Source: Salinisphaera hydrothermalis C41B8 (GTDB taxonomy: Bacteria; Pseudomonadota; Gammaproteobacteria; Nevskiales; Salinisphaeraceae). Taken from it: a DNA stretch of 60,874 nucleotides. Of the stretch, positions 1 through 60,874 are shown in pieces. Each line of letters starts with the position of its first letter. Position 1 is the first letter of the stretch. The translations under genes were made by a program, and so were the position numbers. The notes below the pieces were generated by a model, which was not told the DNA's origin, ran no database searches, and saw only the letters and a list, made by a program, of their open reading frames with translations. The stretch spans positions 1-60,874 of the forward strand of contig NZ_APNK01000022.1 in NCBI RefSeq assembly GCF_000732535.1, in the 5' to 3' direction.

Positions 1-325
1 TGCACGTAGATGGCGGTTAGTCATCAGGGGCGTTAGTTCGATCGTGGCGCGAATTGCTGTATGCGCTTCGTTCCCCCGCGAATCACTCGGGGTGCAAGCT
101 TCGTTCGGCTCGGTCTTCCGTTAGCGCCTCGGACCCGCTACGCCGCAACAACAGAACCGCATCTGTGTAATCTGCGCAATCTGCGGATCGTCCTACTTCA
201 ACGAACGAGGCCCGAAAAAACACCATGGCGCCCCGTGTCGGCCCGCTCGAAAGATTCATCCGCCATGAGCGCCCTTCGCGTTCATTGGCGGACTGGATGT
301 CGCGACCTCCGTGGCTTCATTTGTC
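1..325 (-). repeat. Dispersed nested-inverted-repeat element, partial copy
   Basis: This non-coding stretch downstream of priA is a diverged copy, in reverse orientation, of the repeat unit found twice at 14,989-15,771. The boundary hairpin (258-294, outer arms TCCGCCA and TTGGCGGA) is followed on the minus strand by the same landmarks in the same order: the GGGGCGCC block, the TTCGTT block, the CCGCAGAT...ACAGATGCGG block, a GTTCTG/AGCCGAAC centre, and the GGAACGAAGCGCATAC and ACCGCCATCTACGTG blocks. It is cut by the window start. Bases 295-325 resemble the sequence that precedes other unit boundaries. Reading frames here are by-products of the repeat; I see no real gene. Confidence 0.85.
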
Positions 326-358
326 TTCGCCAACGAAGCCTGGATAGCATAAAGACGC

Positions 359-2551
359 TTAGAGCAGGTCCTGTGGATCGACATCGATCGACCAGCGCAC
401 GCGCCGGGCGGCGGGCAGCTCGGCGAGCTGGGTCTGCCAGCGGTCGAGCACGGGATGCAGCAGTGCCCGGCGCGACGCATGCAACAGCAGATGGGCTCGA
501 TAGCGCCCGGCACGACGGGCCATGGGCGCCGGCACCGGACCCCAGCAGGCGAGTTCGCCGCCCAGCGGAATGGTTTCGGCCGCGGCGGCGAGGAAGTCGT
601 GCGGGTAGCGCTGCTCGTGGGCCTCTGCGCGCAGCAGGGCGAGATGCCCGTAGGGCGGCAGGGCGGTTGCTTCGCGTTCGGCCAGCGCGGCCTCGGCAAA
701 GCCGGGGTAGCCGCCGCCCAGCAGGCGCACGAGCATCGGATGCTCGGGGTTGCGTGTCTGCAGCCAGACTTCGCCGGGCCGATCGGCCCGGCCCGCGCGC
801 CCGGCGACCTGGGTGACGACCTGGGCCATATGTTCGGTGGCGCGGAAATCGGCCGAGAACAGGCCACCGTCGACGTCCAGCACGCCGACACAGGTCAGGC
901 GCGCAAAATCGTGGCCCTTGGCCAGCATCTGGGTGCCGACCAGCAGCTGGGTCTTGCCGCTGGCGACATCGGCCAGCTGGGCTTCCAGGCGCCCCTTACG
1001 GGCCATGCTGTCGCGATCGAAACGCGCGACCGCGACATCCGGAAAATGACTGCGCAACGCGCCGGCTACGCGCTGGGTGCCGGCGCCGAGCGCGATCAGG
1101 GATTCGCTGCCGCAGGACGCACACACCGTGGGCGCTTTCTCGGTGCTGCCGCAGTGATGACAGACGAGCCGGCTCATCGCACCGTGCACGGTCATCGGCG
1201 CATCGCAGCGATGACAGGGCGCACTCCAGCCGCAGTCGTGGCAGAACAGCGCCGGTGCGAAGCCGCGCCGGTTGATGAAGATCATCACCTGGTTGCCGGC
1301 TTCCAGATGCGGCCGGATTCGATTGATCAGCGGATCGGACAGGCCGCCGTCGAGCGGCCGCGAGCGGATGTCGATGAGTCGGATCGCCGGCAGGGCGGCG
1401 CCGGTGGCTCGACGCACGAGCTTGTGATGGACGAACCGGCCGGCGCGGGCGTTGTGCAGCGTCTCCAGCGCCGGCGTGGCGCTGCCGAGCAGAATCGGGA
1501 TAGCCGCGTCCTGGGCGCGTTTCAGCGCCACGTCGCGGGCGTGGTAACGCAGCCCGTCGCCTTGTTTATAAGAGCCGTCGTGCTCTTCGTCGACGATGAT
1601 CAGGCCCAGCCGCGGCATGGGCGTGAATATGGCCGAGCGCGTGCCGATGACGATATCCGCCTCGCCGGCGCCGGCGGCTTTCCAGACATCCGCGCGTTCG
1701 CCGTCCGAGCGCTGCGAGTGCAACACGCCGATGGCGGCCGCAAATCGCGAGCGCAGGCGATCGATGAGCTGCGGCGTCAGGCCGATCTCCGGGGCCAGAA
1801 ACAGCACTTGCCGTCCGGTCGCCAGGATATCGGCCATGCGCTGGAAATAGATTTCGGTCTTGCCCGAGCCGGTCACGCCTTCGATCAGGGCCGGGGCAAA
1901 GCCGCTGGCCGTGCGCAGGCGATCGACCACGTCTTGTTGATCCGATGTCAGCGCGGGCGGCGTGCCGGCAGTGCCGGTCTCAAGACCGCCCGGCAGCGCG
2001 ACGGCCTCGATCAGCCCACGCTCGGCCAGCGCGTTCAACGGCCGCTGGGCGCCCGGGAAGCGGGCCAGCAGCGTGCCGTGTGCTACGGCGTTGCCGGCCG
2101 CGCGGATGGCCGCCAACAGTTCCTGCTGGCGTGGGGCGCGTGTCAACGCGGCTTCGGCCTCGGCCGGTGCGTCAGCGACCGCCTGCCATCCGCGGTTGCG
2201 GGTGGATTCGGTGTCGGTGCGAGTACGGCGCAGCGCGGCCGGCAGGGCGGTGGCCAGCGTATCGCCGAGCGGGTGATGGTAATAGCGCGCGGTCCAGCGC
2301 AGCAGTTTGAGCAGGGCCTCGTCGAACAGCGGCGTGTCATCCAGCACGCGCAGCACCGGCTTGAGCTTGTCGGGGGCGACCTGACTTTCGACATCGGTGG
2401 CGACGATCACGCCCACCAGCGGTCGCCGGCCGAATCGGATCTGTACCCGCGCACCGACTGGCGCGGACGCGGCCGGGTCGACGAGGTAGTCGAAAGTGCC
2501 GTACAGGGGCACTGGCACGGCGACCCGGATCACGGGGTAATCCTGTTCCAT
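359..2551 (-). CDS. priA: Primosomal protein N' (replication restart helicase PriA)
   Basis: PriA is the superfamily 2 DNA helicase that recognises stalled forks and reloads the replisome through PriB/DnaT/DnaC. The protein of about 730 residues matches the usual size (E. coli 732). It has an N-terminal DNA-binding region, Walker A GVTGSGKT at about residues 225-232, a DEEH box at about 321-324, and a zinc-binding insertion with eight cysteines at about 437-480 (CHDC, CHRC, CHHC, CASC), then the C-terminal helicase lobe. I chose the ATG at 2551; a TTG lies immediately before it in frame. The gene ends next to a dispersed repeat. Identification is secure. Confidence 0.97.
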   Translation of the reverse strand: MEQDYPVIRVAVPVPLYGTFDYLVDPAASAPVGARVQIRFGRRPLVGVIVATDVESQVAPDKLKPVLRVLDDTPLFDEALLKLLRWTARYYHHPLGDTLATALPAALRRTRTDTESTRNRGWQAVADAPAEAEAALTRAPRQQELLAAIRAAGNAVAHGTLLARFPGAQRPLNALAERGLIEAVALPGGLETGTAGTPPALTSDQQDVVDRLRTASGFAPALIEGVTGSGKTEIYFQRMADILATGRQVLFLAPEIGLTPQLIDRLRSRFAAAIGVLHSQRSDGERADVWKAAGAGEADIVIGTRSAIFTPMPRLGLIIVDEEHDGSYKQGDGLRYHARDVALKRAQDAAIPILLGSATPALETLHNARAGRFVHHKLVRRATGAALPAIRLIDIRSRPLDGGLSDPLINRIRPHLEAGNQVMIFINRRGFAPALFCHDCGWSAPCHRCDAPMTVHGAMSRLVCHHCGSTEKAPTVCASCGSESLIALGAGTQRVAGALRSHFPDVAVARFDRDSMARKGRLEAQLADVASGKTQLLVGTQMLAKGHDFARLTCVGVLDVDGGLFSADFRATEHMAQVVTQVAGRAGRADRPGEVWLQTRNPEHPMLVRLLGGGYPGFAEAALAEREATALPPYGHLALLRAEAHEQRYPHDFLAAAAETIPLGGELACWGPVPAPMARRAGRYRAHLLLHASRRALLHPVLDRWQTQLAELPAARRVRWSIDVDPQDLL

Positions 2552-2836
2552 CAACGCTCTATATCCTGTGGATAAGTGCGTGGATGAATTTGGGACGCCT
2601 GCGCCCGAGGCGGACGCCTATCGTGCCTATGGCGCGAAATTCCCTATAAATAACGTATCGATTCAATATCTTATAATTTGTCTTCATGAGCCCGGACATT
2701 TCGGGGCTCAGGACGTCGGCCGAATCGGGACTGTGGATTTGTGCACAACTGAATGTGGAAACAAGACAATTTCCCATACGGCCATGCCAGCGCGATGGTT
2801 TGCGGCAGGTGACGTCTTGGGTCAGTCGCGGCGTGG
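2552..2836. other. Intergenic leader of priA, AT-rich, no gene
   Basis: This gap of about 285 bp separates the Nudix gene from priA, both on the minus strand. It holds a conspicuously AT-rich block at about 2640-2685 in GC-rich surroundings, probably the priA promoter area, but I could not fix a convincing -35/-10 pair. A short inverted repeat, GAGCCC...GGGCTC (2687-2708), could help end Nudix transcription, though no T-run follows it. Open frames here lack coding character. Confidence 0.4.
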
Positions 2837-3430
2837 TCATCGGGGCGAACCGGATCCGATGCGGCGCAGCTCATCCAGCATGAGCAGGGTCAGACCCCAC
2901 AGACGTCGACCGTTGCCGCAATCGTAGCAGGGCATCGTCTTCGCCAAGCCGCGAATATGCCAGGTTAGCTGCCCGCGGTTGATGGGCTCGTCGAGCCAGG
3001 CGAGCGGAATCCATTGCCAACCGGCAATCTCGGCGTTGGGCGCGATTTGCGCGTCGCTCGGCCAGCGATAGACGAATGGAGAAATCACCATCGGCCGCCG
3101 GCGGCGATGATCGAGGGTAAGCCGGTCGGACAGCCGGCCGATACCCCGGGTGCGATCGATCGCCACCCCGATCTCCTCGGCGGTTTCGCGACAGGCCGCG
3201 CGCGAGGCGCTGGCTTCGTCGACGGCCTCGATACGCCCGCCGGGCAGCGCCATGTCGCCCGACCACGGGTCGCCGGGGCGATGGGCGCGTTCGACCACAA
3301 GCACTTCCACGCCCTGGCGCGAATCGCGCAGCAGGGCAGCAACCGCCGCGCGCTTGAGGCGGCGGCGCAGCATATTGCGGCGTGGGTGGTGTCGCCGGAG
3401 TCGGGCGACGAGCGGGGCGAGTTCATGCAT
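2837..3430 (-). CDS. Nudix hydrolase, NudL (CoA pyrophosphatase)-like
   Basis: This 197-residue Nudix-fold phosphohydrolase has the core RETAEEIGV preceded by LPGGRIEAVD, at about residues 62-90. The spacing between the GG and the RE is about two residues longer than the canonical Nudix box, as in the CoA-diphosphatase (NudL/YeaB) subgroup, where it is also extended. Substrates of that subgroup are CoA and acyl-CoA, but the assignment rests on this resemblance only. It starts with an arginine-rich helix (RLRRHHPRRNMLRRRLKRA). It is separated from pntB by a strong terminator, so it is probably transcribed independently. Confidence 0.8.
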   Translation of the reverse strand: MHELAPLVARLRRHHPRRNMLRRRLKRAAVAALLRDSRQGVEVLVVERAHRPGDPWSGDMALPGGRIEAVDEASASRAACRETAEEIGVAIDRTRGIGRLSDRLTLDHRRRRPMVISPFVYRWPSDAQIAPNAEIAGWQWIPLAWLDEPINRGQLTWHIRGLAKTMPCYDCGNGRRLWGLTLLMLDELRRIGSGSPR

Positions 3431-3470
3431 GGCGATCGAGGATACGACCGATCGCCAAGCGCTGCATGCG

Positions 3471-3501
3471 CAAACAGGAAAGCCGCCCGGAAGGCGGCTT
3501 T
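3471..3501 (-). terminator. Rho-independent terminator of pnt operon
   Basis: A perfect 9-bp stem, AAAGCCGCC / GGCGGCTTT (3479-3501) with a 5-nt loop, is followed on the minus strand by a T-rich run (TTTCCTGTTT). It lies 24 bp beyond the pntB stop. Confidence 0.85.
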
Positions 3502-3524
3502 CAAAAGTGCAGGAGACGCGACGC

Positions 3525-4922
3525 TTAGATCTGCTTCAACCCGCTGGTCAGATCGGCACAGACCTGCTTGGCATCGCCGAACACCATGCGGGTGTTTTCG
3601 CCGAAGAACAGGTGGTTGGCCACGCCGGAAAAGCCGGTGCCTTTGCCACGCTTGATTACGTAGACCTCGCGCGCCGCGCCGACATTGAGGATCGGCATGC
3701 CGTAGATCGGGCTGCCCTTGTCCTCCTTGGCGGCCGGATTGACCACGTCGTTGGCGCCGATGACCAGTGCGGCATCGGCCGACGGGAATTCCGGGTTGAT
3801 CTCTTCCAGATCGTAGATCAGGTCGTAGGGCACGCCGGCCTCGGCCAGCAGCACGTTCATATGCCCCGGCATACGCCCGGCGACCGGATGGATGGCGAAC
3901 TTCACGTCCACCCCGTGTTCCTTCTGCAGCGCCTGCACGAACTCCCAGAGCTTGTGCTGGGCCTGGGCTACGGCCAAGCCGTAGCCGGGCACGATGATCA
4001 ACGAATCGGCATAGGCCATGGAGGCGGCGGCATCGAAGGCCTCGACCGATTTCATCTCGCCTTCCGGGCCCTCGGCCTGGGCACCGTCGTCCACGCCGAA
4101 GCCGGCGAACAGGACGTTGGTCAGTGAGCGATTCATGCCCTTGGCCATCAGATAGGTGAGCAGCGAGCCGGCCGCGCCCACCACCATGCCGGCGATGATC
4201 ATGGCCGGGTTGTCGATGACATAGCCCTCGAAGGCCACCGCCAGGCCGGTGAAGGCGTTGTACATCGAGATGACCACCGGCATGTCGGCGCCGCCGATCG
4301 GAATCGTCAGCAGCACGCCGAAGGCCAGGCTCATGAAGAAGAACAGAGTGACCAGTACCGGCGCCGAGAAATCGGAGGCCACGATCGCCCAACCGAAGAT
4401 CACGATCAGCGCGGCCAGCGCCAGCGTGGCGAACTGCTGGCCGGGGATACGGAAGCTCTTGGTGAGCTTGCCCTCAAGCTTGGCCCAGGCGATCAGCGAC
4501 CCGGCGAACGACACGCCGCCGATCAGCGCGCCGACCACGGCCATGATGATCAGCCCGAAGCCGGCCGAGAATGCCTCGTGCGAGTACATCTCGATGAGAG
4601 CGATGGCCGCGGCCGCGCCGCCGCCCATGCCGTTGTAGAGCGCGACCATCTGCGGCATGGCCGTCATCTGGACGCGCTTGCCCGAGACCCAGGCCGCCGA
4701 TCCACCGATGGCGATGGCCACGATCATGAGGATGTAATGCCAGGCGTTGCCGTGAATGGCCGGGTGGAAGAAGGTGAAGAGCGTTGCCACCAGCATGCCG
4801 GCGCCGGCGACCTTGATGCCGTTGCGCGCGGTGCGCGGCGAGCCCATCTGCTTGAGACCGTAGATGAACAGGACCGCGGCGACGAAATAGCTCGCGTTGA
4901 CGAGAAAGCCCCAGAAACCCAT
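3525..4922 (-). CDS. pntB: NAD(P) transhydrogenase subunit beta
   Basis: PntB is the membrane and NADP(H)-binding subunit of the proton-translocating transhydrogenase, which uses the proton gradient to reduce NADP+ with NADH. The 465 residues match the family (E. coli 462). There are about nine N-terminal hydrophobic segments up to about residue 260, then a soluble Rossmann-like domain III with IIVPGYGLAVAQAQ, HPVAGRMPGHMNVLLAEA, and the VIGANDVVNPAA and GKGTGFSG motifs that contact NADP. It is last in the operon pntAA-pntAB-pntB and is followed by a strong terminator. Confidence 0.97.
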   Translation of the reverse strand: MGFWGFLVNASYFVAAVLFIYGLKQMGSPRTARNGIKVAGAGMLVATLFTFFHPAIHGNAWHYILMIVAIAIGGSAAWVSGKRVQMTAMPQMVALYNGMGGGAAAAIALIEMYSHEAFSAGFGLIIMAVVGALIGGVSFAGSLIAWAKLEGKLTKSFRIPGQQFATLALAALIVIFGWAIVASDFSAPVLVTLFFFMSLAFGVLLTIPIGGADMPVVISMYNAFTGLAVAFEGYVIDNPAMIIAGMVVGAAGSLLTYLMAKGMNRSLTNVLFAGFGVDDGAQAEGPEGEMKSVEAFDAAASMAYADSLIIVPGYGLAVAQAQHKLWEFVQALQKEHGVDVKFAIHPVAGRMPGHMNVLLAEAGVPYDLIYDLEEINPEFPSADAALVIGANDVVNPAAKEDKGSPIYGMPILNVGAAREVYVIKRGKGTGFSGVANHLFFGENTRMVFGDAKQVCADLTSGLKQI

Positions 4923-4954
4923 AGGTGACCCCTTTTATCGTGGTTTTTCTTGGA

Positions 4955-5239
4955 TCAGTCCTTGGAGGACTTGAACATTTCGAGCATGCGCTCGGTCACG
5001 ACATAGCCGCCTACGGCGTTGCCGGCGGCCAGAATCGTGCCCACGAAGCCGATCAGGGTCTCCCAGAACCCGTCGGCGTTGCCGAGCGCGACCATCGCGC
5101 CGACCAGCACGATGCCGTGCACGAAGTTCGAGCCCGACATCAGGGGCGTGTGCAGGATGGTCGGCACGCGGCCGATGATCTCGTAGCCGGTAAAGGCCGC
5201 GAGCATGAAGATATAAAGGGCGACGAAGCCGGTGATCAT
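4955..5239 (-). CDS. pntAB: NAD(P) transhydrogenase subunit alpha, membrane part
   Basis: This 94-residue, three-helix domain II of the alpha subunit is encoded as a separate gene, as in Rhodospirillum-type three-gene transhydrogenases (in E. coli it is fused to PntA). The signature IIGRVPTILHTPLMSGSNFV is present. I chose the ATG at 5239, preceded by GGGGAG at good spacing, rather than upstream in-frame starts that would add a basic, non-homologous tail. It works as part of the proton channel with PntB. Confidence 0.93.
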   Translation of the reverse strand: MITGFVALYIFMLAAFTGYEIIGRVPTILHTPLMSGSNFVHGIVLVGAMVALGNADGFWETLIGFVGTILAAGNAVGGYVVTERMLEMFKSSKD

Positions 5240-5294
5240 GGTAATTCTCCCCGAATGCGCGTGAACTGTTGTTGTAACGGTTTCTGTTCTGCGT

Positions 5295-6500
5295 CTAGCC
5301 GTTGTTGCCGCTGGCGACGGATTCGTCGGTTTCCGCATAGCCGAGCGCGGTCCGAACCGATTCGTTGACGAGCTTGCCGTCGTGCGTGAGCACGGCCTTG
5401 GCCAGAATCTCGTCGTCCCAGTCGAAATCGAGTTTATGTTTCTTGTCGCCCGGTTTGACGTCGTCCTGGCCTTCTTCCTCGACCACGATCAGCTGGAGGA
5501 AGTTGAACAGATTCTGGGCGTACATCTCGCTGGCGTGCTCGGCCAGCAGCGATGGCATGTTCGACGGCCCGTGGATGGTGACCGATCCGTGGGTGACGAT
5601 CTCGTCGGGCTGCGTGAGCTCGCAGTTGCCGCCGCCGGAAGCCGCCAGATCGACCAGCACCGCGCCAGGCTTCATCCGCTCGACCATAGCCTTCGACACG
5701 ATCTTCGGCGCGGGCCGGCCGGGTACGGCGGCCGTGGTGATCACGGCATCGGCGTCGGCCATGTTGTCGGCCAACATCTGTTGCTGTTTGGCTTTTTCTT
5801 CGTCGGTGAGTTCGCGGGCATAGCCACCCTCGGCCTCGGCTTTCACGCCTTCGGCCACCAGAAACTCGGCACCCAGCGACTCGACCTGTTCCTTGGTTTC
5901 GGTGCGGACGTCATAGCCGTAGACCTTGGCGCCCAGGCGTCCGGCCGTGGCGATTGCTTGCAGGCCGGCCACACCGGCGCCGATGACCAGCACCTTGGCC
6001 GGCCGGATGGTGCCGGCGGCCGTGGTGAGCATGGGCAGAAAACGCTCGAGCGCGTTGGCGGCGATCAGCGCGGCCTTGTAGCCGGCCGCGTTGGCCTGAG
6101 AGGACAGGGCATCCATGGACTGCGCCCGGCTGATGCGTGGGATCAGCTCCATGGCGAAGCAGGTGACGTTGTTCTTCACCAGGGCGTCGACCACGTCCGG
6201 GTTGTTGTGGCCCTGAACGAAACTGACCAGGACCGACCCCTTTTTCATCTTCTCGATCTGCTTGATCTCGGGCGCGTTGACCGCAAGCACCACATTGGCG
6301 CTGTAGATCTCGTCCGCGCGCCCGGACAGCACGACAGGCTCTTCGTAGGATTCGTCGGGAATCCGGCTCGCTTCGCCCGCGCCCTTCGCCACGGTGAGTG
6401 CCACATCCATCTTGGTCAGCTTGGCGGCGACCTTGGGTACCATCGCGACGCGCTTCTCGCCCGCCGCTGTCTCCTTCGCTACAGCAATCGATACGGTCAT
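5295..6500 (-). CDS. pntAA: NAD(P) transhydrogenase subunit alpha, NAD-binding part
   Basis: This 401-residue soluble domain I binds NAD(H) at the cytoplasmic face of transhydrogenase. It begins SIAVAKETAAGEKRVAMVP, typical of the alanine dehydrogenase/PNT N-terminal domain, and has the dinucleotide-binding segment VLVIGAGVAGLQAIATAGRLG at about residues 170-190. It also carries the mobile-loop region (AEGGYARE) and AVLVDLAASGGGNCE. It is first in a three-gene minus-strand operon, so its upstream region should hold the operon promoter. The complex likely supplies NADPH and links redox balance to proton-motive force. Confidence 0.95.
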   Translation of the reverse strand: MTVSIAVAKETAAGEKRVAMVPKVAAKLTKMDVALTVAKGAGEASRIPDESYEEPVVLSGRADEIYSANVVLAVNAPEIKQIEKMKKGSVLVSFVQGHNNPDVVDALVKNNVTCFAMELIPRISRAQSMDALSSQANAAGYKAALIAANALERFLPMLTTAAGTIRPAKVLVIGAGVAGLQAIATAGRLGAKVYGYDVRTETKEQVESLGAEFLVAEGVKAEAEGGYARELTDEEKAKQQQMLADNMADADAVITTAAVPGRPAPKIVSKAMVERMKPGAVLVDLAASGGGNCELTQPDEIVTHGSVTIHGPSNMPSLLAEHASEMYAQNLFNFLQLIVVEEEGQDDVKPGDKKHKLDFDWDDEILAKAVLTHDGKLVNESVRTALGYAETDESVASGNNG

Positions 6501-6702
6501 ATTCTTGTTCGGCCCGTGTTCGAGTCGTCGATGACGTGAGTTACGTGTTCGGCCGGTGGTGGCCGCTCCTCCCTGACCGGTGAAAACACCGGAGCACCGA
6601 GTCTAACCACATAATCGGCCGGATAGCGAGCTTGAAAGAATATAATTTCCAAATATTTTATTGTTGGAATTTTTATTCTTTATCGGTTTTGGCCTCAGTG
6701 CC
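6501..6702 (-). promoter_or_regulatory. Upstream region of pnt operon with AT-rich inverted repeat
   Basis: The gap contains an unusually AT-rich block (6641-6690) with a perfect inverted repeat, TTCCAA-N11-TTGGAA (6647-6669), next to TATAAT/TATATT-like hexamers. Nearer the gene there is a small hairpin CCGGTG-AAAA-CACCGG (6577-6592). I infer a regulated promoter for pntAA, or the end of the upstream minus-strand gene. No clear -35/-10 pair was found. Confidence 0.35.
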
Positions 6703-7470
6703 TCACTGGCTGACGGTCGGGGCCTCCGGCTTCTGCTCGACGTAGTTGTCGGGGATCTGGAAGCGACTGTCGGGAATCGAGCGGTGGCTGACGGCCGCCA
6801 GCGTGCGCTGTTCGCCCGACAGGCCATCCTGGAAGCGCACCGGCATGCCGGACAGATTGCGATAGGGCAAACCGATGCCTTCCAGGCCGGTGCCCGACAA
6901 CATGTCGCGCAGCAGGGCGAACATGGATTTCACGGTCGCGAAGCTGGCACTCGACAGCCCCAGCGCCTTAGCGCTGGCCACGCACATCTTGTCGGCCGGT
7001 TGGCCGCCGCGCACGATCTGGATGACGTCGCAGGCAACGCCATCCACGTGATCGGTAGCACCGGTGTGATCCAGTCCGATGGACTGCTGCTTGCCGTTCA
7101 GGCCGGGCACTTTTTCGGCCATGGCTGCGCGGGCCGCGGCGCGACGATCGGCGGGCAACTGCTGCAGACGATTCTCGATCCGGGCGCGCAGGGCGTCCAT
7201 CTGATGACGGATCTCGCCCGCCGTGTTCTTGTCCAGCCGGGTGTAGGTCTGATCCTTGGGCGAGACCGAGATGATGGCCGGGTCGTTGCGCTTGTAGAGT
7301 TGCCAGCCGTCGCCGTCGCCGTCGATGCGCACCGCGTTGGGGGTGATATAGACCTTGTATTGGCCGCTGGCGCCGACATAGGTGAGCGTCGTGTCGGCGG
7401 CGGCCGGGCCGGCGAACGCCGCCAGAGCGGCCAATGCGAGCAGGGCCGCGCCCCACGTCTTGCGAATCAT
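6703..7470 (-). CDS. Exported protein of unknown function (DUF4412-like)
   Basis: This 255-residue protein has a clear Sec signal peptide (MIRKTWGAALLALAALAAFA...AAADTT, cleavage near residue 25). The mature part starts with a beta-rich segment (LTYVGASGQYKVYITPNAVRI) and an ISVSPKDQTYTRLD stretch typical of DUF4412-like periplasmic proteins. Two cysteines in the middle (VACDVIQI and KMCVAS) could form a disulfide. No catalytic motif is visible. It is a single gene, divergent from the exonuclease gene. I do not know its function. Confidence 0.7.
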   Translation of the reverse strand: MIRKTWGAALLALAALAAFAGPAAADTTLTYVGASGQYKVYITPNAVRIDGDGDGWQLYKRNDPAIISVSPKDQTYTRLDKNTAGEIRHQMDALRARIENRLQQLPADRRAAARAAMAEKVPGLNGKQQSIGLDHTGATDHVDGVACDVIQIVRGGQPADKMCVASAKALGLSSASFATVKSMFALLRDMLSGTGLEGIGLPYRNLSGMPVRFQDGLSGEQRTLAAVSHRSIPDSRFQIPDNYVEQKPEAPTVSQ

Positions 7471-7538
7471 GTGTGTCTCCGAATAACAGGTGACCGGCGC
7501 CGTGGCGCCAACCGGCGATCGGTCAGTACACTACGCAC

Positions 7539-8423
7539 ATGCTGCTGATCGACGCCAGCGTCTATATCTTCCGGGCGTTCCATGCGTTGCCGGACTCTAT
7601 CACCGGGTCTGGCGGCCGGCCGCTGAACGCCGTGCATGGCTACGTCGGGTTTCTGACCGGCCTGCTCGCGGCAGCGGCCGGCGAGCAACGGATCGCCGCG
7701 GCCTTCGACGAATCACTGACCAGCTCGTTTCGCAACGAATTCTTTGCCGACTACAAGGCCAATCGCGAGCAGCCGCCGGCCGATCTCGTCGATCAGATCG
7801 GCGCTTGCCGGGCGATTACCGAGGCGCTCGGCGTCGCGACGCTGTCGAGCCCGCGCTACGAGGCCGACGATCTGATTGCGACGCTGGCTGCCACGAGTGA
7901 CGAGTCGGTCACGATCGTGACCTCGGACAAGGACCTGGCGCAGATCCTCGGACCCGGCGATATCCTCTGGGACTATGCCCGCGAGATGCGCTACGACGAG
8001 GCCGCGATTCACGAGCGCTTCGGCGTGGTGCCGGCGGCGATTCCGGATTATCTCGCGCTGGTCGGCGATAGCGCCGACAACATCCCCGGCGTGCCGGGGA
8101 TCGGCGCCAAGACGGCGGCGGCGCTGCTGGCGCGTTTTCCCGACCTCGAGACGATGCTGGGCGACCCGGAGGGTGTGCGCGCCACGGATGTGCGCGGCGC
8201 CCAATCGCTGGCGTCGAAACTCGAGGCACATGCCGAGCAGGCGAGGTTGTCTCGACGTCTGGCCACCGTAGTGGCGGATATCGATCTCGACGCCGCGCAG
8301 CGCGATATCGAGCGCCGGGCGCCCGATGCGACGCGGCTACGACAACTGTGCGACGAACTCGGCGTCGGCCGGCGGTTGCGCAATCAACTCGGCCTGGGCG
8401 ATACCGAAAGCGAGGCAACATGA
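7539..8423 (+). CDS. 5'-3' exonuclease / flap endonuclease (Xni/PolA N-domain family)
   Basis: This 294-residue homologue of the DNA polymerase I 5'-nuclease domain carries no polymerase. Conserved acidic motifs are visible: LLIDASVYIFRAFHALP at the N-terminus, AAFDESLTSSFRNEFFADYKA, YEADDLIATLA, TSDKDLAQIL, and the helix-hairpin-helix GDSADNIPGVPGIGAKTAA near residues 170-190. It presumably trims flaps or RNA primers. Its stop overlaps the start of the next gene by 4 bp (ATGA), so the two are translationally coupled. Confidence 0.9.
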   Translation: MLLIDASVYIFRAFHALPDSITGSGGRPLNAVHGYVGFLTGLLAAAAGEQRIAAAFDESLTSSFRNEFFADYKANREQPPADLVDQIGACRAITEALGVATLSSPRYEADDLIATLAATSDESVTIVTSDKDLAQILGPGDILWDYAREMRYDEAAIHERFGVVPAAIPDYLALVGDSADNIPGVPGIGAKTAAALLARFPDLETMLGDPEGVRATDVRGAQSLASKLEAHAEQARLSRRLATVVADIDLDAAQRDIERRAPDATRLRQLCDELGVGRRLRNQLGLGDTESEAT

Positions 8424-9298
8424 GCGACTGGGCGGCCATCGAACACGCGATTTCAGCGGCGACCGGCCGTGCCTTCAGCATCGACGATCGACGCGCGGCG
8501 CTGGGCGGCGATATCAACGAGGCGCATATTCTCGGCGACGGCGAGCGCCGTTTTTTCGTCAAGACCAACCGGCCGGAGCGCCGCGACATGTTCGAGGCCG
8601 AGGCGGCCGGCCTGGTCGAGCTGCGCCAGGCTACGCTGCTGCGGGTGCCGGAGCCGATTACGGTCGACGCGACAGGGGAACTGGCGTTTATCGTGCTCGA
8701 ATACGTGCCGCTCGCACGGCCGACCCGGGAATCGATGACGCGCCTCGGCGAAGGGCTGGCCGAGTTGCATGGCATCGTGGCCACCCGCCACGGCTGGGAC
8801 CGCGACAACACGCTCGGCCCCAACCCCCAACACAACGCCCGCCACGCCGACTGGACCGAGTTCTGGCGTGAGAACCGCTTGGCGGTGATGCTCGACGCGT
8901 TGGCCCCGGATTATCCCGACGTCGCGCGTGATGGCGACCGGCTGCTGGCGGTTCTGCCGGATCTGCTGAGTGGGCATAAACCCGAGGCGTCGCTGTTGCA
9001 CGGCGATCTCTGGGGCGGCAATGCCGGCATGGACGAAGACGGGCGTCCGGTGATCTACGATCCGGCGGTCTATTACGGCGATCGCGAGACCGATCTGGCG
9101 CTGACCGAGCTGTTCGGCGGTTTCTCGCCCGATTTCTACGAAGCCTACTGGGGCGCCTGGCCGGCGGCCGCCGGTTATCGCGAGATTCGCCGGCCGCTGT
9201 ACCAGCTGCATCATCTGCTCAACCACGCGCGTCTGTTCGGCGGCGGTTACGCGGCCCAGGCACGCCGCGTGATGAATCAGCTCATCGCGCGGGCGTAG
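8420..9298 (+). CDS. Fructosamine kinase family protein
   Basis: This 292-residue protein is of the fructosamine-3-kinase/YniA family, a protein-kinase-like fold that phosphorylates ketosamines (protein deglycation). Motifs are [10 protein letters not shown] (nucleotide loop), FFVKTN (lysine), [12 protein letters not shown] (catalytic loop, about residue 195) and [20 protein letters not shown] (metal-binding Asp and family signature). I chose the ATG at 8420, overlapping the exonuclease stop (ATGA), over an earlier in-frame ATG inside that gene. The physiological substrate is unknown. Confidence 0.9.
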
Positions 9299-9359
9299 CC
9301 GGGCCGATCGAGGCGCCGGTACAATACGCGGCGTTCCCATTTCAAGCGCGCGGCGCGCC

Positions 9360-10199
9360 ATGAGTGACATCCCCGTTCTCGATACCCGGGCCCCGGCCGG
9401 TTTGACCCCCGGCTCGAATGCGGCCGAGAAACTGACCAAGCGACTGCGGCGTCAGGCCGGCCAAGCGATCGTCGATTACGGCATGATCCGTGAGGGCGAG
9501 CGCATCATGGTGTGTCTGTCCGGCGGCAAGGACAGCTACACGCTGCTGGATACCCTGCTGTATCTGCAGCAGGTGGCGCCGGTATCGTTCACGCTGCGGG
9601 CGGTGAATCTGGACCAGAAGCAGCCCGGCTTCCCCGAACATATCCTGCCGAACTATCTGTCCGAGCTCGGCGTGGACTACGAGATCATCGAGCGCGATAC
9701 CTATTCGGTGGTCACCGAAAAGATCGAGCCGGGCGCGACCATGTGCGGGCTGTGCTCGCGTCTACGGCGCGGCATTCTCTATCGCTATGCGCGCGAGAAC
9801 GGCTTCACGCGGATCGCGTTGGGGCATCATCGCGACGATATCGTGGAAACGATGTTTCTCAACATGTTCCATGGCGCGCGCATGGCCGCCATGCCGCCCA
9901 AGCTGAAGTCCGACGACGGTGACAATGTCGTGATCCGGCCGCTGGCCTACTGCGCCGAGGCCGAGATCGAGAAGTATGCGCGGCTCAAGCAGTTCCCGAT
10001 CATCCCCTGTAATCTCTGCGGCTCCCAGGAGAATCTGGCGCGCCAGAATGTCAAAGCCATGCTGGCCGATTGGGAACGCATCGATCCGGGGCGCAGCGAG
10101 CGCATCTTCCGATCGATGACACGGATCGCGCCGTCACAGATGGCCGATAACGATCTGTTCGATTTTGCCGGCCTCGAGACCGATGCCGACAGGGGTTGA
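9360..10199 (+). CDS. ttcA: tRNA 2-thiocytidine(32) synthetase
   Basis: TtcA makes 2-thiocytidine at position 32 of tRNAs, using ATP, a [4Fe-4S] cluster and persulfide sulfur. The 279-residue protein has the PP-loop [11 protein letters not shown] at about residues 57-67. It has the paired cysteine motifs [11 protein letters not shown] (about 130) and [14 protein letters not shown] (about 220) that bind the cluster, and [21 protein letters not shown] hexamer upstream could be its -10. It sits alone between the kinase homologue and the desaturase. Confidence 0.95.
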
Positions 10200-10247
10200 A
10201 TCCATCGCCGGCGCGCGTGCGTAGCCGACGAGCGGCAGCGGCGGTTC

Positions 10248-10304
10248 TTGAAAACGATTCTCAATCTCCGCATACTCACGGATACGCTGTGCACGTTTGT
10301 ACAC
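10248..10304 (+). promoter_or_regulatory. Desaturase promoter with overlapping palindromic operator
   Basis: A -35 TTGAAA (10248-10253), a 17-bp spacer and a -10 CATACT (10271-10276) are followed, just past the predicted start site, by the palindrome GTGCAC-GTTT-GTACAC (10289-10304). Half-sites of the form GTGnAC-N4-GTnCAC resemble TetR-family (DesT/FabR-type) operators of unsaturated fatty acid genes. Repression of the downstream desaturase is inferred. Confidence 0.55.
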
Positions 10305-10345
10305 TACAGCGAAAGACTGACGATTTCTGAGAGGCTCGCTGAGCA

Positions 10346-11551
10346 ATGAGCGAAAAGACCAAGCGGTTCAGGTTTCCGCAGAACCAGCACATGGATGACC
10401 ACTTCGACTGGTGGAACTTCATGCCCATGGGGCTGATGCACGTGGCCCTGATCGGCATCTGGTGGACCGGTTTCACATGGACGTCGGTCGCGATGTGCGC
10501 GTTCTTGTACGTTGCGCGCGTATTCGGCATCACCGCCGGGTACCACCGTTATTTCTCGCACCGGGGCTACAAGACCAGCCGCGTATTCCAGTTCCTGCTG
10601 GCGCTGCTCGGTTCGACCGCGCTACAGAAAGGGCCGCTGTGGTGGTCCGCCAAGCACCGCGAGCATCATCGTGATACCGATGAGCCGGAAGATGCGCATT
10701 CGCCGCGCCACTACGGCTTCCTTGATGCGCATGTGGGCTGGGTCTACCGCGAAGCCCGGTCGAGCCCGGACATGGATCTGATCAAGGATTTCTCCAAGTA
10801 TCCGGAGATTCGCTGGATCGAGCGTCACCAGTTCCTGCCTGGCGTCACGCTGGCTGTGATCTGCTTCCTGATCGGCGGCTGGAGTGGTCTGCTGGTGGGC
10901 TGGTTGCTGTCGACCATTCTGGTTTACCACGCCACCTTCACCATCAACTCGCTGGACCATATGTTCGGTCGCCAGCGTTACCTCACCGGTGACGATTCGC
11001 GTAACAACTGGATCATGGCGCTGCTGTCGCTGGGCGAGGGGTGGCATAACAACCATCACTACTACCCGGCCACTGCGCGTAACGGCTTCTTCTGGTGGGA
11101 GTTCGACCCCACCTATTACATGCTGGTGGGTTTGGAGAAAGTCGGCCTGGTATGGGATCTGCGTCAACCGCCGAAATCGATCCTGGCTAACGAGAAACCG
11201 CCGACCCAGAAGATCATCGACAAGTGTGCGGTTTACATCGCCGCCGGCTTCTCGGCTGATCGCATCAGCGCCAACATCCGTGAGCGTTGGGAAGGCAGCC
11301 ATGTTATGGAAGATCTGCGCAAGCACGCTCGCGATAAATGGAGCGCGGCCGAAGCCTATCTGGCCGAGGTCGAGTTGCCGGAGTTCCCGAGCGTCGACGA
11401 GCTCAAGGCGCGCGCACACAAGCAGTTCAAGATCCGTCATGAAGGCTTGGATCGTGCCATCGAGCGGGCCCAGGATATGCTGCGGCGATCGGTCGCTCAC
11501 CGGCTGATCGAGCAGGCTCAGTCCGAGCAGGGGCACGTTCAGCAGGTCTGA
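10346..11551 (+). CDS. Acyl-CoA delta-9 (stearoyl-CoA type) fatty acid desaturase
   Basis: This 401-residue membrane di-iron desaturase introduces a cis double bond into saturated acyl chains, aerobically. The three histidine boxes are present: HRYFSHR (about residue 69), HREHH (about 106) and HNNHHYYP (about 237). Hydrophobic segments lie near 30-55, 85-95 and 165-200. The C-terminal part of about 100 residues after the last box is hydrophilic and alpha-helical. A strong terminator follows and a probable operator precedes it, so this is a monocistronic regulated unit likely tuning membrane fluidity. Confidence 0.93.
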   Translation: MSEKTKRFRFPQNQHMDDHFDWWNFMPMGLMHVALIGIWWTGFTWTSVAMCAFLYVARVFGITAGYHRYFSHRGYKTSRVFQFLLALLGSTALQKGPLWWSAKHREHHRDTDEPEDAHSPRHYGFLDAHVGWVYREARSSPDMDLIKDFSKYPEIRWIERHQFLPGVTLAVICFLIGGWSGLLVGWLLSTILVYHATFTINSLDHMFGRQRYLTGDDSRNNWIMALLSLGEGWHNNHHYYPATARNGFFWWEFDPTYYMLVGLEKVGLVWDLRQPPKSILANEKPPTQKIIDKCAVYIAAGFSADRISANIRERWEGSHVMEDLRKHARDKWSAAEAYLAEVELPEFPSVDELKARAHKQFKIRHEGLDRAIERAQDMLRRSVAHRLIEQAQSEQGHVQQV

Positions 11552-11584
11552 TGCTTTCACGGCACAAGCCGCTCTGAAAAGCAG

Positions 11585-11614
11585 CCCGCGACGGTTTCCG
11601 TCGCGGGTTTTTTT
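11585..11614 (+). terminator. Rho-independent terminator of the desaturase gene
   Basis: A perfect 10-bp stem CCCGCGACGG / CCGTCGCGGG with a TTT loop is followed by seven Ts, 33 bp after the stop codon. Confidence 0.95.
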
Positions 11615-11853
11615 ATGCAGGGGGGGCAAACAGGCCCGGGCGCCGCGCCGGGGATCGGCGCTTCGCTTCGGGCTTGCCGTGGCCAGATGCCGGTAAAAAA
11701 AGTGGCGATAGTGTGCGGGGCAGCCGTGTTGTCGGTCCGTGCGCAAAGGCGGGCGCCACCTGTGGGATGCGCGCCGCTTTCAAGCCTATTCCAATAGGCT
11801 CTTAAGCTTCTGCCCGTGCGTCGGTGGAGGTCGGCCAGCGGGCTGGTATTGGC
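11615..11853. other. Gene-free stretch with a perfect 8-bp palindrome
   Basis: No gene is supported between the desaturase terminator and the end of the channel gene. The only structure I see is AGCCTATT-CC-AATAGGCT (11783-11800), a perfect inverted repeat with a 2-nt centre. It could be a protein-binding site or a weak end signal for the minus-strand channel gene. Confidence 0.4.
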
Positions 11854-12738
11854 TCAGTCGAGTTTGTCGCGAGCGCTCGCCTGTTCTTCGTCGACCGGCG
11901 CGTCGTCTTCCGGCTCATGACTGAGATCGCCGCCACAGAACTTACAATAATCGGCATCGATCTCGTGACCGCTGCGCTCACAGTGCGGGCACAGGGTCTT
12001 CCTGCGCTGGGCAGAGATCTCGTTGGTCAGTTCGGCCGTGATGATGCCGCCGGTGACGGCGAGAATCGCATAGCCGCCGAGGATGGCCACGCCGGCGATG
12101 GCCTGGCCGAGCGGCGTCGACGGCGAGATATCGCCGTAGCCGACCGTGGTGATGGTTACGATGGCCCAGTAGATCGAGCGCGGAATGCTGGTGAACCCGT
12201 GGGCCGGGCCTTCGACGACATACATCAGGGCCCCGAGAATGGTGACCATCAGCGCCAGCATGCCCAGAAAAATCTGCATCTTGCGCTGGGCGTGGCGTAG
12301 GGCTCGCGTCATCACGCCAGCGTCGTTTGCGTAACGGACCAGCTTGAGCACCCGGAAGATCCGCATCATGCGCAGGGTGCGAACCGCGACGAGGTACTGG
12401 GCCTCGGGCAGCAAAAGGCCGATATACAAAGGCAGGATCGAGACCAGATCGACCAGGCCGTAGAAGCTGAAGATATAGGCCCAGCGGCGGCGCGCGGCAT
12501 AGATCCGGGCCGCGTATTCGAGGCTGAACGCGAGGGTGAATAGCCATTCGAGCGCCTGCAGGAGGGCGCCGAATTGGGCTTCGATGGCTGCGACCGAGAC
12601 CAGCATGAGATTGATCACGCTGGCGACGATCAGCACGAGGAGGACGATATCGAAGCCTCGGCCCGCGGGGGTGTCGGTGCCGAAGATGACAGTTCGAAGC
12701 CAGAGCCTCAGGCCGGTGTCCGTGCTATGAGCGATCAC
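11854..12738 (-). CDS. Voltage-gated potassium channel (Kch/KvAP type) with C-terminal zinc ribbon
   Basis: This 294-residue six-helix channel has an arginine-rich S4-like segment VRTLRMMRIFRVLKLVRY at about residues 118-135, a pore helix, and the K+ selectivity filter TTVGYGD at about 196-202, followed by S6. An unusual C-terminal tail carries two cysteine pairs, CPHC and CKFC, 14 residues apart, which should bind zinc, then an acidic end. It is a single protein of the ion transporter superfamily in the inner membrane. The next gene upstream on the same strand ends 12 bp before it, so co-transcription with the NlpC/P60 gene is possible. Confidence 0.9.
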   Translation of the reverse strand: MIAHSTDTGLRLWLRTVIFGTDTPAGRGFDIVLLVLIVASVINLMLVSVAAIEAQFGALLQALEWLFTLAFSLEYAARIYAARRRWAYIFSFYGLVDLVSILPLYIGLLLPEAQYLVAVRTLRMMRIFRVLKLVRYANDAGVMTRALRHAQRKMQIFLGMLALMVTILGALMYVVEGPAHGFTSIPRSIYWAIVTITTVGYGDISPSTPLGQAIAGVAILGGYAILAVTGGIITAELTNEISAQRRKTLCPHCERSGHEIDADYCKFCGGDLSHEPEDDAPVDEEQASARDKLD

Positions 12739-12750
12739 GCCACCCGTCGG

Positions 12751-13344
12751 TTACATACGGCTGGTGGCCAGTATCCGGCGGGCCTGCCAGTAGTGATGGC
12801 GCCAGTAGATGTTGTCCAGACGCGAAATCGTCACGCCCTGACTGCTGGAGGCGTGCATGAAACGCCCCCGGCCGAGATAGATCCCGACGTGATGCGACAG
12901 CGCCCCGGTCTTGAAGAACACCAGGTCGCCGGCCTCGAGGTCCTGGCGCGGGATCGACATGCCCACCTGGGCCTGCTCGACGGTGGTACGCGGCAGTTCA
13001 TAGGATTCGACCGTATCCACGGTCTGGCGCACGAAGCTCGAGCAGTCCACCCCGTTGCGGCTCTGCCCCCCGTATCGATACGGGGTACCGGCCCAGCGTT
13101 CGTAGACCTGATGCAGGGCGGCTTCCAGCCGGGCTGTCGCGCTCGAGAGCATGCCCGGATCGGAGTCGTCGGTACCGCGGCCGTCGCGTTGCTTTACGCT
13201 GCCGCCGGCCCGACTCAGGTCGGTATGCCCCCGCTGCAATCCCTGGCTGGCGCATCCGCTAGCGACCAGAGTCACCGCCATGATGATGATGAATCGATAG
13301 CTCCGCAGACGCGGCATGGACACCGCTCTACGCATCAGAGCCAT
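12751..13344 (-). CDS. NlpC/P60 family lipoprotein (peptidoglycan endopeptidase)
   Basis: This 197-residue cell-wall cysteine peptidase probably cleaves within peptidoglycan stem peptides. It has an N-terminal lipoprotein signal with lipobox VASGC. The C-terminal NlpC/P60 domain shows the catalytic Cys in GVDCSSFVRQT, the catalytic His in SHHVGIYLG, and a typical RFMHAS segment. I chose the ATG at 13344, which follows AAGGGG at suitable spacing; upstream and downstream ATGs are possible. It is divergent from ppx. Confidence 0.88.
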   Translation of the reverse strand: MALMRRAVSMPRLRSYRFIIIMAVTLVASGCASQGLQRGHTDLSRAGGSVKQRDGRGTDDSDPGMLSSATARLEAALHQVYERWAGTPYRYGGQSRNGVDCSSFVRQTVDTVESYELPRTTVEQAQVGMSIPRQDLEAGDLVFFKTGALSHHVGIYLGRGRFMHASSSQGVTISRLDNIYWRHHYWQARRILATSRM

Positions 13345-13462
13345 CCCCCAACCCCTTCGGCTCATGCCGTCTGTTGTCGTGATTGCCAAACCGCGCCCTC
13401 GCAACCCCTGCACAAGCTGCTTAAGATAGACGCATGGACTGCGCCCTGAAAAGCCCTAACGC

Positions 13463-15001
13463 ATGACTCCGTCCGTTACCGTAGCCGCTGTGGACCTCGG
13501 TTCCAACAGTTTTCACATGTTGGTCGTGCGGTCTGAACAGGGTCAGCGACGCGTTCTGGATCGCATCAAGGAGTCGGTTCGCCTGGCCGGCGGGCTTTCG
13601 GCGGATGGTCGTCTCGACGAGGAGACCCAGCAACGGGCGCTCGATTGTCTGGCCCGGTTCGGTCAGCGGCTGGCCCAGTTCGATGCGACCCGGGTGCGCG
13701 TGGTGGGCACCAATACGCTGCGTCAGGCGCGGGGGGCGGGCCAATTCATCGCCCGGGCCGAAGCGGCGCTGGGCCACCCCATCGAAATCATCTATGGGGT
13801 CGAGGAAGCCCGTCTGATCTATGCCGGGGTGGCCGAAGACCTGGATGCCGGGGCGGCGCAACGGCTGGTGGTGGATATCGGCGGCGGTTCGACCGAGCTC
13901 GTGATTGGTCGCGGGCCGCAGGCATATCGTGCGGAGAGCGTGGCATTAGGTGCGGTGACCTATACCGCGCGGTTTTTCGCCAGCGGCAAGATCGACAAAT
14001 CGTCCTGGAAGGCCGCGGTCACCGAGGCTCGCCTCGCGCTCGAGCCGCTGGCCTACGATTATGGCGAACTTGGCTGGGATGTGGCCATCGGCGCGTCCGG
14101 CAGTATCAAGTCGATCGCCCGGGCGGTGGGCGCCGACGGGCCGGGTGAACTGATCACCGGTGATGCGTTGGAAAAGCTGGCACGTCGCTTGTACAAGGCC
14201 GGCTCGGTCGAGAAGCTGTCGCCGGACGGGGTCTCAGCCGAGCGCCGCGCGATTTTTGCCGGTGGCCTCGCGGTGCTGGTGGGCGTGTTCGAAAGCCTTG
14301 GCATCGAGGCCATGCAAGTCTCGGACAAGGCGCTGCGCGAAGGGGTGATCAGCGATTTGTTGGGCCGGTTGTCCGCGCACGACTCACGCGATGATGGGGT
14401 GGACGATGCCGCCCGACGATTCGTGATCGATCGCGAGCACGGCCGGCGTGTGGCCGATACTGCGACGCGGCTGTGGCGCTCCGGCCATGGCGGCGATGCC
14501 GCCGATGACGACAATGGGCTCGCCGAGGCCGCGCGGGTGCTGCGCTGGGCCGCGATGCTGCACGAAATTGGTCTCGTGGTGGCCCATCGGGCCTATCACA
14601 AGCACGGTGAATACCTGCTCGACAACGCCGATATCCGCGGTTTCTCCCAGGCCGACCAACATCTGCTGGCGACCATCGTGCGTTTGCACCGCGGGCGTTT
14701 TCGCACCGAGCTGATCGATGCGCTGCCGCCGGTGTGGCAGTCACGTACCTGGGACATCGTACTGGCGTTGCGTATTGCAGTAATTTTGCATCGCGGACGC
14801 AATCCCGCGACGCGTCCGCCGGTCACGTTCACCCACGGCGACAAGAAGCTCACGGTATCGATCGATACGGAGTGGCTCGCCCAACGCCCGCTCACGCGTA
14901 CCGATCTAGAGCACGAGGGAGAGCGCCTGGCCAAGGCCGGCCTCACCCTCGATCTTGTGGAAACGACGATCCCCGAAGCGGCGACGCCAGTCCGCCAATG
15001 A
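13463..15001 (+). CDS. ppx: Exopolyphosphatase / Ppx-GppA phosphatase
   Basis: This 512-residue member of the Ppx/GppA family removes terminal phosphate from polyphosphate (or pppGpp). The ASKHA nucleotide-phosphate motifs are AVDLGSNSFHMLVV at residues 9-22 and VVDIGGGSTELVIG at about 135-148. The C-terminal HD-like domain includes LHEIGLVVAHRAYHKHGEY. Its last residues (PVRQ) and the TGA stop are encoded by the left boundary of the dispersed repeat, so the original C-terminus may have been replaced by repeat insertion. Confidence 0.92.
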   Translation: MTPSVTVAAVDLGSNSFHMLVVRSEQGQRRVLDRIKESVRLAGGLSADGRLDEETQQRALDCLARFGQRLAQFDATRVRVVGTNTLRQARGAGQFIARAEAALGHPIEIIYGVEEARLIYAGVAEDLDAGAAQRLVVDIGGGSTELVIGRGPQAYRAESVALGAVTYTARFFASGKIDKSSWKAAVTEARLALEPLAYDYGELGWDVAIGASGSIKSIARAVGADGPGELITGDALEKLARRLYKAGSVEKLSPDGVSAERRAIFAGGLAVLVGVFESLGIEAMQVSDKALREGVISDLLGRLSAHDSRDDGVDDAARRFVIDREHGRRVADTATRLWRSGHGGDAADDDNGLAEAARVLRWAAMLHEIGLVVAHRAYHKHGEYLLDNADIRGFSQADQHLLATIVRLHRGRFRTELIDALPPVWQSRTWDIVLALRIAVILHRGRNPATRPPVTFTHGDKKLTVSIDTEWLAQRPLTRTDLEHEGERLAKAGLTLDLVETTIPEAATPVRQ

Positions 15002-15771
15002 ACGCGAAGTGCGCTAATGGCGGATGGGGTTTGCGACCCGGATGATGCGGGGCGCCGCTGTGCTTTTCTGGCTTCGTTTCTTGGAAGAAAACTGTCCGCA
15101 GATCAACGCCGATTCACACAGATGCGGTTCGGCTTTCGCGGCGTAGCGGGTTCGAGGCGCTAAGGGGCGACGGAGCCGAACAACGCTTGCAACCCAATTG
15201 ATTCGTTCGGGAACGGAGTGAATAGCACAATTTGCGCCCCGGTCGAACTTACGTCCCTGACGGTTAACCGCCATCTGCGTGATCTGCGTCGATCTACGGA
15301 TCAATGCCTTAAGAGGAACGAAGAGAGCAGTCACGTGGCGCCCCGAAACCAAGGCGGTCGTTAAATCCAGTCCGCCAATGAACGCGAATAACGCCAATGG
15401 CGGATTGGTATTTCGACCTGGGGGATGCGGGGCGCCGTTCGCTTGTCGGGCTTTGTTCCCTCGAAAAAGGCTGTCTGCCGATCAACGCCGATTTACACAG
15501 ATGCGGTTCGGCTTTCCCGGCGCAGCGGCCCTGGGGCGCTAACGGGCGACGAAGCCGAACAACGCGTGCAACTATATTGATTCGTACGGGAACGAAGCGC
15601 ATACCGCAATTTGCGCCCCGGTCGAACTCATGCCCCTAACGATTAACCGCCATCTGCGTGATCTGCGGATCAATGTCTCAAGGAACGAAGAGACAGATCA
15701 CGTGGCGCCCCGAAACCAGGAAGTCGCAAATCCAGTCCGCCATTTGCGCCCTTGGCGTTCATTGGCGGACT
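14989..15771 (+). repeat. Two tandem units of a nested inverted-repeat element
   Basis: Two units (14,989-15,368 and 15,369-15,733) are closed by an inverted terminal hairpin (15,734-15,771, arms AGTCCGCCA and TGGCGGACT). Each unit starts with a hairpin AGTCCGCCAATGAACGC...GGCGGAT. The sequence reading inward from the right end (hairpin, GGATTTGCGAC, GGGGCGCC, TTCGTTCC, CCGCAGATCACGCAGATGG) mirrors the left end over about 130 bp. The centre holds its own hairpin, GTTCGGCT...AGCCGAAC (15,127-15,181 in the first unit). No transposase is present. A third copy lies in reverse orientation at 1-325. Small frames inside are repeat artefacts. Confidence 0.9.
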
Positions 15772-15806
15772 GAAACTGCTATGGGTTGCCCCGCGGGTCG
15801 TTTTTT

Positions 15807-17426
<1,620 letters not shown>

Positions 17427-17484
17427 TTTGCGCTCCGATCGGACGACCGAACGTTCGTATGTCGCTGAGTCGACTCGAAATAAT

Positions 17485-17501
17485 AGCTGTATAGTACAGC
17501 T
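17485..17501. promoter_or_regulatory. Perfect inverted repeat between prfC and the putative small RNA
   Basis: AGCTGTA-TAG-TACAGCT is a perfect 7-bp dyad. It overlaps a TATAGT hexamer on the plus strand and lies beside TATTAT on the minus strand, so it could control prfC, the putative small RNA, or both. The spacing does not fit LexA (CTGT-N8-ACAG). The protein that binds it is unknown. Confidence 0.4.
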
Positions 17502-17544
17502 CTATGTTCCATTAAAAGAAATTTAATTAGCCTCGGTTAGGGCC

Positions 17545-17743
17545 GATGACTATATTTGATCTCGACGGCAGCGGCGCAATACCGCTGCCACCGCAGAAAC
17601 GGTGTCCCCCTTCACCGACTCTGCCCGCATAGCCGCATCCTACCCGAGTCGGGCGGCTATGCTTCAGGGTGTCGCCCGCCCCCTGGCGGCGCCCACTGGC
17701 TGGCCCGGATCGGATGCCCTCCCGATCCGGGCCTCTTTTTTTT
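17545..17743 (+). ncRNA. Putative structured small RNA with C-rich hairpin loops
   Basis: This gap has no coding gene but ends in a textbook plus-strand terminator with no upstream plus-strand gene to serve. Four more hairpins precede it. Hairpin 1 is GGCAGCGG/CCGCTGCC (17567-17589). Hairpin 2 is CGGTG/CACCG (17600-17617), with loop TCCCCCTT. Hairpin 3 is GCATAGCCGC/GCGGCTATGC (17627-17662). Hairpin 4 is GGGTGTCGCC/GGCGGCGCCC (17667-17694; two G-U pairs), with loop CGCCCCCT. The exposed C5 loops could pair with Shine-Dalgarno sequences, as described for C-rich-loop sRNAs of other bacteria. The 5' end is uncertain; a TATATT hexamer (17551-17556) or the upstream palindrome region may be the promoter. 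No known RNA family was recognised. Confidence 0.6.
17702..17743 (+). terminator. Strong rho-independent terminator
   Basis: A 12-bp perfect stem GGCCCGGATCGG / CCGATCCGGGCC with an 8-nt loop is followed by TC and eight Ts. The T-run fixes the direction as plus strand, opposite to the genes on both sides. Confidence 0.93.
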
Positions 17744-17767
17744 GGGACTACGATAACGAACGCAGTG

Positions 17768-18040
17768 TCAGGTCACCGTGAACGGTGACGGCAGATCGGT
17801 ATCGTCCGCGTTCTGTTCGGATACCTCGCCGACCCGAGCCATGCCGGGGCCGTCGTGCAGCCAAACGCGCAGCGCGTCGAGATCCTCGGGGGCGCCGCGT
17901 GCCATGAGTTCCACATCGCCGTCGGCGCGGTTTCTTACCCAGCCGTCGAGCGACAGTTTACGGGCTGCATCGCTGGTGGCGGCTCGAAAACCCACGCCCT
18001 GAACCCGGCCGCGGACACGGAAATATCGTGTTTCGGACAT
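17768..18040 (-). CDS. acyP: Acylphosphatase
   Basis: This 90-residue enzyme hydrolyses carboxyl-phosphate bonds of acylphosphates. The family signature GRVQGVGFR (catalytic Arg) lies near residues 10-18 and GWVRNRADGDVE (catalytic Asn) near 34-45. I chose the ATG at 18040, which gives the usual length; an earlier in-frame start would add eight residues. Its start region lies close to the divergent hypothetical gene at 18097. Confidence 0.93.
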   Translation of the reverse strand: MSETRYFRVRGRVQGVGFRAATSDAARKLSLDGWVRNRADGDVELMARGAPEDLDALRVWLHDGPGMARVGEVSEQNADDTDLPSPFTVT

Positions 18041-18096
18041 GGCGTATTGCGCGCGTATACTCAAAGCCCAGATTGTACATGTTCGGAGACGCGTGC

Positions 18097-18780
18097 ATGT
18101 GGCAGGCCTTTAAACGACGGGCGACGCGGCTGAGCAGTTTGGCGGCGGTCGATCGGGTCGGCCCGCGGGAGGCGAGTCTGCGGCTCACGTTGCCCAACCC
18201 CTACGGCGGCCCAGCCTGGGTGACGGCCACAGTCGCCTTGTCGAGCCGTCCGCGCGGCATGGGAGAAACCGTACGCGTGCGTGGGCATATCGATAGCTGT
18301 TTTCGGATGCCCGCGGACAGCGGCGATCGCGAGGCGTTGGCGCACGACGCCGGCAACGATACACACCCGCTGATGCGATACGGCCGTCAAGCCGCGGCCT
18401 CTTTGACGCGCCGGGCGCTCGAGCGTCTGCCGCGTGCGGCGCGCATGCGGCTCGCCGAGCAGCGGCGACAGAACTGGATCGACATGCAGATCAGCACGGC
18501 ACCGCTGGATGCAGGCGCCGCCGCGTTGATGCCGGAGCGGTTACGAGCGGTCTACGGCGACGCGCTGCCTCAGATTGCACCCGGCGGGCCGCGTGTCGGT
18601 GTCTGGTCCGGGCCGGCCGGCGGCGCTCGCGGCGGCATGGCCCGGCTGGCGATGATTCAGTTCGACCAGAACGACCTCAGCTCCGATGCACGCGGCGACG
18701 ATCGCGAGCGTTTCAGCCTGAATCTGAGCATTGCCGAGGTCGTCGAGCCGGCGGCCGGCGACGATCGCGACGTGGACTGA
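18097..18780 (+). CDS. Hypothetical protein, no recognised domain
   Basis: This protein of about 227 residues starts at the ATG at 18097, preceded by GGAG at 8 bp spacing. It is arginine- and alanine-rich, with an internal basic helix (LTRRALERLPRAARMRLAEQ), and has no signal peptide or membrane segment. It has a beta-rich first third (ASLRLTLPNPYGGPAWVTAT) and an acidic end. I do not recognise the family. Codon usage looks native, and the convergent neighbour is the parB-like gene. Confidence 0.6.
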   Translation: MWQAFKRRATRLSSLAAVDRVGPREASLRLTLPNPYGGPAWVTATVALSSRPRGMGETVRVRGHIDSCFRMPADSGDREALAHDAGNDTHPLMRYGRQAAASLTRRALERLPRAARMRLAEQRRQNWIDMQISTAPLDAGAAALMPERLRAVYGDALPQIAPGGPRVGVWSGPAGGARGGMARLAMIQFDQNDLSSDARGDDRERFSLNLSIAEVVEPAAGDDRDVD

Positions 18781-18849
18781 AACCGGCCGCGTCGGGCGCT
18801 CGGCTGGGCTGAGGCCATTCGCCGGGAGACATAGCCGGCCTCCATGCGG

Positions 18850-19683
18850 TCAATCGGCGCTTTCCGGGTCGAATCCGAGCCGGGCGAGCAGGCCCTCGAA
18901 TTCATCCAGGTCGTGGAAGGCGATACGCAGTTCGCCGCGCCGACGATTGGCGTTGTAGTGGATGCGCACGCTGTTGCCGACATGTTCGGCCAGCTGTTGC
19001 TCCAGCGCGGCGAGTTCGGGCGGTGCGGCCGCGGCCGCTTCGCTTCGCGGTTGGCTCTGCTCGCGCACCCAGAGTTCCAGACGACGCACACTGACGCGCT
19101 CGGCGGCGGCGCGTCGCGCCAGACGAATCTGGGTGGCGGCATCGAGGCCGGCCAGGATCTTGCCGTGGCCGATCGACAGAATGTGTTCGTCGAGCATCGC
19201 CTGCACCGGCTCGGCCAGCTGACGCAGACGCAGGAAGTTGCTCACATAAGCGCGTGATTTGCCGATGCGCGCCGCGATCGCGTCGTGCGTCAAGCCATGG
19301 CTTTCGCCGAGACGCGCCAGCCCGTGGGCCGTGTCCATCACGCCGAGGGATTCACGCTGCAGGTTCTCAATCAGCCCGAGTACGCGGGCCTGCTCGGGGT
19401 CGAGATCGTTGCGTATGATCGCCGGCAGTTCAGCCAGCCCGGCGCGCTGGGCCGCGCGCCAGCGACGCTCGCCAGCCAGCAGCCGGAAACCCTGTTCGGG
19501 GTCGCCCGTGACGACGACCGGCTGGATTACCCCGGATTCGCGGATCGAATCGGCCAGTTCGGCCAGGCCCGCGTCGTCGAAGCGGGTGCGCGCCTGATGC
19601 GGGTCGCGGGCGATCGATTCGATCGGCAACCGGGCGATGCGGTGCTCGGGGCGTGCAAATGGCTTGTCGATATCGGTGCTCAA
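18850..19683 (-). CDS. ParB/Spo0J-family DNA-binding protein (orphan)
   Basis: This protein of about 277 residues has the full chromosomal ParB layout. The N-terminal ParB/Srx CTP-binding domain has LPIESIARDPHQAR, the GVIQPVVV segment and box LLAGERRWRAAQRAG. A central HTH domain follows (LTHDAIAARIGKSRAYVSN), then a C-terminal dimerisation region. No parA lies next to it, unlike the usual parAB operon. No ATG fits; I propose the TTG at 19683, since longer in-frame starts run into the divergent acyltransferase gene. The start is uncertain. It may be a second ParB or a nucleoid-occlusion-like protein. Confidence 0.85.
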   Translation of the reverse strand: MSTDIDKPFARPEHRIARLPIESIARDPHQARTRFDDAGLAELADSIRESGVIQPVVVTGDPEQGFRLLAGERRWRAAQRAGLAELPAIIRNDLDPEQARVLGLIENLQRESLGVMDTAHGLARLGESHGLTHDAIAARIGKSRAYVSNFLRLRQLAEPVQAMLDEHILSIGHGKILAGLDAATQIRLARRAAAERVSVRRLELWVREQSQPRSEAAAAAPPELAALEQQLAEHVGNSVRIHYNANRRRGELRIAFHDLDEFEGLLARLGFDPESAD

Positions 19684-19780
19684 GGCCGGCGGGATCTGCG
19701 TGCTAAGCTCGAAAACGTACGTACTTAGTGTAAACCCGGTTAGCCCCGCGGGCGCTTTCGGTCCGCAAGCGAGGAGTGGT

Positions 19781-20599
19781 ATGCGCATCCGGCAGTATCT
19801 GAAGCCGCGGACCGTATCGCGCGAGGTCGAATCGATCGTGGACCGGCTACCGATGGGCAATATCGGGTCGCTGGGCTACGACCCCTGGGGGCTGAACCCC
19901 GACACCGCCAAGATCACTTTTATGGCGGTGCGCTGGCTCTACGAAAACTATTTCCGCGTGGTTGCTCATGGGCTGGACAACGTGCCGGCCAGCGGTCGCG
20001 TGCTGATCGTCGGCAACCACAGCGGGCAGTTACCCATGGATGGGGTGCTGGTATCGTTCGCGGTCGCCAACAAGGGCGAGGGAGCGCGCCTGCCGCGCTC
20101 GATGATCGAGCGCTGGTTTCCCTCGGTGCCGTTTCTCGGCAACTGGATGAATTCGGTTGGCGGGGTGATCGGCGATCCCAAGAACTGCGCCAAGATGCTC
20201 GAGCGTGAAGAGGCGCTCGTCGTCTTTCCGGAGGGCGTGCGCGGCTCCGGCAAGCCTTATCGGTTGCGCTATCAGCTGCAGCGCTTCGGGCACGGCTTCA
20301 TGCATCTGGCGATGGAGCACAACACGCCGATCGTGCCGGTGGGGGTAGTGGGCTGCGAGGAAACCATGCCGTCGTTGGTCAACATCCGCCCGTTGGCCCG
20401 GATGCTCGGCATGCCGTATTTCCCGCTTTCCCCTCTGGTGCCGCTGCCGGCCCGGGTGATCCTGAACTTCGGCCAGCCGATGCAGTTTCCCAACGACGCC
20501 AACAGCGAGCGCGATGTGGAATGGCGGGTCGAGGAGGTCAAAGATGCAATCCGCGATCTGATCGATGCGGGGATCGCCCAGCGCAAGAGCATTTTCTAG
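19781..20599 (+). CDS. 1-acyl-glycerol-3-phosphate acyltransferase family (PlsC-like)
   Basis: This 272-residue lysophospholipid acyltransferase-fold protein has an acceptor block VGNHSGQLPMDG at about residue 72. It is a variant of the usual HxxxxD motif, with His then Asp seven residues on. VVFPEGVRGSGKPYRL (block III) and PIVPVGVVGCEE (block IV) follow. The start is the ATG at 19781, behind GAGGAG. It forms a tight unit with the SDR-like gene (3 bp gap) and lies upstream of mlaA and plsB, pointing to envelope lipid metabolism. The altered spacing in the first motif suggests a subfamily distinct from PlsC. Confidence 0.8.
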   Translation: MRIRQYLKPRTVSREVESIVDRLPMGNIGSLGYDPWGLNPDTAKITFMAVRWLYENYFRVVAHGLDNVPASGRVLIVGNHSGQLPMDGVLVSFAVANKGEGARLPRSMIERWFPSVPFLGNWMNSVGGVIGDPKNCAKMLEREEALVVFPEGVRGSGKPYRLRYQLQRFGHGFMHLAMEHNTPIVPVGVVGCEETMPSLVNIRPLARMLGMPYFPLSPLVPLPARVILNFGQPMQFPNDANSERDVEWRVEEVKDAIRDLIDAGIAQRKSIF

Positions 20600-20602
20600 A
20601 TC

Positions 20603-21685
20603 ATGAGCGATAACGAAAACCAAGAGAAAAAGCCGTCCGGTGCGGGCGGCCATAAAGCAGCCGAAGCGGGCCGGGGCGGGCGGAAGACGCCGGCGCGACG
20701 CGGCCCCGTGGGCGCGCCGCGGGATCGCAGCGCCAAGCTTGGTATGGGGTACGGCCATCGCGGCAAGATCATGGTTACCGGTGCGGCCGGGGCGCTCGCC
20801 CAGCATGTGATCGCCGATCTGACCGAGCGCGGCTACGAGGTGGTGGGTGTCGAGTTTCGGGGGGTACAGGACGACTATCCCGATACGGTTGATTATGTCA
20901 TCGACTTCAACCAGCGCCCGTTCGAGGATGTCTTCCGCGAGCACGATTTCGTTGGCATCGCGCATCTGGGCCGTATTCGCTTCACGCAATCGACCCGCGG
21001 CCGGCGCTATTCAGCCAACGTGGTTGGCACGTCTCGGCTGCTGCGCCTGGCACGCAAGTACGGCGTCGAGAAGGTGCTTGCGCTATCCACCTTCCACGTC
21101 TACGGGGCGGACGCCCGCAATCCGAGCCTCATTGACGAGGAATATCCGATGCGCGCGGCCAATCTCATGCCGGAGACCGTGGACGCCGTCGAGCTCGAGA
21201 ATCTGTTCAACATTCATCTTTACAAGCATCCCGAGCTCAACATTGTGGTGCTGCGGCCGTGCAATATTGCCGGGCCGGGCATCAAGAACGAGATCAGTCG
21301 CATGCTGGCGCAGCCGGTGGCGCCGTGTCTGGTCGGATTCTCCCCGCTGATGCAGTTCATCCACGTCGCCGATATGTCGGCGGCTGTGGTCGCAGCGTTC
21401 GAGCAGAACCATCCCGGGGTATATAATGTGGCACCAGACGATTACGTGACCTATCAGGATGCACTGCAGATGGCGGGGTGCCGTCGCCTGTTCCTGCCCT
21501 CGATTCCCCCGGTGCTTGCCCGTCGTGCGGTCCGCGCGCTCGGTCGTCTGGCACCGTCCGAATATCTGATCGATTTCTTCAAGTACTCGGTGATCATCGA
21601 TGGCAGCCTGTTTTCGCGTACTTACGATTTCACACCGCAGTATTCGCTATCGGAGTTGTTTGCCCATTACCGCGCCTTGAAATAG
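20603..21685 (+). CDS. NAD-dependent epimerase/dehydratase-fold protein lacking the YxxxK dyad
   Basis: This 360-residue extended SDR has a low-complexity basic N-terminal extension of about 50 residues (Gly/Lys/Arg-rich) before the Rossmann start KIMVTGAAGALAQHV (55-69). The STFHVYGAD segment is typical of sugar-nucleotide epimerases. The expected catalytic Tyr-x3-Lys is missing: no Tyr or Lys occurs between residues 182 and 206. It may bind NAD without standard catalysis or act on lipids or sugars by another route. It is coupled to the upstream acyltransferase. Confidence 0.82.
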   Translation: MSDNENQEKKPSGAGGHKAAEAGRGGRKTPARRGPVGAPRDRSAKLGMGYGHRGKIMVTGAAGALAQHVIADLTERGYEVVGVEFRGVQDDYPDTVDYVIDFNQRPFEDVFREHDFVGIAHLGRIRFTQSTRGRRYSANVVGTSRLLRLARKYGVEKVLALSTFHVYGADARNPSLIDEEYPMRAANLMPETVDAVELENLFNIHLYKHPELNIVVLRPCNIAGPGIKNEISRMLAQPVAPCLVGFSPLMQFIHVADMSAAVVAAFEQNHPGVYNVAPDDYVTYQDALQMAGCRRLFLPSIPPVLARRAVRALGRLAPSEYLIDFFKYSVIIDGSLFSRTYDFTPQYSLSELFAHYRALK

Positions 21686-21718
21686 CGCCGGGCCGCCCCG
21701 TTCCGAGGTCTGAATTTC

Positions 21719-22510
21719 ATGCCAACAACGTCGCGCTTCCATTTCACCCTGGCCAGCCTGCTGGCTGTGCTGCTTCTTGCCGGCTGTGTTCACAGCCCGC
21801 CCTCTGACCCGTGGGATCCGCTGGAGCCCGTCAACCGCTTCAACTACAAGCTCAACGAGAAGGCCGATCAGTACGCGGTGCGCCCGGCGGCCCAGGTCTA
21901 CAACAAGATCGTGCCGGCTCCGGTGCAGGCCAGCGTGACGCATTTCTTCGACAACGCCAGCCAACCGGTGACCATGGTCAACAGCCTGCTTCAGCTGAAG
22001 TGGGGCAAGTTTAACCAGTCGCTTGGCCGGTTCATGATCAACAGCTCGTTCGGTCTCGGCGGTCTATTCGATGTGGCCAGCAAGCTGAAGGTGCCGCATC
22101 CGGATGAGGATTTCGGCCAGACGCTCGGTTACTGGGGCCTTGGCCCGGGGATGTACATCTATCTGCCGCTGCTCGGGCCGTCGGACGGACGTGATCTGTT
22201 CGGCAAGTTGGGAGATCAGTTCACCAACCCGATCAATTACGTCGACCAGATCGATACGATCAACAACGACTATCCCTGGGTGCCGTATGCGCTGCGTGGG
22301 ATCGAGGGGCTGAATCTGCGGGCGAGCCTGCTTGGCTTCGATTCGACGCTCAAGCAGCAGTTTGACCCCTATGCCTTCGTGCGCAGCTACTACCTGGAAA
22401 ATCGACGGGAGGCAGTCTACGACGGCCATGTGCCGGCGAAGCTCAAGCGCTCCGACGACGGTTCGCAGGATTTTCCGTCCGCCGCGCCCGATCAGGGCAG
22501 CAGCGACTGA
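21719..22510 (+). CDS. mlaA: Outer-membrane lipid asymmetry lipoprotein MlaA (VacJ)
   Basis: MlaA sits in the outer membrane and removes misplaced phospholipids from the outer leaflet, handing them to MlaC and the MlaFEDB ABC system. The 263-residue protein has a lipoprotein signal (lipobox LLAGC), then the family sequence DPWDPLEPVNRFNYKLNE, the central TLGYWGLGPGMYIYLPLLGP and DGRDLFGK motifs, and a C-terminal polar tail. The other mla genes are not in the window. It is followed by a kinase-like gene and plsB. Confidence 0.95.
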   Translation: MPTTSRFHFTLASLLAVLLLAGCVHSPPSDPWDPLEPVNRFNYKLNEKADQYAVRPAAQVYNKIVPAPVQASVTHFFDNASQPVTMVNSLLQLKWGKFNQSLGRFMINSSFGLGGLFDVASKLKVPHPDEDFGQTLGYWGLGPGMYIYLPLLGPSDGRDLFGKLGDQFTNPINYVDQIDTINNDYPWVPYALRGIEGLNLRASLLGFDSTLKQQFDPYAFVRSYYLENRREAVYDGHVPAKLKRSDDGSQDFPSAAPDQGSSD

Positions 22511-22535
22511 TCGAGCCGTGTCGTCCGACACGGAT

Positions 22536-23213
22536 ATGCGAGCGCTCATGCATATGACGCGCGATCAGCTGCATGCCTCGGCCACGCGTTACTACAAGAC
22601 ACGCGGGCCGACCGAGCCGGACGTCGCGCTGGTCGAACACGGCGCCGCGCGCGCGGTGTTCAAGGACTACGGGCGCGCGCCCGGCTGGTTCAACCGGTTC
22701 ATCGCGCCGGTTCTGCTCTGGCGCGAGGCAACCGCGCTCGCTGCGCTGGCCGATCTCGCGGGCGTACCGCAGTTGTATCGCCGGGTCGATCGTCGCGGTT
22801 TGCTGATCGAGCACTGCCCGGCCATGCCCTGGCCGCATGCCAACCCGGGCGATGTCGCCTATGAGCGCCTGGATACGCTGGTGACGGCCATGCACAAGCG
22901 CGGCGTAGCGCACGGCGACCTGCGTGGCGGCGGCAATATTCTGGTCGACGATCAGGATCGGCCGTATCTGGTGGACTTCGTCTCGCGGGTCCGGCGGGGC
23001 CGCCCGTGGAACCTGCCGTGGAACTGGATCTTTGGCCAACTCGAGGCGGCTGATCGTAGCGCGCTGGCCAAGCTGCGGGTGCGTTACGCACGGCATCTGG
23101 CGACCGCTGTCGACTATGAATTGCGCCATCCGAATACCGGGTTCGCACGATTCGCTCGGCGCCTGGGCCAGCGTATTCGCCGCGGTGTGCGATTCTTCGG
23201 CGCGCATAGCTGA
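22536..23213 (+). CDS. Protein-kinase-fold protein (RIO/LPS kinase-like)
   Basis: This protein of about 225 residues has a kinase catalytic loop, VAHGDLRGGGNILVDD, followed by PYLVDFVSRV in the position of the DFG segment. A lysine in AVFKDYG is the likely ATP-binding residue. The C-terminus is strongly basic (FARRLGQRIRRGVRFFG). It resembles small RIO/Kdo-kinase-type proteins that phosphorylate lipopolysaccharide sugars, but the substrate is not known. I used the ATG at 22536; a GTG at 22518 is an alternative. It lies between mlaA and plsB. Confidence 0.7.
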   Translation: MRALMHMTRDQLHASATRYYKTRGPTEPDVALVEHGAARAVFKDYGRAPGWFNRFIAPVLLWREATALAALADLAGVPQLYRRVDRRGLLIEHCPAMPWPHANPGDVAYERLDTLVTAMHKRGVAHGDLRGGGNILVDDQDRPYLVDFVSRVRRGRPWNLPWNWIFGQLEAADRSALAKLRVRYARHLATAVDYELRHPNTGFARFARRLGQRIRRGVRFFGAHS

Positions 23214-23219
23214 GCCGCC

Positions 23220-25712
23220 ATGCTTCGATTCGTTCTGCGTGTCCTGCTGATCTTCATGCCGCTCGTGCGCTGGCCGTTGCGGGCGTGGATCCGGACGCAT
23301 GTCTCGCCGTCGGATCTCAACGAGCTGGCGATCGATTTCGACAAGCCGGTCTGCTACGTGCTGCCGGTTGCCAGCCTGCTCGACTGGCTCGCCCTGGAAG
23401 CGGTCTGCGATGCCCATGGCATGCCGCGGCCCTATCTGGCAGGCAATCGACCGCCCACCGTCAAACGGGCCGTGGTACTGGCGCTACCGGTGGGGCGCTC
23501 GCGCCAACGCTCGGAACTACAACGCATCGTCACCCGCGGACTGCACGACCATAGCTTCGATGTACAACTGGTGCCGGTGTCGGTGTTCTGGGGGCGTAAT
23601 CCGGTTCAGGAAACCTCGATCTTTCGGATCCTGTTCGCCGATTCCGAGCGATCGAGTCGGCTGCGCAAGATCCTGATCGTGGCCGCCAACGGGCGCAATA
23701 CGCTGGTGCATTTCGGCCAGCCGATCGATTATCGCAACGTGGTCGACGCGTCGGCCACGCCGGGCGCGCTGGTACGCAAGCTGGTGCGCGTACTGCGCGT
23801 GCACTTCCGACGCCAGCGCGCGGCCACGCTGGGCCCGGGCGTGTCGCGGCGCGCTCAGCTCATCGATACGCTGATGGCGGATCCCAAGGTCGTTACCGAG
23901 ATCACCGAGACCGCCCGGCGCGAGCGCAAGAATGTGGCCGCGATCCGGGTCCGAGCCCGCGAATACGCCGACGAGATCGCCGCCGATTACTCGAACATCG
24001 CGATCGGCTTCATGCTGCGCGTGCTGACCTGGCTGTGGCACCGGATCTACGACGGTATCGACGTCAAGCATCTGCCGCGCCTGCGCGAGGCGGCGCACGG
24101 CAACCGCGAGGTGATCTATCTGCCGAGCCATCGCTCGCATATGGATTATCTGCTGCTGTCGTACATCCTGTATCAGGAAGGCTTGGCTCTGCCGCAGATC
24201 GCGGCCGGTGTGAATCTCAACTTCTGGCCGGTGGGTGGGCTGTTGCGGCGCTGCGGCGCGTTCTACTTGCGGCGCAGCTTCAAGGGTGACCGGCTCTATG
24301 CCGCTGTATTCCGGACCTATGTCGAGACCCTGGTCGCGCGCGGCCAGCCCATGAAGTTCTATCCCGAGGGCGGGCGTAGCCGCACCGGGCGGCTGCTCGC
24401 GCCCAAGACCGGCATGTTGCAGATGACCGTGGCCAGCGCCCTGGCCTCCAGCGGCAACGCGCCGGTGGCCGTGGTGCCGGTCTATATCGGCTACGACCGG
24501 GTGATGGAGGTCAAGGGCTATTTCGATGAGCTGCGCGGTACCCGCGTCAAGAAAGGCGAGACCATGGGCGATCTCGTGCGTGGCTCCACACGGGTGCTCA
24601 AACGCAAATATGGCCGTGTGTTCGTGTCCTTCGGCGAGCCGATCGAGCTACAGCGCTTTGCCGACGACCATTTGCCGGACTGGCGCGATCGCATGACCGA
24701 TCTCGCCGTGGATTCGCGGCCGAAATGGCTGCAGCAGTTCACCGATGCGCTGGCCGACGACGTTATGCGCGGCATCAATGCCACGGCGACACTCAACGCG
24801 ACCGGACTGGCCTGTTTGATTCTGCTCGGCGCGCCGCAGAAGTCGGTGGCCGAGGACGAAATGGTGCATAGCCTCGAACTGCTGGCCCGGCTCGCGCATG
24901 CCTGCCCGTATTCGAACGACGCCAGCGCGCCGGAGCCGGATGGCGCCGCCTTGCTGGCCGAGGCCGAGCCGCTCATGCGACTGATCCGGGCGCCGCATGC
25001 CTGGGGCGATATTCTGACCGTCGACTCGCGCCAAGCGGTGCTCCTGACCTATACGCGCAACAACGTGATGCACTTGTTTGCGCTGCCCTCGCTGATCGCC
25101 AATTTCTTTGCGCATTTCGAGCAGCGCAACGAAAAAGCATTGCTCGACGACGCCGCCGAGCTTTATCCGTTGCTGGCCTCCGAGTTGTTCCTGCGCTGGC
25201 CGGTCGATGCCTGCCGCGATGCGCTCGTCGACGCGATCGAGGGCATGATCGAATGCGACCTGTTGTCGCGGACCGAGAAGGGCGCCTTGCGGCGTCCCGT
25301 GGCCGGCACCCAGACCTTTGCCGCGCTGATGAGCCTGGCGCGGATCATGCGCGAGGCGCTGGAGCGCTACGCCATGACGGCGATGCTGCTCAGCCACAAC
25401 CTCGAAGTCGGCGTGGTCGAGCGCGGTCGCTTCGAGCGCCAATGTCAGCTCATGGCCGAGCGCATGGCGCTGCTCACTGGCCGCAACAGCCCCGAGTTCT
25501 TCGATGCGCGTCTGTTCCGCAACCACCTGCAGACCCTGGTCAAGGCCGGACTGCTGCGGCCCGAGGGCAACAAGTTGTACATCGACGAATCACTGCGGCA
25601 TCTGGCCGAGCATGCGCTGCGGCTGTTGGGTTCCGATATCCGCCAGACCATTGCGCATCTCACGTCCATGCCGCAGCTTGAGGACGCCACGCCGGGACAG
25701 ACGCTGGGCTGA
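23220..25712 (+). CDS. plsB: Glycerol-3-phosphate 1-O-acyltransferase
   Basis: PlsB is the inner-membrane enzyme that acylates sn-glycerol 3-phosphate, the first step of phospholipid synthesis. The 830 residues fit the family (E. coli 807). The catalytic motif HRSHMD lies at about residues 304-309, followed by the KFYPEGGRSRTGRLL (about 379) and PVYIGYDRVMEVKGY blocks. The start is only 6 bp after the kinase-like gene, so they share a transcript. Together with the acyltransferase and MlaA it makes this an envelope-lipid gene run. Confidence 0.96.
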   Translation: MLRFVLRVLLIFMPLVRWPLRAWIRTHVSPSDLNELAIDFDKPVCYVLPVASLLDWLALEAVCDAHGMPRPYLAGNRPPTVKRAVVLALPVGRSRQRSELQRIVTRGLHDHSFDVQLVPVSVFWGRNPVQETSIFRILFADSERSSRLRKILIVAANGRNTLVHFGQPIDYRNVVDASATPGALVRKLVRVLRVHFRRQRAATLGPGVSRRAQLIDTLMADPKVVTEITETARRERKNVAAIRVRAREYADEIAADYSNIAIGFMLRVLTWLWHRIYDGIDVKHLPRLREAAHGNREVIYLPSHRSHMDYLLLSYILYQEGLALPQIAAGVNLNFWPVGGLLRRCGAFYLRRSFKGDRLYAAVFRTYVETLVARGQPMKFYPEGGRSRTGRLLAPKTGMLQMTVASALASSGNAPVAVVPVYIGYDRVMEVKGYFDELRGTRVKKGETMGDLVRGSTRVLKRKYGRVFVSFGEPIELQRFADDHLPDWRDRMTDLAVDSRPKWLQQFTDALADDVMRGINATATLNATGLACLILLGAPQKSVAEDEMVHSLELLARLAHACPYSNDASAPEPDGAALLAEAEPLMRLIRAPHAWGDILTVDSRQAVLLTYTRNNVMHLFALPSLIANFFAHFEQRNEKALLDDAAELYPLLASELFLRWPVDACRDALVDAIEGMIECDLLSRTEKGALRRPVAGTQTFAALMSLARIMREALERYAMTAMLLSHNLEVGVVERGRFERQCQLMAERMALLTGRNSPEFFDARLFRNHLQTLVKAGLLRPEGNKLYIDESLRHLAEHALRLLGSDIRQTIAHLTSMPQLEDATPGQTLG

Positions 25713-25792
25713 GATGCGATATACGACGCGTTGGCCGGTCACATTGGCGGCCGGCACCGCTCGCCGATCGATGGTTCAGGGCGGCGGCGCCC

Positions 25793-26065
25793 ATGGTTAA
25801 TGGGCTGATCGCGCTCATGGCCGCAGTCGCGGCGCTCGTCAATATCGCCACGGCCCTGATACTCCGACGGCGCGATCGTCGTTGGTATGTCTTTCCGTGG
25901 CTGATGGCGATCGGTTTGGTCGTGATGGCGGCCGGGCTATTCGTGCACTCGAGCACAATGTTGGCGCTCGTGTGTGCAGGCAGCGTTTGCCTGATCGCGG
26001 GCGCCGCGTTGCTCCTGCGGTTTTCGATGCGCGGATTGTCTACGACGCGCGGGTCGCCCGATTGA
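25793..26065 (+). CDS. Small integral membrane protein of unknown function
   Basis: This 90-residue protein has three hydrophobic stretches (about residues 3-23, 34-52 and 57-77) separated by an arginine-rich loop (LRRRDRRW). It has no recognised domain. It lies 80 bp after plsB on the same strand and may be read from the same transcript. A long hairpin follows. The call is modest: the length and the membrane pattern support a real gene, but homology was not tested. Confidence 0.55.
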   Translation: MVNGLIALMAAVAALVNIATALILRRRDRRWYVFPWLMAIGLVVMAAGLFVHSSTMLALVCAGSVCLIAGAALLLRFSMRGLSTTRGSPD

Positions 26066-26093
26066 GTGCCAGGGCGGTATAGAGGCTGTACGC

Positions 26094-26131
26094 GCCCGCT
26101 CCAGGCGCTGCGAGTAGCGCCTGGAGCGGGC
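26094..26131. terminator. Long perfect hairpin between convergent genes
   Basis: A perfect 16-bp stem, GCCCGCTCCAGGCGCT / AGCGCCTGGAGCGGGC, with a 6-nt loop lies between the converging membrane-protein gene and sppA. There is no T-run on either strand, so it may stop transcription with help from Rho or act as a transcript-stabilising 3' end. Confidence 0.55.
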
Positions 26132-26139
26132 AAGCCGCT

Positions 26140-27132
26140 CTATTGGGCGCTGCCCCGCCAGAGATAGAGCGGTTCCGGTCCGTCGAAGCGGCCGCTCGCG
26201 CCGAGCGCGCTCAGCCAGCCGGCGGCGGCATTCGCCGATCCGACGTCGGTGTTGGCCGCCGCGCTCAGGGTGTCCGGTGCCCGCTTGCCTTGGTAGTAAC
26301 GGATTACACGGGCTTGGCTGACGCCGGCTGCCCGGCGCGCGGCGGCAATGACGTCGTCCCGATGCCCGATGGCATCGACCAGGCCCAGCTGTTTTGCTTC
26401 GGGCGCGGCGAAGATACGGCCATCGGTGATCATGTCGATCTTGGAACGATCGACATGCGGTCGATTCTGTTCGACTACCGAGACGAAACGGTGGTACAGG
26501 CTATCGACGACGCGCTGCACGATGGCGTGCTCGTCCGGCTTCGGGGCGCGCAGCGGCGACATGATGTCTTTATGCGGTCCGGACGTGACGCTGGTGTCGG
26601 CGAGCCCGATCTTGTGCATCAGGCCAGCCGCGTTGACGTCGACGATGATCACGCCGATCGAGCCGGTAATGGTGGTCGGCTCGGCGATGACGCGGTCGGC
26701 GCTCATCGCGATGTAATAGCCGCCCGAGGCCGCGACGCCGCCCAGGCTGGCGATCACCGGCACGCCGGTCTGTGCTTCGTAGCGCTTGATGCGATGGTAG
26801 ATCTCATCACTGGCGGCGACCGTGCCGCCCGGGCTGTCGATACGCAGCACCACGGCTTTGATCCGGTCGTCTTTCTGCGCCTTGTCGAGCGCTCGGCTGA
26901 TATCGGTCAGCGTGGAGGGGCTGCGGGCCAGACCGAAGGCATGGCTGGACGGATGGGCGGAAATGAAACCGTCCACGTCGAGCCAGAGAATCTTGGCCTG
27001 GCCGTGGCCGCTGATGCGCGTCTCGTGCAGCGCGTTGCTTTGTCCGCCGCCGAACGGTCCGTTGATGGTGATGCACCCGGCCAGGGCCAGACAGGCCAGG
27101 GCCGGCACGACGAGGCGGATCAGCCGGCGCAT
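26140..27132 (-). CDS. sppA: Signal peptide peptidase SppA-like serine protease, lipoprotein
   Basis: This 330-residue member of family S49 cleaves remnant signal peptides in the membrane. It carries a lipoprotein signal with lipobox LALAGC rather than the usual transmembrane anchor. The core has VVLRIDSPGGTVAASDEI and the serine-containing GGVAASGGYYIAMSADRVIA, followed by TGSIGVI. I chose the ATG at 27132, which overlaps the stop of the upstream gene by one base (TGATG), implying coupled translation. The single S49 domain matches the short 36-kDa type. Confidence 0.88.
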   Translation of the reverse strand: MRRLIRLVVPALACLALAGCITINGPFGGGQSNALHETRISGHGQAKILWLDVDGFISAHPSSHAFGLARSPSTLTDISRALDKAQKDDRIKAVVLRIDSPGGTVAASDEIYHRIKRYEAQTGVPVIASLGGVAASGGYYIAMSADRVIAEPTTITGSIGVIIVDVNAAGLMHKIGLADTSVTSGPHKDIMSPLRAPKPDEHAIVQRVVDSLYHRFVSVVEQNRPHVDRSKIDMITDGRIFAAPEAKQLGLVDAIGHRDDVIAAARRAAGVSQARVIRYYQGKRAPDTLSAAANTDVGSANAAAGWLSALGASGRFDGPEPLYLWRGSAQ

Positions 27133-27647
27133 CAGTGGACTTCGCTCTGCCAGGTCTCGATCGCAGCGATCATGTGCTCGGCGGCCTGGGTCAGGCAATG
27201 GTGAGCGTCCTCGCGTTCGTCGTCGTCCAGATGCGACCAGGCCATGGCGATATAACGCACGCCGGGGTCGAGCACCGATTGCTCATGCACCTGTTGATAA
27301 GCGGTTTCGAGTGCCGCCAGGCACTGGCCAATGGCATCCGCGGGCAGCTCGGCTTCCTGAAAGACCATGACACACGCGGCGGTCGCGGCCTTGTCGATCC
27401 AGTCGTTCTGGTCAGTGGCAACGTCCGGATAGTGTTCACGATACAAATCGGCCAGCCGGGTGACCATGTCAACCAGGGCCAGCATGGCCGGCATGTCGTC
27501 GAACAGATATTTATGCCCGCGCTTAGCAGCGGTTTCGGCCGCGGCCCGTAGCGCCGGCCCCACCACGCGGTGATAGGTTGTGTGATCCAGTGCTTCCGGG
27601 TTGGCCGACTCGGGGTTCAGCGGGGTCTGATTGTGATTACTGTTCAT
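27132..27647 (-). CDS. Hypothetical cytoplasmic protein
   Basis: This 171-residue acidic, mostly helical protein has no signal peptide or membrane segment. Its stop shares a base with the sppA start. Histidines and acidic residues cluster near the C-terminus (SHLDDDEREDAHHC). I do not recognise a family; the close coupling suggests a role linked to SppA or shared regulation. Confidence 0.6.
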   Translation of the reverse strand: MNSNHNQTPLNPESANPEALDHTTYHRVVGPALRAAAETAAKRGHKYLFDDMPAMLALVDMVTRLADLYREHYPDVATDQNDWIDKAATAACVMVFQEAELPADAIGQCLAALETAYQQVHEQSVLDPGVRYIAMAWSHLDDDEREDAHHCLTQAAEHMIAAIETWQSEVH

Positions 27648-27671
27648 CGCGTCACTCTACCGTGCCGTTAA

Positions 27672-27700
27672 AGATAAAAAGAAAACCGGGCGGTATCGCC
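27672..27700 (-). terminator. Weak terminator-like hairpin after phoQ-like gene
   Basis: On the minus strand a short GGCG-ATAC-CGCC stem is followed by a T-rich run (TTTTCTTTTT), directly after the sensor kinase stop. The stem is short, so the call is tentative. Confidence 0.4.
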
Positions 27701-27702
27701 GA

Positions 27703-29049
27703 TCAGCTTTCCGGGATGCGTACCAGCACCCGGCCGCCGCCCATGTCACTGCCGGTCAGCTCGATTTCGCCGTTGTAGGAATGCACGATCTCGGCGGCTA
27801 CCGCCAGGCCGAGACCCTGGCCTTCTCGGGTGCTGTCGGCTCGAACGCCGCGCTCGAGCAATCGTTGGGGCTGGGCCTCGCCGAAGCCGGATCCGTTGTC
27901 GTCGACCCAGAGCGACAGCACGCCTTTGTTGCTGCGCCGAGCCCCCACGATCACGCGATCCTTGCCGTACTTGGCCGCGTTGTCCATGAGCGTGCCCAGC
28001 AGCTCGGTGATATCGCCTTCGTCGACCGGCACCTGCAGCGTCTGTGGGATACGGATTTCGAAGCGGGTGCCGTACTCGGCATAGACTTTGGTCAGCGCCC
28101 GGCCCAGGCGTTCGGCGATCGGTGCGATCGCCAACCGGCGTGTCAGGCTGCGCTTGCCCGCCGCCGCGGCCTTCTGCAGTTGGTAGTCGAGAATATCGTT
28201 CATGCGTGCGAGTTGCGAGCGCAGGGCGCTGCGTTGATCGTCCGGCAGCGTCTTGTCCTCGGCGATGCCGCGCAGAATGGCCATCGGTGTCTTCAGGCTG
28301 TGGGCCAGATCGCCCAGCGCGTTGCGGTAACGGGTCAGGCGGGCCTGGTCGTTGACCAGCATGGTGTTGAGGTTGTTGACCAGCGGCTGGATCTCGTCCG
28401 GATAGTCGCCTTGCAGCCGGCGATCGTCGTCTGACTCCAGATTGGCCAGGTTTCGCGCCAGTCGGCGCAGCGGCGCCAAGCCCCAGCGCAGGATCAGCAG
28501 TTCGACGATCAAAAGAATCAGCGCGGAGACCGAGAGCAGTGTCCAGAGCACGCCCTGGAAGCGTTGCATTTGCTTGACGAAGGTCGACGTGTTCTCGGCC
28601 ACGACCAACGTATAGCGATAATCCTTGCCGCCCTCGGTGACCCAGCGAAAACCGAACGACAGGGTGAGCAGTTGATTACCGTTGCCGCGCGTGATGCGCA
28701 TTTCCTGCCACTGGCCGACCGCTGGCAGATTCGGCATGTCGATACTGCCCAGCAGTGACGGCGAATGCCAGATCATCTGCTTCTTCTCGTTGAGCACCAT
28801 GGCATACAGCCCGGAATCGGGCCGCGACAGATCGGACTCGGGCAATACGCGCGGCGCCAGATTGAACTGGCCGTCATCGGTGATATCCGCACTGCCGAGC
28901 AGCGCGTACGACAACCCCTGCAGGCGATCGTGCTCGGCCTGCTCGGCTCGTTCCCGCACCGCGGTCTGAAGGGCGACACCGGTCAGCCCGATAAAGGCGA
29001 CCAGCAGAACCGCGGTCGCGGCCAGAAGCCGCGCCCGCAGCGAATTCAT
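27703..29049 (-). CDS. phoQ: Sensor histidine kinase, PhoQ-like
   Basis: This inner-membrane sensor kinase of about 448 residues has transmembrane helices near residues 8-28 and 167-188 flanking a periplasmic sensor of about 140 residues. These are followed by a HAMP region (LRRLARNLANLESDD), H-box LGDLAHSLKTPMAIL, N-box LMDNAAKYGK, and G-boxes DNGSGFGE and GQGLGLAVAAEI. HSLKTP with this layout is typical of PhoQ-type kinases. The ATG shares a base with the phoP stop (TGATG). The ligand (Mg2+ or peptides in enterics) cannot be read here, so the gene name is by resemblance. Confidence 0.85.
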   Translation of the reverse strand: MNSLRARLLAATAVLLVAFIGLTGVALQTAVRERAEQAEHDRLQGLSYALLGSADITDDGQFNLAPRVLPESDLSRPDSGLYAMVLNEKKQMIWHSPSLLGSIDMPNLPAVGQWQEMRITRGNGNQLLTLSFGFRWVTEGGKDYRYTLVVAENTSTFVKQMQRFQGVLWTLLSVSALILLIVELLILRWGLAPLRRLARNLANLESDDDRRLQGDYPDEIQPLVNNLNTMLVNDQARLTRYRNALGDLAHSLKTPMAILRGIAEDKTLPDDQRSALRSQLARMNDILDYQLQKAAAAGKRSLTRRLAIAPIAERLGRALTKVYAEYGTRFEIRIPQTLQVPVDEGDITELLGTLMDNAAKYGKDRVIVGARRSNKGVLSLWVDDNGSGFGEAQPQRLLERGVRADSTREGQGLGLAVAAEIVHSYNGEIELTGSDMGGGRVLVRIPES

Positions 29050-29756
29050 CACGGTGCAGCGCTATCGGCGGTCGGCCGCGGGCGGTCATCGCGGGCCAGG
29101 CGGTAGCCCCGGCCGCGCAGGGTTTCGATGGGTTTGCGCGTGCCGTCGGGGTCGAGCTTGGCGCGCAGACGGCGCACGAACACCTCGATGACGTTGGAGT
29201 CGCGTTCGGCGTTTTCTTCGTAGATGTGCTCGGTCAGCGCCGTCTTCGAGATCACTTCACCGGCGTGCAGCATCAGGTATTCGAGTACGCGATATTCATA
29301 AGCCGTGAGATCGATCGATTCCTCGCCGACAAAAACTTCCTGGCGCGAGGTGTCGAGCACGATATCGCCGGACTCCAGCCGTGGCTGCGCCCAGCCGCGC
29401 GAGCGGCGTACGAGCGCCTGAATGCGAGCCGAGAGCTCTTCCGGCTGGAACGGTTTGACCACGTAGTCGTCGGCGCCGGCTTCCAGGCCTTCGACCTTGT
29501 CCTGCCAACGGCTGCGCGCGGTCAGTATGAGAATGGGATAGTCCAGCCCGGCTTCGCGGACTTCGGCGATGATATCGAGGCCGGTCGGGCCGGGCAGGCC
29601 GAGGTCGATGATCGCGATGTCGATCGGATATTCCTTGGCATAGAACAGGCCTTCCTCGCCTTCGCCCGTTTCGTCGACCGCAAAGCCTTCCGAGCGCAGC
29701 CGCTCGCAGACCTGGGTACGCAGTTCGACATCATCTTCGATCACCAGAGCTCGCAT
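29049..29756 (-). CDS. phoP: Response regulator, PhoP-like (OmpR family)
   Basis: This 235-residue two-domain regulator has a receiver domain with acidic pocket EDD, phosphoacceptor Asp in IIDLGLPGPTGL (about residue 51), the conserved Thr/Ala of ILTAR and Lys in DDYVVKPF. The winged-helix DNA-binding domain ends with EVFVRRLRAKLDPDG and TLRGRGYRL. It is partner of the overlapping kinase gene. A PepSY gene lies directly upstream, as often seen with PhoPQ-like systems. Confidence 0.9.
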   Translation of the reverse strand: MRALVIEDDVELRTQVCERLRSEGFAVDETGEGEEGLFYAKEYPIDIAIIDLGLPGPTGLDIIAEVREAGLDYPILILTARSRWQDKVEGLEAGADDYVVKPFQPEELSARIQALVRRSRGWAQPRLESGDIVLDTSRQEVFVGEESIDLTAYEYRVLEYLMLHAGEVISKTALTEHIYEENAERDSNVIEVFVRRLRAKLDPDGTRKPIETLRGRGYRLARDDRPRPTADSAAP

Positions 29757-29781
29757 GGGCGACTGTCCTTGCCTTGACCGC

Positions 29782-30213
29782 TTAGCGGCGTGCGTCGATG
29801 TCCACGACGCGAACGCGGCCGCGTTCCAGAAGTTTCACCCGATAGTAAGGCCCGCCCGGTCCTTGTTCCAGTATCACGTTGAGCACACGGCCGCCGAAGC
29901 GCTTGCGCGCGCGCTGCGCGGCTTGCTCTGGAGAGATCGCCGGTCGTTGCGACGACGACGGCTTCCGGTGGTCGGATTGCGAGTCATCGTGCCCGTCGGC
30001 GTTCCGGCGGTGCCCGGCCGCGACGCCCGCGTGGCTGTGTTGTAGCGCATGGGCGCCGATGTGCGGCGGGATCGAGTGCCCCTCGGTGTGGGCGAACGCA
30101 CCGTTCGACATCAGGAGCATCAGCAACGCGGCCGCGAGAATGAAGGCGCAGCGGTCCGAGGCGAGGGCTGGTATCGAGGACCCGGGGTAAATGTCGCTAG
30201 GCAACGAGCGCAT
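29782..30213 (-). CDS. PepSY-domain protein with histidine-rich segment
   Basis: This 143-residue exported protein has a hydrophobic signal segment (FILAAALLMLLMSNGAFA). A His/Asp-rich stretch of about 50 residues with more than ten histidines follows, then a C-terminal PepSY-like domain (ISPEQAAQRARKRFGGRV, YYRVKLLERGRVRVVDID). PepSY proteins inhibit or sense envelope proteases; the His-rich part could bind metal ions. Its ATG shares a base with the stop of the upstream lipoprotein gene, and it precedes phoP by 25 bp, making a probable four-gene operon. Confidence 0.78.
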   Translation of the reverse strand: MRSLPSDIYPGSSIPALASDRCAFILAAALLMLLMSNGAFAHTEGHSIPPHIGAHALQHSHAGVAAGHRRNADGHDDSQSDHRKPSSSQRPAISPEQAAQRARKRFGGRVLNVILEQGPGGPYYRVKLLERGRVRVVDIDARR

Positions 30214-30587
30214 CAGTACCCCGATTGCTGGTTTTGCAGGCAGCGCTGATAGCGATTTTCAGCCATCCGGTTGGCATTCCAGGCGCCGGCGGCCACACCC
30301 GCGGCGGCGCCCGCTCCGGTGGCGATATCCTTGCCGGTGTGGCTGCCGAACTGATTACCGACCAGGCCGCCCAAGGCACCGCCCACGATGGCTTGACCCA
30401 CCGGGCTGGTCAGGCTGCCCACGAGCGGATTGCGCTCATCGGTGGCGTTGGCACAGGCGTATCGGCCGCCGGGTACGGCGTTGAAGATCGGATCAACCTG
30501 CGGGCCGTTACGGCTCGCGCAGGCGGAGACCGAGAGCACAGCGGCGATCGCGCCGGAGAATGCAAGGAGACGAATCGAATTGCGCAT
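30213..30587 (-). CDS. Glycine-zipper lipoprotein
   Basis: This 124-residue lipoprotein has lipobox SVSAC and a glycine-zipper region (VGQAIVGGALGGLVGNQFG, then ATGAGAAAGVAAGAW) like the 17-kDa surface antigen/2TM glycine-zipper family. Such proteins insert in the outer membrane. I chose the ATG at 30587, behind GAGG. It is the first gene of the tightly overlapped run leading to the PhoPQ-like genes, so it may be under their control. Confidence 0.8.
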   Translation of the reverse strand: MRNSIRLLAFSGAIAAVLSVSACASRNGPQVDPIFNAVPGGRYACANATDERNPLVGSLTSPVGQAIVGGALGGLVGNQFGSHTGKDIATGAGAAAGVAAGAWNANRMAENRYQRCLQNQQSGY

Positions 30588-30618
30588 GGTCGAGCCTCGT
30601 AGAGCCTCGAAAATAGAC

Positions 30619-30678
30619 AAAAAGCGCTGAATCCATGCTTAAGCGCCGGTCGTGCCGCTCGTACAATCGATTCAGCGC
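30619..30678 (-). terminator. Terminator after the BON-domain lipoprotein gene
   Basis: Perfect 10-bp arms GCGCTGAATC / GATTCAGCGC enclose 35 nt and are followed on the minus strand by five Ts. It separates the BON gene from the next minus-strand gene. Confidence 0.65.
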
Positions 30679-30744
30679 CCGTCTGCCGCCGGCGGCGTCC
30701 GCCTGGGCGTTGACGCCAATCGGTTTCAGCCGTCTCCCGAGCGA

Positions 30745-31311
30745 TCAGCTGTTACCGGCTCCGCTCTGGCCGGTGTTGTCGTGTTGACCGGTATCGCCGC
30801 CGCCGGACTGCGAGGCGTCGTTCTTGCCGTTGGACACCTGTAGCTGATCGTTGACGCTCTCAACGCCCGGTTGGCTACGCACGGCCTGAACCGCCTTCTT
30901 GCGCGTGTCCTGGTCGGGCACGGTACCGGTGAGCGTCACCACGCGCTGGTTCACGCCGACCGAGATCGCGGACTTGGAGAATTCGTCGTTGTCCAGCAGC
31001 TTCTTCTGCAGGGTACGAAACAGGACTTCGTCGCTGACGGTCTGGTTGACCGCCTGGGTGGCTGATATCACCTTCTGTCGCGCTTGCTGAAGTTTATTCT
31101 GCGCCTGCTTGAGGTTTTTCTGCGCGTCCTGAACCTTCTCGCGTGCGTCCGCCACTTTCTCCTGCGCCTGTTTACGCGCTTTCTTCGCGTCGTTGAGGTT
31201 GCTGGTGGCGTCGTTGTACTTCTCCTGCGGCGATTCGGAGCAGCCCGCAGCGATCAGCGTGGCGAGCATGAGACAAGCGATGACGATGAAACGCGATGGC
31301 CGTAGAGTCAT
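30745..31311 (-). CDS. Lipoprotein with coiled coil and BON domain
   Basis: This 188-residue protein has a lipoprotein signal (lipobox LIAAGC). Next is a highly charged heptad coiled coil of about 60 residues (repeated KxxQxAQxK and DARE patterns, about 28-90). A BON domain follows at about 100-160 (DEFSKSAISVGVNQRVVTL, LTGTVPDQDTRKKAVQAVRS). A Gly/Ser/Asn/Gln-rich tail ends it. BON domains bind phospholipids (as in OsmY/DolP), so a periplasmic envelope-stress role is likely. The coiled coil with BON arrangement resembles a tether. Confidence 0.82.
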   Translation of the reverse strand: MTLRPSRFIVIACLMLATLIAAGCSESPQEKYNDATSNLNDAKKARKQAQEKVADAREKVQDAQKNLKQAQNKLQQARQKVISATQAVNQTVSDEVLFRTLQKKLLDNDEFSKSAISVGVNQRVVTLTGTVPDQDTRKKAVQAVRSQPGVESVNDQLQVSNGKNDASQSGGGDTGQHDNTGQSGAGNS

Positions 31312-31447
31312 GGTCGGTACTGGCGTCGGAACGATCCGCCAAACATAACAGCTCGCAGATGAACGGGGCCCGCCCGGTATCTCCGATCATGTCGGTCTGC
31401 GCCGCAGTGCTCGAACCAAACGGCAACAGGCCCTAAACTGCGCGCCC

Positions 31448-32422
31448 ATGGAGATCGCCGGCTATCGTTTTCCCAATGCATTGGCGCTGGCGCCCATGGC
31501 CGGTGTGACCGATCGCGTGTTTAGACGGGTATGCCGCGGGTTCGGGGCGTCGGTGACGGTCGGCGAGATGGTCTCGGCACGAAGCGAGCTGCGCGATACG
31601 CGCAAGTCCCGATTGCGGCTCGATTTCTCCGGCGAGCCGGCGCCGCGCATCATTCAGATCGCCGGCGGTGACGCCGCGGATCTTGCGGCTGCGGCTCGCG
31701 TCAACGCCGACGCGGGGGCCGATATCATCGATATCAATATGGGCTGTCCGGCCAAGAAGGTTTGTCGCAAGGCGGCCGGCTCGGCGCTGATGGCCGATAT
31801 CGATCATGTCGGCCGGATTCTCGATGCCGTGGTGGCGGCTTCGCCGGTTCCGGTCACGCTCAAGATGCGCACCGGTGTCTCGGCCGACCGGATCAACGCG
31901 GTCGCGATCGCCAAGATGGCCGAGCGCGCCGGCATCGCGGCGTTGGCGGTGCACGGCCGCACGCGCGACCAGCATTATCGCGGTGTGGCCGAATACGACA
32001 CGATCGCCGCAGTGGTCGCGGCCGTGTCGATTCCGGTCTGGGCCAACGGCGATGTCGATTCGGTCGCGCGGGCACGAGAAGTGCGGGCCGCCACCGGTGC
32101 CGCCGGCCTCATGATCGGCCGGGCGGCCTGTCGGCGTCCCTGGCTGTTTCGTCAGATTGCGGCGGCGGCCGAAGGCCGGCCGCCTGTGGCCGAGCCGGGG
32201 CTGGCAGACGAGGCCGAGATCGTCCTGGGGTTGGTCGAGCAGGTGCACGATTTCTACGGCGAGGAACAGGGCGTACGGGTGGCCCGCAAGCACATCGGTT
32301 GGTTGTGCGAGCGCAGGGCCCCGCATCCCGCGTTGTACATGGACCTGATGACCGCCGCGACCGCAGCGCGTCAGATCCGGCTGCTCGATCGGTATTTCGA
32401 CGCCGTGAACTTGGCAGCCTGA
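31448..32422 (+). CDS. dusB: tRNA-dihydrouridine synthase
   Basis: This 324-residue FMN-dependent enzyme reduces uridines in the tRNA D-loop. The TIM-barrel motifs are LAPMAGVTDRVFRR (FMN binding, residues 14-27), INMGCPAKKVCRKAAGSALM with the catalytic Cys (about 98), the LKMRTG lysine, AVHGRTRDQ and ANGDV. It fits the DusB subfamily. The usual downstream partner fis is absent; a uspA-type gene preceded by an FNR-like box follows instead. Confidence 0.93.
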   Translation: MEIAGYRFPNALALAPMAGVTDRVFRRVCRGFGASVTVGEMVSARSELRDTRKSRLRLDFSGEPAPRIIQIAGGDAADLAAAARVNADAGADIIDINMGCPAKKVCRKAAGSALMADIDHVGRILDAVVAASPVPVTLKMRTGVSADRINAVAIAKMAERAGIAALAVHGRTRDQHYRGVAEYDTIAAVVAAVSIPVWANGDVDSVARAREVRAATGAAGLMIGRAACRRPWLFRQIAAAAEGRPPVAEPGLADEAEIVLGLVEQVHDFYGEEQGVRVARKHIGWLCERRAPHPALYMDLMTAATAARQIRLLDRYFDAVNLAA

Positions 32423-32432
32423 CGCCGGCAAC

Positions 32433-32446
32433 TTGATCCAGATCAG
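32433..32446 (+). promoter_or_regulatory. FNR/ANR-type box upstream of uspA
   Basis: TTGAT-CCAG-ATCAG matches the FNR/ANR consensus TTGAT-N4-ATCAA at 9 of 10 positions. A TAGTCT hexamer at 32468-32473 would place the box centre at about -41.5, the class II activator position for the stress gene starting at 32,531. Confidence 0.7.
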
Positions 32447-32530
32447 ATTATCGACGGCCCCGAGGGGTAGTCTGATGACATGCCTGGCGTTTAAGCCGGG
32501 TCGATACCGGATCACTCGGGGAAAACGGAC

Positions 32531-33343
32531 ATGAGCTACAAGAGTCTGATCATCGCCATTACGGAAGTCTCGTTGGATCGCGCCGCGATCAATCAGGCTG
32601 CCGCGCTGGCCGCGCGTTTCGATGCCCATCTGACCGGACTGTACGTCTACGAGCCCCCCTACTATCGCTATCCGCTGGCCTATCCGAATATCGCCGATAT
32701 CGACCCCGAGGCGGCCAGTGGCAAGGACGAGGCCACGCTCGCCGCGCGCGAGGCGTTCGATGCGGCCTGTCGCGCCGAAGGGGTGGAAACCAACGAATGG
32801 CGTTTCGTGCGCGGGGAAACCCTGAACACGCTGGCGCTACACGCGCGTTATGCCGATGCACTCGTGATGAGCGGCGGCGATCTGGCCGCGCGTCTGGCGA
32901 TCGTGTCTTCACGGCCGGTCATCGCGGTGCCGGAGGCCGACCGGGATCGCACGCTGGGCCAGCGTATCCTGCTGGCCTGGAATGCCAGCCGCGAGGCCAC
33001 CCGGGCCGCGACGGCCGCGCTGCCGTTGATGATCGGGGCCGAGCAAGTCAGCGTATTGACGATCGATGCCGAAGGCTCCGCCCACCGCGACCTGGGTGAC
33101 AACCCGGGGGCCGATATCGCGCTCTATCTGGCGCGCCATGGCATCGAGGCCGAGGTGCGCCGGGCCGACAGCGACAGTGTCGGGGTCGCCGAAACCCTGC
33201 TCACCGAAGCGGTCGAGATGAACGCCGATCTGATCTGCATGGGCGCCTACGGTCATTCGCGGCTACGCGAGCTGGTGCTTGGCGGTGTGACGCGCGATGT
33301 GATTGACGCGCCGCCGCCGGTGCCGTTGTTGCTGGCGCATTGA
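32531..33343 (+). CDS. Universal stress protein, tandem UspA domains
   Basis: This 270-residue protein has two UspA folds. The first (1-140) has lost the ATP-binding glycine motif. The second (141-270) ends GAYGHSRLRELVLGGVT, matching the G-2x-G-9x-G-S/T nucleotide-binding pattern. UspA proteins support survival under anoxia, starvation and oxidative stress. An FNR-type box upstream links it to oxygen limitation. Its closest relative in the window is the protein at 34,799-35,668, with a near-identical C-terminal motif. Confidence 0.9.
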   Translation: MSYKSLIIAITEVSLDRAAINQAAALAARFDAHLTGLYVYEPPYYRYPLAYPNIADIDPEAASGKDEATLAAREAFDAACRAEGVETNEWRFVRGETLNTLALHARYADALVMSGGDLAARLAIVSSRPVIAVPEADRDRTLGQRILLAWNASREATRAATAALPLMIGAEQVSVLTIDAEGSAHRDLGDNPGADIALYLARHGIEAEVRRADSDSVGVAETLLTEAVEMNADLICMGAYGHSRLRELVLGGVTRDVIDAPPPVPLLLAH

Positions 33344-33353
33344 GATGGAGTAC

Positions 33354-33381
33354 GGGGTCGGCGCGGCGCTCTGCCGACCCC
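33354..33381. terminator. Hairpin between convergent uspA and cbpM
   Basis: Perfect 8-bp arms GGGGTCGG / CCGACCCC around a 12-nt loop lie 10 bp after the uspA stop. There is little T-tract on either strand, so efficiency is uncertain. Confidence 0.5.
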
Positions 33382-33410
33382 TTCGCGGCTCGAATAGCGG
33401 CCTCGGTCGT

Positions 33411-33737
33411 CTAGCGCTGCTCGTCGCGGGCCTCTTGCGCAGCGAGCCGGCCGCGTAGCGTGCGAATTTCGTCCATCAGTTCCAGTGCCAGAGCAATGCC
33501 TGACGCATTGAGCTCCAGGTCCTGAGCCAGACGTCGTGCGGTATGTACCCGTGGCAGGTGCGCCGCCGCGAATCGCCACTGACGCTCGTTAGGGGAGACC
33601 GGTTCGAGCACGCCGTGCTCGACCAGCAGGGTAATCCACTCGGCGTGCACGCCGCAGGAGCGACAGAGCTGGGCAAGTGTCAGGGTTTCGCCGTGCTCGA
33701 CGATCTCGCAGGTCAGCGTGTAGCGCGTGTCTTGCAT
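33411..33737 (-). CDS. cbpM: Chaperone modulator CbpM
   Basis: This 108-residue MerR-like protein binds and inhibits CbpA co-chaperones. It has an N-terminal helix-turn-helix-like part (TLAQLCRSCGVHAEWITLLVE), a conserved RRLAQDLELNASGIALALELMDEI segment in two pieces, and a short C-terminal coiled coil. I chose the ATG at 33737, behind a GGGGG stretch that lies in the end of cbpA; the gap between the genes is one base, so the two are coupled. Confidence 0.88.
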   Translation of the reverse strand: MQDTRYTLTCEIVEHGETLTLAQLCRSCGVHAEWITLLVEHGVLEPVSPNERQWRFAAAHLPRVHTARRLAQDLELNASGIALALELMDEIRTLRGRLAAQEARDEQR

Positions 33738-33738
33738 G

Positions 33739-34710
33739 TCAGACCCCCAGTTTCTTGCGCGGGTTGAAATCGCTCTCGCGCGCCAGGCGTTCGTAGAGCG
33801 CGCGGGTCTCGTCGTCGAGGTGCTCGGGCAACACAATTTTCAGGGTTGCGATCAGATCGCCCGGCGTCTTGCCCGGCATGCCGCGCCCCTTCAGGCGTAA
33901 CCGCCGGCCCGAATTGGACCGCGCCGGGATCTTGAGATCGACCGGCCCGGCGGGCGTTGGCGTCTTGACCGTGGCGCCGAGCGCGGCCTCCCAAGGCGCC
34001 ACCGGTAGTTCGAGCATCAGATTGCGGTCGTCCAGACGAAACAGCGGATGGGGGCGAAATTCGATTTCCAGGTATAGATCGCCGGCTTCGCCGCCGCCCA
34101 GGCCGGGCATGCCCTGGCCGGTGAGGCGCAACTGCTGACCCGCGCGCACGCCCTTGGGAATGTTCACCCGCACGGTGCGCTCGCGATTGACCACACGACC
34201 GTGCTCGTCCGTTTCCGGGACGCGCAGGGAAATCATCTTCTGACCGCCCTGAAAAGCGTCCTCGAGATCGAGCGCGATGCGGGCGGTTTGATCCTGGCCG
34301 CGCATTGAACCGCCCGCCGACGCACCGGGGCCTCGGCCGCCGGCGGCGCGGAATCCGCCCCGTCCAAACAGGGATTCGAAGAAATCGCTGAAGTCGCCGG
34401 CATCGGCGCCGGTATAACCGCCACCGCGGAATTCGAAGTTCGAATCCCAGCCCGGCGGCGGCTGGAACCCGCCCGCGCTGTCTTGACGCGCGCTGCCGCC
34501 ACGGCCGAGCTGGTCGTAGGCCGCGCGTTTTTCCGGGTCCTTGAGGACCTCGTAGGCTTCGTTGGCCTCGCGGAATTTCTCGGCCGCGTCGTCTTCGTTG
34601 CTGACATCGGGATGGTACTTGCGTGCCAGTTTGCGATAGGCGCGCTTGATGGTGGCGTCGTCGGCGTCGCGATCGACGCCGAGAATCTTGTAATAGTCCT
34701 TGTATTCCAT
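33739..34710 (-). CDS. cbpA: DnaJ-class co-chaperone / curved-DNA-binding protein CbpA
   Basis: This 323-residue J-domain protein stimulates DnaK. The J-domain (1-70) contains the HPD motif (ARKYHPDVS), followed by a Gly/Phe-rich linker with DFSDFFESLFGRGG. Two C-terminal substrate-binding subdomains follow (KGVRAGQQLRLTGQGMPG, RLRLKGRGMPG). There is no cysteine-rich zinc domain, which separates it from DnaJ. It is encoded with its inhibitor CbpM and flanked by UspA genes. Confidence 0.95.
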   Translation of the reverse strand: MEYKDYYKILGVDRDADDATIKRAYRKLARKYHPDVSNEDDAAEKFREANEAYEVLKDPEKRAAYDQLGRGGSARQDSAGGFQPPPGWDSNFEFRGGGYTGADAGDFSDFFESLFGRGGFRAAGGRGPGASAGGSMRGQDQTARIALDLEDAFQGGQKMISLRVPETDEHGRVVNRERTVRVNIPKGVRAGQQLRLTGQGMPGLGGGEAGDLYLEIEFRPHPLFRLDDRNLMLELPVAPWEAALGATVKTPTPAGPVDLKIPARSNSGRRLRLKGRGMPGKTPGDLIATLKIVLPEHLDDETRALYERLARESDFNPRKKLGV

Positions 34711-34798
34711 GAGCGCTGGGATGCGACGGTCGGCGTGGACGTGTGGGTCGAGTATAGGACTGGTGCGCGCAGCTGTGGAGCCCGCGTGCGGCCCTGCT

Positions 34799-35668
34799 CT
34801 AAGCGCCGACCAGCGTTGGGACCGGTAGCCGTCGCAGCATTTCGTAGGTGGTTCCGCCCAGGATGAATTCACGCAGTCGCGAATGGCCGTAAGCGCCCAT
34901 GCATAACGTATCGGCGCCGGTTTCGGTGATATGCGAACACAGTAAGTCGGCGACCGAGCGACCGCCGGATTCGAGGCGTGAGACCTCGACATGCACCCCG
35001 TGTCGGGCCAGATAGAGGGCGATATCGGCGCCGGGTTCCTCGCCATGCGGCGAAACGAGCGCGTGGCTGTCGTCGATCACGACCAGGTTCACTGATTCGG
35101 CGTCCTGCAGCAGCGGCAGCGCCCCGCTGATGGCGCGCTGGGCTTCGCGCGATGCGTTCCAGCCGAGCACGATATGGCGTCCGAGTTCGGTGAACGGTGT
35201 GTCGTGGGCCGGCAGTACCAGCACCGGCCGCGACGAGGCCTGGGCGACGATGGCCGGCGTGTCCGCGCTGGTGTGATCGTGTGTCGTGGGCGCCGGGCGA
35301 CCGATGACGACCAGGTCGTGCGCGCGCGCCTCATTGGCGATCAGCTCGGCGGTTTGCAGGCCGGCCAGGTCGGCGCTGCGATAGCACCAGTCGTGCTCGG
35401 CCACGTGTCGTGCCTCGACACGCTTGGCGAATGTCCGAGCCATCTCGGCATCGCGATCGCGCGCGGCGGTCTCGTCTTCCGCGATCATGGTCGGCGAGGG
35501 CGCGACCGGGTAATCGCCGGTCGCAATATAGCTGTTGTAGGTCGGCACATGCGTGTGCAACCCGGTGACGCGGGCCATCCAGCGCGCGGCCAGCGCGGCC
35601 GCGGTATCGGTAAACACCGGCTGGCTCGGCGTGTCCTGAACATGGACGAGAAGACTGGCGTAGCTCAT
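34799..35668 (-). CDS. Universal stress protein, tandem UspA domains
   Basis: This 289-residue tandem UspA protein has a C-terminal nucleotide-binding motif GAYGHSRLREFILGGTTYEM. The first domain has a degenerate motif (VVIGRPAPTTHDH). I chose the ATG at 35668, which begins MSYASLLVHVQD as in family members. A perfect FNR-type box lies 60 bp upstream of the start. It is divergent from ompW. Confidence 0.9.
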   Translation of the reverse strand: MSYASLLVHVQDTPSQPVFTDTAAALAARWMARVTGLHTHVPTYNSYIATGDYPVAPSPTMIAEDETAARDRDAEMARTFAKRVEARHVAEHDWCYRSADLAGLQTAELIANEARAHDLVVIGRPAPTTHDHTSADTPAIVAQASSRPVLVLPAHDTPFTELGRHIVLGWNASREAQRAISGALPLLQDAESVNLVVIDDSHALVSPHGEEPGADIALYLARHGVHVEVSRLESGGRSVADLLCSHITETGADTLCMGAYGHSRLREFILGGTTYEMLRRLPVPTLVGA

Positions 35669-35727
35669 GGCGAGGGATTCGGCTGTCGATCGAACACCCC
35701 ATCGTGCCACGCCGAACAGCGTTCGGC

Positions 35728-35741
35728 TTGATCCAGATCAA
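35728..35741 (-). promoter_or_regulatory. Perfect FNR/ANR box upstream of second uspA
   Basis: TTGAT-CCAG-ATCAA is a perfect consensus site. On the minus strand a CACGAT hexamer (35701-35706) falls at the distance expected for activation of the uspA gene. Confidence 0.8.
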
Positions 35742-35776
35742 GCACTTGCGCCGGCTCGAGCCGCCCGCTCGGCGCG

Positions 35777-35790
35777 TTGATCTGTGTCAA
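35777..35790 (+). promoter_or_regulatory. FNR/ANR-like box upstream of ompW
   Basis: TTGAT-CTGT-GTCAA matches 9 of 10 consensus positions. A TAGATT hexamer (35813-35818) lies at about the class II spacing, and ompW is FNR-regulated in enteric bacteria. Confidence 0.65.
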
Positions 35791-35851
35791 TTCGCGGTCG
35801 TCGCCACCGGCCTAGATTCACTTCCGAATTCATTCATACAGGGAGTGCATC

Positions 35852-36538
35852 ATGAACCAGAAGACCATCATCGGGGCCGGGGCCGGTTTGGCGCTTGCGC
35901 TGGGTATGACCGCGGCGAATGCCGCGCCGGCATGGCAAGCCGGCGATATCATCGTGCGTGGTGGCGCGACCTGGGTCGTGCCCGACGAGAAAACCCACGG
36001 CAAATCGGGGACACTGGCGCCGGCGTTGCAGGGGACTCACGTATCGGTCGGCAATGACGTCAAGCCCAGCGTGACGCTGGCTTATATGCTGACCGACCAT
36101 ATCGATGTCGAACTGCTGGGTGCCTGGCCGTTCAAGCACGACGTATCGCTGTCAGGCGGCGCGCTGGGCGGTACCCGCCTGGGCTCGATCAAGCACCTGC
36201 CGCCGACACTGAGCGTCGATTACCACTTCAATACCGGCACACCCTTCTCGCCGTATGTCGGGGTGGGCATGAACTACACGATCTTCTTCGATGAGCATGT
36301 CGACGACCAGGCCAAAGCGGCCGGTGTGACGAGCCTCGATCTGAGTAATTCGTTCGGCCCGGCCGCGCAGGTCGGCCTCGATTATCTGATCGGCGATCAT
36401 TGGCTGGTGAATGCCAACGTGCGCTACCTGCAGATCGATACCAACGCCCATGTGCGAACCGCCGGCGGGGGGCGCACCAAGGTGAATCTCGACATCAACC
36501 CCTGGGTTTATACCGCCGCAGTCGGCTATCGGTTCTGA
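35852..36538 (+). CDS. ompW: Outer membrane protein OmpW family
   Basis: This 228-residue eight-stranded beta-barrel porin-like protein has a signal peptide ending ANAAPA (about residue 26). Family sequences include WQAGDIIVRGGATWVVPDE, LAYMLTDHIDVELLGAWPF, SVDYHFNTGTPFSPYVGVG, and the terminal aromatic residue (GYRF) needed for barrel assembly. RBS AGGGAG precedes the ATG. OmpW forms a hydrophobic channel induced under low oxygen and stress, which fits the FNR-like box upstream. Confidence 0.93.
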   Translation: MNQKTIIGAGAGLALALGMTAANAAPAWQAGDIIVRGGATWVVPDEKTHGKSGTLAPALQGTHVSVGNDVKPSVTLAYMLTDHIDVELLGAWPFKHDVSLSGGALGGTRLGSIKHLPPTLSVDYHFNTGTPFSPYVGVGMNYTIFFDEHVDDQAKAAGVTSLDLSNSFGPAAQVGLDYLIGDHWLVNANVRYLQIDTNAHVRTAGGGRTKVNLDINPWVYTAAVGYRF

Positions 36539-36622
36539 CGCCTGGGGCGCCACGGTAGGGCGGGGCGATTCCGGATCGCGATTCGATGCGAACCGGCGCC
36601 GCCCGGCCCGGGATGGCGGTCG

Positions 36623-37366
36623 CTACTGGTCGGCCACCCAGGCCCCGCGCGCGGCCCAGTTTTCGAGTGCCGGAAAATCCAGAATCATCACGTCGGCGCG
36701 GTCGAGGGCAATAATATGTCGCTCCTGCAACCGGCGCAGTACGCGGCTGATGGTCTCGATACGCATGCCGAGGAAGTTCGCCAGATCGACCCGTTTCATC
36801 GACAAGCGAACCGGAGAGGCGTCCAGTCCCCGCATCTGGCGCCGTCGCGAGAGGCTGACCAGCAGGGTGGCGATCCGTCCTTCGCTACTCTTGCGGCCCA
36901 ACGTGAGCAGCAGTTGCTCGTCGTCGGACAGCGCTTGGCTCATCAGCCGCATCAGCTGACGGCGCAGCCCCGGTACTTCGTCAACCAGATGATCAAGCTG
37001 TTCGAAGGGGATGCGACAGATCTGGCTGTCCTCGAGGGCTGTCGCGGTGCAGTGATGGACTTCATCGCCCAGACCGTCGAGGCCCAGCAGATCGCCGGGA
37101 TAGTAGAACCCCATGATCTGTTCCAGGCCCTCGGCGTCGATCATCGAGGTTTTCAAGGCGCCCGATCCGACTGCATAGATCGCGGTCAGCGCGTCGCCCT
37201 GGTTAAACAGGTCCTTGCCGCGTGCAATCGGTATGCCTACATCCACCAGCGTTTCCAGCTTCTGGATGTCGTCGATTCCGAGCCCGTACGGCAGACACAG
37301 GTGTGCTAGCGAGCAACGGCCGCAGGCTTCCTGAACGTCATCGAGATGTCGAAAAGTGGCCGGCAT
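36623..37366 (-). CDS. fnr: Oxygen-sensing transcription regulator FNR/ANR
   Basis: This 247-residue CRP-family regulator uses an oxygen-labile [4Fe-4S] cluster to activate genes under low oxygen. Three N-terminal cysteines (C15, C18, C24 in ACGRCSLAHLC) and a central one (C106 in HHCTATA) match the E. coli FNR ligand set. The recognition helix contains ETISRVLRR, the E-x-x-S-R pattern that reads TTGAT half-sites. I chose the ATG at 37366, with GGAG upstream. Matching boxes occur at six places in the window. A box at 37,477 may also control its own gene. Confidence 0.94.
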   Translation of the reverse strand: MPATFRHLDDVQEACGRCSLAHLCLPYGLGIDDIQKLETLVDVGIPIARGKDLFNQGDALTAIYAVGSGALKTSMIDAEGLEQIMGFYYPGDLLGLDGLGDEVHHCTATALEDSQICRIPFEQLDHLVDEVPGLRRQLMRLMSQALSDDEQLLLTLGRKSSEGRIATLLVSLSRRRQMRGLDASPVRLSMKRVDLANFLGMRIETISRVLRRLQERHIIALDRADVMILDFPALENWAARGAWVADQ

Positions 37367-37476
37367 GCCTGGCTCCACACGGTGTATTGCCGAACGATAA
37401 TCCAACACTTTAACTAAAAAGTGCCGTATTACGGAGAAAGGTGGTGGACGATCATATTTAGAGCGGGACGAGTGGT

Positions 37477-37490
37477 TTGATCCAGATCAA
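37477..37490. promoter_or_regulatory. Perfect FNR/ANR box between fnr and cydD
   Basis: TTGAT-CCAG-ATCAA. Toward cydD, an ATTAGT hexamer at 37511-37516 gives a near -41 position. Toward fnr, TATGAT (minus strand, 37451-37456) gives about -40. One site could serve both directions. Confidence 0.8.
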
Positions 37491-37559
37491 CGAGGTTGAT
37501 CGGCTGACCAATTAGTGTGGCGGCGTTCGATTCGACCGGCGGCCGGACCGCCTAAATCA

Positions 37560-39308
37560 ATGAGCCATTCTGCCGCCGTGTCCGTTCTGCCCTGGTTGAA
37601 AGCCAATCGCGACATCGTGCGCCGACCGGTGACGATCACCATCGGGCTGGGTCTGGCCGGCGGCGTATTGTTGATCGTGCAGGCGAGCGTGCTCGCGCAT
37701 CTGGCCAATGCCGTGATTTTCGAGAGGGCGGCGTTGTCCGGGCTGGTCGGCTTGATGGCCGGCCTGGCGGCACTCGTGATCGTACGCGCTGTTCTGGTTT
37801 ATCTCGCCCAGCAAAGCGCGTTCGCCGCCGGCCGCGGCATCAAGACCGAGATCCGGGCGCGGCTGGTCGCGCGCCTGGCCGAGCGTGGCATCGTCTGGCA
37901 GCGCAGCCAGGCGGCCGGCGATCTGGTCAACACGCTTTCCGATGGCGTCGAAGCGCTGGAAGCCTACTACGCGCGTTATCTGCCGCAGAGCGCGCTCGCG
38001 GCGTTGGTGCCGCTGGCGATTCTTGCCGTGATCGCCCCGATCGACTGGATTTCCGGGCTGATTCTGATCGTGACCGCGCCCCTGATCCCGGTATTCATGA
38101 TTTTTATCGGGCGCGGCGCGGAAAAGCTCAACCAGCGCCAGTGGCAGCGCATGGGCGTACTGTCCGGGCATTTCCTGGACGCGCTGCAAGGGCTGACCAC
38201 GCTCAAGCTGTTCAATCTCGGCGCTCGCGAGGCGCGCCTGATCGCGCGGCTGTCGGAGGAATATCGGGTGGCCACCATGCGTGTGCTGCGACTGGCATTC
38301 GTCTCGTCGCTGGTGCTCGAATTCCTGGCCACGGTCAGCATCGCCATGGTCGCCGTACTGATCGGTTTCCGCCTGCTCTGGGGCGATATCGGCTTCACCG
38401 ACGGTTTTCTGGTGCTGCTGCTGGCGCCCGAGTTCTATCTGCCGCTGCGCAACATGGGCACGGTCTATCACGCGCGCATGGAAGCGATCGGCGCGGCCGA
38501 GGGCATTGTGGCGTTACTTGATGCCAGCGCCGAGCCGGATCGGGCGCCGGGCACGCGGCGGGACGGATTGGTCCCCGGCCGCGCTCCGGCGGTGGCGCTG
38601 TCCGGCGTGTCGTATGTCTATCCCAGCGGCACGGCGGCGCTGGCCGATCTGGATCTGACGATCGCCCCGGGCGAAACCGTGGCCGTCGTCGGCCCGTCGG
38701 CGGCCGGTAAGAGCACGCTGGCGCTGCTGTTGCTCGGCCTGCTCCAGCCGACGAGCGGGCGCATCACGGTCGACGGTATCGACCGGGCCACACTGGCGCC
38801 GGACTATTGGCAGCGTGGGTGTGCCTGGGTTCCGCAACAGCCGAGGCTGTTCCACGGCAGCGTGCGCGACAATCTCGTGCTCGGCGCGCCCGAGGCGACC
38901 GACGACATGCTCTGGCGGGCGCTGGAACGGGCCCAGGCGCGGGCGTTCGTCGCGGCGTTGCCGGACGGCCTCGAGACGCCGATCGGCGAACGCGGCCTGC
39001 GGCTGTCCGGCGGGGAGGCCCAGCGGCTCGCGATCGCCCGGGCGCTGGTGGCCGATGCGCCGTTCGTGGTGGTCGATGAGGCCAGCGCCCATCTGGACGC
39101 CCCCAACGAACAGGCGTTGACCGCCGCTCTTGGCGAGCTCGGCGCGGATCGCAGCCTGGTGGTGATCGCTCATCGGCTGGCGACCGTCCGTGATGCCGAC
39201 CGGATCGTGGTGCTCGAGGCCGGCCGCGTGGCCGAAACCGGCCGCCACGACGAACTGCTTGCTGCCGGCGGCCGGTATGCCGCCATGCTCGAGCGCGTCG
39301 CACCATGA
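37560..39308 (+). CDS. cydD: Thiol reductant ABC exporter subunit CydD
   Basis: This 582-residue half-transporter has an ABC type I membrane domain (six helices, about 1-320) and an ATPase domain: Walker A GPSAAGKST, signature LSGGEAQRLAIARAL and Walker B FVVVDEASAHLD. With CydC it exports cysteine/glutathione to the periplasm and is required for cytochrome bd assembly. I used the ATG at 37560; an in-frame GTG at 37515 is possible. Its stop overlaps cydC (ATGA). Confidence 0.94.
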   Translation: MSHSAAVSVLPWLKANRDIVRRPVTITIGLGLAGGVLLIVQASVLAHLANAVIFERAALSGLVGLMAGLAALVIVRAVLVYLAQQSAFAAGRGIKTEIRARLVARLAERGIVWQRSQAAGDLVNTLSDGVEALEAYYARYLPQSALAALVPLAILAVIAPIDWISGLILIVTAPLIPVFMIFIGRGAEKLNQRQWQRMGVLSGHFLDALQGLTTLKLFNLGAREARLIARLSEEYRVATMRVLRLAFVSSLVLEFLATVSIAMVAVLIGFRLLWGDIGFTDGFLVLLLAPEFYLPLRNMGTVYHARMEAIGAAEGIVALLDASAEPDRAPGTRRDGLVPGRAPAVALSGVSYVYPSGTAALADLDLTIAPGETVAVVGPSAAGKSTLALLLLGLLQPTSGRITVDGIDRATLAPDYWQRGCAWVPQQPRLFHGSVRDNLVLGAPEATDDMLWRALERAQARAFVAALPDGLETPIGERGLRLSGGEAQRLAIARALVADAPFVVVDEASAHLDAPNEQALTAALGELGADRSLVVIAHRLATVRDADRIVVLEAGRVAETGRHDELLAAGGRYAAMLERVAP

Positions 39309-41083
39309 GCGATCTACGCTGGTGGCTGCAGCTGGCCCGGCCGTATCGCGGGGCGTTCGCGCTGGGGATCGCGCTCGGCATCGTGACCGTGGCGTCCAAC
39401 ATGGCATTGTTGGCGGTGTCCGGCTGGTTCATCGCCAGCATGGCGGTTGCCGGTCTGGCGGCGGCGGATATGAATTATTTCACCCCGGCGGCGGCTATTC
39501 GCGGCCTGGCGATCGCGCGTACCGGCGGGCGCTATCTGGAGCGCCTGGTGACCCACGATGCCACGCTCAAGCTGCTCACCGGGCTGCGCGTGTGGTTTTA
39601 TCGGCAGGTCGAACCGTTATCGGCCAACCAGTTGTCGGGCCTGCGCGGCGGCGATCTGCTGGCTCGGGTTCGCGCCGATATCGACACCCTGAGCGCGGTT
39701 TATTTGCAGTTGATCCTGCCGGTCACGGTGGGCGTGGTTTGTGTCGCTGGCGCGGTCTGCGTCTGGGCGTGGTACAGCGTGGCGGTCGCGTTGACCAATC
39801 TGGCGCTGTTGATCGCCGCCGGTGGCCTGCTGCCCTGGTGGGTGGCCCGCGCCGGTCGTGCCCCCGGCGCGGCCTCGGTCGCGGTAGCGGCCCGGCTCAA
39901 GACCCAGCTTGTGGATATGGTCGAAGGCCTCGGCGAACTGGTCGTCTTCGGCGCGTTTACGGCGCGCGCACGCGAGATCGCCGAGCTGACCGAACAACAT
40001 CTCGATGAACAGGCGCGCCTGTCGCGGCTGACCGGTCTGGGCCAGGCCGGCATTCTGCTGCTGACCAACGTCGCCGTACTGGCCTCGATCGGCCTGATCG
40101 TGCCCTCGATCCGATCTGGCGCGCTGGCGCCGGTGGATTTCGCCCCGGTGGTACTGCTGGTGCTGGCCAGCGTGGAGGCGGTGGCCCAGATGCCCGGTGC
40201 CTGGCAGGCGCTAGGCCAGCTACAGGCGACCACCCGGCGGCTGCGAGCCTTCGAGGCGCTGCACCCGGCCATCGTCGAACCCGAGACGCCACGTCCGGCA
40301 CCGATGGATCACCGACTGATTTTCGAGCGTGTGTTCGTGCGACATGCGCCGGATGCGCCTTGGGCGTTGGCGGATGCAACGCTATCCATTGCGCCAGGCG
40401 AGCATGTGGCCGTCGTTGGCGCGAGCGGCGCGGGCAAGAGCAGCTTGGTGCATTTACTTACGCGTATGACGGTGCCCGAGCGCGGTACGGTGTACTGGGG
40501 CGGGGCGCCGGTGGCGGCCTATCGTAGCGCCGATCTGCGCGCGGCGATCGCGCTGGTGCCGCAACAGATCTATCTGTTCCATGCGTCGGTGGCCGACAAC
40601 ATCGCGGTCGGCGATCCGGACGCCGATGAGAACGCCATCATCTCGGCCGCAAAGGCCGCGGCGATCCACGACGAAATCATGGCGTTACCCGAGGGCTACG
40701 ACACGCTGGTAGGCGAGGAAGGGCTGCGCCTGTCGGGCGGCCAGATCCGGCGTATTGGCATAGCCCGCGCGCTGCTGCGGGACGCTCCGGTCGTGATCAT
40801 GGACGAACCCGGGGAAGGGCTCGACAGCGCTACGGCGGCCCGGCTATGGGCCGCGGCATCGCCGCGTCTGGCCGGGCGCACCCTGATTCTCGTCTCCCAT
40901 CAGCCCGAATGGGTGGCGCACTGCCCGCGCGTAGTCGTGCTCGATCGCGGGCGGCTCGTGGGCGACGGCGCGCCCGGTGAGCTGGCTGACACCTGCGCTG
41001 AGTACCGTCGCTTGACCCACCCCGGGTATCGCCTTGATTCAGATCAACGGTCGACCCCTCGGGCCTCTTTAACCTTGCCGTGA
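39305..41083 (+). CDS. cydC: Thiol reductant ABC exporter subunit CydC
   Basis: This 592-residue partner of CydD has a six-helix ABC membrane domain followed by the ATPase with Walker A GASGAGKSS, signature LSGGQIRRIGIARAL and Walker B VIMDEPGEGLD. The D-loop Gly-Glu-Gly variation in DEPGEGLD is typical of CydC. The last 20 codons (RLDSDQ...) contain an FNR box that presumably drives cydA, so the C-terminal sequence is constrained by a regulatory site. Confidence 0.94.
   Translation: MSDLRWWLQLARPYRGAFALGIALGIVTVASNMALLAVSGWFIASMAVAGLAAADMNYFTPAAAIRGLAIARTGGRYLERLVTHDATLKLLTGLRVWFYRQVEPLSANQLSGLRGGDLLARVRADIDTLSAVYLQLILPVTVGVVCVAGAVCVWAWYSVAVALTNLALLIAAGGLLPWWVARAGRAPGAASVAVAARLKTQLVDMVEGLGELVVFGAFTARAREIAELTEQHLDEQARLSRLTGLGQAGILLLTNVAVLASIGLIVPSIRSGALAPVDFAPVVLLVLASVEAVAQMPGAWQALGQLQATTRRLRAFEALHPAIVEPETPRPAPMDHRLIFERVFVRHAPDAPWALADATLSIAPGEHVAVVGASGAGKSSLVHLLTRMTVPERGTVYWGGAPVAAYRSADLRAAIALVPQQIYLFHASVADNIAVGDPDADENAIISAAKAAAIHDEIMALPEGYDTLVGEEGLRLSGGQIRRIGIARALLRDAPVVIMDEPGEGLDSATAARLWAAASPRLAGRTLILVSHQPEWVAHCPRVVVLDRGRLVGDGAPGELADTCAEYRRLTHPGYRLDSDQRSTPRASLTLP
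41034..41047 (+). promoter_or_regulatory. FNR/ANR box inside the 3' end of cydC, upstream of cydA
   Basis: TTGAT-TCAG-ATCAA is a perfect consensus inside coding sequence (codons for L-D-S-D-Q). A TTTAAC hexamer (41068-41073) sits at class II spacing for a start near 41,081, giving cydABX its own oxygen-responsive promoter. Confidence 0.75.
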
Positions 41084-41127
41084 CCGGCTGCTGTCTGGCC
41101 GGGCCGCTTCGATCGGAGACGTGACCG

Positions 41128-42708
41128 ATGCATTCCCTGGATACCGTTGTCGACTTATCGCGCTGGCAGTTCGCAGCCACCGTGCTCTACCACTTCATAT
41201 TCGTGCCGCTCACGCTCGGGCTGAGCATGCTGCTGGCGACCATCGAGACGGTGTACGTCATCACCGGCCGAGCGATCTATCGCCAGATGACGCTGTTCTG
41301 GAGCAAGTTGTTCGCCATCAACTTCGCCCTCGGCGTGGCCACCGGGCTGACCATGGAGTTTCAGTTCGGCACCAACTGGTCGACTTACTCGCACTATGTG
41401 GGCGACATCTTCGGAGCGCCGCTAGCCATCGAGGGCCTGATGGCGTTCTTCCTCGAGTCGACCATGGTGGGTTTGATGCTGTTTGGCTGGGGCAAGCTCT
41501 CGCGCGGCAAGCATCTGCTGGTGACCTACATGGTCGCGCTCGGCTCGAACCTGTCGGCGCTGTGGATCCTGATCGCCAACGGCTACATGCAGTCGCCGGT
41601 GGGGTCCACGTTCAACCCGGCAACCATGCGCATGGAGTTGACCAGCTTCAGCAACCTGGTGTTCAACCCCGATGCCCAGGCCAAATTCGTGCATACCAGC
41701 ATCGCCGGCTATCTGACGGCGGCGATGTTCGTACTCGGCATCAGCGCGTTCTACATGCTGCGCAAGCGCCATATCGAACTGGCCAAGCGCTCGTTCCGGG
41801 TGGCGGCCCTGTTCGGTATCTTTGCCAGCATTGCGGTGATCTGTCTGGGCGACGCGCTCGGCTTCATCAATGGCGCAGACCAGCCGACCAAGCTGGCGGC
41901 CATGGAAGGGCTGTGGAAAACCGCGCCGGCACCGGCGGGGTTCAACCTGATCGCCTGGCCGAATCAGGCCGAGCAGAAAAACGAGTTCGAGTTACAGATT
42001 CCGTATCTGCTCACGCCATTGGTCACGCACAGCTTCACTGAATCGATCCCGGGCGTGGATGCCCTGGAAAAACAGGCCGCGCAGCGCATTCGCAACGGCA
42101 TTCCCGCACTGGTCGCGCTCAAGACGTTGCGTGAGCATCCGAACGACGCTGCCGCACTGGCTCAGTTCAATGCTCACAAGGCCGATCTCGGCTACGCGCG
42201 GCTGGTGCAGCGTTACGCGCCGGACGTCTCGAACGCCACCGGTGCCCAGATCCAAAAAGCCGCGGCGGATTCCATCCCGCCGGTGGCTCCCGTCTTCTGG
42301 AGTTTTCGGATTATGGTGGCGGCGGCGTTCCTGATGCTGGGCTTTTTGATTCTCGCGGTGAATTACTCGCTGCGCGGCACGATCGTCGACAAGCGCTGGT
42401 TCCTCAAAGTGGCGCCCTGGATGATCCCGGTCCCGTTTATTGCCAACGAGGCGGGCTGGCTGGTGGCCGAGCTGGGGCGTCAGCCCTGGACGGTCTACGA
42501 GCAGCTGCCGACCTGGATTTCGGCTTCGACGCATTCGGTCGGCTACATGATCTTCTCGCTGACCGGCTTCGTGCTGCTGTATTCGATCTTCATCGTCATC
42601 GAGATGTATCTGATGGTGAAGTACATCCGGCTCGGCCCGGACGACGATGGCCACGGCGCGACCGAATCGGCCACCCAACCCCGCGTGTCGCAGTGGAGCG
42701 AGGCATAA
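41128..42708 (+). CDS. cydA: Cytochrome bd ubiquinol oxidase subunit I
   Basis: This 526-residue haem-bearing subunit oxidises ubiquinol and reduces O2 with high affinity. The haem b595 ligand His is in VLYHFIFVPLTLGLSM (H22). The haem b558 His is in KFVHTSIAGYLTAAMF. A long periplasmic Q-loop spans about 250-380 and the conserved GWLVAELGRQPWTVYEQLPT follows. The length is that of the long-Q-loop CydA type (E. coli 522). It is preceded by an FNR box and followed 3 bp later by cydB. Confidence 0.97.
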   Translation: MHSLDTVVDLSRWQFAATVLYHFIFVPLTLGLSMLLATIETVYVITGRAIYRQMTLFWSKLFAINFALGVATGLTMEFQFGTNWSTYSHYVGDIFGAPLAIEGLMAFFLESTMVGLMLFGWGKLSRGKHLLVTYMVALGSNLSALWILIANGYMQSPVGSTFNPATMRMELTSFSNLVFNPDAQAKFVHTSIAGYLTAAMFVLGISAFYMLRKRHIELAKRSFRVAALFGIFASIAVICLGDALGFINGADQPTKLAAMEGLWKTAPAPAGFNLIAWPNQAEQKNEFELQIPYLLTPLVTHSFTESIPGVDALEKQAAQRIRNGIPALVALKTLREHPNDAAALAQFNAHKADLGYARLVQRYAPDVSNATGAQIQKAAADSIPPVAPVFWSFRIMVAAAFLMLGFLILAVNYSLRGTIVDKRWFLKVAPWMIPVPFIANEAGWLVAELGRQPWTVYEQLPTWISASTHSVGYMIFSLTGFVLLYSIFIVIEMYLMVKYIRLGPDDDGHGATESATQPRVSQWSEA

Positions 42709-42711
42709 ATC

Positions 42712-43845
42712 ATGGAACTGTATGTCGTACTCAAACTGATCTGGTGGGCGCTGCTCGGCGTCCTGCTGATCGGCCTGGCCGTCATGGTCGGCATGGACAT
42801 GGGGGTGGGCGCGGCCCTGCGTTATCTCGGGCGTAACGACGGCGAGCGCCGGGCGGCGATCAACATGATCGCCCCGCACTGGGATGGCAACCAGGTCTGG
42901 TTCATTCTCGGCGGCGGCGCGGTCTTTGCGGCTTGGCCGACGATCTATGCGACCGCTTTTTCCGGTTTGTATGTCGTCATGTTGCTTCTGCTGTGGGCGA
43001 TGATCGTGCGGCCGCTCGGCTTCGAATATCGCAGCAAGATGCCCAGCATGGGCTGGCGCAATCTCTGGGACTGGTCGCTGTTCGTCTCCGGCGCGGTGCC
43101 GATGATCGTGTTCGGCGCGGCCATGGGGAACATGCTGGAAGGCGTACCGTTCCATTTCTCGTGGGACATGGTCTCGTACTACACGGGCAGCTTCATCACG
43201 CTGTTCAATCCGTTCGCGATTCTGTGCGGGCTCATGTCACTGGCGCTGGCGCTTTATCAGGGCGCGACCATGATCATGGGGCGCGGCGAAGGGGTGATTC
43301 GCGAACGCGCGATACGGCTGGCGACGGTCAGCGGGCCGGCTGCGCTGGTGCTGTTCACCATCGGCGGTCTATGGGTCATGTTCATGCATGGCTACGTCAT
43401 CACCAGCGGCGCCGATCCGGCGGGGCCCGCGTTGCCGCTGAACAAGACGGTGACGCGCGAAGCCGGGGCGTGGCTCGCCAACTACGGCGCAGTTCCCGTG
43501 TTGTGGATCATTCCGGGGCTGGTCTATGCCGCGATCGCGGCCGGGGTCGTTGCGGCACGTCGCGGTGCTGCCATCGTGGCCTGGTGGGCAGGCGCCGTGG
43601 CCTGGGCCGCGACCATCAGCACGGTCGGGGCGGCGATGTTCCCGTTTCTCATGCCGTCATCCAGTAATCCCAGCCAGAGCCTGACCGTGTGGGATGCCTC
43701 GTCGAGCGCCGGCACGCTGGGCTGGATGCTGGTGTTCACGCTGATCTTCGTGCCGATCATCCTCGTCTACACCAGCTGGGCGTTCTACGTGATGCGCGGC
43801 AAGGTCACGCCGGCTTCGATCGAAAACGACGACCACGCCTACTAG
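42712..43845 (+). CDS. cydB: Cytochrome bd ubiquinol oxidase subunit II
   Basis: This 377-residue structural partner of CydA has about nine membrane helices. Conserved features are GMDMGVGAALRYLGRNDGERRAAIN near residue 25, IAPHWDGNQVWFI near 50 and the GFEYRSK loop. It belongs to the CydDCABX block and is separated from cydX by 9 bp. Confidence 0.97.
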   Translation: MELYVVLKLIWWALLGVLLIGLAVMVGMDMGVGAALRYLGRNDGERRAAINMIAPHWDGNQVWFILGGGAVFAAWPTIYATAFSGLYVVMLLLLWAMIVRPLGFEYRSKMPSMGWRNLWDWSLFVSGAVPMIVFGAAMGNMLEGVPFHFSWDMVSYYTGSFITLFNPFAILCGLMSLALALYQGATMIMGRGEGVIRERAIRLATVSGPAALVLFTIGGLWVMFMHGYVITSGADPAGPALPLNKTVTREAGAWLANYGAVPVLWIIPGLVYAAIAAGVVAARRGAAIVAWWAGAVAWAATISTVGAAMFPFLMPSSSNPSQSLTVWDASSSAGTLGWMLVFTLIFVPIILVYTSWAFYVMRGKVTPASIENDDHAY

Positions 43846-43854
43846 GAGCGCGCC

Positions 43855-44043
43855 ATGAAATCCGTATTGCAGTTCATCTTCTGGTTGCTCGTGGCCTTCG
43901 TGGCGTTGTTCCTGGCCATCGTGCTCGGCGAGCGCGGTGCCTGGTATCTGGCCTGGGTGCTGGGCACGGTGATGATCATCCTGATCGCCGTGGCCGGTAC
44001 GGTCATGCTGGATGCGCGCTACGAGGACGATCCGCTCGAGTAA
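43855..44043 (+). CDS. cydX: CydX-like small subunit with extra N-terminal helix
   Basis: This 62-residue protein's second half (residues 29-62: AWYLAWVLGT..., acidic end YEDDPLE) matches CydX, the one-helix subunit that stabilises cytochrome bd (37 residues in E. coli). In front sits an additional hydrophobic helix (MKSVLQFIFWLLVAFVALFL). The ATG has a strong AGGAG, and no internal ATG precedes the CydX part, so the two-helix form is probably the real product. It is last in the operon, before a terminator. Confidence 0.85.
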   Translation: MKSVLQFIFWLLVAFVALFLAIVLGERGAWYLAWVLGTVMIILIAVAGTVMLDARYEDDPLE

Positions 44044-44071
44044 GAACGAAGGGGGAAGCGAGGGAGGGGAG

Positions 44072-44101
44072 AAAACGCCGGGCCAACGCCCGGCGTTTTT
44101 T
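44072..44101 (+). terminator. Rho-independent terminator of cydABX
   Basis: A 12-bp stem AAAACGCCGGGC / GCCCGGCGTTTT with a 4-nt loop runs into a T-stretch, 28 bp after cydX. It should also end transcripts on the opposite strand. Confidence 0.93.
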
Positions 44102-44157
44102 ATCACTCCGGCGTGAAAGTCTGGTCATGCCGGAGTGAGAGCGATCGACGGGTCGGA

Positions 44158-44715
44158 TCAGACCGCGCCGCCACCGCCGGCGGGCGGGCCGCCCATGCCG
44201 TAGATGGCCGCGCCGCCGATCAACCAGGCGATCAGCAGCTGGATGACCCAGCCGATCACCACCACGCCGATCGCGCGCCAGGTGTTGTCGTAATCCAGGG
44301 CCTGGCGCACCGCGACGATCATGGCCACCAGCATCCAGATCGATACCACCAGGGCGATCAGGCCGCCAAGAACGGGGATGATCTCGAACAGACGCAGCAG
44401 TCCCGGCGAGGCCGCAAAGCCCATGGTGCGCAGCAGCTGGCCGATATTGGCTTCGGTCTGGGCCTGCGGCAGCATTTTCGTGCCGACGAACCAGACGATG
44501 ACGGCCCAGATCACCCAGCCCAGCAGCGCGCCGACCAGCGCCAGGATCAGGCCGCCGAAGCCGGCATGGCCAAGCGCGCCGATGCCGGCGGCAATCGAGG
44601 CGAGAATGACGACGCCGGCGGCCTGTCCGGTGGCGTTGCTGTCGTGTTCGACTTCTTCGTAGATCGGCGCCTCGAGTTTGGCGGCGCCGACCATGCGTTC
44701 AATGAATCCACTCAT
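44158..44715 (-). CDS. Yip1-family integral membrane protein
   Basis: This 185-residue protein with five predicted membrane segments begins MSGFIERMVGAAKLEAPIYEEVEHD, a soluble start typical of the bacterial Yip1 domain. It then has hydrophobic helices (VVILASIAAGIGALG, LILALVGALLGWVIWAVIVWF, and so on). The C-terminus is glycine/proline-rich. The biochemical role of bacterial Yip1 proteins is unknown. I chose the ATG at 44715; a longer frame upstream looks non-coding. Confidence 0.8.
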   Translation of the reverse strand: MSGFIERMVGAAKLEAPIYEEVEHDSNATGQAAGVVILASIAAGIGALGHAGFGGLILALVGALLGWVIWAVIVWFVGTKMLPQAQTEANIGQLLRTMGFAASPGLLRLFEIIPVLGGLIALVVSIWMLVAMIVAVRQALDYDNTWRAIGVVVIGWVIQLLIAWLIGGAAIYGMGGPPAGGGGAV

Positions 44716-44850
44716 GCGATGGTCTTGGTTTGCGTGAACTCGCGACAGCGTGGCGTAAACAAGCGTTGAAGACCAGCCGGGGTCCGGCATGACGCCGGTC
44801 AATATCCATGCAAATGCTGATTGCTCTGCCCGCGACAGCCGCTTACGCTA

Positions 44851-45792
44851 ATGGAACACATCTCAATTAGGGTGATTAGGCTGCGCGCTCTACTGCTTAT
44901 CAACCGCGAATCGCGCCAGGGCGAGGCCAATGCGCAGAACGCGGTCGAACATCTGGCCGCGCGTGATGTGGATGTCGTCGAGGGGCGTTTCGACGACCCC
45001 GACGATGTGCCCGCCGAAATTCGACGACATGCCGATGACGTCGACGTGGTGGTGCTCGGCGGCGGTGACGGGACGCTCAATCTGGCCTCGAAGGCGATGA
45101 TGGAGTGCGGTAAGCCGATGGCCGTGTTGCCGTTGGGCACAGCCAACGATTTCGCCCGCACGCTGCTCATTCCCACCGATCTGGCGGCGGCCTGCGACAA
45201 CGTCGTCGACGGCGTGGATTACGGCATCGATCTCGGCCAGTGCAACGACGTGTATTTCCTCAACGTAGCCAGTATCGGGCTGGCTGTGCGGGCCTGTGAA
45301 TATCGCTCCGACACCGCCAAGAAATGGTTCGGCTCGCTGGGCTATGCTTCCAACGTCTTCTCGGCGGTGCGCGATACCGAGCCTTTCAGCGCGGAAGTCC
45401 GCTTCAACGGTCGTCGCGAACGCTTGCAGTCGATCCAGATCGCGGTCGGTAACGGCCGTTATTTCGGAGGCGGCATGGCCGTATCCAGCGATGCCGCGCT
45501 GGATGACGGGCGGCTCGATCTGTACAGCCTCAAGCCACAGCCGTTGTCGTCGTTGATCGCGATGCTGCCGGGGCTGATGCGCGGGCCGCACAAGGCCATG
45601 CAGGGCGTGCAGCTGTTCGAGAGCACGGAATTCGAACTCCGCACCGAACAGCCGATGGATATCAATACCGACGGCGAACTGCTCACGGCGACACCCGCCA
45701 CGTTTCGCGTGCTGCCGCGCGCCCTGACGGTCAAGGTGCCGCAGGCCTATCTCGACCGCTACGGCAGCGGCAAGTCGGCTTCGGCCGCGTAG
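44851..45792 (+). CDS. Diacylglycerol/lipid kinase family protein (YegS-like)
   Basis: This protein of about 313 residues has the DAGK catalytic-domain glycine motif VVLGGGDGTLNLAS (about 65-78), PLGTANDFARTL and VGNGRYFGGGM. The C-terminal DINTDGELL segment is typical of bacterial YegS/BmrU lipid kinases that phosphorylate diacylglycerol-like lipids. The true start is uncertain: an ATG at 44851 or a downstream GTG. The gene ends 12 bp before the acetyl-CoA hydrolase gene and likely shares its transcript. Confidence 0.85.
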   Translation: MEHISIRVIRLRALLLINRESRQGEANAQNAVEHLAARDVDVVEGRFDDPDDVPAEIRRHADDVDVVVLGGGDGTLNLASKAMMECGKPMAVLPLGTANDFARTLLIPTDLAAACDNVVDGVDYGIDLGQCNDVYFLNVASIGLAVRACEYRSDTAKKWFGSLGYASNVFSAVRDTEPFSAEVRFNGRRERLQSIQIAVGNGRYFGGGMAVSSDAALDDGRLDLYSLKPQPLSSLIAMLPGLMRGPHKAMQGVQLFESTEFELRTEQPMDINTDGELLTATPATFRVLPRALTVKVPQAYLDRYGSGKSASAA

Positions 45793-45804
45793 CGGAGCTG
45801 GGCC

Positions 45805-47982
45805 GTGGCGCTTGCCCCGAAGCAATTCACCGACGCCGAGGCGCTCGTTGACTGGCTGATCGCGCGTGTCGGCCCCAGCCTGCGTGTGGGCGCGCCGCTG
45901 GGGCTCGGCAAGGCCGCCACGCTCATGAATGCGCTGTATCGCCGGGCCTGCGCCGATCCGTCGATCGATCTGACCTTCATTACCGCCCTGTCGCTGGATG
46001 TGCCGGCGCCGTCCAGCGATCTCGAACGACGTCTGATGGACCCGATCGTCGAGCGCGTGTTCGGCGATTATCCGGGGCTGGATTATTTACGCGATCTTCG
46101 GCGCGGCGCGCTGCCCGACAATATCACCGTGTCGGAATTCTTCTTCCAGCCCGGGGCCATGCTCGGCAACAGCGATGCCCAGCGCCACTATCGCTCGGTG
46201 AACTACACTCACGCCGGGCGCGAATTGATGAACGCCGGCGTGAACGTGCTCATGCAGATGGTGGCGCCGGGTACGCACGACGACGAGATCTCGTTGTCGT
46301 GCAATACCGATGTCACGCTCGATCTGCTGCCGGTGGTCGAGCGTATGCGCGAGGCCGGCGATGCGCCGTTGGTTGTCGCTCAGATCAATCGCCGGCTACC
46401 GACGATGACGCGCAGCGCGCTGGTGTCGAAGCAACGGTTCGATGCGGTGTTCGAAGGCGAGGCCGCCGATTTCAAGCCGTTCGGCGCGCCGGCCGCACCG
46501 GTGCCGGACGCCGATTATGCGATTGCCGCTCGTGTGGCTGCGCTGGTGCCCGATGGCGGTACGCTGCAGATCGGTATCGGCAGTCTGTCCGATGCCATCG
46601 CCTACTGTCTGTCGCTGCGGCATAACGACAACGCGCGGTATCGACGCCTGATCGGGCGCATGCCGGCCGGGGCCGCCGAAAAGACGCTCGTGGATCGCTA
46701 TGCCGGCCGCGAGGTGTTCCAGCGTGGGCTGTATGGCTGTACCGAGATGCTGGTGGACGCCTATCTGCATCTGCATCGGGCCGGCGTGATCAAGCGCGCC
46801 GTGTATGCCGATCTGACCGTGCAGACCCTGCTCAACGCGGGCGCCATCGACGATGACGTCGGGCCGCGCACGTTGACCGCGCTATTGGATGCCGGCGCGA
46901 TCCGGGCCGAGCTGAGCGCCGCCGATGTCGACTATCTGAAATCCATCGGCGTTTTCCATTCGGCGGTGGCCTGGTCTGACGACCACCTCAGCGCCGGCGA
47001 CAACGAACCGCGCATGGCGCCGAATCTGGCCGATCGGGCGGCGCGCAGCGAGATCGAAGCCCGCTGCCTGGGCACGCATCTGGCCGGGCCGACGCTCGTG
47101 CACGGCGGTTTCTTCCTCGGCCCGAACGATTTCTATCAACGCCTGCGCGATCTCGACCCCGATACGCGCGAGCGTTTCCATATGACCAGCGTCGGCGCGA
47201 TCAATCATCTTTACGGCGATGAGCCGTTGAAACGGGCCCAGCGCCACCACGCACGCTTCGTGAATACCGCGCTCAAGGCCTCGCTCGACGGCGCGGTCGC
47301 CTCGGATGGACTGGAATCCGGGCAGGTCTTGTCGGGCGTCGGCGGCCAGTACAACTTTGTGGCCCAGGCACAGGAGCTCGAGGGCGCGCGCTCGATTCTG
47401 TGCCTGCGCGCCGTCCGCTCCGGGCCGCGCGGGCCCGAGTCCAATATCGTGGCGCGCTATGGCTACAACACGATCCCGCGCCACCTGCGCGATATCGTCG
47501 TGACCGAATACGGCGTGGCCGATCTACGCGGCAAGACCGATGAAGACGTCGCCGTCGCCCTGATCGAGATCGCCGACGCCCGTTTTCAGGACGAACTGCG
47601 GGCGTCCGCCATCGCCGCCGGCAAACTGTCGTCGCGCTATCGCATTCCGCCGGCCGCCCGGGGCAACACGCCGGCGGCAGTGCACGGCTGGTTGACGCCG
47701 GATCGCGATGAGGGGCTGTTTCCGCCATATCCCTACAGCTGTGATTTCACCGAGACTGAGCTGGCACTGATCGGCGCGCTCCGGCCGCTGGGTTCGGCGA
47801 CGCCGCTACGCCTGGCGGGCATCTTCGCCCGCAATGCACCGAAACTGGCACGCCATCACGCCGCGGCCGCGCCGTATCTCGAACGCATGAATCTGGCGGC
47901 GCCCAAAAACCGACGCGAGCGCTGGCAGGCGCGGCTGGTGACCCTCGCGCTGCTGGAGTCGGGCGCCCTCGGGCGCGATTGA
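45805..47982 (+). CDS. Acetyl-CoA hydrolase/transferase family protein, long form
   Basis: This 725-residue protein of the acetyl-CoA hydrolase/CoA-transferase superfamily has an N-terminal domain with the family GLGKAATLMNALY block. The C-terminal domain includes VLSGVGGQYNFVAQAQEL and ESNIVARYGYNTIPRHLRDIVVTEYGVADLRGKT, containing the glutamate-type catalytic region. At 725 residues it is longer than the usual 430-500 of this family. It starts with GTG (RBS GGAG). The acyl-CoA substrate is not evident. Confidence 0.85.
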   Translation: MALAPKQFTDAEALVDWLIARVGPSLRVGAPLGLGKAATLMNALYRRACADPSIDLTFITALSLDVPAPSSDLERRLMDPIVERVFGDYPGLDYLRDLRRGALPDNITVSEFFFQPGAMLGNSDAQRHYRSVNYTHAGRELMNAGVNVLMQMVAPGTHDDEISLSCNTDVTLDLLPVVERMREAGDAPLVVAQINRRLPTMTRSALVSKQRFDAVFEGEAADFKPFGAPAAPVPDADYAIAARVAALVPDGGTLQIGIGSLSDAIAYCLSLRHNDNARYRRLIGRMPAGAAEKTLVDRYAGREVFQRGLYGCTEMLVDAYLHLHRAGVIKRAVYADLTVQTLLNAGAIDDDVGPRTLTALLDAGAIRAELSAADVDYLKSIGVFHSAVAWSDDHLSAGDNEPRMAPNLADRAARSEIEARCLGTHLAGPTLVHGGFFLGPNDFYQRLRDLDPDTRERFHMTSVGAINHLYGDEPLKRAQRHHARFVNTALKASLDGAVASDGLESGQVLSGVGGQYNFVAQAQELEGARSILCLRAVRSGPRGPESNIVARYGYNTIPRHLRDIVVTEYGVADLRGKTDEDVAVALIEIADARFQDELRASAIAAGKLSSRYRIPPAARGNTPAAVHGWLTPDRDEGLFPPYPYSCDFTETELALIGALRPLGSATPLRLAGIFARNAPKLARHHAAAAPYLERMNLAAPKNRRERWQARLVTLALLESGALGRD

Positions 47983-47991
47983 GTCTAGCCG

Positions 47992-48996
47992 TCAGTGGCC
48001 CGGGCCGACCGTGAACCGCTCCGCGCCGATCAGCTGACCGTCGTCGGTGACGACCGCCACCCGCCAGTGCCCGGCCGGATGCGCGCCGAGCGATGTCTTG
48101 TGACTCCAGGTACGAAAGCCGTTCTTGCGGGTGCCGCCCCGGATCTGTAGCGGTATCCGGCTGACCACCTGGCCGTCGTGCGACCAGACATGGAACACTT
48201 TCTGGTGCAGCCCGCGTGGCGCCTTGATGGCCGAAAACGCATACAGCCCGTTGGCCTGCAGCTGGGCCACCGTGAAGTGATCCCGGTCCGGACCCGGCTC
48301 GCGATGAGCCACGTCCATCTGCGTGGTGATGGCCATATGCCTGGCGCTGAGCGTGGCCGGCGGAATCCAGAAGCGCGCCGCCCACGCGCCGGCACCGAGC
48401 GCCAGCGACAGGCCCGCCAGTACAAACCAGCGCGACCAGTGGCGTGCCTGCAGTACGTCATTGAAGCTGGGCAGAGCGCATACCCCCATCACCGCCGACG
48501 CCAGCGCGATCGAGTCGCCCGTGGTCAGCGACAGGATGATCGGCCCGCCGGCCAGAATAGCGGCAAATAGCGTGAAGGCGTGATAGCCCAGAAACAGCCA
48601 GCGTCGAGGGGCGATCACCTCGTAATACAGCGGATCGATGGCCGAGGCCACGGCCGCCACGATTAAAAGTCCGGTGAAAAAGCACTGTGGCGACAGCCAG
48701 GTGGTGGTGACCAGGAAGAACGGCAGTACGAAGAACAGGGTTTCCTGATGCAGTGCCTGCGCCGCATAGCGCACCAGGATCTGTGGCACGCGTTCGCCCA
48801 CGAAGCGCGCGAGAATACGGCATAGCAGGCCTTCGAACAGCAATGCCAGCCAGCCGAGCAGCATGAGCGCGGTCAGCCACTGGGCCAATGCGTTCTGGCG
48901 CTGGATGAGGAAGTAACTGCCCAGGCCGATGGCGAACGAGGCCAGCGGCACCAGCCGTCTGAAGCGATAGGCAAGGCGCCCCGCGCGGCTGTTCAT
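47992..48996 (-). CDS. Membrane protein with DUF5924/DUF2914-type domains
   Basis: This protein of about 334 residues has six or more membrane helices in the first 200 residues, followed by a soluble C-terminal domain. That domain has VFHVWSHDGQVVSRIPLQI, FRTWSHKTSLGAHPAGHW and VAVVTDDGQLIGAERFTV, the pattern of DUF2914. Function unknown. I place the start at the ATG at 48996; a GTG at 49068 would give a slightly longer N-terminus, and longer frames overlap lipA and are rejected. The 290 bp between this start and lipA show no other gene. Confidence 0.75.
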   Translation of the reverse strand: MNSRAGRLAYRFRRLVPLASFAIGLGSYFLIQRQNALAQWLTALMLLGWLALLFEGLLCRILARFVGERVPQILVRYAAQALHQETLFFVLPFFLVTTTWLSPQCFFTGLLIVAAVASAIDPLYYEVIAPRRWLFLGYHAFTLFAAILAGGPIILSLTTGDSIALASAVMGVCALPSFNDVLQARHWSRWFVLAGLSLALGAGAWAARFWIPPATLSARHMAITTQMDVAHREPGPDRDHFTVAQLQANGLYAFSAIKAPRGLHQKVFHVWSHDGQVVSRIPLQIRGGTRKNGFRTWSHKTSLGAHPAGHWRVAVVTDDGQLIGAERFTVGPGH

Positions 48997-49288
48997 CACG
49001 CGCTCGATCAGCTGATCGGTGCGGTTCGCCGGGGCCGGGGTTTCAAGCGCGGGATCAGGGGTCGACACGTGCGGCGTGAACTCGGTAGCAGGCGTAACGG
49101 GCAACAGCGCATCATAGCAGTGCGGCGTGGCTGCAACGGCTAACGCAGCGCGTGCGTAGACAGGCTCGGTTAAGCGAGGCAATCGAGCGCCGATGGCGCC
49201 CGTTTCGGGAGGTCGTTCAACCGGCCAAGCGTATCGGCGAGTGTTACCATCGGCGTCCGATCGATAACCGTCGGACCGGATCGAGCAT

Positions 49289-50284
49289 ATGAGCGAGTTC
49301 AAGGGTATTCCGGTAATCACCGGAACCAAGGTCAGCAAACCCAACGGCACCCGTGCCATCAAGAACGGCATGAAGGCCTCCAAGAAGGCGGCCGCGGTGC
49401 CGATCGGGCGCAAGCCGGACTGGCTGCGCGCGCGCCTGCCCTCGGGCGGCGAGTACGGCAAGGTCAAGGAGAACGTGCGCCAGCACAAGCTGGCCACGGT
49501 CTGCGAGGAATCGATGTGTCCGAACATCGGCGAATGCTGGACCCACGGTACCGCCACCATCATGATCATGGGCGATACCTGTACGCGTGCGTGCAAGTTC
49601 TGCGCGGTGGATACCGGCAACCCGCATGGCTGGCTGGATGCCGACGAGCCCGAGCACTGCGCCGACTCGGTCGAGATCATGGGCCTGAACTACATCGTGC
49701 TCACCTCGGTGGACCGCGATGATCTGCCCGACGGCGGCGCGCAGCACTACGCCGACTGCGTGAAGGCGATCAAGCGCCGGACGCCGGACACCCGCGTGGA
49801 AGCGCTGGCGCCGGATTTTCGCGGCGTGAAAGCCCACGTCGAAACGGTGGTGGACTCGGGCCTCGAGGTTTTCGCCCAGAACGTTGAAACGGTGAAGCGC
49901 CTGACGCACGTCGTGCGCGATGCGCGTGCCGGTTATCAGCAGACGCTGGACGTGCTGGCGCACGCGAAAAAACACAATCCGGAAGTCCTGACCAAGACCT
50001 CCGTAATGCTCGGCCTCGGAGAGACCGAGGACGAAATCGCCGAGACCCTCGACGATCTCGCCGCCATCGGCGTCGATATCGTCACTTTCGGCCAGTATCT
50101 GCGGCCGACCGTCAATCATCTGCCGATCGATCGCTACGTACCGCCAGACGACTTCAAGAAGTACCGGCAGTGGGGCCTGGCCCGCGGCTTCATGGAAGTT
50201 GTCTCCGGCCCGCTGGTGCGCAGCTCCTATCGCGCCGACCGCGTGTTCGACAAGAACAACGCCGGGCTGGACGAAACCGCCTGA
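49289..50284 (+). CDS. lipA: Lipoyl synthase
   Basis: LipA is the radical-SAM enzyme that inserts two sulfurs into the octanoyl chain of lipoyl domains. The 331 residues match the family. The auxiliary cluster motif [12 protein letters not shown] (about residues 72-83) and the radical-SAM motif CTRACKFC (about 98-105) are present, as are the conserved [13 protein letters not shown] and the C-terminal SSYRAD. No lipB is adjacent. An FNR box for the next gene follows its stop. Confidence 0.97.
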
Positions 50285-50306
50285 TCGGCTTCGCATGATG
50301 GGCGGC

Positions 50307-50320
50307 TTGATCTCGATCAA
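50307..50320 (+). promoter_or_regulatory. Perfect FNR/ANR box upstream of the flavin-binding-fold gene
   Basis: TTGAT-CTCG-ATCAA, with a TACGAT hexamer (50342-50347), puts the box centre at about -41.5 from a start near 50,355. It lies between lipA and the PNPOx-like gene. Confidence 0.8.
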
Positions 50321-50398
50321 CGCCGCGAGAGCCGTTTTTCCTACGATGAATACGTCGGCTCTTTCGTATGGAGTCGACGCGGTTCAGGAGATTGTGGG

Positions 50399-50854
50399 AT
50401 GGCATCGGAGCAAGGACGGCTCACGGAACTCGACGACGCCACGTGTCGCCAGTTGCTGGCATCACATCGCGTGGGCCGAATCGCGATCAATGGCGAGCCG
50501 AGTCCCGAGGTGTTGCCGGTCGATTACGTGCTGCGTGACGACGGGTTGATCTTCCATACCGGGCTTGGCGCCAAGCAGGAAGCGGCCGTCCGCGGTCAGC
50601 CTGCAACGTTCCAGATCGACGGCGTGGACGCCGCGCGGCGATCGGGCTGGAGCGTGATGGTGCGAGGCCGGCTCGTTCTCACCGAGGAGCTCGAATCGCC
50701 AAATCTGCCCGAGCCGATGCCCGGCGGGGAACGGCCCTACGTCGTCCATCTGTCGATCGACGACATCAGTGGCCGTCGCATCCCGCCGGATCGTGGCTGG
50801 GTGATGCCCGGCCGAGTCTGGCACGGGCAGGATGCGACCGATTTGATGGGCTAA
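50399..50854 (+). CDS. Pyridoxamine 5'-phosphate oxidase-fold (FMN-binding split barrel) protein
   Basis: This 151-residue protein of the PNPOx-like superfamily has CRQLLASHRVGRIAING and PEVLPVDYVLRDDGLIFHT at the N-terminus, and GWSVMVRGRLVLTEELE in the middle. This layout is typical of short proteins that bind FMN, F420 or haem and whose substrates are unknown. The FNR-type promoter indicates production under low oxygen, possibly alongside nitrosative stress genes such as hmp (next but convergent). Confidence 0.85.
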   Translation: MASEQGRLTELDDATCRQLLASHRVGRIAINGEPSPEVLPVDYVLRDDGLIFHTGLGAKQEAAVRGQPATFQIDGVDAARRSGWSVMVRGRLVLTEELESPNLPEPMPGGERPYVVHLSIDDISGRRIPPDRGWVMPGRVWHGQDATDLMG

Positions 50855-50855
50855 G

Positions 50856-50878
50856 GATCCCGGCGCGGCGCCGGGATC
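50856..50878. terminator. Hairpin between the flavin-fold gene and hmp
   Basis: A perfect 10-bp stem GATCCCGGCG / CGCCGGGATC with a 3-nt loop lies between convergent stops at 50,854 and 50,897. There is no T-run, so it is probably a shared, partly Rho-dependent end. Confidence 0.6.
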
Positions 50879-50896
50879 GGCGATCGGTATCGTTCT

Positions 50897-52123
50897 TTAG
50901 GCTGCCAGCGACGCGGCCGGGCCGAAGAACTCGTAGTGCACCGCGTCGTCGGGTGCGCCGCGATCGCGCAGCAGCCCGCGTACGTGCGCCATCATTGGCT
51001 GCGGCCCGCAGAAGTAATACTCGGCGGGCGCGCTGCCGACCAGCCGGTCGAGCAAGCCGGCCTCGATATAGCCTTTGCTGGCCGGGGCGGCGGTTGCGTC
51101 CACGTCGCCGGCGGCGGGCTGGTCGTAGCAGACATGCACCTGCAATCGCGGATGCTGTTCGGCCAGCGCGTCGATTTCGTCGGCAAACGGCCGCCGGGCG
51201 CGATCGCGAACGGCCTGGATTAGAACGACCGGGCGTTCGCCGGGCTCGGCCAGGGCGGCATGCAGCATCGACAGCAGCGGCGTGATGCCGATACCGCCAG
51301 CCAGGAAGACCAGAGGCCGGACCGGATCGGCGGGCAGATTGAGGGTGAATTCGCCGCACGGCGGGCTGACCAGGATGTGATCGCCGACGTCGAGACGCTG
51401 GTGCGCGAAGCTCGAGAACACGCCGCTCGGCGCATCGGCTGTCGCGGCGGTTTCATGCTTGATGCTGATCCGGTAATACGGCGTGCCCGGTGCGTTCGAT
51501 AGGCTGTAGTTGCGTGGCTCGGCGCCATCGTCTGGGTCGCTCGGGCGCACAGCGACGTAACGCCCCGGCGCGTGATCGGCCAGTGGTCTGCCGTCGGCCG
51601 GAGCCAGATGCAGCGACACCACATCGTGCGCCACGTGCTCGCGATCGGTAACGACGAACGGTTTGAAACCGGCCCAGCCGTGCTGGTTCTCCTGCGCGAC
51701 ATAGATCTGGCGCTCACGCTCGATGAACAGGTCGGCGAGCTCGCCGTAGGCCACCGCCCAGGCGTCGATGATGTCGTCGGTGGCCGCGTCGCCGAGCACC
51801 TCGCGGATCGAAGCCAGCAGATGTTCGCCCACGATCGGATAGTGTTCTGGCGCGATGCCCAGCGAGGCGTGTTTTTGCGCGATCAATTCCACAGCGCCGG
51901 CCAGCGCGGCCGGATTGTCGATGTTCGCGGCATAAGCACAGACCGCGTCGGACAGTGCTTTTTGTTGTTTCCCGCTGCGCTGGTGAGCCGGGTTGAAGTA
52001 ACGCCGGACTTCCGGGTTGTGCTCGAACATCCGGGCATACATATGCCGGGCGAGCTGTTCGCCGTATTGCTGTAGGACGGGCACGGTCTGTTTGATAACC
52101 GCGATCTGTTCGCGACTGGGCAT
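50897..52123 (-). CDS. hmp: Flavohaemoglobin, nitric oxide dioxygenase
   Basis: Hmp converts NO and O2 to nitrate using NAD(P)H. The 408 residues comprise a globin domain with the B10 Tyr (Y29) and proximal His (H85), an FAD domain (PRNYSLSNAPGTPYYRIS) and an NAD domain (GGIGITPLLSML; YYFCGPQPMM). Residue numbering matches E. coli. A strong RBS (AGGAG) precedes the ATG, and the promoter overlaps an operator shared with the divergent nsrR. Confidence 0.97.
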   Translation of the reverse strand: MPSREQIAVIKQTVPVLQQYGEQLARHMYARMFEHNPEVRRYFNPAHQRSGKQQKALSDAVCAYAANIDNPAALAGAVELIAQKHASLGIAPEHYPIVGEHLLASIREVLGDAATDDIIDAWAVAYGELADLFIERERQIYVAQENQHGWAGFKPFVVTDREHVAHDVVSLHLAPADGRPLADHAPGRYVAVRPSDPDDGAEPRNYSLSNAPGTPYYRISIKHETAATADAPSGVFSSFAHQRLDVGDHILVSPPCGEFTLNLPADPVRPLVFLAGGIGITPLLSMLHAALAEPGERPVVLIQAVRDRARRPFADEIDALAEQHPRLQVHVCYDQPAAGDVDATAAPASKGYIEAGLLDRLVGSAPAEYYFCGPQPMMAHVRGLLRDRGAPDDAVHYEFFGPAASLAA

Positions 52124-52163
52124 CCTTTCTCTCCTGCTTAAATCGGTATGTGATTTACCGCTT

Positions 52164-52199
52164 TAAAAGAAGTATATTGAATACTTATTTGGAAGCCAA
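52164..52199. promoter_or_regulatory. Divergent hmp/nsrR promoters with NsrR-type operator
   Basis: The palindrome AAGTAT-N5-ATACTT (52170-52186) overlaps the hmp -10 TATACT (minus strand, 52171-52176). The hmp -35 TTGGCT (52194-52199) lies 17 bp away. A TATATT hexamer (52173-52178) serves as the likely nsrR -10. The arrangement implies that NsrR represses both hmp and itself. Confidence 0.75.
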
Positions 52200-52201
52200 G
52201 C

Positions 52202-52633
52202 ATGCAGCTCACCACCCACACCGATTATTCGCTGCGCCTTCTGATTTATCTGGCGGTTCGCGATGACGATCAGCCGGTGCAGGTCGGCGACGTGGCCGCG
52301 CGCTACGGCATTTCGGCCCATCACATGGCCAAGGTGGCGCAGACGCTGGTGCAGCTCGGCTATATCCACAGCTATCGCGGTCGGGGTGGCGGGGTTGCGC
52401 TGGCCATGGCGCCGGCGCGGATCAATATCGGTGCCGTCGTGCGCCAGACCGAAAGCTTCAAGCTGTTGGAGTGTTTCGGGCCGGGCTCGACCTGTCCGAT
52501 CGACCCGGCATGCCGGTTGAAGCAGGCGCTGGGCGAGGCCCAGCAGGCGTTCGTCCAAGTGCTCGATGCTTATACGCTCGAGCAGATCGCTGCCAATGGC
52601 GCGGAGTTGCGCGCATTGCTCGGCGGGACATGA
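52202..52633 (+). CDS. nsrR: NO-sensitive transcriptional repressor NsrR (Rrf2 family)
   Basis: This 143-residue Rrf2-type winged-helix protein begins MQLTTHTDYSLRLLIYLA, as NsrR does, and has RGRGGGVALA in the wing. Three cysteines in LLECFGPGSTCPIDPAC (C91, C98, C104) match the Fe-S ligands of NsrR. It senses nitric oxide through its cluster and derepresses hmp, which is divergently transcribed from a shared operator. Confidence 0.94.
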   Translation: MQLTTHTDYSLRLLIYLAVRDDDQPVQVGDVAARYGISAHHMAKVAQTLVQLGYIHSYRGRGGGVALAMAPARINIGAVVRQTESFKLLECFGPGSTCPIDPACRLKQALGEAQQAFVQVLDAYTLEQIAANGAELRALLGGT

Positions 52634-52664
52634 AAAAGCCCCGGCGCCATGCAGCGACCGGGGC
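52633..52664 (-). terminator. Terminator of the SDR gene
   Basis: Arms GCCCCGG / CCGGGGC (52638-52664) are followed on the minus strand by five Ts. It starts at the nsrR stop, so the nsrR 3' end overlaps it. Confidence 0.8.
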
Positions 52665-52688
52665 CATCGTACGTCGTGTCGTTGCCGA

Positions 52689-53459
52689 TCAGCCGAGCGC
52701 GGGCTGGCCGTTCGAGGCCGACAGGCCGCCGTCGACCGGCAGGTTCACGCCGTTGACGAAGCGCGCGTCGTCGCTGGCCAGGAACACGATCACGTCGCCG
52801 ACTTCCTCGGGTTCGGCGCCGCGCCCCATCGGGATGCGTTCGGCGAACTTGGCCATGAGGTCGTCTTTTTCGAACATGTCGTCGGTCAACTCCGAACGGG
52901 TCAGGCTCGGGCAGACCGCGTTCACGCGCACGCCGGTGGTCGCATAATCGAGCGCGACCGCGCGCGTGAAGTTGCTGACCGCACCCTTGCTGGTGTTATA
53001 GGTGGCGAAGTTCCAGTCGCCGCCGAGGCCGGATACGGACGAGGTGTTGACGATACAGCCGCCGGATTCCTGCAGATGCGGCATGGCCGCGCGGGTGCAA
53101 TGGAACACGCCGTCGACGTTGATCGCCATGACGCGCTTCCAGTCGTCGTCGGAAACTTCGGCAATCGGCCCGCCCGAGGCCACGCCGGCATTGTTGACCA
53201 GCACATCGAGCCGGCCGAAGCGGTCGATCACGGCCTGGAAGAGTGCATCGACCTGCTGAGCGTCGGATACGTCGGCGGCGTGAATCATCAGCTTGTTCTT
53301 GTCCGCCACTTCGCCGAGCAGCGTCTCGAGTTTCTCGCGCGTGCGCCCGACCAGCACCACGTTGGCGCCTTCGGCGGCGAAGCGCTTGACGGTGGCGGCG
53401 CCGATGCCGGAGCCGGCGCCAGTGACGACGACGGTCTTGCCGGAGAATCGTTCAGTCAT
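52689..53459 (-). CDS. Classical short-chain dehydrogenase/reductase
   Basis: This 256-residue NAD(P)-dependent oxidoreductase has cofactor motif TGAGSGIGAA (14-23), VNNAGVAS, catalytic Ser in NTSSVSG, and YNTSKGA (Tyr-x3-Lys). The C-terminus ends ARFVNGVNLPVDGGLSASNG. It is of the FabG/hydroxyacyl or hydroxysteroid type, but the substrate is unknown. It has its own terminator and is separated from the betaine genes by another terminator, so it is probably not part of that operon. Confidence 0.9.
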   Translation of the reverse strand: MTERFSGKTVVVTGAGSGIGAATVKRFAAEGANVVLVGRTREKLETLLGEVADKNKLMIHAADVSDAQQVDALFQAVIDRFGRLDVLVNNAGVASGGPIAEVSDDDWKRVMAINVDGVFHCTRAAMPHLQESGGCIVNTSSVSGLGGDWNFATYNTSKGAVSNFTRAVALDYATTGVRVNAVCPSLTRSELTDDMFEKDDLMAKFAERIPMGRGAEPEEVGDVIVFLASDDARFVNGVNLPVDGGLSASNGQPALG

Positions 53460-53478
53460 GCGTTTATCCTTAGTCGAT

Positions 53479-53512
53479 AAAAAAGCGCCGCCGGCTGGGC
53501 CGGGCGGCGCTT
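53479..53512 (-). terminator. Terminator of the betaine synthesis operon
   Basis: A 10-bp stem AAGCGCCGCC / GGCGGCGCTT with a 10-nt loop is followed by six Ts on the minus strand, about 77 bp after the SDMT stop. Confidence 0.85.
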
Positions 53513-53588
53513 AAAGCCAGTGATCGGGACTATGACGCGTTGGGCGTCACAACCCAAATCCGGGCCGATACGGAGTGACGATATCCGC

Positions 53589-54422
53589 TCAGTTTTCGAA
53601 CACCATGATGCCCCAGGCCAGGCGGCCGGCCGAGCCGGCCTCGACCCAGTGTTGCAGGCCTTTCTTCATATTCGACACATAGCGCTCGGAGATATGACCG
53701 TTGAGCTCGCTGCGATGGGCGTCGAGCTCGCGGTGAATCCGGTCATAGTGGCGTGGCACCTGCTCGGTATGATCCTCGAACGTCCGCTCGGTCAGGCCGC
53801 GCCGGGTCAGCTGTTCGCGATAGAAGCCCGGCGAGCCCATGGTCTCGAGCTGAATGCGGTCGAGTACCGGCTGCAGCGCATCCGGCGATACGTCGTCGGC
53901 GGACATCGGATCGGTGAACACGAATACGCCGCCCGGCTTGAGTACGCGGACCACTTCATCGAGTACCCGCCGCCGGTTGCCGGAATGCAGGATGGCGTCC
54001 TGCGACCAGACCACTTCGAAGCTGTCGGCCTCGTAAGGGATGTCTTCGAAATTGCCGTCGACGATGGTGACCTTGTCCTCCAGTCCTCGTTCGTCGATCT
54101 GCCGGCGGCCGCGTTCGTTCTGGACTTCGGACAGGTTCAGTGACACCACATGGGCGCCGTAGTGCTCGGCGACATAGCAGGCCGAGCCGCCATAGCCGCC
54201 GCCGATATCCAGCACGCGCGTGTCGCGACCGAGCTTGTCGGCGACCAGTTCGGCCATGCGGGCGACGGTGCGGCGGCTGGCTTTCAGCACCGGTTCGTCG
54301 TCGGACTTGTACAGCCCGATATGGATATCCTCGCCGCCCCAGAGCCGGGAATAGAACGTATCGGCGTCGCTGCTGTTGTAATAATTCTGGGCGGTCTTCA
54401 CCGCCGTGGAATATTCGCTCAT
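53589..54422 (-). CDS. Sarcosine/dimethylglycine N-methyltransferase
   Basis: This 277-residue SAM-dependent enzyme carries out the last two methylations of the glycine-to-betaine route. The sequence YYNSSDADTFYSRLWGGEDIHIGLY at the N-terminus (in two runs) is characteristic of SDMT from halophiles. The SAM-binding motif VLDIGGGYGGSACYVA lies near residue 70. GAGGGGGG precedes the ATG. It lies 18 bp after the glycine/sarcosine methyltransferase gene. Betaine is an osmoprotectant, so this marks a salt-adapted host. Confidence 0.93.
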   Translation of the reverse strand: MSEYSTAVKTAQNYYNSSDADTFYSRLWGGEDIHIGLYKSDDEPVLKASRRTVARMAELVADKLGRDTRVLDIGGGYGGSACYVAEHYGAHVVSLNLSEVQNERGRRQIDERGLEDKVTIVDGNFEDIPYEADSFEVVWSQDAILHSGNRRRVLDEVVRVLKPGGVFVFTDPMSADDVSPDALQPVLDRIQLETMGSPGFYREQLTRRGLTERTFEDHTEQVPRHYDRIHRELDAHRSELNGHISERYVSNMKKGLQHWVEAGSAGRLAWGIMVFEN

Positions 54423-54440
54423 CGGTTGTCCCCCCTCGGT

Positions 54441-55298
54441 TTATTCGCTGACGTCGTCGTCTTCATCAGCCGAGAGATAGCTCTTCTCGGCGACGTGGAT
54501 GAAGAAATCCGGGTCGTCCTCGCGATAGCTCGATTGGAAATCGCCGTAGGTCGTCACGCGCTGGAAACCGACCTGGTGCATCAGGTCGTGCACGTAGGCC
54601 TTGCGCAGCGGGAACATGTTGAGGTGGTAGACGGAGCCATCGTCCGAGAACTCGTAGCGGAAGCGTGCCAGGCCGTCGTCGACATGCTCCGGCTGGGCGG
54701 ATACCCCTTCGCCGCAGTAGTAGAACTTGTGGCTCGGGCCGCCGGTCTTGCCGTCGAGCAGGGCATCGTAGTTGCGCTGGTCGAGGATGAGGATGCCGTC
54801 GTGCTTGAGCATCGAGTAGAACTCGGCCAGCGTGCGGCGGCGGTCGTGTTCGTTGAAGATATGGGTGAAGGAGTTGCCGAGGCAGATGATGGCGTCGTAG
54901 CGGCCGACCAGATCGCGGCTCATCCAGCGCCAGTCGCTGTGTACGGTCTTGAGAATGAAGCCGCGCTCACGGGCGTTGTCGAAGGCTTTGGTGAGCATCT
55001 GCGGACTGCCGTCGACGCTGGCGACTTCGAAGCCGGCGCGCAGCAGCTGGACGGAGTGGAAGCCGGTGCCGCAAGCTGCATCGATGACGGTTTCGCAGCC
55101 GTAGTGCTTGAGCACATCGATGAAAAAACTGCCCTCGCTGGCAGCGCGGCCGTCCCAGTCGATCAGGTCGTCCCAGCGTTCGACGAAATCGTGGACGTAT
55201 TCGTGTTGGTAGTGGTCGGTTTCGCGGATTTCGGTCGGCGTGTCGCCGAAGTCCTGCGTGCGTTGAAACATCGGGTCGGCGGTCGAGCCGCTACTCAT
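54441..55298 (-). CDS. Glycine/sarcosine N-methyltransferase
   Basis: This 285-residue enzyme starts betaine synthesis by methylating glycine and sarcosine with SAM. The SAM-binding motif is VIDAACGTGFHSVQLL (about 73-88), followed by FEVASVDGSPQML and GRYDAIICLGNSFTHI. I chose the ATG at 55298, 9 bp after an AGGA; an ATG at 55304 lies too close to it. It forms a two-gene operon with SDMT. The upstream gap (55,299-55,550) should contain the osmotic promoter, but I could not define one. Confidence 0.93.
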   Translation of the reverse strand: MSSGSTADPMFQRTQDFGDTPTEIRETDHYQHEYVHDFVERWDDLIDWDGRAASEGSFFIDVLKHYGCETVIDAACGTGFHSVQLLRAGFEVASVDGSPQMLTKAFDNARERGFILKTVHSDWRWMSRDLVGRYDAIICLGNSFTHIFNEHDRRRTLAEFYSMLKHDGILILDQRNYDALLDGKTGGPSHKFYYCGEGVSAQPEHVDDGLARFRYEFSDDGSVYHLNMFPLRKAYVHDLMHQVGFQRVTTYGDFQSSYREDDPDFFIHVAEKSYLSADEDDDVSE

Positions 55299-55550
55299 AC
55301 GCATATCCTTTTGTTGCAGCCGTTGCTGCGCTTTGGGCGCCGGCCACAAGCTCTTCAAATGGATCGCCTCCACCCTAGTCAGAGTTACGGATGAACTTCA
55401 ATTTGGCTTGTACGCAAGATATCGCGGATTGTCTGCGTCCGATGTCCTGTAAGGCAGCTAAGCCAAGGCCCGGGGCGATCCATGTATTTTTTGTGACGGC
55501 GTTGTAATCGTCGGCGGAAGCGCGTCGATCTGCGCAAATCGAGTGGGCTA

Positions 55551-57182
55551 ATGCGCCGATTCACTGAGTTGTACACACATCTGGACGCCACCACGGCGAC
55601 CCACCCGAAAGTTGCCGCCATGCGCGATTATTTCGCCGCGGCGCCGCCGGCCGACGCGGCCTGGGCGGTCTCGTTTCTGTGTGGCCGCCGGATCAAGCGG
55701 CTGATCCCCGGAACGCGGCTTCGGGAATGGGTTGCCGAGGCGATCGGCATGCCGATGTGGCTGGTCGAGGAAAGTTATTCGGCGGTCGGCGACTCCGCCG
55801 AGACCATGACGCTGCTGCTCGACGAGATCGAGGCCGGCGATGCCGGGCTGGATGTGCCGCTGCATGCGTGGGTCGAAAATCGTATCCTGCCGCTGAAGGA
55901 TCTCGACGAGAGCGAACAGAAAGCCCGTCTGCTCGGCTATTGGCGCGAGTTGCCGACCGATGCGCGCTTCACGCTCAACAAGCTGTTGACCGGCGCGTTC
56001 CGGGTCGGTGTGTCGCGCCGACTGGTCACGCGGGCCCTGGCCGAAGTGGCCGATATCGAGCCCGCCCGGGTGGCGCATCGGCTAATGGGGCGCTGGCAGC
56101 CCACGCCCGAATTCTTCGAACGGCTCGTCGACCCGGCCGATCGGGGTGAGGACGCGGCGCAGCCGTATCCGTTCTTCCTTGCTTCGCCGATCGAGAACGC
56201 GCCGATCGAGTCGATCAGCGAGCTCGGGCCCGTGGCCGACTGGCAGGCTGAATGGAAATGGGACGGCATTCGCGCCCAGATCATCCGTCGGGCCGGGGAA
56301 TGTCATATCTGGTCGCGTGGTGAAGATCTCATGGAAGGCCGGTTCCCCGAGCTGGAAGCCGCCGCGGCCGCGTTGCCGAACGGCTCGGTGCTCGATGGCG
56401 AGATCCTGGCCTGGGTCCCCGGCGAGGCCTTGCCCCTGCCATTCGCCCGGCTGCAACGCCGCATCGGCCGGCTCAAGCCCTCGGCCAACATGCAGAAAAA
56501 GCATCCGGTACGGTTTTTCGCCTATGACCTGATGGAATATGAAGGCGCCGATATCCGCGAACGCCCGCTGGAAGAGCGGCGGGCCCTGCTGGCCGACGCG
56601 CTTGCGGGTATCGATGAGCGCATTGCGCTGTCGGAACATCTGGCCGCGAACTCCTGGGACGAACTGGCCGCTCTGCGCGAGCGCTCGCGCGAATTTGCGA
56701 CCGAAGGCTTCGTGCTCAAGCGGCGCGGCTCGCCCTATCGGGTCGGGCGCGTACGCGGCGACTGGTGGAAATGGAAGGTCGATCCCTATGCGATCGACGC
56801 CGTGCTGCTGTATGCCCAGCCCGGTTCCGGCCGGCGCTCGAATCTGCTGACCGACTATACGTTTGCGGTCTGGGACGGCGACGAACTCGTCCCGTTCGCC
56901 AAGGCCTACTCCGGACTGACCGACAAAGAGATCCGGCAGGTCGATTCGTGGATTCGCAAAAACACAAAAGAGCGCTTCGGCCCGGTGCGTTCGGTGACGC
57001 CGTATCATGTCTTCGAGCTGCACTTCGAGGGCATCCAGGCCTCGAACCGACATAAATCCGGGATTGCCGTGCGTTTTCCGCGTATCGCGCGCTGGCGCAC
57101 CGACAAGCCGCTGGCGGAGGCGGATACGCTGGACAACGTGAAGGCCTTGCTGCCGCCCAACGAACGCGCCGACCTCGGTTGA
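55551..57182 (+). CDS. ATP-dependent DNA ligase (LigC/LigB-like)
   Basis: This 543-residue ATP-dependent ligase acts alongside the NAD-dependent LigA that all bacteria have. The N-terminal helical DNA-binding domain spans about 1-200. The adenylation domain has nucleotidyl Lys in WKWDGIRAQ (about residue 228), then GSVLDGEIL, RFFAYDLMEYEG, EGFVLKRR and KWKVDPYAIDAVLLYAQ. An OB-fold follows. Its common companion genes (ligase-associated exonuclease, helicase and phosphoesterase) are absent here. It is presumably used in repair. Confidence 0.92.
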   Translation: MRRFTELYTHLDATTATHPKVAAMRDYFAAAPPADAAWAVSFLCGRRIKRLIPGTRLREWVAEAIGMPMWLVEESYSAVGDSAETMTLLLDEIEAGDAGLDVPLHAWVENRILPLKDLDESEQKARLLGYWRELPTDARFTLNKLLTGAFRVGVSRRLVTRALAEVADIEPARVAHRLMGRWQPTPEFFERLVDPADRGEDAAQPYPFFLASPIENAPIESISELGPVADWQAEWKWDGIRAQIIRRAGECHIWSRGEDLMEGRFPELEAAAAALPNGSVLDGEILAWVPGEALPLPFARLQRRIGRLKPSANMQKKHPVRFFAYDLMEYEGADIRERPLEERRALLADALAGIDERIALSEHLAANSWDELAALRERSREFATEGFVLKRRGSPYRVGRVRGDWWKWKVDPYAIDAVLLYAQPGSGRRSNLLTDYTFAVWDGDELVPFAKAYSGLTDKEIRQVDSWIRKNTKERFGPVRSVTPYHVFELHFEGIQASNRHKSGIAVRFPRIARWRTDKPLAEADTLDNVKALLPPNERADLG

Positions 57183-57250
57183 GTTAGACGCGCCCGCACG
57201 GTCGGGCCGGTTCCGGTTAGCATCGTCGCTCAACCGAGCGGAATCGGCCG

Positions 57251-58159
57251 ATGAGTTTTTCTTTCCAGCAACTGCGTTATTTCGTTGCCGTGGCCGAGCA
57301 GGGCTCGATCTCAGGCGCGGCGCGCGAACTGTTTGCCTCGCAGTCGACCATTACCGAGGCGATCAAGGCGCTGGAATCCGATCTCGGGGTGACGCTCGTG
57401 CAGCGCCATGCGCGCGGCATGGCGCTGACGCATCGCGGGCATACGTTCCTGCGCCATGCCCAGCGCATTCTCGCCGAGGTCAGCCATGCGCGTTCGACGT
57501 TCACCGCGGGGCGCCAGCGTATTACCGGCACGCTCAACCTCGGCGTGACATCGCTGGTGGCCGGCTATGCGCTGCCCGAGCTGCTGGCGCGCTATCGACG
57601 CGCGTTTCCGGCCACGGCCGTTTCGGTGTATGAAGACAGCCCGGAATATCTCGAGCATTTCCTGCTGGGCGGCGAGCTCGACGTGGCGCTGTTGTTTCTC
57701 TCGGCCCTCAACGAGCCGTCGGCGTTCAACAGCGAAGTGATCAAACGCTATCCGTTCCGGCTCTGGGTGCCGGTCGGGCATCGCCTGGCCGAGGAAGGAC
57801 GGGTCCAGCGGTCGCGGCTGGCCGACGAGCATTATGTGCTGCTCGATCTGGACGAAATCCGGGCCTCGACCGAGTCGCTCTGGCGCGACATGCGCCAGAC
57901 GCCCCGCATCGCCTATCGCACGACCTCGGTGGAAGCGGTGCGCAGTCTGGTGGCCACCGGCGCCGGGGTGTCGGTTTTGCCCGATCTGATGTATCGCCCC
58001 TGGTCGCTGGAAGGCGACCGCATCGGCGTGGCCGAACTGGTCGACGGCCTGGCGCCGGTGGCAGTGGGTGTCGTCTCCCGGCGCGGCACGCAACTTTCCG
58101 CAGCCGCTGCGGCCTTCGTCGAAATGGCGCTGGAGAAGACCTCGCTGCGTCAGGGGTAG
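57251..58159 (+). CDS. LysR-family transcriptional regulator
   Basis: This 302-residue LysR protein has an N-terminal winged HTH (FSFQQLRYFVAVAEQGSI, SQSTITEAIKALE), then a periplasmic-binding-protein-like effector domain (LNLGVTSLVAGYALPELLARY; VATGAGVSVLPDLMY). It lies directly upstream of, and on the same strand as, the aldehyde dehydrogenase and ABC ATPase. A T-N11-A palindrome in the gap after it suggests it regulates those genes. The inducer is unknown, possibly an amine or aldehyde. Confidence 0.92.
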   Translation: MSFSFQQLRYFVAVAEQGSISGAARELFASQSTITEAIKALESDLGVTLVQRHARGMALTHRGHTFLRHAQRILAEVSHARSTFTAGRQRITGTLNLGVTSLVAGYALPELLARYRRAFPATAVSVYEDSPEYLEHFLLGGELDVALLFLSALNEPSAFNSEVIKRYPFRLWVPVGHRLAEEGRVQRSRLADEHYVLLDLDEIRASTESLWRDMRQTPRIAYRTTSVEAVRSLVATGAGVSVLPDLMYRPWSLEGDRIGVAELVDGLAPVAVGVVSRRGTQLSAAAAAFVEMALEKTSLRQG

Positions 58160-58207
58160 CCTTTCGACGAATGCGCTCGCTCACAGGCTATTGTCGCGTC
58201 GAAGGTT

Positions 58208-58220
58208 TCGGTTTTACCGA
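58208..58220 (+). promoter_or_regulatory. LysR-type T-N11-A palindrome
   Basis: TCGGT-TTT-ACCGA is a dyad matching the T-N11-A rule for LysR boxes. It lies in the 178-bp gap between the LysR gene and the dehydrogenase. Confidence 0.5.
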
Positions 58221-58337
58221 TAATGCATTTCTATTTTTTGTTATTGCGATAGCGGGGCCGCTGTGTAAATACTCGAATCAACCCGGATTGACGTCGGCGA
58301 TGCCGGCTGATCCGCGATCATTCGAGGAGGGCACACC

Positions 58338-59786
58338 ATGCAGCAGGGCGGCGACCATTCGATTCCGACCGCGCTTCTGATCGGCGACCAGCACGTCGCC
58401 GGGCAGGGCGAGGCCGAGACCATTCTCAACCCGTTTACGGGCATGGCGATCGGCGAGGTGCCGGAAGCCACGCCGAGCCAGCTCGATGCCGCGGTTGCGG
58501 CGGCGCGCGGCGCGTTCGACACGTGGTCGCGGAGCACGCCGGGCGCGCGTTCGGCGGCGCTGCTGGCGCTGGCTGACACCATCGAAAAACATGCCGACGA
58601 GTTCGTCCGGCTGGAAGCCCTGAACTGCGGCAAGCCGGCCCACATCGTGGCCGCCGAGGAAGTGCCGGCCACGGCCGACGTGATTCGGTTCTTCGCCGGC
58701 GCGGCGCGTTGTCTATCGGCGAGCGCGGCCGGCGAATACATGGCCGGTTATACCTCGATGGTCCGGCGTGATGCCGTGGGTGTGATCGGCTCGATCGTGC
58801 CCTGGAACTATCCATTGATGATGGCCGCCTGGAAGTTCGCCCCGGCGCTGGCCGCGGGCAACACCGTGGTGCTCAAGCCCTCGGAACAGACGCCGTTGAC
58901 CGCGCTGCTGCTGGCTAAAGTTGCGGGCGAGGCGCTGCCGGCCGGCGTGCTCAATATCGTCACCGGACGCGGCGAGACGATTGGCGCGCGGCTGGTCGAT
59001 CATGCCGGCATCGACATGGTGTCGCTGACCGGTGATGTCGCCACCGGCAAGAAGATTCTGGCCGCGGCCTCCAAGAGCGTGAAGCGTACCCATCTGGAGC
59101 TGGGCGGCAAAGCGCCCGTGGTGGTGTTCGACGACGCCGATCTGGACGCCGTGGTGGAAGGTGTCCGCACCTTCGGCTACTTCAACGCTGGCCAGGATTG
59201 CACCGCCGCCTGTCGCGTCTACGCCGGTCCGAAAATCTACGACAAGCTGGTGGCCGATCTGTCGTCGGCGGTGTCGGGCATTGCTTACGGCAAGGCCGAG
59301 GACAGCGCCAACGAAATCCCGCCGCTGATCTCGGCGCGCCAGCGCGATCGGGTGGCCAGCTTCGTCGAGCGGGCCGCGGAACTGCGCCATACCGAGATCA
59401 CCGCCGGCGGCCGTGCGGCCGATGGTGACGGCTTCTTTTATCAGCCGACCGTGATTGCCGGTGCGCTGCAGGACGACGAAATCGTGCGCCGCGAAGTGTT
59501 CGGGCCGGTCGTCTCGGTCACGCGCTTCGACAACGACGAGCAGGCGATCGCCTGGGCCAACGATTCGAACTATGGCCTGGCGTCGTCAGTCTGGACGGCG
59601 GATGTCGGCCGGGCGATGGATGTATCGGCGCGCATGCGCTATGGCTGCACCTGGGTGAATTGCCACTTCATGCTCTGCAACGAAATGCCTCATGGCGGCA
59701 TCAAGCAGTCCGGTTACGGCAAGGACATGTCGATGTACTCGCTGGAGGACTACACGGCCGTCCGGCACGTCATGGTCAAGCATTGA
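58338..59786 (+). CDS. Gamma-aminobutyraldehyde-type aldehyde dehydrogenase (PatD/YdcW-like)
   Basis: This 482-residue NAD-dependent ALDH has VPWNYPLMM and the general-base Glu in LELGGKAP. The catalytic Cys is in [12 protein letters not shown], the context typical of aminobutyraldehyde dehydrogenases. C-terminal [15 protein letters not shown] is also seen. It would oxidise 4-aminobutanal from putrescine to GABA. A betaine aldehyde dehydrogenase role is less likely. GAGGAGGG precedes the ATG, and its stop overlaps the ATPase start (TGATG). Confidence 0.9.
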
Positions 59787-60835
59787 TGAACGATTCCGCC
59801 TCCGCCATCCAGACTCCCGCCATGGCCGACAGCATCGTCCGCCTGGCCGGTGTCGGCAAGACGTTCGGCCCGGCCGTGGCGGTGGAAAAACTCGATCTCG
59901 ATATTCGGCGCGGCGAGTTCTTTACGTTGCTTGGACCGTCGGGTTCGGGCAAGACCACGACCTTGCGCATGATCGCCGGCTTCGAGCAGCCGAGCTTCGG
60001 ACGGATCGATATCGACGGGCGTGATGTCACGAAAATTGCGCCCTACGATCGCGATATCAACACGATTTTTCAGGACTATGCGCTGTTCCCGCATATGAGC
60101 GTGGCCAAGAACGTCGCCTACGGGCTGCAGGCCAAGCGGGTGAACAAGCGCGAGATCCCGCAGCGTGTGGCCGAAGCGCTACGCGCCGTTCGCCTCGAGA
60201 ATTACGGCGAGCGCAATCCGGCCCAGCTGTCCGGCGGCCAGCGTCAGCGCGTCGCACTCGCCCGGGCGATCGTCAATCGGCCGCGGGTGCTGTTGCTGGA
60301 TGAGCCGCTCGGTGCGCTCGATCTCAAGCTGCGTCAGGAGATGCAGCATGAGTTGAAGCGGATCCAGGCCGAGGTCGCGATTACGTTCATCTACGTGACG
60401 CACGACCAGGAAGAAGCGCTGACCATGAGCGATCGCATCGCCGTGTTCAATGAGGGGCGCATCGAGCAGATCGGCGATCCGGTCACGCTCTACGAACGGC
60501 CGGCGAGCGAATTCGTGGCCAATTTCGTGGGGACGTCGAATCTCATCGAGCGCGGTGGCACGCGCTATGTGCTGCGCCCCGAAAAGATCCGGCTGGCGTT
60601 GAACGCAGCGGACTTCGAAGCCGCGGGCCGGCAGGTCGAGCCGGGCCGCGTCGAGTTCAAGGAATTCGTGGGCATGTTTGCCCGCTATACGGTCGTCCTC
60701 GATGCCGGTGAACGGGTCGTGGTGACCGAACAGAATCTGCCGGGCCACTCGGTTTTCGACCGCGTGGCTACGGGGGACGCCGTGCAGGTGGCATGGCACC
60801 GGGACAGCCTGTATGTGTTTGGTCCCGCTGTATGA
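59786..60835 (+). CDS. ABC transporter ATPase, spermidine/putrescine (PotA/YdcT-like)
   Basis: This 349-residue importer ATPase has Walker A LLGPSGSGKTTT (about 52-63), Q-loop FQDYALFPHMSV, signature LSGGQRQRVALARA, Walker B VLLLDEPLGALD and switch His in VTHDQEEA. A C-terminal TOBE regulatory domain follows. It is coupled to the dehydrogenase gene and resembles the polyamine transporter YdcT of the ydcSTUV-W locus. The binding protein and permeases are expected beyond the window end. Confidence 0.92.
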   Translation: MNDSASAIQTPAMADSIVRLAGVGKTFGPAVAVEKLDLDIRRGEFFTLLGPSGSGKTTTLRMIAGFEQPSFGRIDIDGRDVTKIAPYDRDINTIFQDYALFPHMSVAKNVAYGLQAKRVNKREIPQRVAEALRAVRLENYGERNPAQLSGGQRQRVALARAIVNRPRVLLLDEPLGALDLKLRQEMQHELKRIQAEVAITFIYVTHDQEEALTMSDRIAVFNEGRIEQIGDPVTLYERPASEFVANFVGTSNLIERGGTRYVLRPEKIRLALNAADFEAAGRQVEPGRVEFKEFVGMFARYTVVLDAGERVVVTEQNLPGHSVFDRVATGDAVQVAWHRDSLYVFGPAV

Positions 60836-60874
60836 TGGTTCAACGTTAACGCCAGAGTTCAAAGCGATCTTATG

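Follow-up and report, generated by a model that had tools for sequence, protein, structure and literature searches.

The intergenic region between prfC and acyP in Salinisphaera carries what is, judged from its sequence, a new RNA family of a known kind, the C-rich-loop small RNAs (sRNAs). In our assessment this element is probably a stand-alone gene for a trans-acting C-rich-loop sRNA of about 180 nt that would act by masking ribosome-binding sites containing runs of G. Comparison of its orthologous copies shows a conserved structure, nearly invariant C-rich loops, a -10-like box and a constant place beside prfC. The existence of the RNA gene itself appears well supported on these grounds, pairing of its C-rich loops to Shine-Dalgarno sequences is plausible, and the set of G-run genes described below is best regarded as a lead to its regulon.

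Structure and conservation of the prfC-acyP element

The window, that is, the whole stretch of 60,874 nt analyzed here, is contig C22 of Salinisphaera genome G000. The element lies in it between two minus-strand genes, prfC (15807-17426, start at 17426), the product of which matches the PrfC model NF001964 with 853 bits, and acyP (17768-18040, end at 17768), coding for an acylphosphatase (PF00708, 81 bits). The first-pass annotation had identified both genes and their strands correctly, but the gap between them measures 341 bp and not the 330 bp it gave. The parts of the element, all on the plus strand, are as follows.

17551-17556, plus strand: putative -10 box TATATT (CTATANT); CTATA in 14/14 orthologous regions
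17557-17743, plus strand: small RNA gene as modelled (covariance model R1); predicted transcript of about 180 nt
17567-17589, plus strand: hairpin 1, loop not C-rich; from the fold, with two-sided changes in 3/8 pairs
17591-17624, plus strand: hairpin 2, outer stem GCAGA/TCTGC, inner stem CGGTG/CACCG, loop UCCCCCUU at 17605-17612
17627-17662, plus strand: hairpin 3, conserved apical CCCGA (14/14); two-sided changes in 4/7 modelled pairs
17667-17694, plus strand: hairpin 4, loop CGCCCCCU at 17677-17684; two-sided changes in 7/10 pairs
17702-17743, plus strand: intrinsic terminator, loop GCCCUCCC, T tail; GCCCTCCCGA in 14/14, two-sided changes in 2/12 pairs

The strong plus-strand terminator and the four hairpins preceding it, as proposed in the first-pass annotation, were both recovered. 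The terminator is formed by a 12-pair stem (17702-17733) followed by TCTTTTTTTT, and its T run is found on the plus strand only. The minimum free energy of the segment 17545-17743 is -101 kcal/mol, compared with -71.0 +/- 4.5 kcal/mol for 200 dinucleotide shuffles (z -6.66), none of which folds as low, so that base composition by itself does not explain the fold. Two C5 loops had been placed in hairpins 2 and 4, and there they are; conserved C runs are also present in the terminator loop (GCCCUCCC) and in hairpin 3 (CCCGA). The element thus combines the traits by which C-rich-loop sRNAs are recognized: stable hairpins, two or more loops with conserved C runs, and an intrinsic terminator.

Compensatory changes in related species, on which the earlier reading had been made to depend, are readily apparent in an alignment of 14 copies (13 of them distinct) with a mean column identity of 76%. 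Across its 47 modelled pairs, 96.7% of the pair cells are still paired, and 16 pairs present two-sided changes with pairing kept, against 8.8 +/- 1.8 in shuffled alignments, 0/500 of which reach 16. Sliding the partners by 1-3 columns, as a control, left only 1-5 pairs with such changes. Hairpins 1, 3 and 4 hold 14 of the 16 two-sided pairs and the terminator the other two; hairpin 2, with its invariant inner stem, has none, so that folding energy and conservation are the grounds for its pairing. The loop of hairpin 2 contains C5 in 14/14 copies and that of hairpin 4 in 13/14, with C4 in the remaining one (L007). While the stems vary, 14/14 copies share CCCGA, GCCCTCCCGA and, in hairpins 2 and 4, a C run of at least CCCC. 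Mean pairwise identity, computed on 12 rows, is 0.84 for the terminator, 0.75 for hairpin 2 and 0.59-0.66 for hairpins 1, 3 and 4, and outside the gene it amounts to 0.50 just upstream and 0.30 downstream.

Transcription is predicted to start at about 17562-17565. Upstream of CTATA, the sequence AATT(A/G) occurs at a fixed spacing in all 13 regions holding that stretch; a sigma-70 consensus scan did not list TATATT (17551-17556), and no -35 box was recognized. The conserved -10-like box would putatively serve a plus-strand RNA running from about 17563 to the end of the terminator at 17743. Toward prfC, the gap holds another conserved stretch (17481-17530, mean identity 0.71) and a palindrome, AGCTGTATAGTACAGCT, at 17485-17501, the core of which, TGTATAGT, is kept in 13/13 of the orthologous regions that reach that far (of 14). 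This palindrome may be the promoter of prfC or an operator common to prfC and the RNA.

Two further observations concern the surroundings of the locus. A 250-aa plus-strand ORF (18028-18780) overlaps the acyP start and has relatives in L001-L014, with no match in Pfam or NCBIfam. The gap between a ppx/gppA-like gene and prfC is taken up by two copies of a repeat of about 380 bp (14987-15718), in blocks of 38-227 nt that are 84-89% identical, and an inverted 69-nt piece is located at 15704-15772.

Distribution and synteny

A DNA search of 61 genomes located the element in 14/14 Salinisphaera genomes, G000 included. Covariance model R1 matches the same 14 with E values of 1.5e-32 or lower, these being the copies that built it, and it also matches both genomes of the sister genus (G016, E 1.7e-11; G014, E 3.3e-11). 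Since both of the latter copies lie outside the model, their matches provide an independent confirmation. The PrfC proteins of the sister genus are about 74% identical and the gene order prfC-RNA-acyP-parB is that of Salinisphaera. Both copies keep the C5 loop of hairpin 4 and a run of C5 or longer in hairpin 2, and both are devoid of the CCCGA apical motif and of the CCCUCCC terminator loop. The element is divergent to prfC in 15/16 genomes; in the remaining one (L005) the contig ends before prfC is reached, and acyP follows as elsewhere. In L008-L013, acyP is located some 0.8-0.9 kb further off and the element is intact.

Application of R1 to 85 genomes of the order yielded 16 places and five weak ones, with no accepted match in the other 69 genomes, including G015, the one genome available from the third genus of the family. 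Upstream of prfC in 16 genomes outside both genera, G015 among them, inspection by eye revealed no such element. The five weak matches were rejected: L032 (E 3.7e-6) and L034 (E 0.0099) read as coding ends followed by a terminator and lack loops with C runs; L033 consists of a single hairpin resembling a terminator; and L035 and L036, judged by their coordinates, lie antisense over the palindromic terminator. In 369 genomes of the class, three Salinisphaera genomes were matched and the other 366 gave two weak matches, neither of which was counted. The L037 match (E 6.2e-7) shares sequence with the 3' end of an ORF and contains a single hairpin with a UCCCC loop, followed by a terminator; L038 (E 0.0036) resembles the end of a coding region plus a terminator. 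Two short DNA matches (L015, query 29-77; L016, query 23-46), which were read and not folded, come from genomes with no R1 match and were likewise set aside. Distant relatives may escape these large genome draws, because stricter filters apply there. The element is also found in records titled Endozoicomonas sp. G2_2 (L043) and Lysobacterales bacterium SP48 (L042), titles that look wrong because the matching genomes, G008 and G010, are placed in Salinisphaera.

G-run start sites and competing explanations

The complement of the hairpin-2 loop UCCCCCUU is AAGGGGGA, which occurs 3-8 nt before ATG at 96 places in the 14 Salinisphaera genomes; its reverse occurs at 13, and the corresponding figures for AAGGAGGA before ATG are 87 and 24. 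Any Shine-Dalgarno-like site beats its reversed pattern, which makes that control weak, and the AAGGAGGA gene set is hence the better one. That AAGGGGGA is at least as frequent as AAGGAGGA before ATG in Salinisphaera is odd, since its pairing with the 16S rRNA tail is the weaker of the two. In four genomes searched for all AAGRRGGA variants, the counts were 29 for AAGGGGGA, 21 for AAGGAGGA, 12 for AAGAAGGA and 7 for AAGAGGGA, and in one Salinisphaera genome, G002, the order of the first two is reversed (4 vs 8).

The genes behind these sites differ in the predicted location of their products. From 95 AAGGGGGA places fetched (two overlapping rows being one place), 82 had an ORF of at least 40 aa, as did 80 of the 87 AAGGAGGA places. 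By a hydropathy rule, which is not a trained predictor, 66/82 of the AAGGGGGA products and 40/80 of the AAGGAGGA products are exported or membrane-like (P 6e-5, on the same data that suggested the comparison), and by protein family the proportions are 40/55 and 25/51 (P 0.017). Recurrent AAGGGGGA clusters, of each of which one or two members were checked in Pfam, comprise TonB receptors, DctP-type and OpuAC-type binding proteins, Na/alanine and Na/solute symporters, and short-chain fatty-acid transporters.

We followed the putP- and dctP-type orthologues across 17 genomes of the Salinisphaeraceae. With two remoter paralogues and an additional gene fragment set aside, at least four Gs precede the start of 12/13 putP-type orthologues, with five in eight, and the exception is the sister-genus copy, which has GGG only. 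The dctP-type genes, at 11 loci of which two without a readable start were left out, have five Gs before the start in 9/9. The prfC gene itself presents a GGAG/AGGA site in 12/14 loci (12/12 in Salinisphaera, the two without it being those of the sister genus) and never four Gs. None of these counts represents independent events, because several of the genomes are close to one another. At four G-run sites, the duplexes predicted with loop 2 have energies of -14.3 to -14.6 kcal/mol, and those that the 16S tail forms with these sites have -10.8 to -12.7 kcal/mol.

The bias towards exported or membrane-like products is small in a second sample, made up of 674 genes that a home-made gene caller with approximate starts predicted in stretches of two genomes plus the window. 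These stretches were selected by position, though on contigs that had already given hits, and two share 1.5 kb. Sites with four or more Gs, only 8% of the starts, precede exported or membrane-like products in 29/56 cases (52%) versus 221/618 (36%) for the rest (P 0.021). By genome, the figures are 16/29 for G000 (P 0.011) and 13/27 vs 122/290 for G004 (P 0.55), where the effect is absent; for G5 sites they are 9/17 (P 0.20), which is not significant. Of the 49 ORFs called in the window, two are preceded by four Gs and none by five. Among relatives, the two sister-genus genomes, which carry the RNA, contain no AAGGGGGA-ATG site; in ten relatives that lack it, the sites number 42 for AAGGGGGA and 68 for AAGGAGGA, as against 96 and 87 in Salinisphaera (P 0.022), the balance being very uneven among those relatives (7 vs 1 in G022, 0 vs 4 in G023). 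In 29 genomes of relatives without the RNA, putP orthologues were found in two, and the only one that is readable (L319) has an AAGGA site and no G-run. Given the weak second sample, the sister genus without AAGGGGGA-ATG sites and the RNA-less relatives that use AAGGGGGA, the G-run regulon is therefore put forward as a lead.

Under the mechanism that we favor, a plus-strand RNA would run from a start near 17563 to the end of the terminator at 17743, and its rigid hairpins would offer two short seeds, UCCCCCUU in hairpin 2 and GCCCCCU in hairpin 4. By pairing with ribosome-binding sites in which GGGG or GGGGG lies close upstream of the start codon, and competing there with the 16S rRNA tail, the seeds would lower translation of a group of mRNAs in which transporters, solute-binding proteins and TonB receptors are probably over-represented. 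The conserved G-run sites amount to a short list of directly testable candidate targets. A bolder proposal, which we regard as speculative and somewhat unlikely, is that the G-run is a regulon mark, transporter and envelope genes keeping GGGGG rather than GGAGG for joint shut-off by one RNA that is linked to prfC and has three or four C-rich loops; if so, the regulon could be read from sequence alone.

A conserved sRNA with C-rich loops need not act at start sites. The loops might instead bind a protein, as a sponge or scaffold, or pair in coding regions or 5' UTRs off the ribosome-binding site, the G-run starts then being unrelated. This would accommodate both the sister genus, which has the RNA and lacks AAGGGGGA starts, and the use of AAGGGGGA by RNA-less relatives, and there is a precedent in PmaR, a C-rich-loop RNA that is reported to act mostly outside the Shine-Dalgarno region (PMC6234868). 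It leaves unaccounted for the retention in Salinisphaera of the G-run at putP- and dctP-type starts and of GGAG at prfC, as well as the complementarity of the hairpin-2 loop to eight bases around the G-run starts, and we hold it to be an unlikely alternative, though one to be taken seriously.

Two other readings would do away with the sRNA altogether. The location of the element, divergent to prfC wherever the contig reaches that gene (15/16), and the conservation of 17481-17530 would suit a purely cis-acting element with no free RNA, be it a prfC 5' region or divergent promoter or a terminator between prfC and acyP. Such a role is highly improbable given that the T run of the terminator is confined to the plus strand, where no gene reads into the terminator, that three further hairpins covary and a fourth has an invariant C5 loop, and that the element persists in L008-L013 in spite of the greater distance to acyP. 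A small plus-strand protein gene, for its part, is barely credible. ORFs of 28, 66, 59 and 39 aa do cross the element, but the orthologues differ by 1-2 nt indels, each reading frame has stops in some of the 14 copies, no conserved ORF was found among them, and the three ORFs searched in Pfam (28, 66 and 59 aa) gave no match. The candidate C-rich-loop sRNA proposed by the first-pass annotation is thus supported, that annotation having been right in its observations and, as far as sequence can tell, in their interpretation.

Comparison with known C-rich-loop RNAs

The element had been said to recall sX13 and 6C RNA without belonging to a recognized family, and both parts of this statement hold. 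Rfam 15 gives no match at gathering score in the whole window. In permissive scans, sub-threshold matches to ar14, sX13 and ar7 appear beside unrelated families for the window copy, to ar14, 6C, sX13 and CcsR1 for L010, and to 6C for L031. When the element is scanned alone the top one is ar14, and with a longer window stretch the first are Rhizobiales-2, ctRNA and suhB. The scores for ar14 (RF02344; 28.3 bits in the window, 38.5 in L010, 33.7 in L008) compare with a gathering score of 58.8, those for sX13 (RF02232; 17.5 in the window, 18.2 in L010) with one of 50, and those for 6C RNA (RF01066; 33.6 in L010, 19.8 in L031) with one of 47; 6C RNA has no match in the window copy up to E 10. Because all these scores are far below the cut-off, the element resembles the C-rich-loop kind and falls in none of these families.

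Both sX13 and 6C RNA act without Hfq or other chaperones, and the rigid build of the Salinisphaera RNA recalls them. For sX13, a rigid, Hfq-independent multi-hairpin RNA of 115 nt is described, with three stems and C4/C5 apical loops including UCCCCCU; it represses mRNAs whose ribosome-binding sites carry G-runs, is encoded downstream of polA and is reported in Xanthomonadaceae only (PMC3771888). A rigid multi-hairpin build with C-rich apical loops is common to both RNAs, whereas that of Salinisphaera has four hairpins plus a terminator and adjoins prfC (15/16 genomes) instead of polA. The 6C RNA of Actinobacteria is likewise made of hairpins with C runs in the loop, but its model has two hairpins. 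We take B11 of Mycobacterium abscessus to be a 6C RNA. B11 is reported to repress eccB4, which has six Gs in its 5' UTR (PMC10470900). The alphaproteobacterial ar14 is similar in its three C-rich-loop hairpins and, in the alignment, its CCUCCC terminator loop; it differs in that its loops are CCUCCUCC, not CCCCC, and in belonging to another bacterial class.

Silencing of many transport genes is also known for the sRNAs GcvB and AbcR1/2, the seeds of which are single-stranded and not C loops. Their likeness to the Salinisphaera RNA lies in its proposed mode of action only, and neither has an Rfam match in the window copy up to E 10. The link of AbcR to ABC transporters is drawn in PMC3712013. 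A literature search for Salinisphaera and sRNA found no sRNA work. Hence, the element described here would add to a halophilic lineage an sRNA family without an Rfam 15 match and, besides sX13, 6C RNA and ar14, a further, apparently unrelated, case of a C-rich-loop RNA.
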